Of a stretch of 64,000 nt of DNA, positions 1 to 64,000 are shown in pieces. The notes beneath the pieces were generated by a model. That model saw only the letters and a list, made by a program, of their open reading frames with translations, was not told the origin of the DNA and searched no databases. Source of the stretch: Gloeobacter morelensis MG652769 (lineage in GTDB: Bacteria > Cyanobacteriota > Cyanobacteriia > Gloeobacterales > Gloeobacteraceae); contig NZ_CP063845.1 in the NCBI RefSeq assembly GCF_021018745.1, positions 186,001 to 250,000 of the forward strand, given 5' to 3'. Both the position numbers and the translations under genes were made by a program. Positions within the stretch are counted from its first letter, which is position 1. Each line of letters begins with the position of its first letter.

Positions 1-332
1 CCCCGGCCGCCCTCAACTTTTTTGTAAGCTACGGCGACGGCGTCGTCGATCAGACCTGGACGATCGAGCGCTATTTCGACTTGATGTTCGTGATGCTGAT
101 CAGCACCGGCATCGTCTTTCAGGTACCGATTTTGCAGGTGCTGCTCGGGGTGAGCGGCATCGTCACCTCCGAGCGGATGTTCTCGGTCTGGCGCTACGTG
201 AGCGTCTTTGCGGTGGTACTGGGGGCCATCGTCACCCCCTCGACCGACCCGCTCACCCAGACCTTTCTAGCTGGGGCGGTGACAGTCCTCTATTTTGGCG
301 GCGCGGGCGCGGTCAAACTGATCGGCAAGTAA
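1..332 (+). CDS. tatC: Sec-independent protein translocase TatC, C-terminal part
   Basis: The 5' end lies outside the window; the reading frame enters at base 3. TatC is the multi-spanning inner-membrane receptor that binds twin-arginine signal peptides and, with TatA, exports folded proteins. What is visible is the last third of the family: an N-F-F-x-S-Y-G segment, a membrane helix starting F-D-L-M-F-V, the F-Q-V-P loop, a W-R-Y-x-x-V helix and the A-I-V-T-P-S-T-D-P loop before the final helix. These are typical of cyanobacterial TatC. The chain ends soon after the last helix, as in the family. A twin-arginine-like signal is seen in the aldo/keto reductase at 16643. The neighbouring toxin-antitoxin genes look unrelated. 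Confidence 0.88.
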   Translation, partial: PAALNFFVSYGDGVVDQTWTIERYFDLMFVMLISTGIVFQVPILQVLLGVSGIVTSERMFSVWRYVSVFAVVLGAIVTPSTDPLTQTFLAGAVTVLYFGGAGAVKLIGK

Positions 333-345
333 GCCGGGGCTACCC

Positions 346-687
346 ATGGGCATCAATCTCACCCCCGAACAGGAAGACTTCGCACTAAGCAAACTCCAGG
401 CCGGGCAGTACCGTTCTGCCGAGGAACTGCGGGAGGTAGCGCTGAAGTTGCTCGAAGCGCACGAGCGCGCCGAGGCTGTGTGGGTCGAGGATGTGCGGGA
501 GAAGATTGACGCGGCCATTGTCGCCTCGGAGCACACCCCACCTGTGGATGGCGCAGCTTATGTGGCCCGAACTCACCCTCTCGCCGCCTTAGCCGGTAAA
601 TTCTCGGGACCGGAATGGTCCGAAGTGTGGAAAGAAATCGAACACTTCTGCCGGCGACAGAACAAGCCGGCAGAAGCGTCGGAGTAA
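346..687 (+). CDS. ParD/CopG-like ribbon-helix-helix antitoxin
   Basis: A 113-residue protein. The first 45 residues (M-G-I-N-L-T-P-E-Q-E-D-F onward, then Y-R-S-A-E-E-L-R-E-V-A-L-K-L-L-E) match the short strand plus two helices of ParD/CopG-type antitoxins, which bind operator DNA and wrap the cognate toxin. The tail is longer than usual and ends in a charged, helical segment that could be the toxin-binding part. It is followed at once by a PIN-domain toxin frame, which supports the antitoxin call. Function is inferred from fold and context only; the exact antitoxin family is uncertain. Confidence 0.7.
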   Translation: MGINLTPEQEDFALSKLQAGQYRSAEELREVALKLLEAHERAEAVWVEDVREKIDAAIVASEHTPPVDGAAYVARTHPLAALAGKFSGPEWSEVWKEIEHFCRRQNKPAEASE

Positions 688-693
688 GCGGGT

Positions 694-1119
694 GTAATCC
701 TGGACACAAACATCGTCAGCTACTTCCTGCGAGATGCTGACGGTGGCAGCATCCTGAGCCGAAAGATCTTGAGTACTCCCTCTGCACACCTTTTCATCAC
801 CGTCATCACGATGGAGGAAATGCTGGGTGGTACTTTGAGCTATGTGCAGCGCGTCCGGCTTAAACCTGAAGTGATTGGCACCTATGCACGTTTTCTGGAG
901 ATGTTTCAAGTACTGCAAGCATTTCGGGTGCTGCCCTATTCGTCCGAAGCCGAGCGCTTTTTTTCTGACTTGCCGCCCGAAAGTCGGCGGGTAGGCACCC
1001 AGGATTGCCGGATTGCTGCCATTGCCCCCACGCATGCATACACCCTGGTGAGCGCCAATGCCGCCGACTTTCGGAAAATTGGGGGAGTGCGGGTTGAAGA
1101 CTGGACCGCGCCGCCCTGA
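694..1119 (+). CDS. PIN-domain (VapC-like) toxin lacking a canonical start codon
   Basis: PIN-domain ribonuclease of the VapC type. The frame carries the full set of acidic residues: the first motif I-L-D-T-N-I-V-S starting at base 697, the T-M-E-E-M motif, the G-T-Q-D-C-R motif and S-A-N-A-A-D-F near the end. The first motif lies upstream of the first in-frame NTG codon that could normally initiate (TTG at 769). Between the antitoxin stop TAA (685-687) and the motif the in-frame codons are GCG GGT GTA ATC CTG, so translation must use a non-standard codon (GTA, ATC or CTG), read through the TAA, or the start has been lost. A GGAG at 681-684 is placed for initiation near 692-697. I annotate from GTA 694. 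It may be a decayed toxin. Confidence 0.65.
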   Translation, partial: VILDTNIVSYFLRDADGGSILSRKILSTPSAHLFITVITMEEMLGGTLSYVQRVRLKPEVIGTYARFLEMFQVLQAFRVLPYSSEAERFFSDLPPESRRVGTQDCRIAAIAPTHAYTLVSANAADFRKIGGVRVEDWTAPP

Positions 1120-1166
1120 GGAGGACCAGGAATCAGGTATAGTGTCGCTTTGCCCAGAAACTGCCT

Positions 1167-3377
1167 TCAAAACTGATAGCTGAGTGTTCCCTGAACAGTA
1201 AATGGCGTACCGACGTAGATGCGTGTGTCGCTTTGCACCCCTTCGAAGTAGCGTACGTTGAATAGATTCTTGAAGTTGACCGCCGCCCGCCAGCGCTCCC
1301 GCTCGTAGTAGATGGCGGCGTCGGCCCGCGTGTAGCTGGGAATGGCGAAAGTGTTATCCAGATCGCCCGCGCGCTCACCTACATAGAACAAGCCTGCTCC
1401 CACCCCGAAGCCCGAGAGCGCGCCCTCGCGGAGGCGATAGGTCGTCCAGAGGCTGGCGGTGTGGAAGGGGGCGTTGGGCAGGCGGTTATTCACCGCGAAG
1501 GTGTTGTCGCGGGTAATGCGCGCATCGCTGTAGGCCCAGGAAGCAATGACATTCCAGCCTGTAAGAATTTCGCCTGCGATATCGAAATCGACGCCGCTAC
1601 CGCTCTGCTGACCGACCTGGATCGAAAAGCGCGGATTGAAAGGATCCGCTGTCAGGACGTTGTCCTTTTCGAGGCGATAAATGGACAACGTCGAGAACAA
1701 GCGTCCCTCGGCCAGTTCGGCTTTGACCCCGGCTTCGTAGAGCGTGCCACGCTCAGGCAAAAAGGCCGTCCCGGACGGATTGAGACCGAACTGGGGCAAA
1801 AAAGAACGGTTGTAGGTGGCAAAAAGCGAAACCGGCACGATCGGTTGCCAGACCAGGCCCACCCGGGGCGAAAACGCCTGGGCGCGGGCCAGGGAGTTGA
1901 AGCTGTCGTCGCGGTAGTCGTCCTGGTAGTCGAAGCTGTCGAAGCGCCCGCCCAACAACAACTTGAGATTGTCGGAAAAAGCGATTTGATCCTGGATATA
2001 GGCGCCGAAGGTGTTGGCGGTGGTCAGACCGTCGAAGCCGGAATCGTCGATGCGGTTGGTGTAGTCGAAGCGGTAGACGGGAGTGAAGATATCGATGACA
2101 TTGCCGTCGTAAAAGCCGTTGTTGTAGAACGCCCCGGTTTGTTTGATCCAATCGAAGCCGACCAGCAGCGTGTGCTTGATGGAGCCGGTGTCGAATTTCC
2201 AGATGAGGTCGTTCTGCCAGGTGTAGGTTTCGTAGTACTGACCGCCCTCGAACCCCCCGAGGGGCAGCGTCCGCCCGTCCGCCTGCAGCGGCCCGCTCAC
2301 CTCGGTGGAGCGGTAGTCCTCGCGGCTGGTGCTCAAGCGCACGAAGCTGCGCAGACGCACATTCTCGGCAAATGCGTGCTCCAGGGTGAGATAGCCGCGC
2401 TTTTCGTCGTACACCTGCCGACGGGTCGGATCGCCCAGGTAGCGGTTGACCGGCAGACCGACGTCGGCACCGCCCACAAACACCAGGCCCCGGTCGATCG
2501 GGTAGTTGTCGCTCAGGTATTCCCCTTCGAAGCGCAGGCTGGTCTGGGGAGCGATCTTCCAGGTAAGCGCCGGTGCGACGAAGAAGCGGGCCTTCTGGAC
2601 AAAATCGCGAAAGCTGTGGGTGTCCTCGTAGGCGATGTTGAGGCGGTAGGCGAGGCTCGCATCGCCGGTGAGCGGACCGCCCAGATCGAGGGTGGTGCGG
2701 TAGAAGTCGTAGCTGCCCGCGGTGAAGCGGATGGAAGCCGAGGGGGTCAAAAGGGGTGCTTTGGTGATCAAGTTAATCGTGCCGCCGGGATCGCCCTGGC
2801 CAAACAGCACCGAGGCCGGGCCTTTGAGCACCTCCAGGCGCTCCAGATTGGCAACCTCGGGCGAGGTACGGGCGTTGAAAAAGCTGCCGCCGTTGCGCTC
2901 CAGAAAGCCGTTTTTGTAGAGGCTGGCGGTGAACCCGCGGGCGTTGAACTCGGGGGCGCGACCGCCGAAGGAACTGGCGAAGGTCACGCCGCTGACGTTG
3001 CGCAGCGCTTCCTCGATGCGCACCGCTCCCTGATCGTCGATCACCTGCCGGGGGATCACCTGAATATTGGCGGGAATGTCCCGGATGGCGGTGTCCGTGC
3101 GCGTGCCCGAATCGGCGTTCTTGCGCAGGTAGCCGCGGTTGCCCAGTACCGTCACCTCCTCAAGTTCATCCTCACTTTTGCCCGCGGGCGTTTGCGTCTG
3201 TGCCAGCAGCTGTTGGGCCTCGCCGACGGCCAGTAGGTCCAGACGGCGGACGGCCGAGATCTCTGGAGCAGCGAGTGCCACCGGCATGCCCCACACTTGC
3301 AATAGCGTGCTAAAAAAGCATGCACAGCCCAAAACTGGTGCGGCAACGCTTTGAGCCGCACGCAAAGCACTTCTCAT
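1167..3377 (-). CDS. TonB-dependent siderophore receptor
   Basis: A 736-residue outer-membrane receptor of the ferric-siderophore (FhuA/FcuA-like) type. It imports iron chelates through a 22-strand barrel powered by TonB. Seen in the sequence: a hydrophobic signal peptide ending around A-L-A-A; a short spacer; a TonB-box-like stretch (E-E-V-T-V-L-G); a plug domain with I-P-x-x-I-Q-V-I-P and L-K-G-P-A-S-V-L-F-G-Q-G-D-P-G-G; the long barrel; and a C-terminal Phe after L-S-Y-Q, as expected for outer-membrane insertion. ATG at 3377 is chosen over an upstream TTG (3389). The ligand cannot be told from sequence. No TonB, permease or obvious Fur site was recognised next to it. Confidence 0.9.
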   Translation of the reverse strand: MRSALRAAQSVAAPVLGCACFFSTLLQVWGMPVALAAPEISAVRRLDLLAVGEAQQLLAQTQTPAGKSEDELEEVTVLGNRGYLRKNADSGTRTDTAIRDIPANIQVIPRQVIDDQGAVRIEEALRNVSGVTFASSFGGRAPEFNARGFTASLYKNGFLERNGGSFFNARTSPEVANLERLEVLKGPASVLFGQGDPGGTINLITKAPLLTPSASIRFTAGSYDFYRTTLDLGGPLTGDASLAYRLNIAYEDTHSFRDFVQKARFFVAPALTWKIAPQTSLRFEGEYLSDNYPIDRGLVFVGGADVGLPVNRYLGDPTRRQVYDEKRGYLTLEHAFAENVRLRSFVRLSTSREDYRSTEVSGPLQADGRTLPLGGFEGGQYYETYTWQNDLIWKFDTGSIKHTLLVGFDWIKQTGAFYNNGFYDGNVIDIFTPVYRFDYTNRIDDSGFDGLTTANTFGAYIQDQIAFSDNLKLLLGGRFDSFDYQDDYRDDSFNSLARAQAFSPRVGLVWQPIVPVSLFATYNRSFLPQFGLNPSGTAFLPERGTLYEAGVKAELAEGRLFSTLSIYRLEKDNVLTADPFNPRFSIQVGQQSGSGVDFDIAGEILTGWNVIASWAYSDARITRDNTFAVNNRLPNAPFHTASLWTTYRLREGALSGFGVGAGLFYVGERAGDLDNTFAIPSYTRADAAIYYERERWRAAVNFKNLFNVRYFEGVQSDTRIYVGTPFTVQGTLSYQF

Positions 3378-3598
3378 CAAAATTCCCAACTAAGCAGATC
3401 CAGACGGAAAAGATCGGGGGCGAGAAGACCGGAAGCCTTCGCCCTGCCGCAGATCACATCTCAGCTGCAAGCCGTGCCAAGCCTACCGTTGTTGAAATTA
3501 GATGTCAACAGCAGGGAGTAGCCAGGCTGTGAAAAACGTACCAACGACGCGCGGGCGACTGCGACCGGGGCGCTATTGCTTTGCAATAGTGGACACGA

Positions 3599-3850
3599 TT
3601 ACATCAAATCGATGCTCTGCGCCCACACCCAGCCGCCCATGGCGGTGGCGGCCACCAACAGGACCAAGGGCACCGCCCCTTCGGCAAAAAACGGCATCTC
3701 CCCCGTCGTCGCCACCCAGAAGAGCGTGAAGCAGGCAAGCAAGGGCACGGACATCCCCGCGGCGCATCCGACAATCTGCAAGTTATAGAGGCGCTCGCGG
3801 CGGGGACGGCTCTGACTGCGCTCGAGCTGAACGGCGATTTGCTTAATCAT
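3599..3850 (-). CDS. Small two-helix membrane protein, unknown
   Basis: An 83-residue protein with a basic, helical N-terminus (I-A-V-Q-L-E-R-S-Q-S-R-P-R-R-E-R) followed by two hydrophobic segments of membrane-spanning length. ATG 3850 is preferred because a GGAAG lies about 9 nt upstream; a longer frame starting at 3892 has no such site. No family recognised. It stands alone between the receptor and a Uma2 gene. Confidence 0.5.
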   Translation of the reverse strand: MIKQIAVQLERSQSRPRRERLYNLQIVGCAAGMSVPLLACFTLFWVATTGEMPFFAEGAVPLVLLVAATAMGGWVWAQSIDLM

Positions 3851-4004
3851 GGGAGAAATCTTCCGGTCAAACCGGGATGGATGGAGTGTCATCGGCTACT
3901 AAAGTTAGTTTTTCGGTTGCCCGTAAAACGGCGATGAACCCTGGATGAAGCCTTTCTCATCTCGGGCCTAGAATAGGGGCAACCCACACCCCGGAGCCTC
4001 TGTC

Positions 4005-4721
4005 ATGCTGCAGCGGTATTATTCGTGGCAGTGCCTGCCCTCCTCCGCTGAACTGCTCGATGCCGACGAGACACCGGTGGACAACGAACTGCAAAATCTT
4101 GTCCCCAATCTGCTTGGCGCCATTCTGGCCATCCTCTGGGCGCAGCGGGGGGACTGGTTTTTTGGCGTCGACATGGGCGTCTACTACGACCCCGAAAAAC
4201 CGGCCGTCGTCCCGGACGGCTTTTTGAGTGTGGGTGTCGAACGGTTTGTGGCCGAAAACGGTCGCCTCAGCTATGTGCTTTGGGAGGAGGACAATATTCT
4301 GCCCATCCTGGCTCTGGAAGTGGTCTCGAAGACCTACCGGGGCGAGTACGGCAGCAAGATGAAGAACTACGCGCGGCTTGAAATCTTGTACTACGTCGTC
4401 TACAACCCCAGCCGTCCGAGCCGCAGGCGCAAGCACGACGCACTCGAAGTATACAAACTCGTGGGCGGCGAATACGTGCGCCTCCCCGCTGAGCCGGTGT
4501 GGTTGGAAGAAATCGGCCTGGGGATCGGCCGCTCGCCTGGGCGCTACTGCGGCTGGCAGCGCGAATGGTTGTACTGGTTCGACGCGTCGGGCAACCGGAT
4601 CGCCGCGCCCGAAGAGCAACTTGAACAGGAGCGCTCGGCTCGGCTTGAAGCTGAGCAACGGGCCGAGCGTCTCGCCGCGATGCTGCGCGAGCGCGACATC
4701 GACCCGGAAGCGCTTCTCTGA
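4005..4721 (+). CDS. Uma2-family (DUF820) putative restriction-endonuclease-fold protein
   Basis: A 238-residue member of Uma2/DUF820, a family greatly expanded in cyanobacteria with a PD-(D/E)xK nuclease fold and no settled function. Visible core: V-V-P-D-G-F-L (first acidic residue), L-A-L-E-V-V-S (second acidic residue) and K-M-K-N-Y-A-R-L (lysine), then Y-Y-V-V-Y-N-P. The last 35 residues form a charged helix rich in Glu, Arg and Ala (E-Q-L-E-Q-E-R-S-A-R-L-E-A-E), a common coiled-coil tail in this family. Two further Uma2 genes occur at 15461 and 31581. Confidence 0.85.
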   Translation: MLQRYYSWQCLPSSAELLDADETPVDNELQNLVPNLLGAILAILWAQRGDWFFGVDMGVYYDPEKPAVVPDGFLSVGVERFVAENGRLSYVLWEEDNILPILALEVVSKTYRGEYGSKMKNYARLEILYYVVYNPSRPSRRRKHDALEVYKLVGGEYVRLPAEPVWLEEIGLGIGRSPGRYCGWQREWLYWFDASGNRIAAPEEQLEQERSARLEAEQRAERLAAMLRERDIDPEALL

Positions 4722-4732
4722 GCGGATTTGCT

Positions 4733-5071
4733 TTATTTTTGCCAGTCTTGATCTGCCATCTCCAGCACGTAGGAAGCCACCTGCCGGATCTCCTCGGTGC
4801 TCAGTTCGCCCCCAAAGGCGGGCATGGCGTTTTTGCCGCCGGTGACTTGCTTGATAATCGCCCCTTGCGAATCCATCCCGAAGCGGGCGAGCGCCTCTTT
4901 TTTAAGCGTCTTCTCCGGCTCCACGATATTGTTCCCCCCGGCGTGACAGGCCGCACAGTTGGCTTTGAAAATTTTCTCCCCGGAAGTCTGATTCAACTCT
5001 GTCTGAGCCAGGATCGCCCCCGCTCCCAGCACCGAAACACCTACCGCTACCCCTGTCCACACCCACCGCAT
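4733..5071 (-). CDS. petJ: Cytochrome c6 (soluble photosynthetic electron carrier)
   Basis: A 112-residue precursor. Residues 1-22 are a signal peptide (hydrophobic stretch ending A-I-L-A-Q). The mature part has one heme c site C39-A-A-C-H43 and an axial methionine in K-N-A-M83-P-A-F-G-G, followed by the closing helix [10 protein letters not shown] and a W near the end, as in cytochrome c6. It carries electrons from the cytochrome b6f complex to photosystem I in the periplasm/lumenal space. ATG 5071 is chosen because it directly precedes the signal peptide and has GGGAG upstream; the frame is open further upstream. It is divergent from a secreted beta-propeller gene, sharing a short intergenic region. 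Confidence 0.88.
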
Positions 5072-5159
5072 CGGTCCGCTCCCTTGACGCGCGCCCTTTC
5101 CTCTGGTATCCCATGTATTAAGATTTTTCACAATCTTTTCATTTTTCTTGAGGTGGCGC

Positions 5160-5996
5160 ATGGCAGGTAGCAAGTATGGAATGGCGATCGCAGCGGCGTT
5201 GGCCGCAGCAATGACGGCCGCGTCGGTCTCGGCGAGCACCGCCGTGGTGAGCAAGTGGGTGACGGGCCTCGACAAGCCCCAGGGCCTCGCCCTCGTCGGC
5301 AAGGACATCTGCGTGGTGGAGCAGGGAGCAGGCCGGGTGGTTTGCTACACCCCGGACGGCAAGAACCCGACGGTGGCGGCAAAGGATCTGCAGCGCCCAT
5401 CGTGGTCGGTCGAGATGGATGGGGTGCTCTACGTGGCCGAGCGCAACGGCAACGGCCTCGCCCGCGTCCAGTCGGGGCAGGTGAGCCGCCTGGAGGGCAA
5501 GATCACCGACCCGCTGGGTACGATCAAAGATCCGAGCCGCAAAGGCTCGCTGCTGGTGGTCTCCCACCGCACCGGTGAGGTGAGCCGCTACGCGCCCGAC
5601 GGCAAAGGCAGCCTCAAAAAAGAAGAGCCGCCGGTCACCATCAACCCGCGCGAGGCGACCTACGGCTGGCGCGACATCGCAGTTGCGGCCGACGGCACCG
5701 CCTACGTCACCGACCAGGTCGACAAGGGCGTCCACCGCTGGGCACCGGGCGAGAAGCCGACCCTCTGGGCCAAAGGCTTCACCGACCCGAGCGGGCTGGC
5801 CATCTCCCCCGCCGGGGACATCTACGTCACCGACATCGGCAGCGGCCAACTGGTGCGCCTCGACAAGCAGGGCAAACCGACCGTGGTGGCCGACAAGCTC
5901 GGCAAACCCCGCGAAGCCCTCTTCATCGATGAGCGCACGCTGCTGATCAGCGACGAGGGTGAAGGCAACGTCTACCAGGTGAAGCTGGGAAGTTAG
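5160..5996 (+). CDS. Exported NHL/SMP-30-like beta-propeller protein
   Basis: About 278 residues: an N-terminal signal peptide ([20 protein letters not shown]) followed by repeated blades of the pattern G-L-A-(hydrophobic)3-x-D-I-Y-V-T-D-x-G-x-G-x-L-V-R-L, typical of NHL/SMP-30-type six-bladed propellers. Such proteins bind ligands or act as lactonases; no catalytic residues can be assigned here. ATG 5160 is preferred over an in-frame TTG at 5148 because GAGG sits just upstream. It ends 5 nt from the convergent end of the large fusion gene at 6001. Confidence 0.7.
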
Positions 5997-6000
5997 CCGA

Positions 6001-8682
6001 CTACGGCAACCAGGACCACAGCTCGACGGTCACAAAGCGCACCAGCGGATGGCTGAAGGCCTGGAAGACCGGCTGGGTCTCGCCGGTGACCTTGGCGTAG
6101 CCGGTCATGCCGGGCTTCATCTCGGCTTTGGCTTGCGGGAAGTCGACCACGACATTCACGTAGCGCGTCGTGCTCTTGAGCAACTCGGTCGGGTCGGCGC
6201 CGTACTCGACGCTCTTGGTGACGTTTTGGGGGTCGTTCTTGTTGTAGGAGGTGGCCACCGGTTCGATCGAGGCCACCTTGCCTGCAAACGAACGGGTCGG
6301 GTAGGCCCACAATTTGACTTCCACCTCGCCGCCGGGCTTGAAGCCGTCGCCCGCCTGGTACTCGGGCATCTGGATAGTGCCGGTGATGCGGCTGGCGTGC
6401 TGGGCCACTCCCAGCACATCGCCCACCTGCATGCGGCTACCGACCTTCCAGTCGAGGTTGGGGGTGATGATATAGCCGTCGAAGGGCATCACCACTTTGG
6501 TGAAGTTGAGCTGCTGGCGGTAGTAAGCGTACTGGTCCTGGACCCGCTTGAGTTCGGCTCGTTCTTGCTCCACCTTGCTGCGGGCGGCAGTAATTTCCTG
6601 CGGGTGGGGACCGGCCATCACCAGGCGCAAATTCGATTGGGCCTGCTCCAGGCGCTGCCCGGCGCTGGCCAGGCTCTCCTGGGCGGTCTCGACGCCGATG
6701 CGCTCGGTCTCCGCTTCGCGCTTGGCGTTCTCATAGACCTGATCGGAGACGACCCCTTCTTTGCTGAGTTTCAAGTTGCGCTCCGCTTCGCGGGCGCTGA
6801 AGTCGGCTTTGCTCTTGGCGGTCACCAGTTGGCTTTTGGCCACCGAGACTTCCTGGCGGGCGACACTCACCTGATCGCGCGCCACCTGCACCTCTTCGGG
6901 CCGGGGCATGCTCAGCAACTTGCGCAGTTCTTCCTGGGCGGTAATCAGGGCCGCTTCTTTGGTGCGCACGTCCGAAAGGCCCGTGTTCACCTGGTTCTGG
7001 GTGTCCACCGAGCGCAAAAGGGCGAGGGTGGTGCCGGCCTTGATGAGCTTTTGATCGCCGCCTTTGAAGTAGAGCTTGTCGAGCACGCCTTCGACTTCGA
7101 CGGCGATCGGCTGCTGGCGAGGAGGCAACAGCTGGATCGCCCCGCCGTAGTGGTAGGTATAGGGCAGCATTAAAATTACGACAAAAGCCGCCAGGATCAG
7201 CCAGGGCAGACCTTTGCGGAACACTTCCCACGCGTTGAAGCCGCCGCCGAAGCGCGGCGGCGCCGAGCCGGGCGCTCCCAGGGCGCCGGCCGACTGCTGG
7301 GGGGCCAGTTGCAAATCCGCCTGCTCCCCTTGCGGCAGCAGATGGCTCGTCTGGCTCGCCGGGGTGATCGCCGCCTGGTCAGAACCCAGGGGCGACGAAG
7401 AAGCTTTTTTAGAAGTCCGAGTTTTGTCGCGCACGAGTAACCACCAATGGATAGCGAATGGGAAAGGCAGGCAAAACAATAGTATCCCCAGACCTTCGCC
7501 CAAAAGATCGGGGACCAGCTTTTGCAGCGCCTCGGCGCTGTGCAGAGTAATGTAGGCAAAAAACGCCAGCCAGACCACCTCGCCGACCAGCGCAAAAAAA
7601 GTCATCCGCAACCGGTCGCCCAGGGGAATGGTGTCCGGCAGCCACTGCAGACGCAACAGCCGCTCGACAATCTGGCGGTTGCGCTTAAACAAACTCGGCG
7701 GCAGCCGGTAGTAGGCCACCACCACACCGTAGGCGTCGCTCGGCCAGAGCGGGTTGGAGTCGAGCACCGTATCCACGAAGGCCATATAACACAGCGACAC
7801 GGCCCAGGCGCTCATGCTGTTGGTCGAACCGTGGTTGAGGTACCAGGTGAGGCCGCCCAACACAAACAACAGCAAGCGCACGAGGATCGGAGTCGCGAAG
7901 GTCCAGATCTGCTGCTCGCGGGTGAGCCCGCGAAACAGCGGTCCCTTGCCGACGGTGAAGCGCGGAAAAAAGCCGAAGAGCATCTGCAAACCGAACTGCT
8001 CGACCGCTACGCCGTAATGGGAGGCGACGACGGCTTGGGCGACTTTGCTGATGCTGTTGACCACCAGGATGTTGACCATATGCTTGGTCAACCCGTCGAT
8101 GGGCGAGTAGTACTCTGAAAAATCCTGAAAAAACAGGATCTGGTTGTTGAGGATCGTAATCAGCGTCAGCGGGACGGTCGGGATGAGCAGCAAAAACGCG
8201 AGCTTAAAGAGCAGGTGGAACGGTTCGAGCAGGCGGGCAAACAGCACGAACACCGGTGCCAGCTCGGGGTAGTACCACTTGTAGGGCATGTCGCTTTTGG
8301 GCTTTTTGCCCTGCCCCGGCTCCCCCGTATCTTCAAAGGCACCCCCCGCCCCGAACGGCTGCGCCTCGGAGACAACGATCGTGGCCGTCGTCTGTTGGCG
8401 TTCGCTATAGCGCTCGAGCAACCCGTATTCGCCAATTTGTCGACAAAAAGGCTCGAAGTCCTCTTCGCTCATCTTGAGGCCAAAGCGCGCCTCGAAAGCC
8501 TCGATAATCTGGCGCGGCGTCAGGGCGCCGTCCATCAGCTGACAGAGAAAAAACTCTTCCTCGCCAAACTCAAACGTCTCCCCACTCGCCGGATCCTTGA
8601 TGCGGTAGGTCTTGACGCCCGCCTTCATAACCTCATCGACGATGAGATCCCTGCGAAAGCAAGTTTGAAGGGGCTGGTACAT
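6001..8682 (-). CDS. PqqD-like / pseudo-M50 peptidase / HlyD membrane-fusion chimera
   Basis: An 893-residue fusion. Residues 1-90 resemble a PqqD-type winged helix (peptide recognition in RiPP pathways). Residues about 145-420 form the polytopic membrane core of M50-type proteins, and after a Pro/Ser/Gln-rich linker a single membrane helix precedes a HlyD part: lipoyl half-motif, a long Gln/Glu/Arg/Ala coiled coil, second lipoyl half (F-D-G-Y-I-I-T-P-N) and beta-barrel. The zinc-site HExxH of active M50 peptidases is replaced by S212-K-V-A-Q216 ahead of the conserved S-H-Y-G-V block, while the second-site motif N310-P-L-W-P-S-D316 keeps its Asp. It is therefore probably not a peptidase but a scaffold or exporter. 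ATG 8682 has a clean GGAGG 5 nt upstream. It is the last gene of a minus-strand run with the phosphatase-fold and TPR genes. Confidence 0.8.
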   Translation of the reverse strand: MYQPLQTCFRRDLIVDEVMKAGVKTYRIKDPASGETFEFGEEEFFLCQLMDGALTPRQIIEAFEARFGLKMSEEDFEPFCRQIGEYGLLERYSERQQTTATIVVSEAQPFGAGGAFEDTGEPGQGKKPKSDMPYKWYYPELAPVFVLFARLLEPFHLLFKLAFLLLIPTVPLTLITILNNQILFFQDFSEYYSPIDGLTKHMVNILVVNSISKVAQAVVASHYGVAVEQFGLQMLFGFFPRFTVGKGPLFRGLTREQQIWTFATPILVRLLLFVLGGLTWYLNHGSTNSMSAWAVSLCYMAFVDTVLDSNPLWPSDAYGVVVAYYRLPPSLFKRNRQIVERLLRLQWLPDTIPLGDRLRMTFFALVGEVVWLAFFAYITLHSAEALQKLVPDLLGEGLGILLFCLPFPFAIHWWLLVRDKTRTSKKASSSPLGSDQAAITPASQTSHLLPQGEQADLQLAPQQSAGALGAPGSAPPRFGGGFNAWEVFRKGLPWLILAAFVVILMLPYTYHYGGAIQLLPPRQQPIAVEVEGVLDKLYFKGGDQKLIKAGTTLALLRSVDTQNQVNTGLSDVRTKEAALITAQEELRKLLSMPRPEEVQVARDQVSVARQEVSVAKSQLVTAKSKADFSAREAERNLKLSKEGVVSDQVYENAKREAETERIGVETAQESLASAGQRLEQAQSNLRLVMAGPHPQEITAARSKVEQERAELKRVQDQYAYYRQQLNFTKVVMPFDGYIITPNLDWKVGSRMQVGDVLGVAQHASRITGTIQMPEYQAGDGFKPGGEVEVKLWAYPTRSFAGKVASIEPVATSYNKNDPQNVTKSVEYGADPTELLKSTTRYVNVVVDFPQAKAEMKPGMTGYAKVTGETQPVFQAFSHPLVRFVTVELWSWLP

Positions 8683-8741
8683 CGAGACCTCCAACTTCCT
8701 TGGCGGGGAGCCAAGCGCCCGCCGACGGCGATTTCAAGGTG

Positions 8742-9569
8742 CTAGGCGGGGCGCAGACCTTCGAGGAAGGGGATCTCAAAGCACTTAGGGTGCATGATCG
8801 GGCCGTGGCCGAAATAACCGTCCTCACCGAACAACTCGCCATGATCGGCGGTGACGATGAAGTGGGTGTTGGGCGGGCACTTCTCGATCAGTTCCCCCAA
8901 CAGGCCATCGATATACTCGACGCAACGGATCTGCTGCTTGTGCAGCTTCTCCATCTCATCTTTTTCGAAGAACTTGGCCTCCACCGGCCCCTCGCCCGCC
9001 TTGAGCGATTCATCCATGTGCTTGAAAACGCCGTGCACCCCGGAGATGTGGGGTAGATCCTCGCCGGAGAGCATATAGGGGTAATGGGTCTCGCCGAGGT
9101 TGAAGAAGTAGAACCGCGGTTCGTCCTCTTCGAATTCGACTTCCGCCACCATCGACTTGAAGTCGTTGTGGTTGCCCATTAGTTTGTAATCGTCAAAAAA
9201 GCGGTTCATGCCCGTCAACTGGTTGAGGACGGGCATCGAGACGCGGGCGATTGTCTCGTAGCCCAGATCCTGCAGCACCTTCGGCAGCGACAGGTGCGGC
9301 ACGAAAGTCTTGAAGGACAGATCCGGCATGTCGAGCCGGTCGATCCAGCGGGTAAATTCCTGCTTGTAGACTTCGGAGGCGAAGACCCCCCGCGGGCTGG
9401 TGTGGGGCACCATTCCCATGAGCATGGCGTAGTGGGAGGGCGAGGTCCACGAGGCGTAGCTGTAGCGCGCCTCCCCTTTGCCGATTTTGTCCATGTTGGG
9501 CGTCGCCGCCGCTTCATAACTGTCGAAGCGGCAGCTGTCCATGACGATCTGCACGAGATGGTTGGGCAT
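8742..9569 (-). CDS. Alkaline phosphatase/sulfatase-superfamily enzyme with Thr nucleophile position
   Basis: A 275-residue protein of the alkaline-phosphatase superfamily. Metal-site motifs are present: V-M-D11-S-C-R at the N-terminus and T-A-D-H-G-E-L-F-G-E-D near the C-terminus, followed by G-H-G-P. The nucleophile segment reads S-W-T42-S-P-S-H, where type I sulfatases have C-x-P-S-R with a formylglycine precursor. With Thr here, a phosphatase, phosphodiesterase or phosphotransferase is more likely than a sulfatase. The chain is shorter than classical sulfatases (400-550). No signal peptide or membrane segment is seen, so it probably acts in the cytoplasm. ATG 9569 has GGAGG upstream. It sits 52 nt after the TPR gene and 59 nt before the PqqD-HlyD fusion, so one transcript is likely. 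Confidence 0.75.
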   Translation of the reverse strand: MPNHLVQIVMDSCRFDSYEAAATPNMDKIGKGEARYSYASWTSPSHYAMLMGMVPHTSPRGVFASEVYKQEFTRWIDRLDMPDLSFKTFVPHLSLPKVLQDLGYETIARVSMPVLNQLTGMNRFFDDYKLMGNHNDFKSMVAEVEFEEDEPRFYFFNLGETHYPYMLSGEDLPHISGVHGVFKHMDESLKAGEGPVEAKFFEKDEMEKLHKQQIRCVEYIDGLLGELIEKCPPNTHFIVTADHGELFGEDGYFGHGPIMHPKCFEIPFLEGLRPA

Positions 9570-9621
9570 TCCTGCCTCCACGCAGCCAGTAGGGGGTCTC
9601 GATGCGATGTGATGCGATGTT

Positions 9622-10602
9622 TTACTTGCGCGAGATCGACTCGGTGGCCGTCGCCCGGTAAGTGCTCGCCAGTTCCTGCCAGCTGGCCGAACCGGCTTCC
9701 ACCAGACCGTCGAGGTCGACATCGTCGATTTCATCGTCGTCGGAGGCCATCAAGCTCGCGGCGCGGTATTCCTCCGCCGCTTCCTTGAGCAGACCCTGCT
9801 TGGTGTAGAGATCGCCGAAGAGCTTGTGCTTGCGCGCCTGCAGCTTGGGCGCCGAGGGCAGGGCGCGCAGGATGTCGCCCGCTTCCTCGGTGCGGTCGGT
9901 CTGGACGTACAGATCCGCAAGCGACAGCATGATCGTCGGGGCCGGTTTGTCGCCCCGCGCTTCGAGCACCCTCTGCAAAGCAGCCTCGGCGGAGGCGTAG
10001 TCTTTGTTCTGCAGGTAGAAACTCGCCAGCGACATGTTGGCCATGCCGCTCTTGGGGTTGAGCTTGACGGCGGTCTCGAGGGTACTGACGGCGTCGCCCG
10101 GTTTGCCGAGCTTCTTGTAGGCGCGCGAGATCAAGATGCGGGCCATCTCCGCCTGCGGATCGAAGCGCAGCGCCTTGTTGAAGTACTGGATGGCGAGGTC
10201 GTAGTGCTCCTGGCCGAGGGCCGACATGCCCAGGGTGATGTAGGCCTTGGCCGATTTGGGATCGAGCTTGAGGGCGCTCTCGAAGGCCACCGTCGCCTGC
10301 TTGTAGTCTTTTTTGCGCAGGTGGGCCATACCGATGCCGAGGCAAGCCTGCGGTGAGAGCGGATCGACTCTGAGCGCTTTTTGAAAGGCGTCCAGGGCTT
10401 CATCGAAGCGCTTGGTCTTCAGGTAAACGCTGCCCGTCAACATCAGGGCCTGCAGGGAGGAAGGTTCTTCTTCCAAAATGGCAGTGGCTTCCTCGAGGGC
10501 TTCGTCGTAACGCTTTTCTCGAAAGAGACTCCCGGCGAGCTTGAGACGATCGCGCGAGTTCGCTTTTGTGACTTTTTTAAGCTTTGGAGTAAATCCTGCC
10601 AT
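9622..10602 (-). CDS. TPR-repeat scaffold protein
   Basis: A 326-residue protein made almost wholly of 34-residue tetratricopeptide repeats (about seven, residues 20-270), with pattern A-x-x-x-L-G-x-x-x-x-x-x-x-x-x-A-x-x-x-F-x-x-A-L-x-x-D-P. A basic N-terminus (P-K-L-K-K-V-T-K) and an acidic linker (S-D-D-D-E-I-D-D-V-D-L-D) frame the array. TPR arrays hold protein partners together; there is no signal peptide. Its position directly upstream of the phosphatase-fold gene and the export fusion suggests it organises that complex. The partner is not identifiable from sequence. Confidence 0.85.
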   Translation of the reverse strand: MAGFTPKLKKVTKANSRDRLKLAGSLFREKRYDEALEEATAILEEEPSSLQALMLTGSVYLKTKRFDEALDAFQKALRVDPLSPQACLGIGMAHLRKKDYKQATVAFESALKLDPKSAKAYITLGMSALGQEHYDLAIQYFNKALRFDPQAEMARILISRAYKKLGKPGDAVSTLETAVKLNPKSGMANMSLASFYLQNKDYASAEAALQRVLEARGDKPAPTIMLSLADLYVQTDRTEEAGDILRALPSAPKLQARKHKLFGDLYTKQGLLKEAAEEYRAASLMASDDDEIDDVDLDGLVEAGSASWQELASTYRATATESISRK

Positions 10603-10728
10603 ACCGTAAATTTACCGAAGCAACAACTTGAGCAGAAGACTATCAGCTTTCCATTGGGGTGTCAAATGCGATGGACGTACTGCCCCAAGCCATCGGTTTT
10701 TGACAAGAATTTCCAACCGCCAAACCGG

Positions 10729-11634
10729 TCAGCCGTAACCCAGCTGACGCGCCAGTTCCTGAATTTGCGGATAAAAACCCTTGCCGTCCGTTCGCCAGGC
10801 GAGCGATTCTTCCAGCGAGAAGTGCCCTTCGGGCTGTTCTGAAAAGTATGGATTGCGCAAAAAATGGGGGTCGTGGCCGAGGTGGGTGCTGTAGGGGCCG
10901 AACCCGGCGTAGGAGGAGCGCTCCGGGTGCAGCATCGCCTGGCCAATCTCCTCGCTCCAGCCCAGTCCCAGCCCCCGGCACAGAGCGCGCAGGGTGGAAG
11001 TGGGACGGCTTGCGATCGCCTCCCAGTGCACGGCCGTCTGCTGGGAGGCGGGGACATCTGCCAGAAAACGGCGGATGTTGTCGTTGAACGTAAACCAGGT
11101 GCGCTGGGCGTCGATGATCGGTTTTTTGGCGACAAATTCGAAGGCCCCGTCGTTGATGGCGAGCGCTCCCCCGGCGATAGCCATCACCGCTTCGCCCTGG
11201 GCGCGCGGATGGCGCAGCAGGTGCACAAAGTGCGCCTCTGGAAAAGCTGCGTAAAGTCTTGAGAGCCGCGCCGGTTCGGCGGCATAGACCGGGCTCGGAT
11301 CGACCAGCCGCAGGGGAGCCACCCGCGCGCACAACTCCCCGAGCACCTCGGTGGTCTGGGCGTAGTAGCGGTTGGAGAGCCAGCGGCGGGCCATGGCGAC
11401 GGCGTTGAGGGTCTGCTCGCCGCTGTAGAGCTGGGCGATGGCGCGCAATAGCCCATGGATCTGAAACTGGCGTGGCCCCTGCAACAGCAGCACCAGTTCT
11501 TCGACGGTGCGGGCCATCAGCAAGTTGATCTCAGGCACCCCGTAAGCCTCCGGGTGCTGGCCGAGCATCGCTGAGAGGGGCGAACTGCCGCTGCAGGTGG
11601 CCGAGAGGATCACTATCGGTGGGGCGGTCGGCAT
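10729..11634 (-). CDS. Sulfotransferase-family protein with degenerate PAPS site
   Basis: A 301-residue paralogue of the sulfotransferase at 12134: both share G-x-H-P-x-x-Y-G-x-P-E-(I/L)-N-L near the N-terminus, a H-L-x-R-H-P motif, and an E-L-A-x-Q-x-G-Y end. Here the 5'-phosphosulfate loop reads S-A-T-C-S-G-S-S-P-L-S without the usual P-R-S basic residue, and the 3'-phosphate motif R-H-P-R-A-Q-G-E-A lacks the serine eight residues after Arg. It may bind a different donor, act as a partner of the intact copy, or be losing function. It is the probable first gene of the minus-strand run leading to the TPR gene, 126 nt downstream. Confidence 0.7.
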   Translation of the reverse strand: MPTAPPIVILSATCSGSSPLSAMLGQHPEAYGVPEINLLMARTVEELVLLLQGPRQFQIHGLLRAIAQLYSGEQTLNAVAMARRWLSNRYYAQTTEVLGELCARVAPLRLVDPSPVYAAEPARLSRLYAAFPEAHFVHLLRHPRAQGEAVMAIAGGALAINDGAFEFVAKKPIIDAQRTWFTFNDNIRRFLADVPASQQTAVHWEAIASRPTSTLRALCRGLGLGWSEEIGQAMLHPERSSYAGFGPYSTHLGHDPHFLRNPYFSEQPEGHFSLEESLAWRTDGKGFYPQIQELARQLGYG

Positions 11635-11723
11635 GGTGCGTGCTTTGGGGTGGGTTCGCCTGCAAGCCTATACGGATCGAAGGCGCCGGTCTAGAATGAC
11701 GGCGAGTTTTGTGCAGGATTTTT

Positions 11724-12095
11724 ATGTCGGCCGAACCCGAGATTTTGCCCAGCGACGCGCAGAAGCGCCAGGCGGTCTTGCAAAAATTCCGCGACCGCCA
11801 GGAGCAGAGCCTGCTCGAAGAATTGCCGCTGCCGGAGGCTCCTGCCCAGGCAATGCCCCAGCTGGAGGACGTCCAGCCGCAGGTGGTCTACAACGCTATT
11901 CCGCTCGAATTTCTCAAGACGATTCAAGATTGGGTCAAAGCCCCGGAAGTGGCCGAGGACTGCTCTTCGCGCAGCGAGCTGGAGGAGTACAAGCGCCAAC
12001 TGCAGCACCAGTACAAGACGCTGGTGGCGCTGGTGCAGATGACCGCCGACGAGCTGGGGCGGCTCGACAAACACCTGGCCCGTTTGCCGAAGTGA
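11724..12095 (+). CDS. Small helical hypothetical protein
   Basis: A 123-residue soluble, charged protein with no recognised domain. It has a Pro/Glu/Leu-rich middle (L-P-L-P-E-A-P-A-Q) and two predicted helical stretches, the second (E-L-E-E-Y-K-R-Q-L-Q-H-Q-Y-K-T-L-V-A) suited to a coiled coil. ATG 11724 opens with M-S-A-E-P-E and is preferred over an in-frame GTG at 11709. It is divergent from the degenerate sulfotransferase (89 nt between starts) and lies 38 nt before the intact one, so it is probably cotranscribed with the latter. Confidence 0.6.
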   Translation: MSAEPEILPSDAQKRQAVLQKFRDRQEQSLLEELPLPEAPAQAMPQLEDVQPQVVYNAIPLEFLKTIQDWVKAPEVAEDCSSRSELEEYKRQLQHQYKTLVALVQMTADELGRLDKHLARLPK

Positions 12096-12133
12096 TACAA
12101 TAGCCCCCACTTGATATTGTTCTGGCTATACCT

Positions 12134-13096
12134 GTGTCACATCAGCCTCTGATTATATTGACACCTCCACGCTCGTTTTCGTCGGTCGTCTGCGCGCTTT
12201 TGGGGCGACACCCGGACCTGTACGGTTTTCCGGAGCTGAATTTATTCAAGACCGACACAATCGAAGAACTGAATTTTGCCCGCATCCAGCGGCGCTGGCC
12301 CACGGCCATGGACGGCCTCGCCCGCACCCTGGCCGAAATCCACGAAGGGACGCAAAACGAGCTGTCGGTGCACCGGGCGCGCGTCTGGATCAACGAGCAC
12401 ATGCACCTCGGTTGCAAAGAAGTATTCAACTATGTGCTCGATTACGTAGCTCCCAAGATCGGCGTGGACAAATCTCCGACCACGATCTTGAAAGTCGAGA
12501 ACATGGAGCGGGCCTTCCACATGTTTCCGAAGGCCCGTTTTTTGCATCTGACCCGCCACCCGGTCACCTCCGCCAAGTCGATCGCCGAATTTCTCTCGGT
12601 GATCATCCAGACGCGCGAGCAGGTAGGCCAAATGCAGGCCAGGGTGGGTTGGAGCGTCGATCCGGCCTTTTTATCGGACGAAGAGGAAGACCTCAAAGGC
12701 AACAAACCGGTGAAGGTGAGCCCCCTGAAGCTCTGGCTGAGTGCCCACACCAAGATCATGAACTTTATGGAGCGGCTGCCCTTGGGGCAGGGCATGCGCA
12801 TCCGCGGCGAGGATCTGCTCTCGGATCTCGATATTTATCTGCCGCAGCTCGCCGAGTGGCTGGGGGTGCGCACCGATCAAGAGGCGATCGACGAGATGAA
12901 GTCGCCCGAAGAGTCGCCCTACGCCCGCACCGGTCCCATCAACGCCCCCTTCGGCAACGATCCAAAGTTTTTGGCCAACCCAAAATTGCGCAGCAGCAAA
13001 GTGCCCATCCCGCCCCTCAAGGGCACCTTCGAGTGGGCCGTCGACACCGACACCGCCCGCGAGATCCAGGAACTGGCCCAGCAGATGGGGTACTAA
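12134..13096 (+). CDS. Sulfotransferase-family protein (PAPS-dependent)
   Basis: A 320-residue protein starting at GTG. The 5'-phosphosulfate-binding loop is T-P-P-R-S-F-S-S-V-V at residues 9-18 and the 3'-phosphate motif is F-L-H-L-T-R-H-P-V-T-S-A-K-S with the expected Arg and Ser, so the PAPS site looks intact. Such enzymes transfer sulfate to hydroxyl or amino groups of sugars, lipids or small molecules; family members in cyanobacteria also occur in natural-product clusters. The acceptor is unknown. It is followed 39 nt later by a conserved unknown and then by a TauD-like dioxygenase, which together look like a tailoring set. Confidence 0.8.
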   Translation: MSHQPLIILTPPRSFSSVVCALLGRHPDLYGFPELNLFKTDTIEELNFARIQRRWPTAMDGLARTLAEIHEGTQNELSVHRARVWINEHMHLGCKEVFNYVLDYVAPKIGVDKSPTTILKVENMERAFHMFPKARFLHLTRHPVTSAKSIAEFLSVIIQTREQVGQMQARVGWSVDPAFLSDEEEDLKGNKPVKVSPLKLWLSAHTKIMNFMERLPLGQGMRIRGEDLLSDLDIYLPQLAEWLGVRTDQEAIDEMKSPEESPYARTGPINAPFGNDPKFLANPKLRSSKVPIPPLKGTFEWAVDTDTAREIQELAQQMGY

Positions 13097-13135
13097 AAGC
13101 GCGAGCCGTTTGACAAAAAGTGAGGTTTCACTCCC

Positions 13136-14452
13136 ATGATCCACCCACTTGCCTCCCCCCCCGTCCCCGGCCAGGTCGCCCCCGGCGCTCACTCCCTCGG
13201 GACTATCGCCCAACTGGACATCGACGATGTCGATCAAATCGTCGGTGCCCTGGCCTGGTTTGGGGGACAGATCTACTTTGCCGGCATCTACATCGACCGC
13301 GACGTGCAGGATTTTCGCCGCATCGTCCGCTTCGACCCGCAGACCCGGGGTTGGCAGACGGTGCACACTTCGCTGGCCATCAACACCAAGCGGCGCAGTG
13401 GTCCTGCGAACATGCTCGATACGTTCTTCCCGGACAATCCGACCGAAGAGCAATCGAAGGACAAGCTCACCGACGCCCTGGGGGTGAACCTGGCGGGCGA
13501 GCAGGCCCTGGGGACGGGCCGCAATGTCTATTGCTGTCTATTTGAGGAGCAGGGTCGCTTGGTGGCGAGCCTCTCTTCACCCCTGGGGGGCGAGGTGGTC
13601 ATCAGCGCCGCAGGCGAGTCGTGGCAGACAACCTTCGAGCTTGTTCCTGCAAAGGGCCACACCTTCCACCAGCCTGTCCCTTTTGGGGGCGGGGTGGTAG
13701 CCCTGGCCACCGGCCTCAGCCAGAACGCGCCGCCCCTGCTGCGCGGCGAGGCCATGGACGCGGCCGGCTGGGAGGAAGTGCCCGTACCGGGATTTAAGGA
13801 GCAGGGCAACGAACTGGCCTGCCGCGCAGCAGTATTCGCAGATTCACTCTATATAGGAACGCGCAACCTGGAGCGCGGTTTTCAGTTGTGGCGGCTCGGG
13901 GCAATCGCTGCTCAGCCCGGCGATTTCGAGCAGGTGATCGCCAGCGGCGCCTATCTATTTAGCGACAACCAGCAGGTGGCGGCGATGGTCCACTTCGGCG
14001 GCTGCCTGTACATCGTCGGCGGCAAGACCCACAGTGCCCTGCGCGCCCACCAGGTGAGCGGCTTTGAGCTTTTCCGCATCAATGCGGACCGCTCCTGGGA
14101 TTTGATCGTAGGCAAGCCGCGCTTTTCGCCCATGGGTCTGAAGGTGCCTTTTTCGGCGATGGGGCCGGGCTTCGACGATCCCGCGGCGGTGCTACAGTGC
14201 CTGGTGGTCCACGAGGGTTATCTTTGCGCGGGCTTCGCCAGTCGGGGCAGCTTCAAGTTGTTTGTCAGCCCCGATGGCGAGCAGTGGAGCGAGAAACCGG
14301 TCGGCCATTTTGTCGGCGAACTGGTGGCCGCCCTTTCGACCCCGCAGGGGTTGGTGCTGCTGTTGAACCCCCGGCCCCAGGACCAGCCCCCGGCCAAAAA
14401 AGGCGACCCGCTGCCGTCGATCGCGCTTGAAGCCTGGCGCTTCACCCTGTGA
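13136..14452 (+). CDS. Conserved hypothetical, probable beta-propeller-like protein
   Basis: A 438-residue protein without a family I can name. It contains repeated short strand patterns with aromatic and Gly residues (F-G-G-Q-I-Y-F-A-G-I-Y, A-V-F-A-D-S-L-Y-I-G-T-R-N, F-G-G-C-L-Y-I-V-G-G, V-H-E-G-Y-L-C-A-G-F-A-S), each followed by F-x-L-W/F-R or similar. This is the look of kelch-like or related propellers. No signal peptide. It lies between the intact sulfotransferase and the dioxygenase on the same strand, with short gaps, so it probably belongs to the same pathway. Confidence 0.6.
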   Translation: MIHPLASPPVPGQVAPGAHSLGTIAQLDIDDVDQIVGALAWFGGQIYFAGIYIDRDVQDFRRIVRFDPQTRGWQTVHTSLAINTKRRSGPANMLDTFFPDNPTEEQSKDKLTDALGVNLAGEQALGTGRNVYCCLFEEQGRLVASLSSPLGGEVVISAAGESWQTTFELVPAKGHTFHQPVPFGGGVVALATGLSQNAPPLLRGEAMDAAGWEEVPVPGFKEQGNELACRAAVFADSLYIGTRNLERGFQLWRLGAIAAQPGDFEQVIASGAYLFSDNQQVAAMVHFGGCLYIVGGKTHSALRAHQVSGFELFRINADRSWDLIVGKPRFSPMGLKVPFSAMGPGFDDPAAVLQCLVVHEGYLCAGFASRGSFKLFVSPDGEQWSEKPVGHFVGELVAALSTPQGLVLLLNPRPQDQPPAKKGDPLPSIALEAWRFTL

Positions 14453-14501
14453 GTAGTTGTTTTTGCGGCCCAATCACAACGCTTTATTAAGGAAACTTGC
14501 C

Positions 14502-15392
14502 ATGCAAACCACCACTGAAAAATTTGGAACCACCTTCGAAGCTGCTCCGGGTGAGGATCTGTTCGCCCTGGATAGCATGCGGGTGATCGAAGCTTTTCGT
14601 TCTACCGGTTACGTCTATTTCAGCGGCTTTGGAGCTGACACCAAGGCTTTCCTGCGCTTCAGCGAACTCTACTGCACCGAATTTCGCCCTTACGTGGGCG
14701 GCGCCTACAGCCGCGAGACCATCGGCGGCGACAAGACGCTCATGTCGGTGACCGGCCACAAATTGCGCTTCGCGGTACCGATGCACGGCGAGATGTACTA
14801 TCTGCTCCACCACCCGACCGTGCTCTGGTTCTACTGCGCCACCCCGGCCCTGAGCGGCGGCGAGACCACCGTCTCGGACGGCATCCGCTTCTGGGAAGCC
14901 TTGAGCGCTCCCACCCGCGCCCTGTTTCGCTCCCAGCCGCTCAAGTACATCCGCACCTACCCGGACGGCACCTGGCAGGGCATCTACCAGACCGACAGCC
15001 TGGAGGAAGTGGCGGCCGTCTGTGCGGCCAACCAGATGGGGGTGAGCGTCGGCGAGAACCGCACGGTGGTCACTGAATTTGTGACCCCGGCTTTTGTGAA
15101 GACCCCCGACGGCCGGCACGAAGCGTTTATCAACAACATCCTGCCGGTGGTGGGCCAGGAACGGGCCGGCTCGACCGCGAGCCTGGTGCGCCTTGAGGAC
15201 GGTTCTGCGATCCCCGAGGCGGTGATAAGCGAGTTGCAGGCGGTGGCGCAAGCGATCACGATCGCGGTGCCCTGGAAGAGCGGCGATATCGTCATGATCA
15301 ACAACACCCGCGCCATGCACGGGCGGCGGACTTTTGCCGACGATCAGCGCGATATCTACGTGCGCCTCGGCGACGCCGCTTTCCCGCTGTAG
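14502..15392 (+). CDS. TauD/TfdA-family Fe(II)/2-oxoglutarate dioxygenase
   Basis: A 296-residue enzyme of the TauD/SyrP-like group. The iron ligands are readable: H95-G-E97 (H-x-D/E motif) in P-M-H-G-E-M-Y-Y, and the distal His273 in N-T-R-A-M-H-G-R-R. The block F-Y-C-A-T-P-A-L-S-G-G-E-T-T-V-S-D-G is characteristic of the SyrP/clavaminate-synthase-like branch that hydroxylates peptide or amino acid substrates. True TauD releases sulfite from taurine, which would fit a sulfur theme, but the branch cannot be fixed by eye. ATG 14502 has AAGGAAAC upstream. It ends the plus-strand run begun at 11724. Confidence 0.8.
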   Translation: MQTTTEKFGTTFEAAPGEDLFALDSMRVIEAFRSTGYVYFSGFGADTKAFLRFSELYCTEFRPYVGGAYSRETIGGDKTLMSVTGHKLRFAVPMHGEMYYLLHHPTVLWFYCATPALSGGETTVSDGIRFWEALSAPTRALFRSQPLKYIRTYPDGTWQGIYQTDSLEEVAAVCAANQMGVSVGENRTVVTEFVTPAFVKTPDGRHEAFINNILPVVGQERAGSTASLVRLEDGSAIPEAVISELQAVAQAITIAVPWKSGDIVMINNTRAMHGRRTFADDQRDIYVRLGDAAFPL

Positions 15393-15460
15393 TTGTCCGC
15401 TTTTTCGCAAGCGGGATCGGGCGGTGCTAGGATCCCCCCGGAGCCTGGGACAGATCCGCC

Positions 15461-16036
15461 GTGGCACAAACACCCGTCGCCTTAGTGACGCTCGAAGCGT
15501 TCCTGCGTCTTCCGGAAACTAAACCCGCCTGCGAATATATCGACGGTCGGATTATTCAAAAGCCGATGCCCCAGGGCAAACACAGCACACTGCAGGCTGA
15601 ACTGGTGATTGCCATCGACGCTGCGGCCAAACCCCGGCGGATTGCCAGGGCTTTTCCAGAATTGCGCTGTACGTTTGGTGGGCGTTCGGTGGTTCCGGAT
15701 ATCGCCGTGTTTGCCTGGGAACGCATCCCCATCGACGAACAAGGCGAGATCGCCGACGTTTTCGACCGCGCTCCCGATTGGACCATCGAAATTCTTTCTC
15801 CCGAGCAAAGTCAGACCCGGGTCACCGGCAACATCCTCCATTGCCTGGAACATGGTTGTCAGATGGGCTGGCTTGTCGATCCCGCCGAGCGATCCGTGCT
15901 GGTCTATCCGCCTGGACGCCAGCCGATGCTGCTGAACGTGCCGACTGCTCTGCTGCCGGTCCCGGAATCGATCTCCGATTTGCGCTTGGGCGTCGGCGAG
16001 GTCTTCAGTTGGCTGAGCACTGTGACTGGCGCCTAA
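15461..16036 (+). CDS. Uma2-family (DUF820) protein
   Basis: A 191-residue Uma2/DUF820 protein. The core V-V-P-D-I-A-V-F, W-T-I-E-I-L-S-P-E-Q and C-L-E-H-G-C-Q-M-G-W-L-V-D-P is clear. In place of the usual lysine-bearing helix it has T-R-V-T-G-N-I-L-H-C-L-E-H-G, the version seen in one large cyanobacterial subfamily. Function unsettled; restriction-like or transposon-linked nuclease roles have been proposed for the fold. Unrelated by sequence detail to the upstream cluster. Confidence 0.85.
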   Translation: MAQTPVALVTLEAFLRLPETKPACEYIDGRIIQKPMPQGKHSTLQAELVIAIDAAAKPRRIARAFPELRCTFGGRSVVPDIAVFAWERIPIDEQGEIADVFDRAPDWTIEILSPEQSQTRVTGNILHCLEHGCQMGWLVDPAERSVLVYPPGRQPMLLNVPTALLPVPESISDLRLGVGEVFSWLSTVTGA

Positions 16037-16097
16037 ATGCTTCCTTGTGCTGAGGTAGGTGTCAGCGACCAAATGCCAGCATCGAGAGGCCGTGTCT

Positions 16098-16559
16098 GTG
16101 CCGCCCGTGCCGAAGTTCGACTACAGTCTCGATTACGCGCACCTGGACCTGCGCGCTAATCCGGAACTCTACCGCGTGGGGGTGGGGGAACAGGGGGTGC
16201 TGCTCGTCGAGCCTTATAAGAGCGAACTGTTGCCCCACTGGCGCTTTCGCACGCCTGAGGTCGCACGCGAATCGGCAGATACACTTTTTGAGATGTTTCT
16301 TGATTACAAAGCCCAAGGCGACTTCGTGGGCATGGACATGGCGCGCAAGTTTTTGCAGATGGGCTTCACCCGCGCCCGGCGTTACGCCAATCACAAAGGC
16401 GGACGCAAGTGGAATGCAGGGCGGACCGAGGTCTTGCCCATGGTTCAAGACCCGCAAAAAGCCGAATCGGCGGCCATTTTCTACCACATGTACCGCCAGG
16501 CCAAAGAAGATCCCGACTACCGGCGCCTCAAGCGCGAGCACCAGCGGCGCTACGGCTGA
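16098..16559 (+). CDS. DUF4385 family protein
   Basis: About 153 residues matching DUF4385, a conserved family of unknown function: R-A-N-P-E-L-Y-R-V-G-x-G-E-Q-G-V-L, L-L-P-H-W-R-F-R-T-P-E, D-F-V-G-M-D-M-A-R-K-F and A-R-R-Y-A-N-H-K-G-G-R-K in order. GTG 16098 is chosen because GAGAGG lies 8 nt upstream; GTG 16092 and GTG 16059 are also in frame. No membrane segment or signal. Function not known. Confidence 0.75.
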   Translation: MPPVPKFDYSLDYAHLDLRANPELYRVGVGEQGVLLVEPYKSELLPHWRFRTPEVARESADTLFEMFLDYKAQGDFVGMDMARKFLQMGFTRARRYANHKGGRKWNAGRTEVLPMVQDPQKAESAAIFYHMYRQAKEDPDYRRLKREHQRRYG

Positions 16560-16642
16560 CTAAGCGCGGTTCCACCGCGGGGAAGACGCTCGTTGGCGGT
16601 CATGGATGGCAAAGTAGCTCCAACGGTATGGAAGTCACGCGG

Positions 16643-17671
16643 ATGTCAGCAAAAGGGGAGCGCAGGCGGTTTATCCAGCGTTTCGCGGCGGGGGCGGCGA
16701 TGCTCGCGGCCGGTCAGGCGCTGACGGCGCAGAGGGGGCAGGCCCAGGGGGCGATCCCGCGCCGTCCGTTCGGCAAGACGGGCGTGCAGGTGTCGATTAT
16801 TGGAATAGGCGGCTACCACCTGGGTTCGGCCACAAGCGATGCGCAGGCCGTCCGGATTGTGCACGCGGCGATGGATGCGGGGGTCAATTTTCTAGATAAC
16901 GCCTGGGAGTACCACGATGGCCTGAGTGAGGAGCGCATGGGCAAGGCGCTCAGCGGCGGCAGGCGACAGCAGGCGTTCTTGATGAGCAAAGTCTGCACCC
17001 ACGGCCGGGACCGCAAAGTGGCCATGGGCCAGCTCGAAGAATCGCTCAAACGCCTGGGGACCGATTATCTCGATCTCTGGCAGGTCCACGAAGTGATCTA
17101 CGATAACGACCCGGATCTGCACTTTGCGGCCGGTGGGGTCATCGAGGCGCTGGATCTGGCGAAAAAACAGGGCAAAGCCCGCTACGTCGGCTTTACCGGC
17201 CACAAAGATCCGGCGATTCATTTAAAGATGCTTGCGAAAGGGTATCCCTTCGATGCCTGCCAGTTGCCCCTCAACTGCTTCGACGGCACTTTTCGCTCCT
17301 TCGAGCAGCAGGTGCTGCCGCGCCTGAACAGCCTGGGGATCGCCGCCATCGGTATGAAAAGTTTCGGCGGCAGCGGCGAGATGCTCAAAAAAGGTCTTCT
17401 CTCCCCAGCGGACGCGCTGCGCTACGCGATGAGCCTGCCCGTCGCCACTACTGTAAGCGGCATCGAATCGACGGCGATCCTGGAGCAAAATCTGCGGGTG
17501 GCCCAGGGCTTCGTACCCTTCGACCAGAAGCAACTGGCGGCGATGCGCTCGCAGTACGCGACGCTCGCAGCCGACGGCCGCTTCGAGCTGTACAAGACTT
17601 CCAAAAAGTACGACGGCCCCCCCGGCCGCGAGCAGCACGGTTTTCCCGCGGACAAAGAACTGGCTTCTTGA
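16643..17671 (+). CDS. Aldo/keto reductase with twin-arginine-like signal
   Basis: A 342-residue aldo/keto reductase. The N-terminus E-R-R-R-F-I-Q-R followed by A-A-G-A-A-M-L-A-A-G-Q-A looks like a Tat signal, so the enzyme is probably exported folded with its NADP(H). The barrel follows: R-P-F-G-K-T-G-V-Q-V-S, catalytic D-N-A-W-E-Y (Asp, Tyr), M-S-K-V (Lys), and W-Q-V-H-E (His), then G-x-K-S-F-G-G and the cofactor-end A-T-T-V-S-G-I-E-S. Substrate unknown. ATG 16643 has GGAAG 8 nt upstream; ATG 16628 is possible. It stands 83 nt after the DUF4385 gene. Confidence 0.85.
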   Translation: MSAKGERRRFIQRFAAGAAMLAAGQALTAQRGQAQGAIPRRPFGKTGVQVSIIGIGGYHLGSATSDAQAVRIVHAAMDAGVNFLDNAWEYHDGLSEERMGKALSGGRRQQAFLMSKVCTHGRDRKVAMGQLEESLKRLGTDYLDLWQVHEVIYDNDPDLHFAAGGVIEALDLAKKQGKARYVGFTGHKDPAIHLKMLAKGYPFDACQLPLNCFDGTFRSFEQQVLPRLNSLGIAAIGMKSFGGSGEMLKKGLLSPADALRYAMSLPVATTVSGIESTAILEQNLRVAQGFVPFDQKQLAAMRSQYATLAADGRFELYKTSKKYDGPPGREQHGFPADKELAS

Positions 17672-17692
17672 GCGTGCAGAACCTCACCCCGG

Positions 17693-18013
17693 TTAGCCGT
17701 TGCCACGCTCGCGGTCGCGGCGCAAAATGTAGTCGTTGATTGCTTCCTGGCGGCGGTTAGACGCCCGCAACTCTTCGATAGCCTCTTGCTGGCGCAAGCC
17801 CATGGCGCGCAATTCTTCGACAGTTCGGTCCAATCTTGCAGTAGTTGTGCGCAACTCCGTGATGGCGTCGACTGCCACATTGACGAACCGCTCGCCAACA
17901 CCCACCAACCGGTCGAGGTTCTGAGTGTTCGTCAGCGTGGCGGCCCGCAGTCCGGCTATCCACTCTCCATGCTGGTCAAGCCGCCCTTCGGCGCGGTCCA
18001 GACGCTCTTCCAT
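17693..18013 (-). CDS. Coiled-coil hypothetical protein
   Basis: A 106-residue protein consisting of heptad-like helix: E-E-R-L-D-R-A-E-G-R-L-D-Q-H then I-T-E-L-R-T-T-T-A-R-L-D-R-T-V-E and E-A-I-E-E-L-R-A-S-N-R-R-Q-E. No signal or membrane segment. Small coiled-coil proteins of this kind are common in cyanobacteria with no known role. GGAGC lies 8 nt before the ATG. It is convergent with the aldo/keto reductase. Confidence 0.6.
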   Translation of the reverse strand: MEERLDRAEGRLDQHGEWIAGLRAATLTNTQNLDRLVGVGERFVNVAVDAITELRTTTARLDRTVEELRAMGLRQQEAIEELRASNRRQEAINDYILRRDRERGNG

Positions 18014-18230
18014 CGCAAATGCTCCTAGTCGTCTCCCTACTTGCTTCTCTATCTAACCGATTTGCCCAGGAGCAACCACTATGTTTCCTTTGCGCCGGAC
18101 AAAGATCGGCACTGGCCGGCTTTTGCGAATCTCGCAACTGTTTTGCGCTCGGCGGGTCTGCCCGGCCCGACCTGCCGCCGATTCCTCTTCATCCTAGATA
18201 CTACAATCGGGCTGGTCACCGGATGAAACC

Positions 18231-18908
18231 GTGCTCAAGCTCTACCACCTGCCCATCTCCTTCAACTCCCGCCGCGTCTGGATTGCCCTGTTGGAGAAGG
18301 GCCTGCCCTTCGAGTCGATCGCCTTGCAACTCGACGGCGACCAGTGGCACGAAGACTTTCTCGCCCTGAACCCTTTTCACCACATTCCGGTGCTCGTCGA
18401 TGGCGGATTGCGGGTGCTCGAATCGCTCGCCATTCTCGACTACCTCGAAGCGAAGTACCCCACCCCTTCGCTGTTGCCCGCGCAACCGGAGGTGCTGGCA
18501 GTCGTGCGGATGGTAGAACTGGTGACGATCAACGAACTGGTGCCGCCTTTCGGGCTGCTCATCCGCCGCTCGATGGGCGCAGCGGTCGAAGCGGCCGCCG
18601 CCGAGCAGGCCAAAGCGCGCATCGCGACGGTACTGCACTTTTTTGAGCAACTGCTGGGGGAACAGGCGTACTTCGCAGGCGAGCAATTCACCCTGGCGGA
18701 AGTGGTGGCAGGAACGGTCGTGCCCCGGCTGCCGGGGGTGAACGTCTTGCTTGACGATTACCCGCAATTACAACTGTGGGGTCGGCGGTTAGCCCGGCGG
18801 CCCTCCTTTGCGCAGAGCGAACCGCAAGCGCCGGACCTGGCGGCCTTTCGCGCCCGGATGAAGGCCCTGTACGCCCGGGGAAATCCACGAACCGGTAGCC
18901 AAAATTGA
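18231..18908 (+). CDS. Glutathione S-transferase family protein
   Basis: A 225-residue GST-fold protein from GTG 18231. The thioredoxin-like N-domain is clear: L-K-L-Y-H-L-P-I-S-F-N-S-R-R-V-W with the active-site Ser/Asn region, N-P-F-H-H-I-P-V-L-V with the cis-Pro, and L-E-S-L-A-I-L-D-Y-L with the glutathione-contact Glu-Ser. The all-helical C-domain contains L-A-E-V-V-A-G-T-V. It conjugates glutathione to electrophiles or acts as a thiol transferase; class not assigned. Monocistronic by spacing. Confidence 0.85.
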   Translation: MLKLYHLPISFNSRRVWIALLEKGLPFESIALQLDGDQWHEDFLALNPFHHIPVLVDGGLRVLESLAILDYLEAKYPTPSLLPAQPEVLAVVRMVELVTINELVPPFGLLIRRSMGAAVEAAAAEQAKARIATVLHFFEQLLGEQAYFAGEQFTLAEVVAGTVVPRLPGVNVLLDDYPQLQLWGRRLARRPSFAQSEPQAPDLAAFRARMKALYARGNPRTGSQN

Positions 18909-19144
18909 GCACCATCGATGGATCGGGAAGCGGAGCAGTTTGAAGGCCTTGTACGAAGGGTGTGCCTGGAGTCGGCTGATAAGCGGGTTTCAGCCGGCTT
19001 CAGTCAAGCTCGTCGCACCCTGTGGTAAAGGTATTTTGGCCGAAGGCTTAAGCGCCGGGCAAACGGGCCTATGTAGATGCTGGTGTCCACCGCGGCACGT
19101 TCTCGTCTTTGCTGCCGAATCGAGAATGGGAGGAAAATGCGTCT

Positions 19145-20848
19145 ATGAAAGTTCTCAACTTGGCCCAGCCGAGCATCGCCGATATGCTGCACGAGCTGGC
19201 TGTGCGGTTACAGCCACTAGTATGGCAGTGGCACGTGATCCGTCGGGAAACGGCAATTACGCCTGCGGAGCGCAACACAAAGCTCGCCAGGTTGGAACGC
19301 GAGGCCAACCGCGCCGGTATGGTCGAGATGCACCGGTTGCTGCGTCACCTGTGCCGCCAGTACTGTAGTGCCCGCAACGTAGCCTGGGAGGGACGCTTCG
19401 ATGTGCAGGCGTTCGAGGAGGAGGTGCTGTTGCTGTTGCACGAGCGCCTGCCACAATTTGAACCCCAGCGGGGCCGATTCTCGACATGGTTGAGCAATCA
19501 CGTCCTGCAGGAGGTGTTCAGCAGTCTGCAGCGCCGGGTCAATCCCCGCTGGGGGCGGCCTGCGCCCGTCACGGAGCGGGGTCGTCAGCAGCGGCGCACA
19601 GCCCTACAACTCGCTCGGGCCGCATCGGCACCCCGGGGAACAAGTTCCGGCGGCGACCCACCGCCGGAACTGCTGGAGGGTATCGCCGACGATCGGTCGG
19701 GTATCGGGGATGGACTCCTGGAGCAGCAGTGCCGCGAGCAGTTTTTGCAGGCGGTGGACCGGCTGAGCGCAGCGGATCAATTGTTGCTCGAGCGCATCTT
19801 CCTGCGCGGTGAGGTCAAACAGGATGTTGCCCGCTCGATGGGCCGCTCCCCCGGGCGGATTTCCCAGAAGCTGGGTGAGATCAAAAAGCGACTGGCTGAG
19901 CTATTGGGGCCGGATTTTAACGACGAGTGCGGCGATACTCATTTTTGCTGCGATGCCCAGTGCCGCAGGAGCCGGGAGGTGGAGCCCAAGAGCGCGCCCG
20001 GCCCGCAAAGCGCCGGTGCGCCCGCGGCCTCGGACCGGCGGACGGCCGAGGATATGGCGGAGGCGATTCCGGAGTTGCTGCGCCGCAGCGGTTGGACTGG
20101 GAGCGCAGGAACCGTCCGCCCGTGCAGCGATCCGGCCGAGCAAGCCCTCTGGGACCAGCTGATGGCGAGGCCCGTGCCGCCCCGGGACAGGAGATGGTGG
20201 TATCTGGGAGCGATGGCGGCCGGGGTCGGTGTAGTGTTGCTCGCCGGTCTCGCCCGAATCGCCCCAACCCCTTCGCCCTCGACCGTGGCCGATGCACCGC
20301 CACCGCCCGAGCGGCCCGCGACCCGGCGCCCCCAGGCCGATCCGCCCCCGAAGGCCGCGCCCCGTTCCCCCGCCGCGCCGACGCCCCGGCAGACCCGAAA
20401 GCCGCAGGCCGTGGCCGAGCGACCGGCAGCCCGCCCCCGTCCTCAAAACAAACCGTCGGTTCCTCCTGCGGCACCGCGCTTGCCCGCGCCCCTCATCGCC
20501 ACCGGCCCCGAAAGAGTGGTGGTGCGGGGCGATACCGACAGCACCCACCGGGACTACGCCGCTACACTCTGCAAGGCGCTGGGCGAATTGCCACCCCTGC
20601 CTGGCGCCGACGGACCCACGGTGCTTGAGGTGCCCTTGTCGGCGGCGGCGGGCCAGGTCCACCTGGAAAAAGCGCCCGAGGTACTCATCTCCGGCGGCGC
20701 GGAGCAGGATGCGGCACTGCTCGGGGCGGTAGAAGCGCTGCAGGCCAAAGGGTTGCCCGACTGGCCGGACGGCACAGAACGCACGGCGCGCTACTTGCTC
20801 ACCTTCGATAGCACCGAGAAGCAGCCTCTCGATTGCCGACCGGACTGA
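19145..20848 (+). CDS. Sigma-70-like DNA-binding domain fused to membrane anchor and exported C-terminal domain
   Basis: A 567-residue protein. The N-terminal 260 residues resemble a group-4-type sigma factor: region 2-like F-E-P-Q-R-G-R-F-S-T-W-L-S-N-H-V-L and region 4-like L-S-A-A-D-Q-L-L-L-E-R-I-F-L-R-G, then D-V-A-R-S-M-G-R-S-P-G-R-I-S-Q-K-L as a helix-turn-helix. Then a linker, a single membrane helix (W-W-Y-L-G-A-M-A-A-G-V-G-V-V-L-L-A-G-L), a long Pro/Ala/Arg-rich wall-spanning segment and a roughly 110-residue C-terminal domain, presumably periplasmic. A tethered sigma factor could be released by proteolysis on an outside signal. ATG 19145 follows AGGA; a three-codon ATG frame at 19137 overlaps it. 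Downstream genes encode secreted esterase and CHAT proteins, possible targets. Confidence 0.7.
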   Translation: MKVLNLAQPSIADMLHELAVRLQPLVWQWHVIRRETAITPAERNTKLARLEREANRAGMVEMHRLLRHLCRQYCSARNVAWEGRFDVQAFEEEVLLLLHERLPQFEPQRGRFSTWLSNHVLQEVFSSLQRRVNPRWGRPAPVTERGRQQRRTALQLARAASAPRGTSSGGDPPPELLEGIADDRSGIGDGLLEQQCREQFLQAVDRLSAADQLLLERIFLRGEVKQDVARSMGRSPGRISQKLGEIKKRLAELLGPDFNDECGDTHFCCDAQCRRSREVEPKSAPGPQSAGAPAASDRRTAEDMAEAIPELLRRSGWTGSAGTVRPCSDPAEQALWDQLMARPVPPRDRRWWYLGAMAAGVGVVLLAGLARIAPTPSPSTVADAPPPPERPATRRPQADPPPKAAPRSPAAPTPRQTRKPQAVAERPAARPRPQNKPSVPPAAPRLPAPLIATGPERVVVRGDTDSTHRDYAATLCKALGELPPLPGADGPTVLEVPLSAAAGQVHLEKAPEVLISGGAEQDAALLGAVEALQAKGLPDWPDGTERTARYLLTFDSTEKQPLDCRPD

Positions 20849-21205
20849 AGCCTCGCTAGAGCAGGTGTCAGGGTTGAAACGCCTGACACCTGGAGTTTAG
20901 GCGAGCGGCAGTTATCCGGGCACCTAAAAAGTGCTCCGGAGCGGTTTCAAGGTGCGCAAAATCAGGCGGCCAGTCGAAGCGTGGATGGGAAGCGCTTTTT
21001 CCCCTCAGCCCCGACCCCTATTCCAACAAACACTTTACCGATCAACTTGACAGTATTACAGCTAAAGTTCTCGCCCATTCGTCCTAGATAGAAGTTGAAT
21101 ACACGTTGGCGGCGATGTGAACCGCATTGCAAGGAAAGCAATGCGAGCACTCCCCAACTTCTGCTTCGGCATAGATAATCAATCAGCTCTACAGTGGAGG
21201 AATTC
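20849..21205 (+). other. 357-bp intergenic region upstream of GDSL gene
   Basis: No gene seen. It holds the perfect hairpin at 20862-20892, a second small hairpin with arms GCATTGC at 21123-21143, and a segment at 21078-21099 that resembles one upstream of the Cys-rich protein gene (25461-25482). The ribosome-binding site GGAGG at the right end serves the ATG at 21206. A long leader or regulated promoter is likely. Confidence 0.5.
20862..20892. repeat. Perfect inverted repeat, terminator-like hairpin
   Basis: Arms CAGGTGTCAGG and CCTGACACCTG (11 bp, perfect) with a 9-nt loop, 14 nt after the stop of the sigma-like gene. There is no clear T-run after it, so termination is possible but not sure. 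The left arm with its flank CTAGAGCAGGTG recurs just after the stop of the gene ending at 39305 (minus strand), so it may be a dispersed element. Confidence 0.55.
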
Positions 21206-22237
21206 ATGATGTTTAACCCCTCTCGATCGGCAGGCGCTTGCCTGCTACTCGCTGCAAGCGCAGCAGCCTTTGTGGCGGCGGCTCCAATGGCTGCCCATGC
21301 CCGAACCATCGACACGATCACCGAAAACAATGCGCTCTCCAATTCCACCGGCAGACGCACCGTTGATGTCGGTTCAATTGCTCCCCAAAAACTGGATCCG
21401 CAGGACGTCGATGGTGTTTACGTGTTTGGGGACAGTCTGGTCGATACCGGAAACGTCTTCAACGCAAACGGCGGTGTGTTTCCCCCCAGCCCACCGTACT
21501 TTCTGGGTCGCTTCTCCAACGGTCCGCTCTGGATCGAGAATATCCTGGCCCCCCTGGGCATCAACCTGGTGCCCAGTACCACGGCGGGAGGGCAAAACTT
21601 TGCCTTTGGCGGTGCTCCCTCGGGCTTTTTCTTGGAGCAGCCCATTGCTCCTGGTGGCCCACCCCCGGAGACGCCGGGCCTGCTCTACCAGCTTGGTATC
21701 TTCACTCAGCCGGCGCCACAGGTCACACCCCAGACGCTCTACTTCATCTCCGCAGGCAGCAACGATTTGCTGAACGATTTTCTGGCCAATCGCGAACTGG
21801 ACTATAACGTTCCGGTCCAGAACCTGACCACCGCGGTGGCAACGCTATACGCCTACGGTGCGCGCAATATCGTCATCAGCAACATCCCGGATCTTAGCCG
21901 GGCTCCGCTCACCCAGGTCAACCCGGGCGAATTGCCTGCGCTGAAAGATCAGATCAAGCTTGCTAACAAGTACATCAACATCGCCCTGAAGGATTTGAAA
22001 AAGTCACGACCCGATCTGAACACCATCCTCCTGGACTTCTACACCAGATTCAACAAGTTTCTCGATGCTCCCCAAGACTACGGCCTCACGAACACCACCT
22101 CGCCCTGTCTGACGGCCGTGGCGGTGTGTGCGAACCCCGATGAATACCTGTTCTGGGACGAAGTGCACCCGACGGCTGCCGTCGGGCAGGAGCTGGCGGA
22201 GTTTTTCACCAGTACGATCTTTACATCAAGTCCCTAG
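21206..22237 (+). CDS. Secreted GDSL-type esterase/lipase
   Basis: A 343-residue exported hydrolase. Signal peptide: hydrophobic Ala-rich stretch ending A-A-H-A-R. Block I is Y-V-F-G-D-S-L-V-D-T-G-N with the catalytic Ser; block II has G-G-Q-N-F-A-F-G-G; block III I-S-A-G-S-N-D-L; block V F-W-D-E-V-H-P-T with catalytic Asp and His. This is the plant/bacterial GDSL layout with all catalytic residues present. ATG 21206 has GGAGG 6 nt upstream. It acts outside the inner membrane on ester substrates. No autotransporter domain: the chain ends with the catalytic domain. Confidence 0.88.
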   Translation: MMFNPSRSAGACLLLAASAAAFVAAAPMAAHARTIDTITENNALSNSTGRRTVDVGSIAPQKLDPQDVDGVYVFGDSLVDTGNVFNANGGVFPPSPPYFLGRFSNGPLWIENILAPLGINLVPSTTAGGQNFAFGGAPSGFFLEQPIAPGGPPPETPGLLYQLGIFTQPAPQVTPQTLYFISAGSNDLLNDFLANRELDYNVPVQNLTTAVATLYAYGARNIVISNIPDLSRAPLTQVNPGELPALKDQIKLANKYINIALKDLKKSRPDLNTILLDFYTRFNKFLDAPQDYGLTNTTSPCLTAVAVCANPDEYLFWDEVHPTAAVGQELAEFFTSTIFTSSP

Positions 22238-22444
22238 GCCAAGGGAGGCAGGATCTCAGCGCCAGGCTTCAATGATTGATTCAGGCTGCCGCAACTGCGG
22301 GTCTACAGTTCGACCGGACAATCCCCCACGGGGCAAAGACCAGTCGCAGCGCTCTCGTTTGTTGGGGTGGCCTAACATCAGAATGCATATCTTCTGCAGG
22401 CAGGTCTACTATTTAGTGTGAAAGTTCGTGGATCCTGCAGGGGT

Positions 22445-25267
22445 ATGCTCTTATCCGTCGCTCTGCGTTGTACCGCCCGACGGTGGGCCTGTGCTCTGTC
22501 CCTGGTGGCGAGCCTAGCGCTTGGGTGTCCCCTCTCCGCCTGGGCGCAACCGGCAGCGGCACAAGCGCCGGGCGGGGAGTTGGCGGAAGCCGGACGGCTG
22601 GACGAGCAGAGTGTGAAGCTGCGGGAGGCAGGCCGGTACGTCGAGGCCCAGCCCTTGGCCGAACAGGCCCTGGCCATCCGCGAAAAAGCCCTGGGACCGG
22701 AGCATCCGGATGTCGCCAAAAGCCTCAACAATCTGGCCGTCCTGTACTGGAATAGAGGCGATTTTATCGGGGCTGAGCCGCTGCACAAGCGTGCCCTGAC
22801 TATCCGCGAAAAAGCCCTGGGGCCGGAGCATCCGGATGTCGCCAAAAGCCTCAACAATCTGGCTGTCCTGTACATAGACCAGGGCGATTTTGCCGGGGCC
22901 GAGCCGCTCCTCAAGCGTTCTTTGGCCATCCGCGCAAAAGCTCTGGGGCCGGAGCACCCGGATGTCGCCAAAAGCCTTAACAATCTGGCCAACCTGTATG
23001 CAGATCGGGGCGATTATGCCGGGGCCGAGTCCCTGTACAGGCGCGCCCTGGCCATTTGGGAGAAATCCCTGGGGCCGGAGCACCCGGAGGTGGGCAAGAG
23101 CCTTAACAATCTGGCCGTCGTGTATACAGAACGGGGCGATTTTGCTGGGGCCGAGCCGCTTCTTAAGCGCACTTTGGCCACCCGGGAGAAAGCCCTGGGG
23201 CTCCAGCACCCGGAGGTGGCCAGGAGCCTCGTCAACCTGGCCAACCTGTACTGGGCCCAGGGCGATTACGCCCGAACCGAGCCGCTCTTCCAGCGCGCTC
23301 TGCCTATCTGGGAGAAATCCCTGGGGCCGGAGCACCCGTACGTGATCAGGGGCCTCGCCAACCTGGCCGACCTGTACTCCGATCGGGGGGATTTCGCCGC
23401 GGCCGAGCCGCTCTTCCAGCGCGCCCTGGCCCTGTTTGAGAAAATCCTCGGGTTCCAGCACCCGGAGATGGCCACAGGCTACTACCAGCTGACCCGTCTG
23501 CGCCTGCGGCAAGATCAACCCGACGACGCCCGCCGGACCCTCCAGCGGGCCCTCGCCATCCAGGAACACAACCTCTCCCTCAACCTCCCCGTTGCTTCTC
23601 AACAGCGCAACCTCGCCTACCTCGCCTCCTTCAAAAACACCGCCGACCTCGCCCTCTGGCTCCACCTCCACCGCCTGCAAGCGGACCCCGAGGCCGCCCG
23701 CCTCGCCCTCTCCGCCGCCCTCAGCCGCAAAGGCCGGGTGCTGGAGGAGGCCACCCTCGCCCTCCTCCGCCTGCGCCGCCGCCTGCCTTTTGAGAGCCAG
23801 CAGCCGCTGCAACGGTTGGCCGAGGCGCGCGCCCAGCTGGCCGCCCTCGTCTTCCAGGAGTCCTCCACCTCGCCCCCCGAGCAGTACCAGGTTCAGGTGG
23901 GTGCACTGCGCACCCGGGTGCGCCAGCTAGAGGACGACTTGGCCGAGTCCGGCGCCGCTCTGCGCGCCCTCACCCGCCCGCTCACCCTGCAGGCCGTCCA
24001 GCAAGTCCTGCCCAAGGAGGCCGTGCTCGTCGAGTTCGTGCTCTACCGCCCCTTGAATCCCAGGGCGGCCACCCCTGCCCAGGCTTTCGGATCGCCCCGC
24101 TACGCCGCCTACGTGCTACCGCCTTCGGGGCCACCCCGCGGCGTCGATCTGGGGGAAGCCAAACAGATAGACGCGCTTATCCGCTTCTGGCGCTCCTGGT
24201 TGCTCGATCCGACTGCCCCCATCGATGGCCGGGTCCACAAGCTTGCCCGCCTGCTGCACCAAAAACTGCTCGCTCCCCTGGGCGACCTCCAGGACAACAA
24301 GCACCTGCTCATCGCCCCCGACGGACAGCTCAACACCCTGCCCTTCGCCGCCCTCGTGGGAGAAGACGGCCGGGCGCTGCTACAGAAGCACACCTTCACC
24401 TACCTCGTCTCCGGTCGGGAGCTTCTGCGGCTGGCGCAAGCCGCACCGCCTCCCCAGTCCCCGGCGCTGGTGTTGGGGGGGCCGGACTTCGCCCGCGCCG
24501 CTACCGACCCACTGCCTGCGGCCCGACCCACCCCGGTGGGACACCCGGCCAATGCGAGCACCGGGTCTGCGGCGGCGAAGACGCGCTGGGCACAGAACCT
24601 GCGCTCCTCTGACTTGATGGGCTTCTCCCTCCCCCCCCTGCCCGGGGCGGCGCAGGAGGCCAGAACGATTGCCCGGCTGCTGGGCATTCCTGCAACTCAA
24701 TTGCTCACCGGAGCCCGGGCCACAGAGAACGCCCTGAAGGCCGCCCGCTCCCCGGCCCTGCTGCACCTGGCCACCCACGGCTTCTTTCTGCAGGACCAGG
24801 ACACCGCGCCGGTTGGGGTGGGAGCGCAGGAGGCGCTCTTGCGCTCCGGGGTGGCCCTGGCCGGCTTCAACGCCCGCTCCTCCGGCAGCGAAGACGGCAT
24901 GCTCACCGCCCTCGAAGCCCAGGGACTGGACCTGGAGGGCACCGAGCTTGCAGTATTGTCGGCCTGCCAGAGTGGGGCAGGAGCGGTGGTGGGCGGCGAA
25001 GGGGTGCAGGGGCTCAGGCGGGCCCTGGCGCTGGCGGGCACCAGGAGCCAGGTGTTGACGCTGTGGCAGGTGGAGGACCGGACGACGGCGGAGCTGATGG
25101 AGCGGTTCTACCGGGGGTTGGTGGCGGGGCTGGGGCGCTCGGAGGCATTGCGGCAGGCGCAACTGGCGGTGGCGGCTCAGCCGGGTCGAGCCCACCCGTA
25201 CTGGTGGGGTTCTTTCGCGGCTTCGGGGGACTGGCGATCGGTGCGATTGTCTAAGCTGGGAGGCTGA
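22445..25267 (+). CDS. Exported TPR-CHAT protein (caspase-like peptidase domain)
   Basis: About 940 residues. Signal peptide in the first 35 residues (L-V-A-S-L-A-L-G-C-P-L-S-A-W-A-Q). Then eight 42-residue kinesin-light-chain-type TPR units (L-N-N-L-A-x-L-Y-x-x-x-G-D-F-x-G-A-E-P-L), a helical linker, and a C-terminal CHAT domain with catalytic His778 in L-A-T-H-G-F and Cys841 in L-S-A-C-Q-S-G, followed by W-Q-V-E-D-R-T-T and H-P-Y-W-W-G-S-F. CHAT domains are clan CD cysteine peptidases related to caspases and separase. Secretion sets it apart from cytoplasmic CHAT defence proteases. ATG 22445 is chosen because the signal peptide starts there; GTG 22418 is also in frame. Confidence 0.88.
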   Translation: MLLSVALRCTARRWACALSLVASLALGCPLSAWAQPAAAQAPGGELAEAGRLDEQSVKLREAGRYVEAQPLAEQALAIREKALGPEHPDVAKSLNNLAVLYWNRGDFIGAEPLHKRALTIREKALGPEHPDVAKSLNNLAVLYIDQGDFAGAEPLLKRSLAIRAKALGPEHPDVAKSLNNLANLYADRGDYAGAESLYRRALAIWEKSLGPEHPEVGKSLNNLAVVYTERGDFAGAEPLLKRTLATREKALGLQHPEVARSLVNLANLYWAQGDYARTEPLFQRALPIWEKSLGPEHPYVIRGLANLADLYSDRGDFAAAEPLFQRALALFEKILGFQHPEMATGYYQLTRLRLRQDQPDDARRTLQRALAIQEHNLSLNLPVASQQRNLAYLASFKNTADLALWLHLHRLQADPEAARLALSAALSRKGRVLEEATLALLRLRRRLPFESQQPLQRLAEARAQLAALVFQESSTSPPEQYQVQVGALRTRVRQLEDDLAESGAALRALTRPLTLQAVQQVLPKEAVLVEFVLYRPLNPRAATPAQAFGSPRYAAYVLPPSGPPRGVDLGEAKQIDALIRFWRSWLLDPTAPIDGRVHKLARLLHQKLLAPLGDLQDNKHLLIAPDGQLNTLPFAALVGEDGRALLQKHTFTYLVSGRELLRLAQAAPPPQSPALVLGGPDFARAATDPLPAARPTPVGHPANASTGSAAAKTRWAQNLRSSDLMGFSLPPLPGAAQEARTIARLLGIPATQLLTGARATENALKAARSPALLHLATHGFFLQDQDTAPVGVGAQEALLRSGVALAGFNARSSGSEDGMLTALEAQGLDLEGTELAVLSACQSGAGAVVGGEGVQGLRRALALAGTRSQVLTLWQVEDRTTAELMERFYRGLVAGLGRSEALRQAQLAVAAQPGRAHPYWWGSFAASGDWRSVRLSKLGG
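22607..23600 (+). repeat. 126-bp tandem coding repeats (TPR units)
   Basis: Eight in-frame units of 126 bp encoding the TPR array. Units 2 to 4 are close to identical at DNA level around the G-P-E-H-P-D-V-A-K-S-L-N-N-L codons, a sign of recent duplication or gene conversion; the outer units have diverged. Confidence 0.85.
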
Positions 25268-25657
25268 GAGGTCGGGACGGTGACGGCGCGGGCGGCAACA
25301 CTTGCACAAAGTGGCGAAGCCGCCGGTCCGCCATCGCCCTGGGCGGGTTGCGCACGGGTGATGAGCTGAGAGCCAGGGATATCGACTACCCCAGTACTCG
25401 CCTAGGCCAGCGGTCTGGATTTGACCACGTTTCTCACTTTTTCACTACAGTCGTTATCCGTTCGGCCCATGTAGAAGGTGAAGGAGCAGGGGCAACGGTG
25501 AGCACCCGCTTCTCAAGCCTTCAGGCATTTCTCAACTCGACACCTTGCCGGGAAGCCCCCAAGCGGGGACATTCCGCTGCAAGTCAGCGCGTCCGCGCCG
25601 CCGAGAGCAGACAGAAACGCTCACCAATACACACCTACTCTCTAGGAGATTTCAATC
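25268..25657 (+). other. 390-bp intergenic region upstream of Cys-rich protein gene
   Basis: No gene seen. It contains TTCGGCCCATGTAGAAGGTG at 25461-25480, similar to a segment before the GDSL gene, and ends with a strong AGGAG (about 25645) serving the ATG at 25658. A promoter and long leader are likely here. Confidence 0.45.
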
Positions 25658-26062
25658 ATGGCAATCGCTGTCGCCGATACCCCCGAACAGTGGCTGAAAC
25701 TACTGGCCGACCCCGAGGCCAACGTCATCCGCTCGCTGGAGGACTGGAAGAATTTTGTGGCCCTCGACGCTCAGCGCAGGACTGCTTTGTTCGCCGGGAC
25801 ACCGTACGAGGGGGTCGATCCCTTCAAGGGCGTACCTGAGGAAGCCATTCGAGCCTTCACCGCGACCCTGATTTTCAAAGGCAAAGGGCTCGCCCACGCA
25901 AACTACAGCGCGCTGGCAAAAACGCCCGACACCCAGTTGGCCGCACTGTGGGCCAGCTTCGGCATTTCCGACAAGCTGGCCAGCGACTACGTTGACTACT
26001 ACTGCGCAGGCACTGGCAACTGTGCGGTGAAGTCAGACTACATATGCACAAGCAACTGCTGA
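25658..26062 (+). CDS. Small protein with leader-like N-part and Cys-rich C-terminus
   Basis: A 134-residue protein of no family I recognise. Residues 1-110 are helical, acidic and without a signal peptide (T-P-E-Q-W-L-K-L-L-A-D-P-E, W-K-N-F-V-A-L-D). The last 20 residues contain four Cys at 116, 122, 130 and 134 with Thr, Ser and Tyr between them, ending in T-S-N-C. The split between a long Cys-free part and a Cys/Ser/Thr-rich tail resembles precursors of ribosomally made, modified peptides, but no modifying enzyme is adjacent; it could equally be a metal-binding or disulfide protein. It has its own strong RBS and is followed by a strong terminator, so it is probably well expressed alone. 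Confidence 0.6.
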   Translation: MAIAVADTPEQWLKLLADPEANVIRSLEDWKNFVALDAQRRTALFAGTPYEGVDPFKGVPEEAIRAFTATLIFKGKGLAHANYSALAKTPDTQLAALWASFGISDKLASDYVDYYCAGTGNCAVKSDYICTSNC

Positions 26063-26221
26063 GTGCTCCCCCAGGCCGGCGCGGTAGCCCTGTCCGCCGC
26101 GCCGGCATCGGCAAGAACCCAGACCGCACAAAAAGCTCATAAAACAGCAACGCAGTTTTGCAGGTGCCTCTGCCGCCTTACTCTCTATCTGTGAAGACCT
26201 GAAATTGAAAAACCGAACCAA

Positions 26222-26253
26222 GCCCAAGGTCTGCACGACCTTGGGCGGTTTTT
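26222..26253 (+). terminator. Rho-independent terminator
   Basis: Perfect 10-bp stem GCCCAAGGTC / GACCTTGGGC with a 5-nt loop, followed by GG and TTTTT. It lies 160 nt after the stop of the Cys-rich protein gene and just before the convergent gene's end at 26272. Confidence 0.8.
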
Positions 26254-26271
26254 GGGTTCAATTCCTGATGT

Positions 26272-26829
26272 TCAGCCTTCCTGAACGCAGCCGCTCTCCA
26301 AACCGAACTTAATAGCCCCAAGGCTCGGTGTACCGCTTGAGCTCGACTTCGTGAGCAGAGCATCGATAAAGTACACGTTTTGCGAGAAGTCGAGAGTAGC
26401 CGGGGGAATGCACAGTCCCTGTTGCTGGTAGTTGGAATTGGCCGGATGAGCATTGCTGTCAAAGTTGGCCAGAGTAGAGGTAACCCCGGTCGCCAGATTG
26501 TACGACTTCAGCCTCAACTCCACCCGCGCATTGTTTCCGTTGTCGCGAAACCGAGCAGTCAATCTCGTGTAGGAAGTATTGTCCAGGTTGACAAGTTCAT
26601 CAAGCGCCACGATGTTGTAACGCAGGTTGAGGGTTGCAGGCCCCGCTACCGAACCGGCGACTTCAATCCGGCCTTCGTTGGCACTGACCAGCTGCAGATC
26701 TTCCTCGTCCGCCACACCCGTAGAACCGGCCGCCGTCCAGGGCGCTGCCTGGGCCATAGCGGTACCGAGGAGCAACACGGGCAGTGCCGCGGCGGCAGCC
26801 CAAAGCTTTGAAGAAAATACGGTCAACAT
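26272..26829 (-). CDS. Secreted hypothetical protein
   Basis: A 185-residue protein with a clear signal peptide (L-W-A-A-A-A-A-L-P-V-L-L-L-G-T-A-M-A-Q-A-A) and a mature part that looks all-beta: alternating hydrophobic strands, many Asn, Ser and Thr, two Cys (in G-L-C-I-P and S-G-C-V-Q) that may form a disulfide. No known domain. AGGA lies 8 nt before the ATG. Role unknown; probably a periplasmic or surface protein. Confidence 0.65.
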   Translation of the reverse strand: MLTVFSSKLWAAAAALPVLLLGTAMAQAAPWTAAGSTGVADEEDLQLVSANEGRIEVAGSVAGPATLNLRYNIVALDELVNLDNTSYTRLTARFRDNGNNARVELRLKSYNLATGVTSTLANFDSNAHPANSNYQQQGLCIPPATLDFSQNVYFIDALLTKSSSSGTPSLGAIKFGLESGCVQEG

Positions 26830-27016
26830 GTCTGGTTCCTACCTAAGTGAATGAGACGGAAGAACACACCACTCTTGACAGAATGCTTCGCAAACTGTCC
26901 ATCCAAACAGGATTCGCAAGATTCCGAATCCTGAAAACCTAAAAAGCAGTTTTCGGATCGGCTGTTCCCGCTCAATTCCACCGAATGGCAGCACCACTGC
27001 ACCCGATTTCTATAAG

Positions 27017-28261
27017 GGCATCTGGCTCTCCTGACTTCAGTGTGAAGGGGAGCCTTTTCCCGTAAAGCAGGCCAGCAGACGCAGACGCAGGTTCTCAAAG
27101 TTTGTAAAGCCGTAACCTTGACGCTTAATCAACTTGATTCGATTGTTGATTCCCTCCATTACACCGCTACTCGAACGACTGATAAAATAGTTGCAGATCC
27201 CCTCGAAATGCTCACTAATCGTCTGCACCACCTTCCCATAGACCTTGCGAACTTTCAGCAGCCATGCTTCCAAGTTCCGCTGTCCTTCTTCCACTGTCTG
27301 ACTCTCTTCATAAATTAACCGAAATTCTTCTTTGTATTCGTAGGCCTGACGCAAACGCTTGTCCCGCTGCAGAGCGGCCTCCAACTTCTCACTCTCCTCG
27401 ACACTCAAGTCCTTGCCATTCTTCAGCAAACAGCACTGCTCCTTGCGTTTGCCAATGCCACACTGACGGGCAATCTTTTTGACCTCGGACACAACCATCC
27501 GCATCACGTGAAATCGGTCGTAGACAATCACGGCATTCGGAAACACTTGCTGCACAACCTTCGTAAATCCTCCCCACATGTCTATGCTCACTTCCTCGAC
27601 CGCTTCACGCACCGAGGATGCTTGCCTTGACAGGTTTTCGATGATCTCCTTCTGTTTATGGCTGTCCACCACTTCCAGCAGTTCGCCCGTCTCAATATTG
27701 CTGACGACCGTCTTGAAATCGTGACCTCGCCGCATGCCGAACTCATCGATGCTTATGCGTACCACTGCGTCCCAGTCTTTTTTTTGACTGTGCCGCCACA
27801 TGCTCAAATATGCCGCGCACTTCCTCCGGGCTGATCCCTTCTTCGCGGGCAATCTGTTCGAGGCTTGAGTGTTGTACCCGTTCATAAACATCCTGCTCAA
27901 AACGTCGAGTATGTCGCCGCCGCCAATCGACAAACTCCAATTGCTCGGTGGCGTAGCGTTGGCAATCTGGACAGTGAAATTGACGGCGGGGGATTTGTAG
28001 ATGGACGGGTCGTTTGAGAATAGCCAAGTCGCGAATGATTACTTTTGGTGCTTGATGGACACGGTCAATGAACCGTCCACAACCAGGGCAACGCATGCCG
28101 TCACTGAGAGGGCGCAACTGCAACAGCCACCCCTTGTCGGTCTTGGAGTAGGATTCGACGTAGATGTTCGGTAGTTCGAGGAGTTCGGTGATTTCGAGGC
28201 CCATTGGCAGAATGTATAGCTGCACACATTCTACACACTCGTTTCAGGAGACCCGGGCATC
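27017..28261 (-). mobile_element. ISL3-family-like insertion sequence, probably inactive
   Basis: One transposase in two frames (27037-28204), bounded by imperfect inverted repeats: inner parts TCTCCTGA at 27027-27034 and TCAGGAGA at 28244-28251, with weaker matches outward (GG and CC positions). No convincing 8-bp target duplication could be seen at the outer edges, so the exact ends are approximate. The degraded ends and split gene suggest an old copy. Confidence 0.6.
27037..28204 (-). pseudogene. ISL3-family transposase, split by frame change at A8 run
   Basis: The N-terminal part (28204 to about 27785) has the zinc-ribbon pairs C-P-G-C and C-P-D-C and the HTH region typical of ISL3 transposases. 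The catalytic part (about 27785 to 27037) carries I-S-I-D-E-F-G, V-I-V-Y-D-R-F-H-V and G-V-M-E-G-I-N-N-R-I-K with the DDE residues. The join is at eight A residues (plus-strand T run 27778-27785): the first frame gives S-K-K-R-L-G-R and soon stops, the second gives S-K-K-D-W-D-A-V-V. Going from one to the other needs +1, or loss of one A. ISL3 transposases are normally one frame, so this is most likely a mutation, though slippage on the A run could restore some product. Confidence 0.75.
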
Positions 28262-28562
28262 TACAGGTATAGATGCTCGAAGTCGCGGGTCGAAGTTAGG
28301 CGAGAAGTTTAGTTTTGAAGCCTGGGCGGTACTATCCTTCCACTGCTACTTAGGCCGAGGTTCCCCACTTTTTAGGGCCACTGGGAAAAAAAGTGGATCC
28401 CCCGGCCCCCCCTTCCGCAGGCAAGCGATTCCCGCGGCAATGTCCTCAAAAAGGCTGTGGGAGACGGGGCCGGATTTTTTTCGGGGGCTTTGGCGGTTTA
28501 AATTGCCGCCACGGCGGGTGCCTGTGCCGCGGAACTACACTTTTTAAGGGTGCATTGGGAAC
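28262..28562. other. Intergenic region between IS and glycosyltransferase
   Basis: About 300 bp with no gene seen. It contains a stem CCACTTTTT / AAAAAGTGG (28365-28396) and two similar direct copies of a roughly 21-bp segment beginning CACTTTTTAGGG (28366-28386 and 28538-28560), with very GC-rich sequence between them. This may be a remnant of another element or a leader. Confidence 0.45.
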
Positions 28563-29672
28563 TTGCCCTTGAAGCTGCGTTTGTTGTTTGTTTCTTCCGC
28601 CCTCGGGCCTTTGGGCACCGGCATGGCGGGCGGTGTCGAGTTTAATGTGCTCACCCTGGCGGCCGAACTGATCCGCCGCGGTCATCGGGTGCACATCGTC
28701 GCCCCCGAAGGCAGCCGCACCGGCGGGGTGCCCCTGGTGGCGACGGTTTCGGGATTGCCGCCGGCCTCCGCCCAGCACACCGGCCGCGACAGCCCGGTGA
28801 TCCTGCCCCAGCCCTCGGCACTGGCCAACCTGTTCGAAGCCGCCCGCGAACGCCAGGACGACTACGACGTCATCTTCAACTGGTGCTACGACTGGCTGCC
28901 CCTGTATCTCACCCCGTTTTTCCGTACGCCGCTGGCCCACATGATCACGATGGGCTCGCTGCTTGAATCGATCGACCGCGAGATTGCCCGGGTGCTTGCG
29001 GCCTTTCCGGGGACCGTCGCCGTCTACACCCGCTCCCAGGCCGAGACGTTCGGATCTATCGAAGGACTCACAGTCTTACCCTTCGGGTTGGATCCGACCA
29101 GTTACGACTTTTGCCCGACGCCTGCGGCCGAACCGTTTCTCGCCTGGGTGGGCCGCATCGCCCCCGAAAAGGGCCTCGAAGATGCCCTGGCGGTGGCCGC
29201 CGCCTGTCATCTGCCCTTGCACCTGCTGGGGAGGATGCAGGATGCGCTGTACTTCGAGCGGGTGTGCGCTTTGCACCCCACCGCCCGCGTGCACTACGAA
29301 GGCTTCTTTGATACCGAGCAGATGCAGCGCCGCCTTGGGGGGGCACTGGGGATGCTGTTCACTCCTAAATGGCTCGAAGCGTTCGGCAATGTCGCCATCG
29401 AGGCGATGGCCTGCGGCGTGCCGGTGGTGGCCTACGCCCGCGGCGGTCCTGCCGAAACGATCCAAGATGGCTTGACCGGATTTCTGGTCCCCCCCGACGA
29501 TATCGCCGCGATGATCCAGGCGGTGGGCCGTCTGGGACAAATCGACCGGGCCGCCTGCCGCGCCCACGTCGAAGCACACTACTCGCTGGCAGCTTTAGGA
29601 GGACGCTTCGAGGCGTGGTTTGCCGGGTGTGCCCGCTCGCGCACTGGACAGATGTCCTCGAAAGGATTATAA
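28563..29672 (+). CDS. Glycosyltransferase family 4 protein
   Basis: A 369-residue GT-B enzyme. N-domain: G-G-V-E-F-N-V-L-T-L-A-A-E-L-I-R-R-G-H, the acceptor-side motif. C-domain: W-V-G-R-I-A-P-E-K-G-L-E-D-A, and the donor-binding block W-L-E-A-F-G-N-V-A-I-E-A-M-A-C-G-V-P-V-V-A with the E-x7-E pair, then G-L-T-G-F-L-V. It retains anomeric configuration and uses a nucleotide sugar; acceptor unknown (polysaccharide or glycolipid likely). Start is TTG 28563 or TTG 28569; neither has a clear RBS. A promoter for the next gene overlaps its last codons. Confidence 0.88.
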   Translation: MPLKLRLLFVSSALGPLGTGMAGGVEFNVLTLAAELIRRGHRVHIVAPEGSRTGGVPLVATVSGLPPASAQHTGRDSPVILPQPSALANLFEAARERQDDYDVIFNWCYDWLPLYLTPFFRTPLAHMITMGSLLESIDREIARVLAAFPGTVAVYTRSQAETFGSIEGLTVLPFGLDPTSYDFCPTPAAEPFLAWVGRIAPEKGLEDALAVAAACHLPLHLLGRMQDALYFERVCALHPTARVHYEGFFDTEQMQRRLGGALGMLFTPKWLEAFGNVAIEAMACGVPVVAYARGGPAETIQDGLTGFLVPPDDIAAMIQAVGRLGQIDRAACRAHVEAHYSLAALGGRFEAWFAGCARSRTGQMSSKGL

Positions 29673-29673
29673 T
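29645..29673 (+). promoter_or_regulatory. Sigma-70-type promoter inside end of GT4 gene
   Basis: TGGACA at 29645-29650 and TATAAT at 29668-29673 with a 17-nt spacer: one mismatch from consensus. It would start transcripts near 29680, just ahead of the small gene at 29703. Confidence 0.6.
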
Positions 29674-29702
29674 ATGAACAAATGACCATAAGCGAAGTGC
29701 CC

Positions 29703-30035
29703 ATGAGCCTCTCCCGCAAGTTGTCCGGCCGCTCCCCCGTTCAGATCCGCCGCGATCTGCGTCTCGAAGCGCAGGCGGCCCACGTCGCCTGCCGGTTGAA
29801 GCTTTCGCTTTTGCGCGCCGAATATGCCCACCTGCCCGAGGAGCGCGGTTGGCCGCCGATTGCCGACTTGCCCGCCTCGGTGGCCCGCGGCTACGCCCTC
29901 GACAACGAGGTGGCCCAGTTGATGGCGCTGGTAGCCACCGACCGCACCCGCACCATCCGCGACGAACTGTGGCGCGCCCGCGCCGCCGAGCTTTACGCGC
30001 TGCCCGTCGCCGTCCGTCGCCGGACGACCGCCTGA
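29703..30035 (+). CDS. Conserved small basic hypothetical protein
   Basis: A 110-residue, Arg-rich soluble protein (S-R-K-L-S-G-R-S-P-V-Q-I-R-R-D-L-R-L-E), mainly helical, no recognised domain. ATG 29703 is chosen; ATG 29682 in frame would make the message nearly leaderless given the promoter at 29645-29673. Its stop overlaps the next start as TGATG, so the two are translationally coupled. The basic N-terminus could bind nucleic acid, but that is a guess. Confidence 0.55.
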   Translation: MSLSRKLSGRSPVQIRRDLRLEAQAAHVACRLKLSLLRAEYAHLPEERGWPPIADLPASVARGYALDNEVAQLMALVATDRTRTIRDELWRARAAELYALPVAVRRRTTA

Positions 30036-30346
30036 TGGTCTGCCAACCCTGGCCCCGGCCCGCGGCGGCTCTTCTGCCCTTTGCCGAGAGCGAACCGGCC
30101 ACCGCCGCGTTGAATACCGCCCTGCAGCTCACCTTCGTCTACCGGGGCCGCCGCGCCGAACTCGAAGACCTGGCTGCCGAGCTCCTCACCGAGTGCGCCC
30201 TGTCGGGCATCGGTACCCCCCGAATCACCCTCCAATTGCTGGGCAGTCGTCGCCACAGCCTGCAGGTGCGCCTGGGCGAATCGGCCGAGGGCCGCCTCGA
30301 AAACCTGCTGGCCCTGGCTGCCCAGTTCGGCTGCCGGGTGCGCTGA
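30035..30346 (+). CDS. Small hypothetical protein coupled to preceding gene
   Basis: A 103-residue protein beginning at the ATG of a TGATG overlap. It alternates helices and strands (L-Q-L-T-F-V-Y-R-G-R-R-A-E-L-E-D-L-A, then I-T-L-Q-L-L-G and L-Q-V-R-L-G-E), a compact alpha/beta fold. No family recognised. Coupling implies that it works with the 110-residue protein. Confidence 0.6.
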   Translation: MVCQPWPRPAAALLPFAESEPATAALNTALQLTFVYRGRRAELEDLAAELLTECALSGIGTPRITLQLLGSRRHSLQVRLGESAEGRLENLLALAAQFGCRVR

Positions 30347-30446
30347 GACTGCCGTGTGGGCCGACGCTTCCGGGTGGTAGCATGGCCACACATTCGCAGT
30401 CGCACCCCGACGGCGATGTGGGTGCCACCCATGGGAGGAGTTTCCC

Positions 30447-31319
30447 TTGTCCGCAGCCATTCTCGACGGCAAAGCCCTGGCCGCCCGCATTCAGGCCGAG
30501 CTGACTTGCGAGGTGCAGTCGCTGCAGGAGCGCTTCGGCCGCCCGCCCGGCCTCTCCGTGCTGTGGGTGGGAGACAACCCGGCCTCCGCCGCCTACGTCC
30601 GCAACAAAAACAAATCCGGTCAGGCGGTGGGGATCGATGTCGCCAAAAGTCAGCACCTCAAAGCGAGCCTCTCCGAGACGCAACTGTTGGCCCTCATCGA
30701 CCGCCTCAACGCCGATCTGACCGTGGATGGCATCCTCGTCCAACTGCCGTTGCCGGAGCACATCGACAGCGGTCGGGTATTGAACCGCATCGCCCCTGAA
30801 AAAGACGTCGACGGTCTGCACCCGGTGAATCTGGGGCGGCTGGTGCGCGGCGAGCCGGGTTTGCGCTCGTGCACCCCGGCCGGGGTGATGCGGATCCTCT
30901 CCGAGGCGGGGGTGCCCCTGGCGGGCAAGACGGCCGTCGTCATCGGCCGCAGCATCCTGGTGGGCAAACCCGTCGCCCTGATGCTGCTTGAAAAAGACGC
31001 CACTGTGATCACCGCCCACTCGCGCACGGCGGATCTAAGCGCCATCACCCAGATGGCGGACGTGCTGGTGGTAGCCGCCGGGCGGCCGGAACTGGTCACC
31101 GCCGCCATGGTCCGGCCCGGGGCGGTGGTCATCGACGTGGGCATCAACCGCGTCACCGACTACGAGGGCAACAGCCGCCTGGTGGGCGACGTCGATTTTG
31201 ATTCTGTCCGCGAGGTAGCTGCGGCGATCACCCCGGTGCCGCGGGGCGTCGGACCGATGACGGTGACGATGCTGTTGGCCAACACCGTCCAGAGCTACAA
31301 ACAGCGGCTGATCGAATAG
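30447..31319 (+). CDS. folD: Bifunctional methylenetetrahydrofolate dehydrogenase / cyclohydrolase
   Basis: A 290-residue FolD from TTG 30447 with GGAGG about 8 nt upstream. It interconverts 5,10-methylene-, 5,10-methenyl- and 10-formyl-tetrahydrofolate using NADP(H). Signature features: [10 protein letters not shown] (catalytic Lys), [10 protein letters not shown], and the Rossmann block [11 protein letters not shown] with P-R-G-V-G-P-M-T near the end. Length is normal for the family. A strong hairpin follows at 31362. Confidence 0.97.
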
Positions 31320-31361
31320 ATGCAGAGGTCCATTTTCCGGCTTGGTTTTGCCCGAGAGTCT

Positions 31362-31410
31362 GGGGAGCGAGAGGCGGAACCCCTTCGGGTTCCCCTCTCG
31401 CGCGCTCCCC
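31362..31410. repeat. Long GC-rich hairpin (REP-like or terminator)
   Basis: Nested inverted arms GGGGAGC, GAGAGG and GGAACCC pair with GGGTTCC, CCTCTC and GCTCCCC around a CTTC loop: a nearly unbroken stem of about 20 bp, 43 nt after folD. No T-run follows, so it may be an mRNA 3'-end structure or a REP-type element. Confidence 0.65.
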
Positions 31411-31580
31411 CTCCCCGCGTCGGGGGCGTGCCACCCCGACACCCCCGGACTTAGAGGCAAGATGGGCCGGAGACTCGGTGGGTGGGATGGGCTTGTACTC
31501 CCGGTGCGTGCACGCTTTGCGTGGCGACTGACGGCATGAGCTTTGGCCTGCGGGCTTTGTTCGGTTAACCGGCTCCCAGC

Positions 31581-32174
31581 TTACCTGCGCTTGGCCAGCA
31601 AGTCCGCGACGGAGATGCTCAGCGCGGGAAAGGCATCCGGCGACAGAAAATCACTTTCACCCAGTACTACTGCATTGCAATAAAGCCCGTCCTGGGGATC
31701 ACTGAAGCGATGCAAGCGACGAATTTCTACATCCACAACCCAGTACTCGCGGATACCGGCGCGAGCGTAGGCGGCTCTTTTGATGCCCAGGTCCTTATCG
31801 AGACTCGAATCCGCCACTTCGATCACCAGCAAAACATCACCCGGACCGGGGTGATGAGCGGAATAATAATCGCCCTCAGGATCCGGGGCCACCACCGTCA
31901 CATCCGGCACCGGCTCAGACTGCTCACCTAGGGCAATCGGCTTATCGTCACGGACCTCGGCGCCCTGCGCAGGGCAACAGGAGAGCAAATAAGCGACTAT
32001 CCGGCTTACCGTCGCGGCGTGTAATGGACCCTGGGGAGGCATGCGAATGATCAGTCCGTCGATGAGTTCGACCCGTTCATCCGGGTGAAAGATGCCTGCT
32101 TTGCCCATGCGGTAGTACTCGTCCACCGTAAATGGACGGGGTTGGATTCCTTGAGACGGCACGGTCGCAAACAT
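31581..32174 (-). CDS. Uma2-family (DUF820) protein
   Basis: Third Uma2 gene of the window, about 197 residues. Core motifs: F-T-V-D-E-Y-Y-R-M, E-R-V-E-L-I-D-G, V-P-D-V-T-V-V-A, L-L-V-I-E-V-A-D-S-S (catalytic Glu), K-R-A-A-Y-A-R-A-G-I-R-E-Y-W-V-V-D. All the PD-(D/E)xK positions are kept. Start uncertain: ATG 32174 is used, ATG 32198 and 32207 are alternatives with poor RBS. It is divergent from the FdhF-like gene. Confidence 0.85.
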   Translation of the reverse strand: MFATVPSQGIQPRPFTVDEYYRMGKAGIFHPDERVELIDGLIIRMPPQGPLHAATVSRIVAYLLSCCPAQGAEVRDDKPIALGEQSEPVPDVTVVAPDPEGDYYSAHHPGPGDVLLVIEVADSSLDKDLGIKRAAYARAGIREYWVVDVEIRRLHRFSDPQDGLYCNAVVLGESDFLSPDAFPALSISVADLLAKRR

Positions 32175-32268
32175 GGAGCGGCGTTGCCCGGTACGCATTG
32201 GCCTCATCGTAGCACCGGCGTTTTTGGACGCTCAGCTACCCTGGAAGCAAAAACGAGTCGAGGGCACT

Positions 32269-34518
32269 ATGGCCAGAGTGTTGAAGCCCTACGCTGCCGG
32301 GTCCGCCGTCTTCAAGATCAGCCGAGGAGGCGGGCTGCCGGTGTTGCTCTACTGGGCAGAAAAAACCTTGACCCACCGCACGCTGCTCTGGCAAAAACTC
32401 AACCACAAAAGTGCCTGCAAGTCCTGCGCCTGGGGAACCGGTGGCCAGAAGGGAGGCTTTTTCAACGAAAAGCACGAACCCCTCCAACGCTGCGCCAAAA
32501 GTGTCGAATCGATCGCCTCGGATCTGCAAGGACCAGTGGGTCGAGACTGCTTCGCCCGTATGGATCTTGCCCACCTGCGGGAACTCTCCTCGATGGAAGC
32601 CGATAAACTGGGCCGCTTGAGCCATCCGGTGATCCGGCGCGCGAATAGCGACCGCTACGAACCGATCCGTTGGGACGAGGTTTTCGCTATCGCCGCCCAG
32701 GCGTTTTCAGCTCCACCTGAGCGCGTCGCCTCCTACTCGTCGGGCCGCTCCTCCAACGAAGCGGCCTATATTCTCCAGTTGATGTTGCGGGCCTACGGCT
32801 CCAACAATCTGGCGGACTGCTCGGATCTCTGCCATTCGCCCAGCACCGTCGGCCTCAAAGCAGTCTTCGGCTCCGGCACCTCGATGGTCAGCCTCGAAGA
32901 CTTGCGACAAGCCGACTGCGTTGTGCTGATGGGCTCCAACGCCCCCGCCAACCACCCGCGCCTGATGAATGAATTGATCAAAGTGCGCGAGCGCGGCGGT
33001 GCGGTGATCGTCGTCAACCCGGTACTCGAAGTCGGCCTTATCAACTTCGCCACCCCCGCCTCGCTCAAATCGCTGGCCTTCGGCTCCGAGATTGCTTCAC
33101 TTTACTTGCAACCCGACCCTGGAAGCGACGTCGCCCTTTTGATGGGACTCGCCAAATCCCTTCTCGAAACCAACCGACTCGACAGCACCTTTCTTGAAGC
33201 CCACACCGAGGGCTGGCAAGCCGTGATCGCCCAACTCCAGGCCACCGGTTGGGAGCACATCGAGCACACCTGCGGCATCGAGCGCGCCGCCATTGAAGGA
33301 GCGGCGGCAGTCATCGGCCGCGCCGAGCGCACCGTCTTTGCCTGGGCGATGGGGATCACCCAGCACGCCAACGGCGTCGATAATGTCTACGCCATCGCCA
33401 ATCTGGCTTTGCTCACCGGCAACGCCGGCAAAGCGGGCGCAGGCACGATGCCCATCCGCGGCCACTCCAACGTGCAGGGATTTGGCTCGATGGGGGTGAG
33501 CGCTAGGCCCAAAGAAGCGATCCAAAAAGCCCTCGAAACACTCCTGCAAAAACCCCTCAGCCGCACCCCCGGCTACGACACCCGTGCCCTCATCCAGGCC
33601 GCCGACACCGGCAAGATCGACGCGCTGGTGTGCCTGGGGGGCAACCTCTGGGGAGCCAATCCCGACCGCGCCCAGACTGCACGCGCCCTCGGCCGCATCA
33701 AAACGATCATCTATCTATCCACCAAGCCCAACCCGGGCCACTTCCACGGTCTGGCCGCCCAAGATACGATCATCGTCCCGGTCTTCACCCGCGACGAGAA
33801 CCCCCACAAGACCACCACCGAGTCGGGCAACAACTTCGTGCGCCTCAACGACGAGGGCCAAACCCATCTGCACGACGCCGATCTCATCTCGGAAGTCGAA
33901 TTTCTGACGCGCCTCGCCCACCGGATGCACGGCGAGACACCGATCGACTGGCGGCGGCTCAGCGAGACCGCCTACGTGCGCGGGCTCATCGCCCAAATGA
34001 TCCCCGGCTACGAAAAAATCGGCGAGATCGACCGGACCGGTGAAGAATTTACGATATCGGGACGCATCTTCCACGAGCCCCGATTTGCAACACCCACCGG
34101 CAAAGCGAAGATGTTCGTCACCCCCCTGCCGGTGCTCGATAAGCCCAGGGCCGAAGATTTTGGCGTCACAACCTCCAGACGCGCCATCGCCCTGGTGCTG
34201 GTCACAGTGCGCTCCTACTCCCAGCACAACACCGTCGTCTACAAAGCAGGCGACACCTACCGGGGGATGCCGCACCGCAACTGCATCCTGATGCACCCCG
34301 AGGACGCCGCCGCCGCCGGATTCGCCGAGCACGAGCGGGTAACGGTCACCGGCAAAGCCGGCCAAAAAGAGCAGGTCGAAATTATCTTCGGCGCCCCCAA
34401 GCGCGGCGCCGCCCTGATGTTCTATCCCGAAATCAACGACATCATCCGCCCCCCCGTGGACCTGCGCTGCGGCATCCCGGCATTCAAGCGCAACCCGGTG
34501 CTTGTCCACGCCGATTGA
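32269..34518 (+). CDS. FdhF/YdeP-type molybdopterin oxidoreductase
   Basis: A 749-residue member of the DMSO-reductase superfamily, YdeP-like branch. An N-terminal Cys pair C50-K-S-C53-A-W replaces a full four-Cys iron-sulfur motif, as in YdeP-type proteins. Cofactor blocks include S-S-G-R-S-S-N-E-A-A, V-L-M-G-S-N-A-P-A-N-H-P-R, G-H-S-N-V-Q-G and C-L-G-G-N-L-W-G-A-N-P; the C-terminal M-P-H-R-N-C-I-L-M-H-P-E-D domain is the dinucleotide-binding barrel. The physiological substrate of this branch is poorly known (YdeP relates to acid resistance). ATG 32269 has GAGG 5-6 nt upstream. No electron-transfer partner is adjacent. Confidence 0.85.
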   Translation: MARVLKPYAAGSAVFKISRGGGLPVLLYWAEKTLTHRTLLWQKLNHKSACKSCAWGTGGQKGGFFNEKHEPLQRCAKSVESIASDLQGPVGRDCFARMDLAHLRELSSMEADKLGRLSHPVIRRANSDRYEPIRWDEVFAIAAQAFSAPPERVASYSSGRSSNEAAYILQLMLRAYGSNNLADCSDLCHSPSTVGLKAVFGSGTSMVSLEDLRQADCVVLMGSNAPANHPRLMNELIKVRERGGAVIVVNPVLEVGLINFATPASLKSLAFGSEIASLYLQPDPGSDVALLMGLAKSLLETNRLDSTFLEAHTEGWQAVIAQLQATGWEHIEHTCGIERAAIEGAAAVIGRAERTVFAWAMGITQHANGVDNVYAIANLALLTGNAGKAGAGTMPIRGHSNVQGFGSMGVSARPKEAIQKALETLLQKPLSRTPGYDTRALIQAADTGKIDALVCLGGNLWGANPDRAQTARALGRIKTIIYLSTKPNPGHFHGLAAQDTIIVPVFTRDENPHKTTTESGNNFVRLNDEGQTHLHDADLISEVEFLTRLAHRMHGETPIDWRRLSETAYVRGLIAQMIPGYEKIGEIDRTGEEFTISGRIFHEPRFATPTGKAKMFVTPLPVLDKPRAEDFGVTTSRRAIALVLVTVRSYSQHNTVVYKAGDTYRGMPHRNCILMHPEDAAAAGFAEHERVTVTGKAGQKEQVEIIFGAPKRGAALMFYPEINDIIRPPVDLRCGIPAFKRNPVLVHAD

Positions 34519-34595
34519 CAAGGTGCGCATCGGAACAACGCCTTGAGACCCATATCCCCTACGATGGCCTTGCACTGACCGCAGGGGAACCGGCG

Positions 34596-35390
34596 ATGCT
34601 CATCCACCTGATTGCCGACTACGGCAACGGCGATCCGGCTTTTTCAGAAGTGGCCCAACGCCTGATGCTCCACACCGGGGAAGCCCAGATCCTGCCGGTG
34701 TCGGTGCCGCCCTTCAGCACCCTGGCCACCGGATTCTGGGTGGCGCAATTGGGGCTCAACCCATCCCCGCCGGACATGCTCATCTACCACAACTGCGCCC
34801 CCCGCAAAGACGACGTGCAACCGCGCGCCGATAACGAGGGTGAAGGTCTGGTCTACGCCTTACTTCCCGGAGGTATCCGTACCGTCGGGGTCAACGCCGG
34901 GTACACCCTCTCGTTTATCAAAGATAGTGCCCTGGCGCTCCACTGGGTAAACGTGGCGCGCGCCGGGTCGCAGTTTCGCTCGCGCGACATCTTTCCGGTG
35001 GCAGCCGCCAAGATCGCCGCCGGGGACGAGTCGCTTTTGGGCAACCCCCTGGAGCGCGAGCGGCTGCCGGATCTGCCCGCCGACCGCATCGCCTGGGTGG
35101 ACGGCTACGGCAACTTGAAGACAACCATCGCCCACAGTAGCCTGGCCCTCGAAGTCGGCACCAAACTGGTGCTGCGGGTGGGCGACGCAGTCAGCGACGC
35201 GGTCTACTCCGACGGCAGCTTTCGGGTACCGGAGGGCACCCTCGCCTTTGCCCCCGGCAGCTCGGGCTGGAACGATCCCGACGGCGGTACACCGATTCGC
35301 TGGATGGAGCTGTTTTTGCGCGGCGGCAGCGCCTGGCAGCGCTTCGGCAGGCCCAAGCTGGAGGAAAAAGTCACGATTTTGGCCCGCTGA
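34596..35390 (+). CDS. DUF62 / SAM hydroxide adenosyltransferase family protein
   Basis: A 264-residue protein of the DUF62 fold (fluorinase/chlorinase relatives), which in most bacteria splits S-adenosylmethionine to adenosine and methionine with water. N-terminal H-L-I-A-D-Y-G-N-G-D-P-A-F corresponds to the T-D-F-G-x-x-D motif, with Tyr in place of Phe; C-terminal domain contains W-V-D-G-Y-G-N-L-K-T-T. ATG 34596 is chosen because the family motif begins a few residues later and AGGGG lies upstream. It follows the FdhF-like gene by 77 nt. Confidence 0.8.
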   Translation: MLIHLIADYGNGDPAFSEVAQRLMLHTGEAQILPVSVPPFSTLATGFWVAQLGLNPSPPDMLIYHNCAPRKDDVQPRADNEGEGLVYALLPGGIRTVGVNAGYTLSFIKDSALALHWVNVARAGSQFRSRDIFPVAAAKIAAGDESLLGNPLERERLPDLPADRIAWVDGYGNLKTTIAHSSLALEVGTKLVLRVGDAVSDAVYSDGSFRVPEGTLAFAPGSSGWNDPDGGTPIRWMELFLRGGSAWQRFGRPKLEEKVTILAR

Positions 35391-35399
35391 CGCTTCGAT

Positions 35400-36455
35400 T
35401 CAGGTCTGCTTGGACTGGGCTTCTTCGACGTCGAGCAGGCTAACCACCACCCCCGCCACCGGCACGGCCAGAAACACGCCGATCAATCCACCGATGCGCG
35501 CCCCGACCAGCAGCGCAAAAAAGACGATTACCGGATTGAGGTTGACCGTGCTCTGCATCACCCGGGGGGCGATGAAATTATCCTGGATCTGCTGGAGCGC
35601 GATGCAGGCGACGAACAATTTGAGCGTCGCGACCCAATCCCCCTGCACCAGCACCGTCAGACAGACCAGCCCCACCCCCAGCGTTGCCCCGATGCCGGGG
35701 ATCAAATCGAACAGGGCGACGGTGAGGGCCAGTACCAGAGCAAAGGGGATCTCCAGGAGGGTAAAGACCACAAAGCTCGCAGTCCCCAAAAACAACGCAA
35801 TCAACAGTTGCCCCTGAAAAAAGCCCGCGAAGTTGCTCTGCACCGACTGCGAGAAGCGCACCCGTTGAGCGGCGGGCAAGAATTTGATCAACAGCCCCCA
35901 GATCCGTCCGCCGTCGGCGAGCATAAAAAAAGCAACCACGACGATGACGATAAACGTGACGTAGCTTCCCAGAAACGACGGCAACGAACCGAGGATAAAG
36001 CCGATCGTGTTTCTGGCCAGCTCGGTGGCCTGTTGTTGTACTGGTTCGAGGTCGATCCGAATGCGGCGGGCCGTGAGAAACTCCTCCAACCGGGTCAGCG
36101 GGTCCGCCGAAGAGTTGAACGTGTTGACAATCGCGTTAGCCAGCTGCTGCACCTGGCCGACGATAGTCACCCCCAGCCCTGCGACGACCACGACCATCGA
36201 AATCAGACTGAGCACGATCACCACCGCCAGGGAAGCGCCCCGACCGATAAAGCGCTCCAGATAGCGCGCCGGATAGTTGAGCAGCAGCGCCAGGACCGCC
36301 GCGAAGGTGAATGTCGTAATCACGTACTCGAAGTACGAAAACAACGTCAAAAGCGCCCAGCCGCAGGCGAACAACAACAAAAAGCGCACCAGGGCGTTGG
36401 TACTGATGCGGGTTAATAAAACGCCGCCGTTTGCATTTTCGGCCGGTTCTCCCAT
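35400..36455 (-). CDS. AI-2E family (PerM-like) membrane permease
   Basis: A 351-residue inner-membrane protein with about eight hydrophobic segments. Typical features: L-L-L-N-Y-P-A-R-Y-L-E-R-F after the first helices, a soluble mid-part with a helix around V-Q-Q-L-A-N-A-I-V, and the conserved stretch D-L-I-P-G-I-G-A-T-L-G followed by Q-Q-I-Q-D-N-F-I-A-P-R-V-M and N-P-V-I-V-F-F-A-L-L-V-G. Members export small molecules or ions; substrate here unknown. ATG 36455 has AGGAG 10 nt upstream. It ends next to the DUF62 gene. Confidence 0.88.
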   Translation of the reverse strand: MGEPAENANGGVLLTRISTNALVRFLLLFACGWALLTLFSYFEYVITTFTFAAVLALLLNYPARYLERFIGRGASLAVVIVLSLISMVVVVAGLGVTIVGQVQQLANAIVNTFNSSADPLTRLEEFLTARRIRIDLEPVQQQATELARNTIGFILGSLPSFLGSYVTFIVIVVVAFFMLADGGRIWGLLIKFLPAAQRVRFSQSVQSNFAGFFQGQLLIALFLGTASFVVFTLLEIPFALVLALTVALFDLIPGIGATLGVGLVCLTVLVQGDWVATLKLFVACIALQQIQDNFIAPRVMQSTVNLNPVIVFFALLVGARIGGLIGVFLAVPVAGVVVSLLDVEEAQSKQT

Positions 36456-36494
36456 TGCAGCCTGTCTCCTGGTGGCGCCGGTTTTTCCCACATG

Positions 36495-38648
36495 CTACTC
36501 GTTTGCACTGACCCGTGCGCCGCCGGGCCAGGCTTCCCAGATAAGCCCCCCGTGCCGCTCGGTGCTCCAGCGGGACAACCGCTCGGGCGAGCGGCCCCGC
36601 TCGCGACCGCTGACGAGTACACCCTGCAGGCGGTCGAGCCTCAGCAAAGCCTCCGGCAGCCGCCCGCCGCTCCACAGCCATTGCACCCGGCCGAGCGTAG
36701 CGCGATGCTCCTGCAGCAGCCAGCGCTGCTCAAGCAGGCTGGGCGAGCCGGCCAACAGCAGCGTTGAGCCGGCCGCTTCCAACAAAAGCGCCGGGGGCTC
36801 GCTCGCCAGCAGCCGCAGCTCGACCTCTTCCTCCAGTTCGATGCGTTCGCCGGGGACAAGGGGGACGCAGCGGGTTGTACCCAGCTGTGCGCAAAGCTGC
36901 CGCCAATGGGCGGAGCGCGGCGGCGGCACGCCGTCGTAAAGCCCCTCGACTTCGGCAGCTTCAAGCAACTCCCGCAGCCCACCGGTTTGCCAGGGGGCCT
37001 CGCCGGTGGCGACGACCGCATCGACGGCCAGACGGCCGCGCGCTTCGAGATAGGGTACCAGCACGCCGACCACCGCTCCAACCGAACCGCCGCCCAGCAC
37101 CAGGGTGCGGCGCCGTGTCTCGATCACCAGCGCTTCGGAGCCGCCGCTCGCGAGCACCGCGAGGGTGGCGGCAGGCCGGGGCAGCCAACCGGGAGCCACC
37201 AGCACCAGAGCGGCGGCGAGGGTGAGGGACCGCCAGGATAGGTGGGTGTGGGCCGCGATGAGCAAGGCGTAAAGCGCCACCGCCTGCACCGGCAGCAGCA
37301 GGCCGGGGGTGGCGAGGCTGCCCGGCCAATCCACCACCTGCCGCACCAGCGCGTCGAGCGCCCTCAGCAGCCAACCCAAGGGGATGTCCACCACCCCGGC
37401 AGCCTCCAGGTGGACCAGGGCAAGGGCGCTTGCCGCCATGCCACCCAGGGTGAGCACTTCGACAGCGGGGGCGGCCAGCAGGTTGAGCGCCAGGGCGTAG
37501 GGGCTCCACTGGCCGAAAATCAGCAGTTGCAGCGGCAGCGTCCACAGGGTGGCAGCGAAGCCCACGGCGAGGGCGGCCGCGATCGTTCCCGGCAGACCCT
37601 CCAAGCGGGCAGTCAGTCTCGGGACGCTCACCACCAGCCCGAGGGTGGCCAAAAAACTGAAGGCAAAGCCCAGATCCCAAATCATCAGCGGATCGGCGAC
37701 GAGCAGGACAAAGGCGGCAGCCCAGAGGGCTCCGAGCGGCTCCGCCTTCTCGCCCAGGACGATGGCCAGCAGCGCCACCGCACCCATGGCCGCCGCCCGC
37801 AATATCGAAGGCCCGCCCCCGGCAAGGGCCACGAATCCCGCGAGCAAAATCCCTCCCACCGCCGCCTGCACCGGCGGCGGATAGCCGCGCAGCAAGACCA
37901 GAGCCGCCCCCAGCAAGATCGAAACCTGGGCTCCAGAAGCAGCGAGCAGATGGGCGAGGCCGACGGCGCGGTAGCGCTCCTCGACGGCCCTCGGCAGGGC
38001 CACCGCCTCTGCCCCGACCACCAGAGCACCCAGCAACGCACCGGCCTCTTCGCCCAAAAAGCGCTTGTGGGCAGCGGCAATGCGCTCGCGGGCCAGGACA
38101 AGCCAATCGGGAGCCGGGGCAGCCAGCACGGCGAGCGTATCGGCCTTCAGCACGGCAAAGGCTCCCTGTCTTCTCAAGTACGCCCGCTCATCGAAGCTAT
38201 TGGGATTGGCAGGCACGGCCGGCCGGCGCAAAGCGCCGCTGATGTGCACCCGCTCACCGGGGCGCACGGCCGGCCTTCCCGGAGCGCGCACCCAGACTGT
38301 GCCCGACCCGAGCCGATCCAGGGTGAGCATAAAGCGCTGTCCGGCCGGCCCCAGACGCACAGAACCGCTGACCGTGCCGGTCAGCACCGCCGATGAACGC
38401 GGAGCGGTCCAACTGACGTCCGTAGGCGCAGGCCGGGGGGTGCGCAGGTGCAGGTAAGCTCCCGCACCCACGGCAAATACGAACGCCACCACCCAGAAGC
38501 GCCAGGAAGGCAAGGCATAAACCCGTAGAGAGGCGAGGGCTCCCACCAGAGTCAGCAGCCCAAGCCCCAGGCAGCCCCAGGCCCACCCCGAGAGCAACAA
38601 CCCCGCAAAGTACGCTCCGCTCACCAAAAAGTAGCCGTTGCGCTCCAT
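36495..38648 (-). CDS. comEC: ComEC/Rec2-family DNA-uptake channel protein
   Basis: About 717 residues. N-terminal two helices, an OB-like soluble domain (DUF4131), then the multi-helix competence domain with G-L-A-H-L-L-A-A-S-G-A-Q-V-S (cyanobacterial version of the H-L-L-A-x-S-G motif) and a C-terminal metallo-beta-lactamase-like domain. That last domain has lost the H-x-H-x-D-H motif: the stretch after D-A-V-V-A reads T-G-E-A-P-W-Q-T-G-G-L. The channel role in taking up single-stranded DNA can stand without it, but the nuclease activity proposed for this domain is unlikely here. ATG 38648 is used; GTG 38657 is in frame upstream. Confidence 0.88.
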   Translation of the reverse strand: MERNGYFLVSGAYFAGLLLSGWAWGCLGLGLLTLVGALASLRVYALPSWRFWVVAFVFAVGAGAYLHLRTPRPAPTDVSWTAPRSSAVLTGTVSGSVRLGPAGQRFMLTLDRLGSGTVWVRAPGRPAVRPGERVHISGALRRPAVPANPNSFDERAYLRRQGAFAVLKADTLAVLAAPAPDWLVLARERIAAAHKRFLGEEAGALLGALVVGAEAVALPRAVEERYRAVGLAHLLAASGAQVSILLGAALVLLRGYPPPVQAAVGGILLAGFVALAGGGPSILRAAAMGAVALLAIVLGEKAEPLGALWAAAFVLLVADPLMIWDLGFAFSFLATLGLVVSVPRLTARLEGLPGTIAAALAVGFAATLWTLPLQLLIFGQWSPYALALNLLAAPAVEVLTLGGMAASALALVHLEAAGVVDIPLGWLLRALDALVRQVVDWPGSLATPGLLLPVQAVALYALLIAAHTHLSWRSLTLAAALVLVAPGWLPRPAATLAVLASGGSEALVIETRRRTLVLGGGSVGAVVGVLVPYLEARGRLAVDAVVATGEAPWQTGGLRELLEAAEVEGLYDGVPPPRSAHWRQLCAQLGTTRCVPLVPGERIELEEEVELRLLASEPPALLLEAAGSTLLLAGSPSLLEQRWLLQEHRATLGRVQWLWSGGRLPEALLRLDRLQGVLVSGRERGRSPERLSRWSTERHGGLIWEAWPGGARVSANE

Positions 38649-38767
38649 CGGCCCCACTCCCGACTCTAACCCGGCGATTGTGGCCGGTTTTTGCCTCCGG
38701 AAGAAAGTTCAGGGCCGGGAGCGCCCCAGGACGTGCGGCGCTCCGTCGGGCATCTTGCAAACAAGAA

Positions 38768-38787
38768 CCCCGGCCAAGGGGCCGGGG
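38768..38787 (-). terminator. Hairpin terminator of the small gene at 38809
   Basis: Perfect 8-bp stem CCCCGGCC / GGCCGGGG with a 4-nt loop; reading on the minus strand it is followed by TTCTTGTTT, a moderately T-rich tail. It lies about 20 nt after the stop of the minus-strand gene. Confidence 0.55.
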
Positions 38788-38808
38788 CGGTCTTGAAGGC
38801 ATTCGCGA

Positions 38809-39126
38809 TCAAAAGTAGAAAATTTTGCGCTCGCGCTTGGGCGGCTTGCTGCGCTCATCGGGGTTGCGCCCACCGCGCGGCGGGGATCCTGATGTCCCCC
38901 CCGGTGGACCCGCTTCAAAACGCGGCCGATTATTGTCAAAGCGGGGAGTGGCCTGCCCGGTGCTCCGCTCCCGGTCTTTGCCCCGGTCTTTGACCAACAG
39001 AACGACTGCCGGGGCCGCCGCCGGCTGCAGGAAGGGCAATACCTCGGCGGAGTCGGGAGCCAGCTCGTGCGCGCTGCCCAGCGATGCCATCGCGACCAAA
39101 CTTGCACTGTAGAGGAAGGTGTCCAT
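38809..39126 (-). CDS. Small Pro/Arg-rich hypothetical protein
   Basis: A 105-residue protein. Its hydrophobic N-terminus (T-F-L-Y-S-A-S-L-V-A-M-A-S-L-G-S-A-H) may be a signal or anchor; the remainder is low-complexity, basic and Pro/Gly-rich (R-F-E-A-G-P-P-G-G-T, P-P-R-G-G-R-N-P-D-E-R) and ends in F-Y-F. No domain recognised. The presence of a downstream hairpin terminator supports a real gene. Confidence 0.5.
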   Translation of the reverse strand: MDTFLYSASLVAMASLGSAHELAPDSAEVLPFLQPAAAPAVVLLVKDRGKDRERSTGQATPRFDNNRPRFEAGPPGGTSGSPPRGGRNPDERSKPPKRERKIFYF

Positions 39127-39304
39127 CGGCCAAGCTCCAAACCAGTGGACGCTGAAAGTCCATTTCAAGGCTAGCGAACGCCCATCGGGGCCGCCAGCTT
39201 ACCAAGCGCACCTGCCATTGCGCTTGAGCGCATAGCCGACTGGAGCGCTTTTCTGCATCAAAACTGCCGGGCAGCAATTTTTAGCCTGGCACCTGGCACC
39301 TGCT

Positions 39305-39712
39305 CTAGACGACGGTCCGGCGCGGGCGCAACAGGAAGATGAGAGCGGCAGCCAGTGCCAGGGCCACCGCCACGGCGGCGCTCAATAGCCGCGCGACCCC
39401 CCCAGAATCGAGCGCTCCTACCCACAGGACACCGGCCAATGCCATCAACCAGAAGCTGCTGAGCAGGGCCGGAGCGGCGGGCATGGCTGGAGGGGGCGAC
39501 TGGTTGTTGGCACCAACGGCGGCGTCCACCTCCAGACGGGACAAAAAATGCTCCCAGGCGCGGGCAAAGCCCAGTCCGCCCGCGATGGCCACTGCAAGCA
39601 ACGTCCACCCCGGCATCCAGTGGGCAACGTATAAATTCGATAATCCAAAGACGCCGCAGGCGATCGATGTCGTCCCCAAAAGTGCGATGGCCAGTCCCCA
39701 AAAAATGGTCAC
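39305..39712 (-). CDS. Small polytopic membrane protein
   Basis: A 135-residue hydrophobic protein with about four membrane segments. It starts at a GTG that overlaps the stop of the preceding DUF2499 gene (GTGA, 4 nt), so translation is coupled. The middle contains a hydrophilic loop with P-P-P-A-M-P-A-A-P. No family assigned; its partner gene encodes another membrane protein, so the two may form one complex. Confidence 0.6.
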   Translation of the reverse strand: MTIFWGLAIALLGTTSIACGVFGLSNLYVAHWMPGWTLLAVAIAGGLGFARAWEHFLSRLEVDAAVGANNQSPPPAMPAAPALLSSFWLMALAGVLWVGALDSGGVARLLSAAVAVALALAAALIFLLRPRRTVV

Positions 39713-40023
39713 GGTGCTTTTTGGGGCCCGCGGCGGGCGGAGCGGTAGATCAGATAGGCTGCAAACGCCAGCGTGGTGTTGCCCAGGAGGGTCATCGCCG
39801 CCTGCAGTTGGCCCAGATAGGCCAGATCGGGCCGATTGTCGAAGTAATGCCAGACCAGGACCGCCATCGCTCCCACCAGCGCCGGCAGCATCCCCCAGCA
39901 CAGCGCCCGGAAGGACCGCTCGCCCGTGCGCTCGCCGTAGCGCCAGATCAGTGCGATGGCCAGCGTCCACTCGACGACACTGGCGATATGAATGATCCAG
40001 GTGGGTAGAGAGAGCGCCTGCAT
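39709..40023 (-). CDS. DUF2499-like membrane protein
   Basis: A 104-residue protein with three hydrophobic segments. The opening L-S-L-P-T-W-I-I-H-I-A-S-V-V-E-W and W-R-Y-G-E are typical of DUF2499, a family shared by cyanobacteria and plastids of plants, of unknown function. ATG 40023 is chosen at the start of this motif. Translationally coupled to the next membrane protein gene. Confidence 0.75.
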   Translation of the reverse strand: MQALSLPTWIIHIASVVEWTLAIALIWRYGERTGERSFRALCWGMLPALVGAMAVLVWHYFDNRPDLAYLGQLQAAMTLLGNTTLAFAAYLIYRSARRGPQKAP

Positions 40024-40126
40024 GGGCTCAGGGTAACACCCGCAAAGCTGAATATTTTGGGTAGTTCTATTCGAATGCGCCCCGGCCCTGCTAGAACAAC
40101 CTTGTTTGTTTTTGGCAGAGCACCAC

Positions 40127-40786
40127 ATGGCACTACTGGTCATGGTCCGCCACGGTCAATCGATCTGGAACCTCGAAAACCGCTTTACCGGCTGGACTGA
40201 CGTTCCCCTGACCGAAAAAGGGCGGGCGGAAGCCCGTGCCTGCGGCGAGTTGATCTATTGCATCCCCTTCGCCGTCGCCTTCACCTCTAAACTGACGCGC
40301 GCCCAAGACACCTTGCGCCTCATTCTCGAAGCCGCCGAGCAACCGGACGTGCCGGTGGTCGAGGATCAGGCCCTCAACGAGCGCCACTACGGCGAGCTGC
40401 AGGGGCTCAACAAAGCCGAAACTGCCGCGAAGTACGGCGAGGAGACGGTCCGGCGGTGGCGGCGCAGCCTGGAGGGGCGTCCCCCCGGCGGCGAGAGTCT
40501 CAAAGACACCGCTGTGCGCTCATTGCGCTATTTTTACGAAAGAATTGTTCCTGAGCTGGAGGCGGGCAAGAACGCGATCGTCAGCGCCCACGGCAACACC
40601 ATTCGGGCTATTTTGATGGAACTCGATCACCTGAGCCCCGAGCAGGTCGAAAAAGTTGAAATCGAATACTGCGTGCCGGTCGCTTTTGAGCACCGAGAAG
40701 ACGGCACCTTCTGCCAGGTGCTCATGCCCCAATGCGACATCATCCGGCCGCCGCAGCCGCCGGCCCGCAGCATCGCCCGGCTCTAG
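40127..40786 (+). CDS. gpmA: 2,3-bisphosphoglycerate-dependent phosphoglycerate mutase
   Basis: A 219-residue glycolytic enzyme converting 3-phosphoglycerate to 2-phosphoglycerate. Phosphohistidine motif V-R-H-G-Q-S-I-W-N at the N-terminus, F-T-G-W-T-D-V-P-L-T, L-T-R-A-Q-D-T, N-E-R-H-Y-G-E-L-Q-G-L-N-K, P-P-G-G-E-S-L-K-D-T and the second catalytic His in A-H-G-N-T-I-R-A: all key parts present. Length normal. Its stop codon shares the CTAG tetramer with the convergent psbX stop. Confidence 0.95.
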   Translation: MALLVMVRHGQSIWNLENRFTGWTDVPLTEKGRAEARACGELIYCIPFAVAFTSKLTRAQDTLRLILEAAEQPDVPVVEDQALNERHYGELQGLNKAETAAKYGEETVRRWRRSLEGRPPGGESLKDTAVRSLRYFYERIVPELEAGKNAIVSAHGNTIRAILMELDHLSPEQVEKVEIEYCVPVAFEHREDGTFCQVLMPQCDIIRPPQPPARSIARL

Positions 40787-40893
40787 CGGATGCGGTCGAT
40801 GCGGGAGATGGCGGTGAGGGCAGCGGCACCGAGGGCAACCACCACGCCCCCCCAAAAGATGCTCCACAAAAAGTTGCTCAACGTCGCGGTCAT
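40783..40893 (-). CDS. psbX: Photosystem II protein PsbX
   Basis: A 36-residue single-helix membrane protein, easily missed because of its length. It opens M-T-A-T-L-S-N-F-L-W-S, continues with a hydrophobic helix (G-G-V-V-V-A-L-G-A-A-A-L) and ends I-S-R-I-D-R-I-R, the plan of cyanobacterial PsbX (M-T-P-S-L-x-N-F-L-W-S-L start, S-Q-x-D-x-x-x-R end). PsbX lies at the edge of PSII near cytochrome b559 and affects quinone exchange. GGAG lies upstream of the ATG. It overlaps the gpmA stop tail-to-tail by 4 nt. Confidence 0.85.
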   Translation of the reverse strand: MTATLSNFLWSIFWGGVVVALGAAALTAISRIDRIR

Positions 40894-40989
40894 GGCCGGT
40901 TCTCCAAAGGGGACGTGTGCTTGACGAAGTCACAGTAGTGTAGATTGTACCTTTTTGTTGCCCGATGTGACGAAGCTGTTAAAAATAAG

Positions 40990-41409
40990 GTGGTGGCGCG
41001 GGCGGCGGTGGCGATGGGTATCAAAGAGCAGCTGATTCGGGCGGCGGAGGACGAATTGACCGAGTACAGCACCGATCTGCGCAAGATCGAAAAGCTGCGG
41101 CCGAAGGTGGCCTTTCGCCTCAACACTGCCGAGCGGGAGCATCTGGCGGGCGAACTGCGCACCGAACTGGATTCCAGCGCTCCTTTGGGACCACTTGTCG
41201 AGAAGCAGCGCCAGACGGTGGCGCTGCCTTTTTGGGGCCTGTGCGGCCTCGGCTTGCTGTTGGGCTTTTTGGGGGCGCTGTGGGGCTGGGGCCTGGCCAT
41301 TGCCGGTTGTTGGGGGGCATTCGTCATCCAGCGCTGGGGCTGGCAACTCCAGGCGCGCCGCTTGCTTTTGGCCACGCTCGAAGACATCGAGCGGCGTGCC
41401 GCCAGGTAG
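40990..41409 (+). CDS. Membrane protein with two adjacent helices, unknown
   Basis: About 139 residues. A charged helical N-part (I-R-A-A-E-D-E-L-T-E-Y-S-T-D-L-R-K-I-E-K-L) is followed by two close membrane helices (F-W-G-L-C-G-L-G-L-L-L-G-F-L, then G-W-G-L-A-I-A-G-C-W-G-A) and a basic C-terminal helix. Start unclear: GTG 40990, ATG 41014 and TTG 40945 are in frame. It is divergent from psbX. No family recognised. Confidence 0.5.
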   Translation: MVARAAVAMGIKEQLIRAAEDELTEYSTDLRKIEKLRPKVAFRLNTAEREHLAGELRTELDSSAPLGPLVEKQRQTVALPFWGLCGLGLLLGFLGALWGWGLAIAGCWGAFVIQRWGWQLQARRLLLATLEDIERRAAR

Positions 41410-41457
41410 GGCGGAGCGTACTATAATCCCCCTCGAACCTGAAGAGGAACCGCTCCC

Positions 41458-41667
41458 ATGAAATCGACGCGCGCCCTGTTTTTGTTGGTGCTTTTAGCGG
41501 CTTTGGGCCTGACGGCCTGCGCCAACCAACCTTCGGTCGAAGAAGCCCAAAAACCCGGTCTCGGCAACACACCGGTCCCCTCGGGCAATGCCCCGGCCCC
41601 GAGCAACACCGAGGCTCCCGAAGGGGTGCCCACTTCGACGCCGGTGGAGGGCACCTCGACTCCCTAG
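41458..41667 (+). CDS. Small putative lipoprotein
   Basis: A 69-residue protein with a lipoprotein signal: basic start, hydrophobic core L-F-L-L-V-L-L-A-A-L-G, lipobox L-T-A-C21. The mature 49 residues are Pro/Ser/Thr/Glu-rich and unstructured. GAGGAA lies 10 nt before the ATG. Its stop codon shares CTAG with the convergent phosphoesterase stop. Role unknown. Confidence 0.75.
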   Translation: MKSTRALFLLVLLAALGLTACANQPSVEEAQKPGLGNTPVPSGNAPAPSNTEAPEGVPTSTPVEGTSTP

Positions 41668-42581
41668 GAGGCGGCGTTCAGGCGCCGGGCCAACCGGCGC
41701 TGGGTGAGCAAAGGCAATTGCAGACGGTAGCGCCCGCGCCGGTCGCGGCGGCTTCCAACGGTGAGCGGATACCACAGCGGGCGCCGCTTCGACTCGGGAA
41801 CCACCGGGATCCAGTCGTAGCGCAACCGCGCGGAGCGGGCGGTCAATTCCAGTTGAAAGTGGCGAAAAGCGTTGGGGGGGCCGCCCAGGGACGGGGCGCT
41901 GAAGTAGGGCCGCTTGCGGTAGCTCCAGCGGCGCGGCACGTGCAGGTGGCCGCTCAGCACGGCAACCACGTTCGGCGCGGCGGCCATCAGTTCGGCGAAC
42001 TGGCTGCCGTCGAGGGGGTTGAGGCGAAAATCGCGAAAGTAAGCCGGTGCCACCGGCGGGTGGTGCAGGGCGACGATCACCTGCTCATCGCGGTGCACCA
42101 GAAGTTGCCAGCGCAGCCACTCCATCTGCTCGGCGGGCAGGCAGCCCTGGGCGTGGGGAAACAGCACCGGGACCGTGTCGAGGACGATGAGCCGGTAGCC
42201 GGGCTTGACCGGCACGCTGTAGTACAGCTTTTCCGGCAGGGCGAGGCGTTCGGCGAAGGTCTGCTTGGTCAACCGCCCCGGCCAGGGTTTGCCCACCACG
42301 TCATGGTTGCCCACCACCACGTGATAAGGACACGGTAGAGCGCCCGCGATCGCCACGAACTGATCGAGGGCCGCCGCTTCGGCCTGATCGAACAGGTCGC
42401 CCGTGAAGACGACAAAATCGACGCCACCCAGGGCACAGACTTTTTCTACCGCCAATTGCAGCAGATACTCGGGCCGCTCCGAGAGCCACCAGCCCGAGCG
42501 GCCGGCATTCGGCCGCAGGTGGACGTCTGAGATCTGCACAAAGTTCAGCTGAGGCTCAAGCTTCACCGGGGGTTTCTCCAT
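41664..42581 (-). CDS. Calcineurin-like metallophosphoesterase (CpdA-type)
   Basis: About 305 residues. All five metal motifs are in place: I-S-D-V-H-L, F-T-G-D-L-F-D, V-V-G-N-H-D, A-L-H-H-P-P and L-S-G-H-L-H-V. The closest architecture is the class III cyclic-nucleotide phosphodiesterase (CpdA) group, but other phosphodiesters are possible. Start uncertain: ATG 42581 (M-E-K-P-P-V-K-L) is used, ATG 42602 is also in frame; neither has a good RBS. Confidence 0.85.
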   Translation of the reverse strand: MEKPPVKLEPQLNFVQISDVHLRPNAGRSGWWLSERPEYLLQLAVEKVCALGGVDFVVFTGDLFDQAEAAALDQFVAIAGALPCPYHVVVGNHDVVGKPWPGRLTKQTFAERLALPEKLYYSVPVKPGYRLIVLDTVPVLFPHAQGCLPAEQMEWLRWQLLVHRDEQVIVALHHPPVAPAYFRDFRLNPLDGSQFAELMAAAPNVVAVLSGHLHVPRRWSYRKRPYFSAPSLGGPPNAFRHFQLELTARSARLRYDWIPVVPESKRRPLWYPLTVGSRRDRRGRYRLQLPLLTQRRLARRLNAAS

Positions 42582-42718
42582 TGTGGGCTGCGGATAGGGC
42601 ATGGGAAGCACCCCGCCCGCTGATCCAGCCCGCTTTTATCTTGGCAAACTTCCAGGCGACCCGACTCGGGCTTCAAAATGAAGCTACCAGAAGCGACAGC
42701 TCAAAAGCAACGAAATCT

Positions 42719-42749
42719 TTGGTTACATTGCGCATCTCTTCGTTACAAT
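42719..42749 (+). promoter_or_regulatory. Possible promoter of the cytochrome b pair
   Basis: TTGGTT at 42719-42724 and TACAAT at 42744-42749 with a 19-nt spacer, 30 nt upstream of the ATG at 42779. The spacer is slightly long, so this is only suggestive. Confidence 0.3.
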
Positions 42750-42778
42750 TGGGGGGTAATGCGCTGCAGGATAGACCG

Positions 42779-43363
42779 ATGGAGGTCACCAACCGCTCTG
42801 CCCAGGAGCGTTTCAGGCAATGGCTGCCCTACTTGTCTTCGGCGACGGTCACCTTTTTGCTCCTCGCGTTGAGCACGGGGGTTTTGCTGGGAGGGCACTT
42901 TGTCCCTTCGCTCGACGCCTACGATTCGACCCGGCAGATCACTTACCAGACCAACTTTGGCTGGGCGGTGCGCGGTTTGCACTGGTGGGCGAGTTCTTTG
43001 ACGCTGGTGTGCAGTCTGGCGTTTACCGCTCTGGCCTACTGGTACGGTTATTTTCGCGGTCCGGCCAAATGGATGTGGTGGACAGGTCTGGTGATGGGCC
43101 TGATGCTGCTTGGGGCGAATGTGACCGGTTATTACTTGCCTTTGGATCAGAACGCTTACTGGCGCTTGATGATCGAGGCGAATCTGTTCGCCGATGTGCC
43201 GGTGCTGGGGGCGGCACTCAAGTATTTTCTGCTCAACGGTTCGGGGGTGAGTGACGCGAGCATTGCCCGAATCCACTGGCTGCACAGCGTCGTGATGCCT
43301 CTGTTCACCGTACTGGCTTTGGTCTCCCATGTTTACGCAGCAAAAAAAGCAAGACTCTTCTAA
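42779..43363 (+). CDS. Divergent cytochrome b6-like subunit
   Basis: A 194-residue membrane protein homologous to cytochrome b6 (N-terminal half of cytochrome b): F-G-W-A-V-R-G-L-H68-W-W, V-T-G-Y-Y-L-P-L-D-Q-N-A-Y-W, and R-I-H-W-L-H169 followed by H184 fifteen residues on. In b6 the hemes use His pairs at positions equal to H68/H169 and to residue 82/H184; here residue 82 is Phe. The Cys that holds heme cn in b6 (the F-Y-C-L-G-G region) is also absent (L-P-Y-L-S-S-A). It may thus bind one heme b or have changed ligands. It is not the standard petB product. AGGA lies 8 nt before the ATG. Confidence 0.8.
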   Translation: MEVTNRSAQERFRQWLPYLSSATVTFLLLALSTGVLLGGHFVPSLDAYDSTRQITYQTNFGWAVRGLHWWASSLTLVCSLAFTALAYWYGYFRGPAKWMWWTGLVMGLMLLGANVTGYYLPLDQNAYWRLMIEANLFADVPVLGAALKYFLLNGSGVSDASIARIHWLHSVVMPLFTVLALVSHVYAAKKARLF

Positions 43364-43736
43364 GACCATTTCCGCCGCCGGTCGCTCGCTCGACACGCGG
43401 GTCTTCGACATCGCTTTGGTGGTGATCGCTTCGATTGGGGTGGCCCTGGTGCTCACGGTTCTGGAGCCTCCGCGCCTTGTTGACGCCTACGACGTCTTCG
43501 CCACCCCCGAGGTCCTGCCGGAGTGGTACATGTTACCCGCCTTTTTCATTATTAAGGCTTTGCCTGCCAAAATTCTGGGTCTGGCGGCGATGGCCGGGGT
43601 GGTCGTCGGATTATTCCTGCTGCCGTTGTTGCCCGATCTGGGCAAGCGCCTGCCGGGGGGCCGCTTTTGGGGCCGGGCGGCTTTTGTCGCTATCCACATC
43701 GGGGTGGCAATGCTGGGCTTCTTGACTTTGGTTTAA
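43329..43736 (+). CDS. Divergent cytochrome b subunit IV-like protein
   Basis: A 135-residue membrane protein matching subunit IV (C-terminal half of cytochrome b). The Qo-site P-E-W-Y motif is intact (L-P-E65-W-Y-M-L-P), preceded by D-V-F-A-T-P-E-V and followed by two or three helices with L-P-A-K-I-L-G-L-A-A-M-A. Its start lies 35 nt inside the cytochrome b6-like gene, a long overlap that implies coupled synthesis. No Rieske, cytochrome f or cytochrome c1 gene is adjacent. Confidence 0.82.
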   Translation: MFTQQKKQDSSKTISAAGRSLDTRVFDIALVVIASIGVALVLTVLEPPRLVDAYDVFATPEVLPEWYMLPAFFIIKALPAKILGLAAMAGVVVGLFLLPLLPDLGKRLPGGRFWGRAAFVAIHIGVAMLGFLTLV

Positions 43737-43814
43737 AGGAGCACTGCACCCTGGTGGTAGCAGTTCGACCTGCCCTCCTGCCCTGCGGACGTCCCAGGTC
43801 AGAACTTACCCTAG

Positions 43815-44978
43815 CTAGGGTCGGTTTGCCCCATCGAGCACCTTGAGGATCGCCTCCGCCCCTCTGACGATGACGCCCGGTTCACCCAATTGGGCTTTGA
43901 CCCGCGCGTACCCCTCGCGCATGCGCTGGGCGGCCTCGGGGTTTTTGAGCAACTCCAGGCTTGTGGCGGAGAGGGCTTCAACCGTCGCTTTATCTTGCAA
44001 AAATTCGGGCACCACGGCGCTCATCTCCACCAGGTTGACCGGGCACATATAGGGGATTGTAAAGCCCATGACCTTTTTGGCGAACCAGTAGGTGCGCGGG
44101 TCGACGCGGTAGGCCACCACCTGGGGCAAGTTCAACAGTGCTGCTTCCAGATTGATCGTGCCGGATTTGGTGAGCAGCAAGTCGGCGGCGGCGAGCGCGT
44201 CGTAATTGCTGCCGGGGGGGATGAACTGCACAGCGATACCCGCCGCTTTGGCGCCCTGTTCGATGGCTTCTTGAAAAGTCGGGGTGGAAACCGAAAGCCA
44301 GAAGCGCACCTCCGGCAACTGAGCGGCAATGGCGCGGGCCGTCTCGAACAACAGCGGCATCAGGTGGCGCAACTCCTGGGTGCGCGAGGCCGGGGTGAGG
44401 ACCACCACCGGTGCCCCCGGCGGGGTGCCCATGCGCGCGCGAAATTCGGCGCGACTCACGCTGGTGCGGACGATGTCGACCAGGGGATGGCCGATCCAGC
44501 GGACGTTGCCGCCGTGGCGGGTGTAAAAGCGGGCTTCCTCCGGAAAGATGGCGAGGATGAGGTCGGTAAAACCGACGATCTGGGCGGTGTCGCCCTTAAA
44601 CGTCCGCCAGACCCATTCCTGGGGTGCGATGTAGTAGATCACCGGAATACCCAGCTTCTGGGCCAGCTTGCCCACCCCGACGTTGGAGCCGATGTAGTCG
44701 ATGAGTACCACCGCGTCGGGGCGAAAGCTGGTGAGCAGCTTTTTGAGGCGCACCTGGATGCGCAGGGTCGGCAGGATATAAGGGATGGCCTCGATGACGC
44801 CGATCGAGGAGAGGGTGGTGGTGTCGCTCAGCATCGGGATGCCCAGTTGGGCCATGCGCCGGCCACCCAACGCCTGAATTTCCAGATCCGGACGGCGCTC
44901 GCGCAGCGCCTGGATGAGATAGCTGCCGTGCAGGTCGCCTGAGACCTCGCCGGTGCTGACAAAAAGCCGGGCTGCCAT
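43815..44978 (-). CDS. lpxB: Lipid-A-disaccharide synthase
   Basis: A 387-residue peripheral inner-membrane GT19 enzyme that joins UDP-2,3-diacylglucosamine and 2,3-diacylglucosamine-1-phosphate. Signatures: S-T-G-E-V-S-G-D-L-H-G at the N-terminus, I-D-Y-I-G-S-N, P-Q-E-W-V-W-R, F-P-E-E, and the donor-site K-S-G-T-I-N-L-E-A-A-L. Last gene of the lpx block, starting 4 nt after lpxA. A palindrome ACCCTAGCTAGGGT straddles its stop codon. Confidence 0.96.
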   Translation of the reverse strand: MAARLFVSTGEVSGDLHGSYLIQALRERRPDLEIQALGGRRMAQLGIPMLSDTTTLSSIGVIEAIPYILPTLRIQVRLKKLLTSFRPDAVVLIDYIGSNVGVGKLAQKLGIPVIYYIAPQEWVWRTFKGDTAQIVGFTDLILAIFPEEARFYTRHGGNVRWIGHPLVDIVRTSVSRAEFRARMGTPPGAPVVVLTPASRTQELRHLMPLLFETARAIAAQLPEVRFWLSVSTPTFQEAIEQGAKAAGIAVQFIPPGSNYDALAAADLLLTKSGTINLEAALLNLPQVVAYRVDPRTYWFAKKVMGFTIPYMCPVNLVEMSAVVPEFLQDKATVEALSATSLELLKNPEAAQRMREGYARVKAQLGEPGVIVRGAEAILKVLDGANRP

Positions 44979-44982
44979 CGAT

Positions 44983-45840
44983 TTAGGCGTCGTCGCCGCT
45001 GGGGCGCTTGCGGGCGGCGGGGGTGGGACCGCGCCGCGCCGGGTCGCCCACCGACCGGCTCAAAAACGTGTGTAGGTGATCGATATAGGGATTGCCCGCC
45101 AGGGCCTGCAACTCGACTAGGGCCTTTTCGAGGGGCGTAGCGGAGCGGTAGAGCAGCTTGTAGGCCTGGCGGAGCAGGCGGTAGCTCTCGCGGTCGGCGT
45201 CGGCGGCGTCGGAGATGCCGGCGCGCTCGAGGCCCACCCAGTTGAGACCGCGGGTGCGGCCCGGGTGGCCCTCCACCAACGTAAAAGGCGGCACGTCGCG
45301 GTCGACGCGGGCCATACCGCCGATGTAGGCGAGCCTGCCGATGTGCACGAACTGGTGGACGCCCACCAGGCCGCCGATGCGCGCCTGCGACTCGATGTGC
45401 ACATGGCCGGCGAGCATCACGGCGTTGGTGATCACGACGTTGTCGCCGATAGCGCAGTTGTGGCCGACGTGCACGTAGGCCATCAACAGATTCTTGTCGC
45501 CCACGACGGTCTCGCTGCCTTTGTCGGTGCCGCGGTTGATGGTGACAAATTCGCGGATGTCGTTGTTGTCGCCGATGCGCACCCGCGAGGGTTCATTGCG
45601 GTACTTGAGATCCTGGGGTGGGGTGCCGATGCTGGCGCCGTTGTAGATGACGTTGTCGCAGCCGATCTCCGTCCAGCCGTCGATCACGGCGTGGGAACCT
45701 ACCACCGTGCCCGCCCCGATGCGCACGTGCTCGCCTACCACTGCGAACGGGCCAACCTGGACGCTCTCGTGCAGGACAGCCCGCGGGTGAATGACGGCTG
45801 CAGGGTGGATCAAAGGTGTCGTCAAGGCGGGTGGATTCAT
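44983..45840 (-). CDS. lpxA: UDP-N-acetylglucosamine O-acyltransferase
   Basis: First enzyme of lipid A synthesis, adding a 3-O-acyl group from acyl-ACP to UDP-GlcNAc. About 285 residues of left-handed beta-helix built of hexapeptide repeats (V-G-P-F-A-V-V-G, I-G-A-G-T-V-V-G); the G-T-P-P-Q-D-L-K-Y-x-x-E-P block, R-E-F-V-T-I-N-R-G-T and A-Y-V-H-V-G-H-N-C with the catalytic His are clear. The C-terminal helical domain carries a longer, basic tail than usual. ATG 45840 is used; ATG 45861 is also in frame. A 40-nt gap follows fabZ. Confidence 0.95.
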   Translation of the reverse strand: MNPPALTTPLIHPAAVIHPRAVLHESVQVGPFAVVGEHVRIGAGTVVGSHAVIDGWTEIGCDNVIYNGASIGTPPQDLKYRNEPSRVRIGDNNDIREFVTINRGTDKGSETVVGDKNLLMAYVHVGHNCAIGDNVVITNAVMLAGHVHIESQARIGGLVGVHQFVHIGRLAYIGGMARVDRDVPPFTLVEGHPGRTRGLNWVGLERAGISDAADADRESYRLLRQAYKLLYRSATPLEKALVELQALAGNPYIDHLHTFLSRSVGDPARRGPTPAARKRPSGDDA

Positions 45841-45880
45841 GACTTTTGACGATTGTGGCATGGGCGGGAGATGGCTGGAC

Positions 45881-46309
45881 TCAATCTACCAGGGAAAACA
45901 TGATCTCGGCCTCGGCTACCAGTTTGCCATCGACCTCCGAGCGGGTCTGCATGATCCCGAAGCGCTTCTGGCGGGTGCGCAGATCCTCGGCGGTGATGAT
46001 CACCTGATCGCCCGGCACCACCTGGCGGCGAAAGCGGGTCTTGTTGACCCCCACCAGCAGGGGGATCTTGCCCACCGCCTCCGGTAGCTGTCCACAGACG
46101 ATGCCGCCCACCTGGGCCATCGCCTCGATGAGCAAGGCCCCCGGCATCAGCGGCCGACCGGGGAAGTGCCCCTGGAAGAACGGCTCGTTGATGGTGACGT
46201 TTTTGATGCCGACCGCCCGCACCCCCGGCTCGAAGACGAGCACGCGGTCGACGAGTAAAAACGGGTAGCGGTGGGCGAGGATCTTCTGAATTTCGATGTT
46301 GTCGATCAT
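45881..46309 (-). CDS. fabZ: 3-hydroxyacyl-ACP dehydratase
   Basis: A 142-residue hot-dog-fold dehydratase of fatty acid synthesis. [27 protein letters not shown] (catalytic His) and L-I-E-A-M-A-Q (catalytic Glu) are all present. ATG 46309 overlaps the lpxC stop (ATGA), so translation is coupled. It competes with LpxA/LpxD for the same 3-hydroxyacyl-ACP pool, which explains its place in this operon. Confidence 0.96.
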
Positions 46310-47166
46310 TGGGACGGCTTTTGAGAGCATGCGGATGGAACGGGAACCTTTTCGGCAAGGGCGCGGGCGAGCCTGCCGTGCAGGGCGTGGCCCGCTTTGT
46401 AGGCGACGATGTGTCCACCGAGGGCGACTCCCGCCAGACTCAAATCCCCCAACAGATCGAGCAGCTTGTGGCGGGCAGGCTCGTCGGGCCAGGTGGGCGG
46501 TGTGAGCCAGTCGTCGGCACCGGCCACCAGGGCGCAATCGAGGCTGCCTCCCTGAATCAGACCACAGGAGAGCAGTTGCTCGACCTGGGACTGGAGCGTG
46601 AAGGTGCGCGCCGGAGCCACCTCGCGGGCAAAATTCTCAGAGGTCAGCTTGAGGCTGAACCAGTGCCGGCCGATCGGGTGGGCGAAGTCGATACCGTAAC
46701 TGACCTGCAAAGCCGGGGTGTCGGTGGGCATGGCGGCTACGAAGGCGTCGCGCTCGTAGACGGCTACCGGTTCGGCAATCTGATAGAAGCGCCGGGGAGC
46801 GTTTTGCAGGACGGTTCCCGAGCGGACCATCGCCTCGACGTAGGGGCGGGCGGAGCCGTCGAGGATGGGCAGTTCGGGACCGTCCACCTCGATGCGGCAG
46901 TTGTCGATCCCCAGACCGTAGAGGGCCGCAAGCACGTGCTCGACGGTCTGAATCGCCGCGTCGTTCTCGCTGAGGGTGGTGCACAGGGGACTCGGACGAA
47001 AGCCGCGGGCCAGGGCCGGGATCGCCGGGGTGCCGGCAAGATCGGCGCGCACAAAGTACCGGCCGCTGCCTGCAGGAGCCGGGCACAGCCGCACGGCGAC
47101 GGACGCCCCCTTGTGCAAAGAGATGCCCGAAAGCTGGACGGTGGCGGCCAGGGTCTGCTGCTGCAC
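46306..47166 (-). CDS. lpxC: UDP-3-O-acyl-N-acetylglucosamine deacetylase
   Basis: A 286-residue zinc amidase, the committed step of lipid A synthesis. [17 protein letters not shown] (zinc His), [10 protein letters not shown], and [11 protein letters not shown] (zinc His and Asp) and A-G-H-A-L-H (catalytic His) are visible. It begins 3 nt after the lpxD stop and overlaps fabZ by 4 nt. Confidence 0.96.
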
Positions 47167-47169
47167 AGA

Positions 47170-48219
47170 TCAAAGCCTCCCCAACAGCTGCACTTCTAAT
47201 TGTTCGATGCGCCGCTGCATCTGGCGCATCTGCTCGACGATCTGCGGCAGGCGCGAGCGGGCCGCCTGCTGCTTGAGTTCGAGCAGGTGATCTTGGGCCG
47301 GAAAACCAGAGACTTTAGAGTGATCGGGCAAATCTTTGGTCACCCCGGAACGGGCCAGCACCAGGCAATCGGCGCCCACGTTGGTCTGGTTGGCCACCCC
47401 CGCCTGCCCGGCGATCACGGTGCGGTCGCCGACTTTGACCGACCCCGCCAGCCCAACCTGGGAAACGATCAGGCAGTGGCGGCCGATGCGGTCGTTGTGG
47501 CCAATGTGGACTAGATTGTCGATCTTGGTGCCCGTCTGGATTTCGGTCTGGCCCATCGTGGCGCGGTCCACCGCAACGTTGGCGCCCACCTCGACGTCGT
47601 CACCGATAACCACCGTGCCCACCTGCGGCACTTTGAGATGTCTTTCGCCGGTCGGCACAAAGCCGTAGCCGTCGGAGCCGAGCACGCTGCCCGCGTGGAT
47701 GACCACCCGGTCGCCCAGGCAGATGCCGTCCATGAGCACTACGTTCGGATAAATCAGACACCCGCTGCCCACCACCGCCTCCGCCCCGACGTACACCCCC
47801 GGAAATAGGCGCGTCTCAGCTCCGACTGCGGCGCGCGGACCGACGTAGACCAGGGCCGCCACCGAGGCACTTGGATGGACGAGGGCACTCGGATGGACGA
47901 CCGCACTCGGATGGATGCCCGCGGGCGGCATCGCAATCGGCTGCGGAAACATGTGGGCGAGCACCTGCGCCATGGCCAGGCGCGGGTTGGCCACCACGAT
48001 CTGGGTGAGATGCTCGAAGGGCCAGCGCACCGGGGTGATCGCCACCCCGGCGCGGGTCGTCTCGATGAGCTTGCGCGCATGCAGGTCGAGGGCAAAGGTC
48101 AGATCGCCCCCTTCGGCTTCCTCCGGAGGCCGGGCACCCACGACCAGCCGCCCGGGATCGCCCGACAGCTCGCCGCCGACCAGGTCGGTCAATTCAGCAG
48201 CGCTGAATTGGACTCCCAT
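47170..48219 (-). CDS. lpxD: UDP-3-O-acylglucosamine N-acyltransferase
   Basis: A 349-residue trimeric hexapeptide acyltransferase, third enzyme of lipid A synthesis. N-terminal uridine-binding domain ([10 protein letters not shown]), then beta-helix with F-P-G-V-Y-V-G, D-G-Y-G-F-V-P and H-I-G-H-N-D-R-I-G with the catalytic His, closing with a helix of [13 protein letters not shown]. It starts directly (0 nt gap) after the bamA stop codon. Confidence 0.96.
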
Positions 48220-50193
48220 CTAAAATTTTTCTCCAAGGCCAAAGTGCACCTGGCTGGGCAGCCCGGCGGTGTTGGCGGCAAAGTCGATGCGCAGGGGACC
48301 GAGGGGCGACTGGACACGCAGGCCGATGCCGTAGCCCAGGCCCGCGCCGATTTTGCCGCGCACGATGGCCGGCGCCCCGAGGACGGCCGCCTGGGAACCG
48401 AGGGTGGTGCCGTAGTCGACAAAAAGCGCCGCCCCCACCGGATCGAAGACCGGGGCGCGAAACTCGACGGAGTTGATCATATAGCTGCGGCCGGTGCCGA
48501 GGTTGCCTTCAAAAAAGCCGCGCACCGAGTTGCCGCCGCCCAGGGTAAAGGCTTCGTAGGGCGGCAGCGAGCCGAAGACCGTACCCACAGAACTGTTGAG
48601 GGCGAGTACCTGCTTGCCCTGGCCCCAGGGGAGGATGTCCATCGGGATGAACTGGCTGTAGGAGACGGTCGGCCGCGTGAAGAAGACATCCCCCAACACT
48701 CCCACCGACTGGTCCAAAGAACCGCGCAACACCGAGCCGGAGCGCGGCGTGTTCGGGTTGTCGCGGGTGTCGCGCACCAGCGCCCCCTGCAGGAAAAAGA
48801 GCCGGTCGGTGTCGGTGCCGCTGATCGTGAGGGGGTTGCCGAGGTTGTCGGTGGTATAGCGCCGCCCCAAAAAGTCGCGCAACTGGACCGTTTCGAAGCG
48901 TGCCCCCGCCGAGGCGCGCCATTCGTTGTTGAGGGGCCGACCAAAGATGACCCCCAGACCGAGGCGATTTTCGCGGGGCGTCTCGACGAAGCCCGTACGC
49001 GGGTTGAGCACCCCGACGCCACCGCCGTTGAAGACGTAGCTGAAGGCCTGGCGGTTGAAAATGTTCGTCGAAAGCGACGTGCGATTGGGGTCGCCCGCGA
49101 GCCACGGGTCGGTAAAGCTCAAGTTAAACAGCAAAATCTGGCCGCCGCCCTGCACATCGAGGCCGATCTTCTGGTTGTTGCCGCCCAGGTTGCTCTCCTG
49201 CAGCGACAGGGTGCCAAAAAAGCCGTAGGCCGAGTTGACGCCTGCACCCGCGGCGATCGAGCCGGTACTTTTCTCTTCGACTTTGATATTGACGACCACT
49301 TTTTGGGGATCTTGCCCCTGGCCCAGGTCGAGGCCCACATCCTTGAAAATATTGAGTGCGTAGACCCGCTGCAAGTCGCGCTGGATAGCGTTGCGGTTAA
49401 ATACTCCCCCCGCCTTGAGGGCGACTTCGCGGGTCACGATAAAGTCGCGCGTGCGGGTGTTGCCCTTGACGCGGATATCCTCGATGATCCCCTCGGCGAC
49501 GGTGAGCTTGACTTTGCCGTCGGGGGTCGATTGCACGTCGGCGACTTTGGCGAGCACATAGCCGCGCTCGGCGTACCATTCTTCGATCGATTTGACGCCG
49601 CGCTGCAGTTCACCAAAGTTGAGTGTCTGGCCCACCTGGTTTTTGAACGTTTCTTGCACCACGGTCTCCGGCAGCAGGGTGGCCCCCTCGGTACTCACCG
49701 CCTCCAGGGTCGGGTTGGGGGATACGTCGAAGGTGACGCGCACGCCGAGCGGGGTGTCCTCCGGGGTGGCCTTGACGTCGGCGAAGTAGCCGGTGGCAAA
49801 GACGGCGTTGATGTCCTGCTGCAGTTGGGTGCGGGTGGTGGTCTGGCCGGGGCGGGTGCGGATGGCATTGTAGACGCGCCCTTCGAGGGAGTCGCCGAGC
49901 TTGCCCTTGCTCGCTACGACCCGGACTTCGGCTACGAGCACCTGCGGCTCGGCAGGAGCGGTCGGTTCGGTGGGAGCCTGCTGCGGTTCGGCCGGCGGCG
50001 TATCCGGGACGGCCGGGGTAGCGGCGGGCGGCGTCTCAGCGGGCTGTGCCGTACCGGCGGGAGGAGCCTCCGGAGCAGCAGCCGGCGGCGCCTGCTCCTG
50101 GGCTAGAAGCGCCGGGGTGAATCCCAACTGGGCGACAAGCAGCACCGAGGCAGCAGTCTGCCCGTGACCAGAACGTCCAAAAAGTGGGTGCAT
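48220..50193 (-). CDS. bamA: Omp85/BamA-type outer-membrane assembly factor
   Basis: A 657-residue outer-membrane protein. Signal peptide (V-L-L-V-A-Q-L-G-F-T-P-A-L-L-A), then a Pro/Ala/Glu-rich linker of about 50 residues, three POTRA domains (around residues 85-330) and the 16-stranded barrel with F-T-L-G-G-G-N-S-V-R-G-F (the V-R-G-F loop motif) and G-L-G-Y-G-I-G-L-R-V-Q-S-P-L-G-P-L-R-I-D-F-A, ending in a C-terminal Phe. Cyanobacterial Omp85 has three POTRAs and a Pro-rich N-terminus, as here. It leads the lpx block, so envelope lipid and protein insertion are co-expressed. Confidence 0.93.
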   Translation of the reverse strand: MHPLFGRSGHGQTAASVLLVAQLGFTPALLAQEQAPPAAAPEAPPAGTAQPAETPPAATPAVPDTPPAEPQQAPTEPTAPAEPQVLVAEVRVVASKGKLGDSLEGRVYNAIRTRPGQTTTRTQLQQDINAVFATGYFADVKATPEDTPLGVRVTFDVSPNPTLEAVSTEGATLLPETVVQETFKNQVGQTLNFGELQRGVKSIEEWYAERGYVLAKVADVQSTPDGKVKLTVAEGIIEDIRVKGNTRTRDFIVTREVALKAGGVFNRNAIQRDLQRVYALNIFKDVGLDLGQGQDPQKVVVNIKVEEKSTGSIAAGAGVNSAYGFFGTLSLQESNLGGNNQKIGLDVQGGGQILLFNLSFTDPWLAGDPNRTSLSTNIFNRQAFSYVFNGGGVGVLNPRTGFVETPRENRLGLGVIFGRPLNNEWRASAGARFETVQLRDFLGRRYTTDNLGNPLTISGTDTDRLFFLQGALVRDTRDNPNTPRSGSVLRGSLDQSVGVLGDVFFTRPTVSYSQFIPMDILPWGQGKQVLALNSSVGTVFGSLPPYEAFTLGGGNSVRGFFEGNLGTGRSYMINSVEFRAPVFDPVGAALFVDYGTTLGSQAAVLGAPAIVRGKIGAGLGYGIGLRVQSPLGPLRIDFAANTAGLPSQVHFGLGEKF

Positions 50194-50413
50194 GAGCGCA
50201 AAGCCTGTAAATTGCGAAGTGGGCGGCTCGATCCGCGAAGACCGTTGGTCTCGGATGGGTCAATTTAGTTTACCGTGATTGCCGCCGCTTACCACACCCC
50301 TCCTCCCGCTCAAAAGCCTGAAAACCCCGGCTGAACCGGTTGTCAAAGGCAGTGGCAGATCGGGTAGGATCGGGCGCAAAATAGCATCAGTTCTCGAAAC
50401 GCAAGGGGTGCCC

Positions 50414-50896
50414 ATGGCGGTAGAGATGAAGGTTGCAGCAATTGCCCTGGACGCGGCGAGCCGTCTGCCGATTGTGATCCTGCGCGATCTGCACGACCGC
50501 CGTGCCCTTCCTATCTGGATCGGCAAGGCCGAAGCGAACGCCATCTTGCAAGCCCTCGAAGGACAGCGCCCCCCCCGCCCGATGACCCACGACCTGCTTG
50601 CCGATCTGTGCAAGGAGTGGGATCTTCATGTCGAAAAAATTGTTATTCACTCTTTGCAAAACAACACTTTCTACGCGATCATTACGGTCCGCCGCGGCAA
50701 GCAGCGCAAAGAAATCGACTCGCGCCCCAGCGATGCAATTGCGCTGGCGTTGCGCACGATGACGCCCATCTGGGCGATGGAAGAAGTGATCGCCGAAGCG
50801 TCCATTCCAGTCGATCAAGAAGCCGACGAAGCCGAACGCGAAGCATTCCGGGATTTTTTGCAGACGCTCAACCCCAACGACTTCATCCGGGGCTGA
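50414..50896 (+). CDS. Bifunctional nuclease family (DUF151) protein
   Basis: A 160-residue DUF151 protein: R-L-P-I-V-I-L-R-D, L-P-I-W-I-G-K-A-E-A-N-A-I, R-P-M-T-H-D-L-L and S-R-P-S-D-A-I-A-L-A-L-R-T are the family landmarks. Plant relatives have DNase/RNase activity; the bacterial role is uncertain. ATG 50414 is chosen since the family starts here; the frame is open upstream. It is divergent from bamA over 220 bp. Confidence 0.88.
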   Translation: MAVEMKVAAIALDAASRLPIVILRDLHDRRALPIWIGKAEANAILQALEGQRPPRPMTHDLLADLCKEWDLHVEKIVIHSLQNNTFYAIITVRRGKQRKEIDSRPSDAIALALRTMTPIWAMEEVIAEASIPVDQEADEAEREAFRDFLQTLNPNDFIRG

Positions 50897-50906
50897 ATTT
50901 TTCGCT

Positions 50907-52016
50907 CTAGACCCAGGCCACCGGTGCCGCCGCGCGCATTGCCCGCGCCACCCCCTCGATTTGGGCGTCACTCAATTCCGGAAACATCGGCAAAGAGAAG
51001 ACTTCTGCCGCTGCCTGCTCGGCTGTGGGCAGATCCCCGGGTTGGTAGCCCAGGGCGGCATAAGCGTTTTGCAGATGCAGCGGTACCGGGTAGTAGATGC
51101 CCACCCCGACTTTTTGCTCGCCCAGGCCCGCCACGAACTGGTCGCGGTGGACCGAGCGCACGGTGTACTGGTGGTAGGTGTGGGTCGAATAGGGGGCGCG
51201 CACCGGGGTGAGCAGCGGCAAATCCGCCAATAGTTCGTCGTAGTGTCGGGCAATTTCGGCGCGGCGCCGGTTCCAGGTTTCGAGATGGGGCAATTTGATG
51301 CGCAGTACCGCCGCCTGCATCTCGTCGAGGCGCGAGCAGTAACCGACTTCGTCGTGGTAGTAGCGCCGGGTCTGGCCGTGCACCCGCAGCGCAGCGACCC
51401 GATCGCGCAGCCCTTCGTCGGAGGTGACCACCATGCCCCCATCGCCGAAGGCTCCCAGATTCTTGGTGGGATAAAAGCTCAGACAGCCCGCCACCCCCAT
51501 CGAACCGACCGGACGGTCTTTGTAAAGCGTGCCGATCGCCTGGGCGCTGTCTTCGATGACGTGCAGGCCCCGGCGGTGGCCAATCTCCAAAATCGGGTCC
51601 ATATCGGCGGCCTGACCAAAAAGATGCACCGGCAAAATCGCCCGGGTGCGCCCGGTGATGCACGCTTCGATCTGGGCGGGGTCAATGTTGAAAGTCTCCG
51701 GGTCGATGTCGACAAAGACCGGCGTCGCCCCGCAGTAGGAGATCGCCTCGGCGGTGGCGATAAACGTAAAGGGCGAAGTGATCACTTCCTCCCCCGGCCC
51801 GATGCCCAGGGCCCTGAGCACCAGGTGCAGCGCGTCGGTGCCCGAGGCGACGCCGAGGCCGGACCTTGTCCCGATCAAAGCCGCGATCTCCGCTTCGAGG
51901 GCGCGGCCATGGCGACCGAGGATAAAACTGCCGCTGGTGCAAATTTCGTGCAGGGTCTTTTCGATTTCAGGAAGCAGTTGGGCTGTCTGCAGCGACAGGT
52001 CGAGAATCGGTATCAA
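50907..52016 (-). CDS. DegT/DnrJ/EryC1/StrS-family sugar aminotransferase
   Basis: A 369-residue PLP enzyme. L-D-L-S-L-Q at the start, G-V-A-S-G-T-D-A-L-H, F-I-A-T-A-E-A-I-S-Y-C-G-A-T-P-V-F-V-D-I-D, I-E-D-S-A-Q-A-I-G and S-F-Y-P-T-K-N-L-G-A-F-G-D-G-G with the PLP lysine. It transfers an amino group to a nucleotide 3- or 4-keto sugar. TTG 52016 overlaps the stop of the upstream oxidoreductase (TTGA), the likely true start. Oxidoreductase plus aminotransferase is the usual two-step route to an amino sugar. Confidence 0.9.
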   Translation of the reverse strand: MIPILDLSLQTAQLLPEIEKTLHEICTSGSFILGRHGRALEAEIAALIGTRSGLGVASGTDALHLVLRALGIGPGEEVITSPFTFIATAEAISYCGATPVFVDIDPETFNIDPAQIEACITGRTRAILPVHLFGQAADMDPILEIGHRRGLHVIEDSAQAIGTLYKDRPVGSMGVAGCLSFYPTKNLGAFGDGGMVVTSDEGLRDRVAALRVHGQTRRYYHDEVGYCSRLDEMQAAVLRIKLPHLETWNRRRAEIARHYDELLADLPLLTPVRAPYSTHTYHQYTVRSVHRDQFVAGLGEQKVGVGIYYPVPLHLQNAYAALGYQPGDLPTAEQAAAEVFSLPMFPELSDAQIEGVARAMRAAAPVAWV

Positions 52017-53044
52017 GCGAGGATCTCCGCCAAATCTGGGTCGGTACCGTACCACATTTTGCCGTCGAGGGCCACCTGCTCGATTTGCGCCGCCAGGCGC
52101 AGGGCCTTGAGGGCTTGCTCGCCCCCCACCGACGGCTGGTTGCCGCCGCGCACGCAGTGGATAAAGTGTTCGAGTTCGGCGCTTAATGGTTCGATATTGC
52201 TGGTCTGAACCTTCTCGATCAGGCCCGCCTGGCGGTAGAGCACCTGGCCGTACTCGGTGGTGTAGTCCGACTCGGGGGGGCGGTGGATGAGCACTTCGCC
52301 GCTCAAAAAATCGGCCTCCACCAGGCTGTTTTTGCAGTGGGCCGAGAGGGTACGGATCTTGCGGTGGGTGACTTTGCTCGCGGTCAGGTTGGCGACGGTG
52401 CCGTTGGAGAAGACGACCGTGGCGGTCACGTAATCGAGATAGCCCGAGTGGGTGGCGCGGTTGCCGGCGGCGGTCATCTTGACCACCGGGTGGGGCACCA
52501 GTTCTAAAAGCAAGTCGATGTCGTGGATCATCAAGTCGAAGACCACCGAAACGTCGTTGGCCCGCGACGAATAGGGGCTCATGCGGTGGGCTTCGAAGGC
52601 GAGCAGTTCTTCTTGCTTGAGGACGTTGCGCAGCTCGCGAAAGGCCGGGTTGAACCGCTCGATGTGGCCCACCTGCAAAATGCGGCCGTTTTGGGCGGCG
52701 AGGTTGACCAGTTCTTCGGCCTCGGAGATGTGGGCGGCAATCGGCTTTTCGATCAAAATGTGCCGCCGCGATTTAAGACATTCCTGCCCGACGGTGTAGT
52801 GCAGGCGGGTGGGTACCGCGATGCAGACAGCATCGACGTGCTCGAGCAGTTCGCGGTAGTCTTTAAAAAACTGCACCCGGTATTTACTGGCTACATCCAG
52901 GCCGCGCGCTTCGTCGACATCGGCGATGCCGACCAGGGTCAAATCCTTGAGCAGACTCAGCACCCGGGTATGGTGCTGGCCCATGTTGCCCACGCCGATG
53001 ACACCGACGCGGATAGGCACGGAGTCACCCGTATTTTGCAGCAT
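52013..53044 (-). CDS. Gfo/Idh/MocA-family oxidoreductase
   Basis: A 343-residue NAD(P)-dependent sugar oxidoreductase. N-terminal Rossmann G-V-I-G-V-G-N-M-G-Q, then A-V-P-T-x-L-H, the E-K-P-I-A (I-L-I-E-K-P) motif with the catalytic Lys, V-G-H-I-E-R-F-N-P-A, and D-L-M-I-H-D-I-D with the catalytic His. With the overlapping aminotransferase it probably makes a UDP-3-keto intermediate and then an amino sugar, possibly for lipopolysaccharide given the near-by lpx genes. ATG 53044 is used. Confidence 0.9.
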   Translation of the reverse strand: MLQNTGDSVPIRVGVIGVGNMGQHHTRVLSLLKDLTLVGIADVDEARGLDVASKYRVQFFKDYRELLEHVDAVCIAVPTRLHYTVGQECLKSRRHILIEKPIAAHISEAEELVNLAAQNGRILQVGHIERFNPAFRELRNVLKQEELLAFEAHRMSPYSSRANDVSVVFDLMIHDIDLLLELVPHPVVKMTAAGNRATHSGYLDYVTATVVFSNGTVANLTASKVTHRKIRTLSAHCKNSLVEADFLSGEVLIHRPPESDYTTEYGQVLYRQAGLIEKVQTSNIEPLSAELEHFIHCVRGGNQPSVGGEQALKALRLAAQIEQVALDGKMWYGTDPDLAEILA

Positions 53045-53098
53045 GGATATTCCACTTAACAAAACATCAGGATTTTACCATCGAATCTTCTCCACCCA

Positions 53099-54022
53099 TC
53101 AGGGCATCACCGGCAAATTGAAATCGCGCGTTCCGGAGATGCGGTTTTCGTTGATCACAATCCGGTAGGGCGGCTCCCAGGGGCCGCGGCCATGGATGCT
53201 CAGGCGGGCCGTCCCCTCCGGCGGGATGATCCCCTGCTCCAGACTCAAATCGATGCGGGTGCGCCGGTCGGTGGCACCCGCATCGTTGAGGCGGATGAGT
53301 CCCGGCAAGAAGATATAGCGCTGGTTGGAGTTGTTGTCCAGGTGGGCGGTAATCACAAATTCGTTGCCCTGCACCCGCACGGAGGAAGCGCTCAGGGTCA
53401 CCCCGCCCCGGGTCTCACCGACATCGAGCTGAATGTCTTCAAAGAGGCTGGTGGGCGTCTGGCGCTTGCTGGGCAAGGGGCGCAGGCGCGGAGCGAAACT
53501 CGGGGGCAAAGCCGGCGCGGGTGCTGAGGAGACGACCGGGGCGGTACTGGCGGCCGGGGCGAGCGCCTGGCGCCACTGGCGGATCTGGGCCTGGGCCTGG
53601 GTGTGGACGGGGTTGCCGGGGGCGACGCGCTCAAGCACAGCGATCGACGCTTGCAATGCCCGTGGAGAGCCCGTCTGGGCCTGGGTGCGCGCTTGTTCAA
53701 GCAGTTGATTGCTCCAGCGGCGCAAGTCGGCCTGGGCGGCGGCGTGGGCGAACGAATCGGGGGGGATGCGGCCCGCCTGGTTGACGGCGGCGAGCAAATC
53801 GGCGCTCGTACCGCCCGCCGCCACGGCGCGGGCCTGCTCCAACTGCATCTGCTGGGGCAACTGCCGCATCAATTTTTGCAGCGTCAGCACCTTGGCGGCC
53901 GTCGCCTGCGGCTCAGGGGCGGGCCGCCATTGAAAGACGACCAGCGCGCCCACCGCCAGCATCGCGAGCAAGGCGGCGACCGTAAAGAGCAGCAAGTTTG
54001 TGCGCAGACCGGCTAGATCCAT
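53099..54022 (-). CDS. Membrane-anchored hypothetical protein
   Basis: A 307-residue protein with one N-terminal membrane helix (L-L-L-F-T-V-A-A-L-L-A-M-L-A-V-G-A-L-V-V-F), an Ala/Gln-rich helical middle, a Pro-rich linker and a C-terminal beta-rich domain of about 110 residues (V-I-T-A-H-L-D-N-N-S-N-Q-R-Y-I-F-L-P-G). Probably periplasmic. No family recognised. It is 8 nt downstream of scpB on the same strand, so it may share that transcript. Confidence 0.7.
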   Translation of the reverse strand: MDLAGLRTNLLLFTVAALLAMLAVGALVVFQWRPAPEPQATAAKVLTLQKLMRQLPQQMQLEQARAVAAGGTSADLLAAVNQAGRIPPDSFAHAAAQADLRRWSNQLLEQARTQAQTGSPRALQASIAVLERVAPGNPVHTQAQAQIRQWRQALAPAASTAPVVSSAPAPALPPSFAPRLRPLPSKRQTPTSLFEDIQLDVGETRGGVTLSASSVRVQGNEFVITAHLDNNSNQRYIFLPGLIRLNDAGATDRRTRIDLSLEQGIIPPEGTARLSIHGRGPWEPPYRIVINENRISGTRDFNLPVMP

Positions 54023-54030
54023 AGCGCTCT

Positions 54031-54507
54031 CTACCTCACCAGATCCCGCACATCTTCGATGGCAAAGTACTGAAAGAACTTCTCAGTGACGCGCAGCTTG
54101 TAGGAGCGCCCCTCGGCGCAGCGGGAGATGAAGCCCTTGCCGACCAGGTCGCGCACTTGATCGTAGGCTCCCGAACCGCGCAACTCCACCAGTTCGCTCT
54201 GGGCGAGGGGGCCTTTGAGGGCGATCAAGGCCAGGGTGCGCTGGGCGCCCACCCCCAGGTCGGCGGGCACCAGCCGCTGGATGAGATCTTGCAAGGGGGA
54301 CCTCAGTTGCAGGGCGTAGCCTTCGGCGGTATCGGCAATCTCCAGAGCACCGTCGCGGCCGGCATAATCTTCGAGCAACTCAAGCAACGCCTCGCGGCAA
54401 TCGTCCCGATCGCACTCCGCGTAGCGGCTGAGCTGCTCGAGGTTCAGCGGACGGGCTTTAAGGTAGAGCACCGCCTCCAGGCGGGTCTTGAGATTCGTCG
54501 ACGGCAT
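54031..54507 (-). CDS. scpB: Segregation and condensation protein B
   Basis: A 158-residue ScpB: tandem winged helices with L-E-A-V-L-Y-L-K-A-R-P-L, L-A-L-I-A-L-K-G-P-L and V-E-L-R-G-S-G-A-Y-D-Q-V-R-D-L-V-G-K-G-F-I. It forms the kleisin-associated part of the SMC condensin that compacts and separates chromosomes. Overlaps the end of scpA by 50 nt, so they are coupled. Confidence 0.92.
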   Translation of the reverse strand: MPSTNLKTRLEAVLYLKARPLNLEQLSRYAECDRDDCREALLELLEDYAGRDGALEIADTAEGYALQLRSPLQDLIQRLVPADLGVGAQRTLALIALKGPLAQSELVELRGSGAYDQVRDLVGKGFISRCAEGRSYKLRVTEKFFQYFAIEDVRDLVR

Positions 54508-55183
54508 AGATCTCGATATCTCTGTAAAATTCGGCCTGGGCGAGCACCACCCGATCGCGGTGCGCCAGAAACAGCAAACCCAGGAACGCTCCGACGCGAT
54601 CCCGATAGTGTTCTAACAATTTTTCGAAGGCGGTGACGCCTTTGGTGGTGAGCACCGCCCACAATCCGGTCACGATCGCTTCGAGGTTCTCCTGGTGGGC
54701 CAGATGCTCGACTTGCTCCATGGTGCGCACCATCGGACCTTTGAGGGGTGGGCGGCGCTCGGCGGTGCGCTTTTGGGCCTGGTGGCCCTCCATTTGCTCG
54801 ACTTCGCGCAGATGGGCAATCAGATCGTTGAGGGTCAGGGGCCGATCGACCATCGCTGGCACCGCCGGACGGCGGCGGATCAGGCGCTCAAGCGCCACCG
54901 CCGGTCCGTTGGGGCCCAGCGGGTGCGACAGCGCCTCTTCTTCGTCCTCCGGCATGTCGAGCGGCTCGGGCAATTGCATCGATCCTTCGAGGATCTCCGC
55001 CTTCATGTGCACCAGCACCGAAGCATAAAAAAGCGCCTGGCCCGAGCGGGGCAGGTCCGAAACGTTGAGGCTGCCGAGCGATTGCAAGAAGCGATCGGTC
55101 AACTGCACCACGTCGATATCCCACGGATCGATTTCACCCCGCCGGGCCAGGTCTATCAATATACCGATCGCATCTTTGGGCAT
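54458..55183 (-). CDS. scpA: Segregation and condensation protein A (kleisin)
   Basis: A 241-residue ScpA kleisin bridging the SMC heads. N-terminal I-L-I-D-L-A-R-R-G-E-I-D-P-W-D-I-D-V-V motif, helical core A-S-V-L-V-H-M-K-A, C-terminal winged helix with V-T-A-F-E-K-L-L-E-H-Y-R-D-R-V-G-A-F-L-G-L-L-F-L. Overlaps scpB by 50 nt. The SMC gene is not in the window. Confidence 0.92.
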   Translation of the reverse strand: MPKDAIGILIDLARRGEIDPWDIDVVQLTDRFLQSLGSLNVSDLPRSGQALFYASVLVHMKAEILEGSMQLPEPLDMPEDEEEALSHPLGPNGPAVALERLIRRRPAVPAMVDRPLTLNDLIAHLREVEQMEGHQAQKRTAERRPPLKGPMVRTMEQVEHLAHQENLEAIVTGLWAVLTTKGVTAFEKLLEHYRDRVGAFLGLLFLAHRDRVVLAQAEFYRDIEIYAVDESQDPPGGGALP

Positions 55184-55242
55184 ACGGAGTGCCAGGGCCG
55201 GTTGCCATCAAGAATAGCACCCGCAAAACCCCACGCCGATCT

Positions 55243-55440
55243 TTAGAGCTCGCGCTCAGAAAATTGGATGACGTCCATTTTCGAAAACTGCCAGTTTCCC
55301 GAAGGCGAATCGACCGGAAATCCGTTTGCCCTGAGGACGATGAAATATAAGGAATTGCTATCGTCCGCTTCGACGGTGAGACCTTTGGTTTTCAACTTGC
55401 GCACCGCCTGCTGGAAGAGGCGGTCCAAAACATTGCTCAT
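55243..55440 (-). CDS. Small conserved-looking hypothetical protein
   Basis: A 65-residue soluble protein: helical first half (V-L-D-R-L-F-Q-Q-A-V-R-K-L-K-T-K-G) and strand-rich second half (L-Y-F-I-V-L-R-A-N, W-Q-F-S-K-M-D-V-I-Q-F). No family named. It lies 59 nt upstream of scpA on the same strand and divergent from uvrB; a role linked to either is not shown. Confidence 0.5.
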   Translation of the reverse strand: MSNVLDRLFQQAVRKLKTKGLTVEADDSNSLYFIVLRANGFPVDSPSGNWQFSKMDVIQFSEREL

Positions 55441-55572
55441 ACCGGCCGAGGCGTCCGTCGGGTAGATTCAGCACCCAAAACGGTAGCACGAAGCGGGGGC
55501 GATGGAAACGAACACTGCCGGCCGGGACATTAGGGGCTACAATGGTAGCCGCGTTGTGAACTTTTGGACACC

Positions 55573-57615
55573 ATGACCGACGACCGCTTCGTAGTCTCGG
55601 CTCCTTACCGGCCGACGGGGGACCAGCCCCGGGCCATTGCGCAGCTGAGCGCCGGCGCCCTGAGGGGCGTGCCGTTTCAGACCCTTCTGGGGGCGACCGG
55701 CACCGGCAAGACCTTCACGATCGCCAATGTCATCGAAAAAGTCGGCAAGCCGACGCTGATCCTGGCCCACAACAAGACCCTCGCCGCCCAGCTTTGCAAC
55801 GAATTGCGCGAATTTTTTCCCGACAATGCTGTCGAATACTTTGTTTCCTATTACGACTACTACCAGCCCGAAGCGTACATTCCCCAGACCGACACCTACA
55901 TCGAAAAATCGGCGAGCATCAACGACGAAATCGACATGCTGCGCCACTCGGCCACCCGCTCGCTCTTCGAGCGGCGCGACGTGATTGTCGTTGCCTCCGT
56001 CAGCTGCATCTACGGCCTGGGTATGCCCGAAGAATACCTGCGCGCCGCCATTCCCCTCAAAGTCGGATCGAATACTGATCAGCGCGAGTTGCTGCGTCAA
56101 CTGGTCACGGTGCAGTACGAGCGCAACGACATCGATCTGGGTCGCGGTCGCTTCAGGGTGCGCGGCGATGTGGTCGAGATTGGCCCCGCCTACGAGGATC
56201 GAATCATCCGGGTCGAATTTTTTGGCGACGAAGTCGAGGCGGTGCGCTGGCTTAACCCGGTCACCGGCGAGGTGGTCCGCTCGGTCAACAGCCTCAACAT
56301 CTACCCGGCCAAGCACTTTGTCACCCCCGAGGAGCAGCTGGAGCAGGCCTGCCTCGCCATCGAGCAAGAACTGGAGGCGCGCGTGGCCGAACTGGAGGGC
56401 GAAAACAAGCTGCTGGAGGCCCAGCGCATCAAGCAGCGCACCCGCTACGACCTGGAGATGCTGCGCGAGGTGGGTTACTGCAACGGCGTCGAAAATTATT
56501 CGCGCCACCTGGCTGCCCGCCGGCCGGGCGAAGCACCCTCCTGCCTCATCGATTATTTTCCGGAGGACTGGCTGTTGGTGGTCGACGAATCCCACGTCAC
56601 CATCCCCCAGATCCGCGGCATGTACAACGGCGACGCCCAGCGCAAAAAAGTGCTCATCGATCACGGCTTCAGGCTCCCTTCGGCCGCCGACAACCGCCCG
56701 CTCAAAGCACCTGAATTCTGGGATAAAGTTCGCCAGGCCATCTTCGTCTCGGCCACCCCGGGCGATTGGGAAGTCGAACTCTCGGGCGGCGGTCGCGACC
56801 CCGAGACCGGCCGCATGGCAGGCGAGCACGTCGCCGAGCAGATTATTCGTCCCACCGGCGTGCTCGATCCTGAGGTCTTTGTGCGGCCGGTGGCAGGGCA
56901 GGTGGACGATTTGCTCCACGAAATTCACGACCGGGTCGAGCGCCGCGAGCGGGTGCTGGTCACCACCCTCACCAAGCGCATGGCCGAGGATCTCACCGAG
57001 TACTTCCAGGAGCGGGGGGTCAAAGTCCGCTATTTGCACTCCGAAATTCAGGCCATCGAGCGCATCGAAATCTTGCAGGCCTTGCGCCAGGGCGATTTTG
57101 ACGTGCTCATCGGCGTCAACTTGCTCAGAGAAGGGCTCGATTTGCCGGAAGTGTCGCTAGTCGCGATTCTCGATGCCGACAAAGAAGGCTTCCTGCGCGC
57201 CGAGCGCTCGCTCATCCAGACCATCGGCCGGGCGGCGCGCCACGTGCGCGGCCAGGTGATCATGTACGCCGACCGCCTCACCGCCTCGATGGACAAAGCG
57301 ATCAGCGAGACCGAGCGCCGCCGCCTGATCCAGAGGGCCTACAACGAAGCACACGGCCTCACCCCCCAACCCATCGTCAAGCGCCTGGATGCCAACAGCA
57401 TCCTCGACTACCTGGCGGTTTCCCGCCGCCTCAACCAGCAGGAACTCGAAGCGGCCACTTCTGCCCCGGCGCAAGTGGCCCTCGCCGACATCCCCGAACT
57501 GGTTTCGCAACTGGAAATCCAGATGCGCGATGCAGCCAAGAAGTTGGAGTTCGAAAAAGCGGCCGAATACCGCGACAAGATCCACAAATTGCGCGAAAGG
57601 CTGCTGGGCAAGTAG
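55573..57615 (+). CDS. uvrB: Excinuclease ABC subunit B
   Basis: A 680-residue nucleotide-excision-repair helicase-like protein. Walker [10 protein letters not shown], the beta-hairpin [10 protein letters not shown], motif D-E-S-H, helicase motifs around [13 protein letters not shown] and Q-T-I-G-R-A-A-R-H, and the C-terminal UVR motif ([20 protein letters not shown]) that binds UvrC. Full length, start ATG 55573. A hairpin follows the stop. Confidence 0.97.
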
Positions 57616-57627
57616 CAACTGCCCCCG

Positions 57628-57659
57628 AGCCACTTCGGCCGCAGACAGCCGGAGTGGCT
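57628..57659 (+). terminator. Hairpin after uvrB
   Basis: Stem AGCCACTTCGGC / GCCGGAGTGGCT with one mismatch pair, loop of 8 nt, 12 nt after the uvrB stop. No strong T-run, so possibly factor-assisted or an mRNA-stabilising structure. Confidence 0.5.
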
Positions 57660-57706
57660 TGATGTCGCCGTTTAGACATTAGAGAAGATTCATCAAAACG
57701 ATATCT

Positions 57707-57741
57707 GCGTATTCTGGCGTAAATACGCAAAGCGGTATACA
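57707..57741 (+). promoter_or_regulatory. Possible promoter/operator of the 57765 gene
   Basis: Inverted repeat GCGTATT / AATACGC (57707-57728) directly upstream of TATACA (57736-57741), 24 nt before the ATG. The repeat would cover the -35 region, a place where a repressor could act. Confidence 0.35.
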
Positions 57742-57764
57742 ATGTGCACCATCCTCTGCGCAAA

Positions 57765-58874
57765 ATGGCCATGAATGAGATAGAAGAACCGCTATATGGT
57801 GAGCCCACCAGCAATCATGGCAACTTCACAGAAGACTACTGCGATGAGGTCAATTGCAGCCAGGATTCTTACGGTCAGGACGCAAGTTTTATCCAGACAG
57901 ACAGCTACGACCTCTACACTTTCTCAGGTGACGTCGAAAGCCAGTGGCAGCAAGATAGCCCTAACGCATTTGGTGAGGCGACCGAAATAGTGGGCTGGGA
58001 CGAAGCGGGAACGAACGGCTGGGAAGGTAGTGGCGGCTGGCCGGACATTCATGGCACAGCAGATAGCCTGGCCAAATGGCACTTGGCAGATGAGCCTTCC
58101 GGCGATCTAGTGAACGTTGACTATCAGGCCCTTTTCAACCCAGACTCTAAGACCAGCTTCGATACCGACTCGGACACCAGCAGTTTTGATTTCGGTAACA
58201 GCCTGACTGATTCGGGTGATGATACCGTCTTCCAGAATAGTCTGGCTGTTCGCAGTAGCGAGGATCAACAGGGCAGCGCATCTGCAGTGATCGACATCGA
58301 CTCCAGTGCTGCACCTCTTGCGACGATGCCGGAGTTGTACGATCTGAACGTAAGCCACATGATTGGTAGCCAAGACTCTGGGGATCATGTGGAAGCAAGT
58401 CTGCCACCCGGAGCTATAGCTATCGGGCCGCCGGGGGACAGCACCCCTCTACTTGATCCCAGAACACCTTGGGGCTGCCGATACTATGAGGAGCATCCAG
58501 AAGATCCGATTGAGCGTCACCAACGGGAGCAGGCTGAGGATCGGGCTTCTGAGTTCGGAGCAAATTGGGTCGGAGGAGCGTTGGGAGGGCTTGCAGCCCT
58601 AGCTACTAAAAATCCTGTTGCAGGTTCCATTGTCGGCGGCACTATCTCTGGGACCATTATGGGGGCCCAAAAAGGCTTCGATCAAAGCACCAAGGACAAG
58701 CGTGACGCGCAAACTTCCTGTGAAGGGGGCAAAGGTAAGCCTGAGTGGCTACCGCCCTACTACCAGGTGCCACCAGGTTATACTCACAACTCCCATCCAG
58801 CGGGACCGATCAAAATGGAGCGGGTGTACTTTCCCCACGAGCAACAGCAAGAGCAGCAGAAACCGAGACCTTAG
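57765..58874 (+). CDS. Acidic low-complexity protein with glycine-zipper segment; possible toxin
   Basis: About 369 residues with no recognised family. Residues 1-200 are strongly acidic and rich in Ser, Asp, Gly and Gln (F-D-T-D-S-D-T-S-S-F-D-F), with no signal peptide. Near residue 270 comes a glycine-zipper hydrophobic stretch (W-V-G-G-A-L-G-G-L-A-A-L-A and G-S-I-V-G-G-T-I-S-G-T-I-M-G), then a basic and Pro/Tyr-rich tail. Glycine zippers insert in membranes and occur in pore-forming bacteriocins. A small membrane protein follows 12 nt after the stop. Lower GC than its neighbours suggests acquisition. The toxin idea rests on this layout alone. Confidence 0.55.
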   Translation: MAMNEIEEPLYGEPTSNHGNFTEDYCDEVNCSQDSYGQDASFIQTDSYDLYTFSGDVESQWQQDSPNAFGEATEIVGWDEAGTNGWEGSGGWPDIHGTADSLAKWHLADEPSGDLVNVDYQALFNPDSKTSFDTDSDTSSFDFGNSLTDSGDDTVFQNSLAVRSSEDQQGSASAVIDIDSSAAPLATMPELYDLNVSHMIGSQDSGDHVEASLPPGAIAIGPPGDSTPLLDPRTPWGCRYYEEHPEDPIERHQREQAEDRASEFGANWVGGALGGLAALATKNPVAGSIVGGTISGTIMGAQKGFDQSTKDKRDAQTSCEGGKGKPEWLPPYYQVPPGYTHNSHPAGPIKMERVYFPHEQQQEQQKPRP

Positions 58875-58886
58875 GCATTATTGACC

Positions 58887-59132
58887 ATGCAACTACTTAC
58901 CGATGCACTTCTTGCGGGAATGATTACAGGTTGTATATCTGGGCTGGCTTTAGAGTTTGCAAACCCTACTCAAAGCAAGCCAAGGCTAGCATTATGGACC
59001 CTCGGCCTGCTTTGTGCATCTGTATACGGCCTTTGGTCCAATCCCTACGGCACCTTAGCCTGTATCGCTGGAGCCGGAATGGTGATGCTTATTCTTTGGC
59101 CTATTTACAAAAACAAGTGGAGCAGGAAATAG
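58887..59132 (+). CDS. Small three-helix membrane protein; possible immunity protein
   Basis: An 81-residue protein with three hydrophobic segments (A-L-L-A-G-M-I-T-G-C-I-S-G-L-A-L, L-W-T-L-G-L-L-C-A-S-V-Y-G-L and L-A-C-I-A-G-A-G-M-V-M-L-I-L-W-P-I) and a basic end. It starts 12 nt after the acidic protein gene and has the same lower GC. Membrane proteins of this size often give immunity to pore-forming bacteriocins; that role is an inference. ATG 58887 is used, TTG 58881 is in frame. Confidence 0.55.
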   Translation: MQLLTDALLAGMITGCISGLALEFANPTQSKPRLALWTLGLLCASVYGLWSNPYGTLACIAGAGMVMLILWPIYKNKWSRK

Positions 59133-59312
59133 GCCCCCGCACATCTCACAATCGAATCTTGATCAGCGTCACTACCCCCGTAGGCACAACCGTGAGCGAA
59201 CGGGTGTTTCGGGTACTGCCTTGATAGAGGCGCAACTACTCTTCCTATTTGCGGTAAGCGCTCGTCAGCATCCCGGCGAAGCCCTAATTGTCAGGCTCGA
59301 TTTCGTCAATAA

Positions 59313-60269
59313 TAGACCTCTTGCATGAATCATGCCAAAGCAGGAAGGGAAAGCTCAAAATTGTAGATGCCTGCCAGCAGGTTTAGGCGCAGACCGAAAC
59401 GCCGACGCCGATTGCGATAGGGACCGGCAAGTATCCGAAACACCTTCAGCCGCCGGTTGACGTGTTCGACTATGATGCGCTGACGCGCCAATTGCCGGTT
59501 GACCCGCTTTTGCTCGGCGTTCAAGCTGCCCCTCGGCGGTTTTTTGGTGGGAGTCTGACTGTTGGCGTGCACCTTCTTGATGCCCTGGTAGCCCTTGTCT
59601 GCCAGGCACTTCACCCATGGGGCAAAGCGCGTGCGACTGTTGTTGAACAAACGCAAATCGTGGACCCGACCACGGCCACAGACCGTGCTCAGTATCCGGC
59701 GGGTGCAGTGCTCCACGACCAGTTGAGCTTTCAAGGTGTGGCATTTTTGCTTGCCGCTGTAGTAGCGTCTATGCTTTTTTTGGGTCGCTCGATGGGGATC
59801 TCGGTGACGTCCACGACCACCACTTCGAGATGTACGTTCGATTGGGCGCTTTGACGGGTCGGCAGGCGAAAGCGTCCCGAGCGCACCAGCAGTTGTTCGA
59901 CTTTGTGGACGATGCGACAGGCGGTCGATTCGTGCACCCCCCAGGCTCGTTGGGGCAACGAACCCCACGATTGAGCGATATGAAAGTACGTACAGCCTGC
60001 CCCCCGAATGGGGGGTACTCGCGCCAGTATTGCAGGGCGAGCAGCAGCTGGTCTTCGGTGGCGAGCTTGGCCTGTGCGCCGCGTTTGCCGGTACGCTCCA
60101 GAGCGGGTTGGAGCACCTGGAGCATCTGCTGGAAGGTTTCGGGTCGCACGCCACACAGGCGCTTGAACTCGGGGGGTTTGAGGTCCTTGATGTATTCGTA
60201 AGTCATCGACAAAGAGGAGCGTTGCCACTCCACTTGTGACCTATCCTCACCATTCATGCAAGAGGTCTA
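59313..60269 (-). mobile_element. IS5-family insertion sequence with perfect 18-bp terminal repeats
   Basis: Terminal repeats TAGACCTCTTGCATGAAT (59313-59330) and its exact reverse complement (60252-60269). If the outer TA belongs to a TA target duplication, the repeats are 16 bp and the element about 953 bp. The intact ends imply recent arrival, though its transposase frame is broken twice. It lies 13 nt beyond the stop of the unknown gene at 60282 and 180 nt after the small membrane protein gene. Confidence 0.88.
59330..60206 (-). pseudogene. IS5-family (DDE_Tnp_4) transposase in three frames
   Basis: Pieces in order: M-T-Y-E-Y-I-K-D-L-K-P to L-A-L-Q-Y-W-R-E-Y (HTH part), then C-T-Y-F-H-I-A-Q-S-W-G to P-I-E-R-P-K-K (first Asp), then H-R-R-Y-Y-S-G-K-Q-K-C-H to the end with D-K-G-Y-Q-G-I-K and N-R-R-R-R-F-G-L-R-L-N-L-L-A-G-I-Y-N. 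The first break is caused by about 20 extra nt with the palindrome CCCCCATTCGGGGGG near 60003-60018. The second is at seven A (plus-strand T run 59775-59781), where one more A would restore R-P-K-K-K-H-R-R; there a -1 slip could be programmed, as in some IS5 groups. Confidence 0.82.
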
Positions 60270-60281
60270 ATGCCTCCTCTG

Positions 60282-61127
60282 CTACGTGCCCTCGGGAGCG
60301 ATGGTGTCTTCGTCGCCTTGGCTGTAGCTGAGATCGTCAAAATCCCAGCGCTTGAGGAGGTGCAGGTCGCTCAGAGAAAGGTCTCTTTCCGGCAGAAGTT
60401 CATCGTCAACTACGTCTATGCCTTCGCAAGAATCGATCTTGGCTATGACCATATCGAAGCCCTTCTGGGCCTCCTTGCGAACTTCCCAATTGTCAAAATC
60501 TTGATCCTGCATCGTTGCCCGGATCGCCACTTTGTACGATTTGTCTTCCCCCAGCTCCTCGTTGGTTACAGCGGCATAAATTCCCGTGATTCTTGCTCCA
60601 TGCTGCTGGAGCTTTTTCTTCATATCCCTTTTCACAGGCCGTAGCCTTTCGTTAAACGTGTCAGCGAAAACAGCCCTCGAATATCTCTTTGCAATCCACT
60701 GGCAAATACTCCGAACGAGCTGGCTAGCGAGTGCTTTATCAGGAGCAGGAGCACCGGCTAGAAGCATCTCCCTGGGCGCTTTAAACCTGTCGTGAATAGA
60801 TACTTCGTACACTCTGCCTTCCAGAGTGAACTGGAGCTTGCGGGGATTTTTGCCCCACGTAAGATTTCCGTCCTCGCGAGGCAGGTTCCTCTCCTCCGCA
60901 ACCAGGAATTCAAAGAACGGCTCATTGTCGAAGCTCACGTTGTTCAGGTCGCAATCATGGGTGACCACGATGAGGAGGCTTTGCTCCCCAACTTTCTCAC
61001 CCAGTTTGCACCGCTCCAGCACCTCTTTTACAAGATCAGGCGACAGGATACTTCCCTGCCGCCAACCTAGTTCGATAATTCGTCTGCCGTCTGGACGGAG
61101 GGCGTCCGCTGGGACCGCGTCATTCAT
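60282..61127 (-). CDS. Unknown protein, third gene of a TIGR04255/HTH operon
   Basis: A 281-residue soluble protein without a family I can name. Early conserved-looking motif L-L-I-V-V-T-H-D-C-D-L-N-N (H-D-C-D resembles metal-binding or catalytic motifs); later W-I-A-K-R-Y-S-R-A-V-F-A-D-T-F-N and a C-terminal acidic region with W-D-F-D-D-L-S-Y. No signal or membrane helix. Its ATG overlaps the end of the HTH gene by 8 nt, so production is coupled to the regulator, as in toxin-antitoxin or defence pairs. Confidence 0.65.
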   Translation of the reverse strand: MNDAVPADALRPDGRRIIELGWRQGSILSPDLVKEVLERCKLGEKVGEQSLLIVVTHDCDLNNVSFDNEPFFEFLVAEERNLPREDGNLTWGKNPRKLQFTLEGRVYEVSIHDRFKAPREMLLAGAPAPDKALASQLVRSICQWIAKRYSRAVFADTFNERLRPVKRDMKKKLQQHGARITGIYAAVTNEELGEDKSYKVAIRATMQDQDFDNWEVRKEAQKGFDMVIAKIDSCEGIDVVDDELLPERDLSLSDLHLLKRWDFDDLSYSQGDEDTIAPEGT

Positions 61128-61845
61128 CGCTGATGCGTTTTCCCGTCAGCATGTCGACCGTTTCGCTATTGCGGGGAAGGTTGATACCCTTTTCAGCAAG
61201 GGTTTCCCGGAGACTTTTCTTTTTGCGAGTGGTTCTAGCTCTCTGGGCAGCCTCCAGTTCCCGAAGCTTCTCCCGGAGCGAAGGGTCGTTGAGGTCCCCT
61301 TCAGAAAGTAGCTCAGCAAAAGACCTGCCCTCCTGAAAGTGCGGGCGGCGAACATCCTCTCCCAGGGGTTGCGCTGCTAATCCCGACCAGGAGCGCGCGA
61401 GTTCAAAGAGGGCATTCAAACGGCGCGCATTTTCCGTTTGCGGCTCCGCTTCCCCCTCGATCCACGAGTACACCGTAGGCCGCTGCACCCTCAGGATCGC
61501 TGCCAGTTCTTTGATGTTGAGTGATAAAGCCGCACGCACGGTTGCAATTTTGTCCGCCGGGGAGGCAATGGCTGGATTAGCCGCAGCTTTTATGGGAGCG
61601 AGTACCTTGAACCGCCACTGCCAGGTCCCGCCCCCCGTCGTCGTCCCGAATTTCACCATCGCAGGGTCCATCGTCCCGCCACTTCCAGGGGAGTGTCGAA
61701 ACTGGGTGAGAAACTCCACAACCCGGCCGAGGGGCACAGGGGTCACGACGGTGGCGGTTGTTGTGAGCGATGTGGCCGGGTGCAATTCCGGGATGAGTGA
61801 AGCACCATGTCCACCCAATGTTCTGGGACGATCCAGTAGGGTCAT
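61120..61845 (-). CDS. HTH DNA-binding protein (Xre-like)
   Basis: A 241-residue protein. Its centre holds a helix-turn-helix of the Xre/MbcA type: L-S-L-N-I-K-E-L-A-A-I-L-R-V-Q-R-P-T-V-Y-S-W-I-E-G, followed by N-A-R-R-L-N-A-L-F-E-L-A. The N-terminal 90 residues are Gly/Thr/Pro-rich and may be disordered; the C-terminal part is helical and charged. ATG 61845 has AAGGA 6 nt upstream. It lies 11 nt after the TIGR04255 gene and overlaps the next gene, suggesting an autoregulated three-gene operon. Confidence 0.7.
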   Translation of the reverse strand: MTLLDRPRTLGGHGASLIPELHPATSLTTTATVVTPVPLGRVVEFLTQFRHSPGSGGTMDPAMVKFGTTTGGGTWQWRFKVLAPIKAAANPAIASPADKIATVRAALSLNIKELAAILRVQRPTVYSWIEGEAEPQTENARRLNALFELARSWSGLAAQPLGEDVRRPHFQEGRSFAELLSEGDLNDPSLREKLRELEAAQRARTTRKKKSLRETLAEKGINLPRNSETVDMLTGKRISDE

Positions 61846-61856
61846 GTGATTCCTTG

Positions 61857-62660
61857 CTAGGCAGTGGTGGGTACCGGTTGGGCTTGCCAGATCTGCAGTG
61901 CCTTCTCTGTCACACTATTGCGAAATGCTCGGTCAGCGTACCGATGGAGCTGCCAGAAGCGATCGAGCAGCGGCTCCGCAACAAAATCAAACTGCCCGGT
62001 GACAAAATTGTCCACGTCCAGGATCGTATAAGTCCCAGGTTTCAGGGAAGGTGTACTGAACCTGAGCTGGGAACTGAACAGGTCCGCGGGCAGTAGAGTT
62101 TCATCAACCGGCTGCGAAAGCCTCAGCACCAGTTGCCCCGCGTCCGTAGAACCGGTGGCCTCGTACTGGGTTGCAAGATTTGCTGCTCCCAGTTCCTCGG
62201 CTGACAACCCGAGCAGGGCTGGCCGTAGGTAGTCGCTGAATGATTCCCCGGGACCGGGGGCGATCACGTCGATATACCTCAGACCAAGCCGCTCCACCAG
62301 GGCTGGCTCCGCGACTTTCGCGATGGTGGAGAAGGCAACCCAGAGGTCTTCCACAAAAGTCTCGAACCGGTCGTATCGGCTTGTTTCGAGAACGACGAAG
62401 TTCTGGGATAGGACAACCGCCTGGGTGTTCTCCCGATTCGAGAAAATCCAGCGGGTAAATGGCTGGATGCTGGGCTCCGGGGTGAACACCAGCTGCTGGC
62501 GCTGGTCCTGGATGAACCCAACGTAGCCGCTGCGGCGCATCCGCTCCTGGATCTCGGGTACAAAGCGGTCCATGCGCAGCACGGGAGAAAACACCGCCTG
62601 GGCAAGCACGTACACCAGTGGCGACTTCAAGAGGTGGAGAGGCGGAAAATCCCGAGCCAT
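61857..62660 (-). CDS. TIGR04255-family protein
   Basis: A 267-residue protein matching the sporadically distributed TIGR04255 family, whose members begin P-P-L/L-K-S-P-L-V-x-V and share I-Q-E-R-M-R, Y-x-x-F-E-x-F and Y-I-D-V-I (here L-R-Y-I-D-V-I). Function unknown; patchy distribution is typical of accessory or defence-linked genes. Leads the operon with the HTH and unknown proteins. Confidence 0.75.
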   Translation of the reverse strand: MARDFPPLHLLKSPLVYVLAQAVFSPVLRMDRFVPEIQERMRRSGYVGFIQDQRQQLVFTPEPSIQPFTRWIFSNRENTQAVVLSQNFVVLETSRYDRFETFVEDLWVAFSTIAKVAEPALVERLGLRYIDVIAPGPGESFSDYLRPALLGLSAEELGAANLATQYEATGSTDAGQLVLRLSQPVDETLLPADLFSSQLRFSTPSLKPGTYTILDVDNFVTGQFDFVAEPLLDRFWQLHRYADRAFRNSVTEKALQIWQAQPVPTTA

Positions 62661-62794
62661 CGTTGTGACTTTACACGAAACCTTACATATTCAGCGTAGC
62701 GCGATAGCGACATGTTCTACGAACCAGCAACAAAATTCAGCATGGGTACCGTTCCAACTAGACACAGGTTCCTACAGACTTTTGCCGAAACGCC

Positions 62795-63565
62795 TTAGCG
62801 GCGAGCCTCGGGCAGCCGGTGCCAGGGAACGAGCGGGTATTCGTGGTGCTCCCAGTGGTACCCGAAGTGGTAGCAGCTGACAAACGACCAGAAGCTCGAA
62901 AGGCGGTTGCTGGTGGCCCGGTGGCGGTTGCGGTAGCCGCCGTCGGGTTGGCGGTGGGGCAAGTAGGTGCCAAAGTAGAACAACTGCAAGGAACTGAGCA
63001 CCAGCGGCAACAGCCAGAACAGTGCAAGGTTGACGAGCGGAACGCCCATCAGCCAGGTGCACACCACGAACACCACAGCCATGCCCGCGATCAAAAACGG
63101 GGTGTTTCGGCTCTCCATGTAGTCTTTCATAAATTTCAAGTACCACCGAAAGAAGCCACTGTGCTCGCCGTCGTGGTAGTCGGGGTCTTTGCCGGTGGCT
63201 GGAAAGCGGTGGTGCAACTGGTGTTTAATCAGCAGTTCGCGGTAGGGCAAAAAGGCGTACAGACCGACGGCGGCGGTGCCCAGCCAATCGTTGATGCGGT
63301 AATTGCTGGGAAACACGGTTCGGTGCATCGCGTCGTGGGCAGTAATAAACAGACCCGTGTGCAGAAAGGTTCTCAGTACCACCACGCCGATGACGGCTTG
63401 CAGCGATAACTCACCAAGGGGTAAGCGCAGTGCCGCGGCGAAACTGAAGATCCACAGGCCGATAATCACCAGAGCCCACCAGAGGCTGGAAGAATCGCTC
63501 TTGTGGGTGATAACCCCTCCGGCAACCCCCTCCGAAGAACGTTCCTTTACCGCCGAGCCACGCAT
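62795..63565 (-). CDS. crtW: Beta-carotene ketolase
   Basis: A 256-residue di-iron membrane oxygenase that adds 4-keto groups to beta-carotene (echinenone, canthaxanthin). The three His motifs are present: H-D-A-M-H, H-Q-L-H-H and H-W-E-H-H-E-Y-P, with L-P-H-R-x-P between; four hydrophobic segments. Start ATG 63565 with AAGG 6 nt upstream; the frame is open further 5'. I recall the Gloeobacter violaceus CrtW as gll1728 with about this length, consistent with echinenone being reported there. Confidence 0.92.
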
Positions 63566-63779
63566 ATTAGACCTTGTAGATTCAAAATTGAGCTTCGCCC
63601 CCACTTTGTAGACTGCGTCGCGCAAAGCGAGAGCGATCGTTGCTACCTGCATCTTAAGCGCGCCCGCCCGAAAGACTGTCTATCCGGAGTAGGGTTCAAT
63701 GCCTGCCGGATTGAGGATCCCCAGGACGGCAATCCGTGACAATGGAGTGCGAATCCACCGGGCGCGATTGGAGAGGGGC

Positions 63780-64000
63780 GTGTACGAAATCGTCAAAGCC
63801 GGAGATCCGGTGCTGCGTCTGGCAGCCAGGCCCTTGAGCAGCGATGAGATCCAAGGCGAAGCGATCCAGCAGCTGATCGCCGCGATGGCTGAGCGGATGC
63901 GCGAGGCACCCGGGGTGGGCCTCGCCGCCCCCCAGGTGGGAGTCTCGGTGCAACTGGTGGTCATCGAGGATCGCCCCGAGTACATCGAGCGGCTCAACGA
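63780..64000 (+). CDS. def: Peptide deformylase, N-terminal part
   Basis: Runs off the window after about 73 codons. It begins [13 protein letters not shown] and carries motif 1 [10 protein letters not shown] of peptide deformylase, the iron or zinc enzyme that removes formyl groups from new proteins. Motifs with the metal Cys and H-E-x-x-H would lie beyond the end. GTG 63780 with AGAGGGG upstream is preferred; GTG 63747 is in frame. Confidence 0.9.

Follow-up and report, generated by a model that had tools for sequence, protein, structure and literature searches.

What does a cytochrome b6 do when it has lost one of the histidines that hold its second heme? The question is raised by two overlapping genes in a window of 64,000 nucleotides (G000:C1:186001-250000) from the 5.1 Mb genome of the cyanobacterium Gloeobacter morelensis. 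The first, petB2 (42779..43363, plus strand), encodes a divergent cytochrome b6 paralog of 194 amino acids with four transmembrane helices. The second, petD2 (43329..43736, plus strand), encodes a divergent subunit IV of 135 amino acids with three transmembrane helices and the PEWY motif. The two genes share 35 nucleotides, stop codon included (43329..43363), an arrangement that suggests translational coupling. An earlier note on this DNA had taken them for a second b6/subunit IV pair, and had proposed that they form a reduced bc-type module carrying one heme b.

The general family of the two proteins is readily recognized. PetB2 scores 105.2 bits against Pfam PF00033 (E 5e-30; curated cut-off 27.2), and PetD2 scores 45.2 bits against PF00032 (E 1.2e-11; curated cut-off 20.7). 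Against the profiles of the canonical proteins, however, the scores fall below the curated cut-offs. For PetB2, this is 103.2 bits against NCBIfam PRK03735 (canonical b6; cut-off 325), where the canonical b6 of the same genome scores 380.6 bits; for PetD2, it is 59.1 bits against TIGR01156 (subunit IV equivalog; cut-off 127.05). PetB2 is about 30% identical to that canonical b6 and begins some 20 residues later. Its AlphaFold model (36 rows; pLDDT 91, pTM 0.85) finds its best PDB match by VIA-align in 7r0w_A (Z 22.6, 185 aligned residues, rmsd 2.3); the modelled fold is that of b6.

The genome holds exactly two b6 genes and exactly two subunit IV genes. The canonical petBD lies outside the window, at about 20.7-21.8 kb of the same contig (G000:C1), and has all four axial histidines and the heme cn cysteine. 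Thus, petB2 is not the sole b6 of its genome, and the pair is indeed a second one. The distance between the two pairs is about 207 kb here, 49 kb in G001 and 1.06 Mb in G003; in G004 (ES-bin-313, locus L044, G004:C189:10000-26000), both are on the same strand with about 4 kb between them.

Placing the PetB2 model on 2e74_A gives its key residues the numbers of b6. Here, residues 8..194 correspond to residues 26..212 with an offset of 18, and H68, F82, R129, H169 and H184 of PetB2 become H86, H100, A147, H187 and H202 of b6. A comparison of the heme ligands covered eight PetB2 sequences, 27 canonical b6 sequences, 30 sequences of a b6-like group from other cyanobacteria (here called Q-type), and 13 outgroup cytochromes b. 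Read at positions 35, 86, 100, 187 and 202, the pattern is CHHHH in 27 of 27 canonical sequences and xHFHH in 8 of 8 PetB2 sequences; all four histidines are present in 13 of 13 outgroups.

On the n-side, H100, a ligand of heme bn, is thus phenylalanine in every PetB2 (F82; codon 43022..43024, plus strand, computed from the start at 42779). C35, the cysteine that holds heme cn covalently, is replaced by tyrosine in seven orthologs and by methionine in one. Both changes had been claimed from the single sequence, and both extend to all eight. The claim that the second heme had lost its ligand needs amendment, as only one of its two ligands is gone; H202 (H184) is invariant in the eight PetB2 and in the 30 Q-type sequences. 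Alignment found no compensating histidine within PetB2 at or near residue 82. The only invariant histidines are H68, H169 and H184, with H166 being asparagine in five orthologs. Nor is there a conserved methionine, lysine or cysteine near F82, C78 being variable.

The surroundings of the n-side hemes have changed as well. The positions of R103 and R114, both arginine in 27 of 27 canonical b6 proteins (R114 also in 13 of 13 outgroups), are hydrophobic or small in PetB2. In subunit IV, Phe40 is the residue nearest the iron of heme cn (PMC12112970); the corresponding residue of PetD2 is not phenylalanine. Together, the changes at H100, C35, R103, R114 and Phe40 make the absence of heme cn very probable, and leave heme bn either absent or five-coordinate. 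The phrase "one heme b" is plausible, although the invariant H202 might still hold a five-coordinate second heme. The incomplete set of axial histidines, the missing Cys35 and the scores below the curated cut-offs set PetB2D2 apart from canonical b6f.

A heme held by H202 alone might serve as a sensor. Here, a five-coordinate n-side heme would sense O2, NO, CO or redox state, and would signal through the pair. The invariance of H202 fits such a role, as do the uniform replacement of its partner (phenylalanine in 8 of 8 PetB2, glutamine in nearly all Q-type proteins) and the purifying selection described below. However, with R103 and R114 also lost from the pocket, the heme may be missing altogether, and neither protein contains a signalling domain. 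A sensor of this kind is quite improbable.

On the p-side, much is retained. The ligand pair of heme bp, H86/H187 (H68/H169), is present in PetB2 together with Arg83, and PEWY is invariant in 8 of 8 PetD2 sequences, as the first reading of the locus had suggested for the histidines and the motif. In the Qp region, Y136, P139, D141 and Q142 also remain. Other residues of that region do not. A147 is arginine in 8 of 8 PetB2 sequences (R129; codon 43163..43165, plus strand, computed from the start at 42779), which removes the small residue of the Qp gate, and V151 is glutamate (E133), again in all eight. The same two replacements are found in 30 of 30 Q-type sequences, in 0 of 27 canonical sequences and in 0 of 13 outgroups. 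In addition, the position of W140 holds leucine or methionine in PetB2, and the aromatic residue at 189 has become valine, leucine or isoleucine.

A147 forms one side of the lateral gate through which quinol reaches the Rieske protein (PMC12112970). Its counterpart in Rhodobacter capsulatus is G158, since residues 26-187 of PetB2 align with residues 54-215 of the R. capsulatus protein at an offset of 29, which pairs H68 with H97, H169 with H198, and R129 with residue 158. In that bacterium, the G158W mutation inactivates the Qo site, and H212N inactivates the Qi branch (PMC4330944). Given this precedent, A147R and the replacement of W140 make it doubtful that PetB2D2 oxidizes quinol in the usual way. 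PetB2 resembles the bc1 mutants G158W/H212N in that the same two functional sites are affected: the gate position is changed, and one bn/bH ligand is lost. However, the bc1 mutants are laboratory constructs, and H212, as the second of the two bH ligands, corresponds to H202, which PetB2 retains (PMC4330944).

With both ends of the Q-cycle apparently disabled, the idea of a reduced bc-type module stands only in part. There is a conserved second pair with no compensating histidine; quinol oxidation by that pair is the part that is weakened, by the arginine at 147 in 8 of 8 sequences and the loss of W140. Partners weaken it further. Each genome has one cytochrome f and no second copy; weak extra matches to PF01333 fell in reading frames of about 1,300 amino acids and were taken as RNA polymerase subunits. 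Likewise, each has one canonical PetC. A divergent extra Rieske protein (PetC-like, with CPCHSS rather than CPCHGS) occurs only in G003 and G007 (L097, about 5618-6193, plus strand; L098, about 5868-6458, minus strand), and was rejected as a dedicated partner because it does not track with the pair. No Rieske or c-type gene adjoins petB2 or petD2, as had been pointed out. This says little, however, because the canonical petBD and petCA of G000 are also separate. PetB2D2 may share the partners of canonical b6f, or may have others.

Those shared partners bear on the possibility that PetB2D2 is a quinol oxidase with one heme and no Q-cycle. Plastoquinol would be oxidized at Qp, one electron passing to the shared Rieske protein and cytochrome f, while the other would leave heme bp across the dimer or by a route that involves no quinone. 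The single PetA and canonical PetC of each genome are available for this, and the bp ligands, R83, Y136, P139, D141, Q142 and PEWY are in place. However, the reading must accommodate A147R, V151E and W140L/M in the very region where quinol would bind, an aliphatic residue at 189, and a low-potential electron with no obvious acceptor. It is unlikely, although less so than the other alternatives weighed here.

The neighborhood offers little to suggest a different electron partner. Across eight genomes, neither petB2 nor petD2 has a conserved redox gene next to it, and no operon partners were recognized where petD2 is unlinked (G006 and G007). A calcineurin-like phosphoesterase (41664..42611, minus strand), transcribed divergently and head-to-head with petB2, is the sole neighbor kept in all six Gloeobacteraceae; it is not kept in G006 or G007, and a functional link to petBD2 would be conjectural. 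Downstream (43815-50193, minus strand) is a cluster of lipid A genes, lpxB-lpxA-fabZ-lpxC-lpxD, and after it a large reading frame that by eye resembles an outer-membrane protein of the BamA/Omp85 type; the cluster adjoins petBD2 in G000, G001 and G002, and not in G003 or G004. At 39305-40143 (minus strand), a DUF2499 protein and a second small membrane-type reading frame are conserved in four Gloeobacter species.

Cytochrome b subunits are often recruited as membrane subunits of other oxidoreductases, and PetB2D2 might be the quinone- or heme-binding membrane part of another dehydrogenase or oxidoreductase. That such recruitment is common speaks for this, and a histidine in helix G of PetD2 (discussed below) could bind a further cofactor. 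However, the eight genomes show no conserved redox gene beside the pair, the phosphoesterase being the only neighbor that is kept. We consider this every bit as improbable as the sensor.

If PetB2D2 does not run the Q-cycle, is it then simply a duplicate in decay? The evolutionary record argues otherwise. Orthologs of petB2 occur in eight of nine sampled Gloeobacterales genomes, where the seven relatives show identities of 57-97%. The frame is open in all eight, across three families. No ortholog was found in the other 30 cyanobacteria of the same search, and a sample of 117 genomes from the phylum gave no further strong match. A pattern-based scan of contigs found no relatives outside Gloeobacterales; its four loci all belong to assemblies that the Gloeobacterales set had included before. 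Matches on plasmids were rejected as relatives, being ordinary bc-type cytochromes b.

Within the order, the two genes behave as a unit. The overlap is exactly 35 nucleotides in all six Gloeobacteraceae, which generalizes the length first seen in one genome. In G006 and G007, petD2 is unlinked to petB2 and yet present; in G008, both genes are absent. The joint presence and absence, together with the constant overlap, speaks for cooperation between the two products. Among Gloeobacter species, petB2 has a dN/dS of 0.09-0.19 and petD2 one of 0.08-0.18, compared to 0.00-0.03 for canonical petB. Thus, petB2 is under purifying selection. It is true that omega is several times that of canonical petB, and that several conserved sites have been lost, as would be seen in a decaying, functionless duplicate. 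An omega near 0.1, the open frames, the exact overlap in six genomes and the retention of both genes even where unlinked make that explanation disfavored and very improbable.

Conservation also singles out a residue that PetD2 has gained. H123, in its third transmembrane helix (helix G), is invariant in 8 of 8 sequences (codon 43695..43697, plus strand, computed from the start at 43329). It aligns with T137 of subunit IV both by MAFFT and by the canonical profile HMM, the latter covering three of eight sequences through helix G. Canonical subunit IV has G136 followed by threonine, alanine or valine, with histidine in 0 of 19 sequences. We take G136/T137 to hold the water that ligates the single chlorophyll a of b6f, between helices F and G, although no paper stating a contact between T137 and the chlorophyll was found in the literature. 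The chlorophyll does lie against the fg loop and the G helix (PMC12112970). From its aligned position, H123 may be a direct histidine ligand to the magnesium of that chlorophyll; the structure model of PetD2 has a pLDDT of only 58. Helix G lies outside the heme bundle of b6, and H123 was for this reason judged unlikely to substitute as a ligand for heme bn.

The Q-type proteins give these changes a wider setting. A Q-type gene occurs in about 80 of 388 cyanobacteria (sequences L036-L040 and L120-L149), none of them being found as an additional match in Gloeobacterales, and a search of the literature found no description of the family. Its signature is YWRxxIE. Like PetB2, Q-type proteins have a short N-terminus, lack C35, have lost H100, keep H86, H187 and H202, and carry A147R and V151E. 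Unlike PetB2, they replace H100 with glutamine (29 of 30; glutamate in one), have lost the Qp motif GY.LP, and have a C-terminal tail. Five inspected loci showed no subunit IV gene and no conserved neighbor.

The shared A147R, V151E and loss of H100 suggest that PetB2 and Q-type proteins form a single ancient family. This is the simpler reading, with convergence being possible. In a tree built with the ligand columns removed, the two group with an SH-aLRT of 89, but branches are long and the AU test does not reject alternatives (p 0.17-0.37). Whether the two share a function is unsure, because Q-type genes have no subunit IV gene nearby.

The explanation that we prefer, and to which we give roughly half of our confidence, is that petB2-petD2 represents, in Gloeobacterales, an old family of cyanobacterial b6 paralogs, and encodes a membrane heme protein that does not run a Q-cycle. 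The pair would bind one low-spin heme b (bp), perhaps with a second, weakly held and five-coordinate heme through H202, and would perhaps retain the b6f chlorophyll with a direct histidine ligand. The usual electron route from bp through bn to Qn would be missing, and plastoquinol would probably not be oxidized normally. PetB2D2 might then serve as an inactive protomer or regulatory partner, sharing PetA, PetC and the small subunits with normal b6f; alternatively, it might form a separate complex that senses quinone or redox state. That the Q-cycle is unable to run normally is considerably safer than this functional step, where the chances are evenly balanced.

Some observations argue against this preferred explanation. 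With PEWY, D141, Q142 and much of the Qp loop, the pair retains more than an inactive quinol site would require; the arginine at 147 differs from the tryptophan of G158W; and the invariance of H202 in the eight PetB2 and 30 Q-type proteins argues against a plain loss of the n-side heme. A bolder version would make PetB2D2 an ancient pseudo-complex of b6f, with a dead Q-cycle, a histidine-ligated chlorophyll and an n-side heme of open coordination, acting as a built-in regulator or a light, redox or gas sensor of electron transport, and predating the split between thylakoid-less and thylakoid-bearing cyanobacteria. We regard this as a long shot.

The fold and the family are, of course, known. 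Canonical PetB and PetD share with this pair the split genes, the bp histidines, H202, PEWY and a three-helix subunit IV, and differ in overall identity, in H100, C35, R103, R114 and A147, and in the histidine at position 137 of subunit IV. In 2011, Malnoe and colleagues reportedly described ligand mutants of Chlamydomonas b6 with a "broken Q-cycle," whose b6f lacks the n-side b heme; unlike PetB2, those are engineered and have an intact Qp site. No paper was found on this pair, or on a natural loss of a heme ligand that goes together with a changed gate, a gained histidine and joint conservation.

Two b6-like groups of cyanobacteria have thus lost the same heme ligand and changed the same quinol-gate residues, and yet are conserved. 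Should both belong to a single family, that family predates the split of Gloeobacterales, and would offer in nature what the knock-out mutants used to dissect the Q-cycle offer in the laboratory. Gloeobacter-type cyanobacteria carry out photosynthesis and respiration in one membrane. There, PetB2D2 allows a direct test of what the b6/subunit IV scaffold can do without a Q-cycle.
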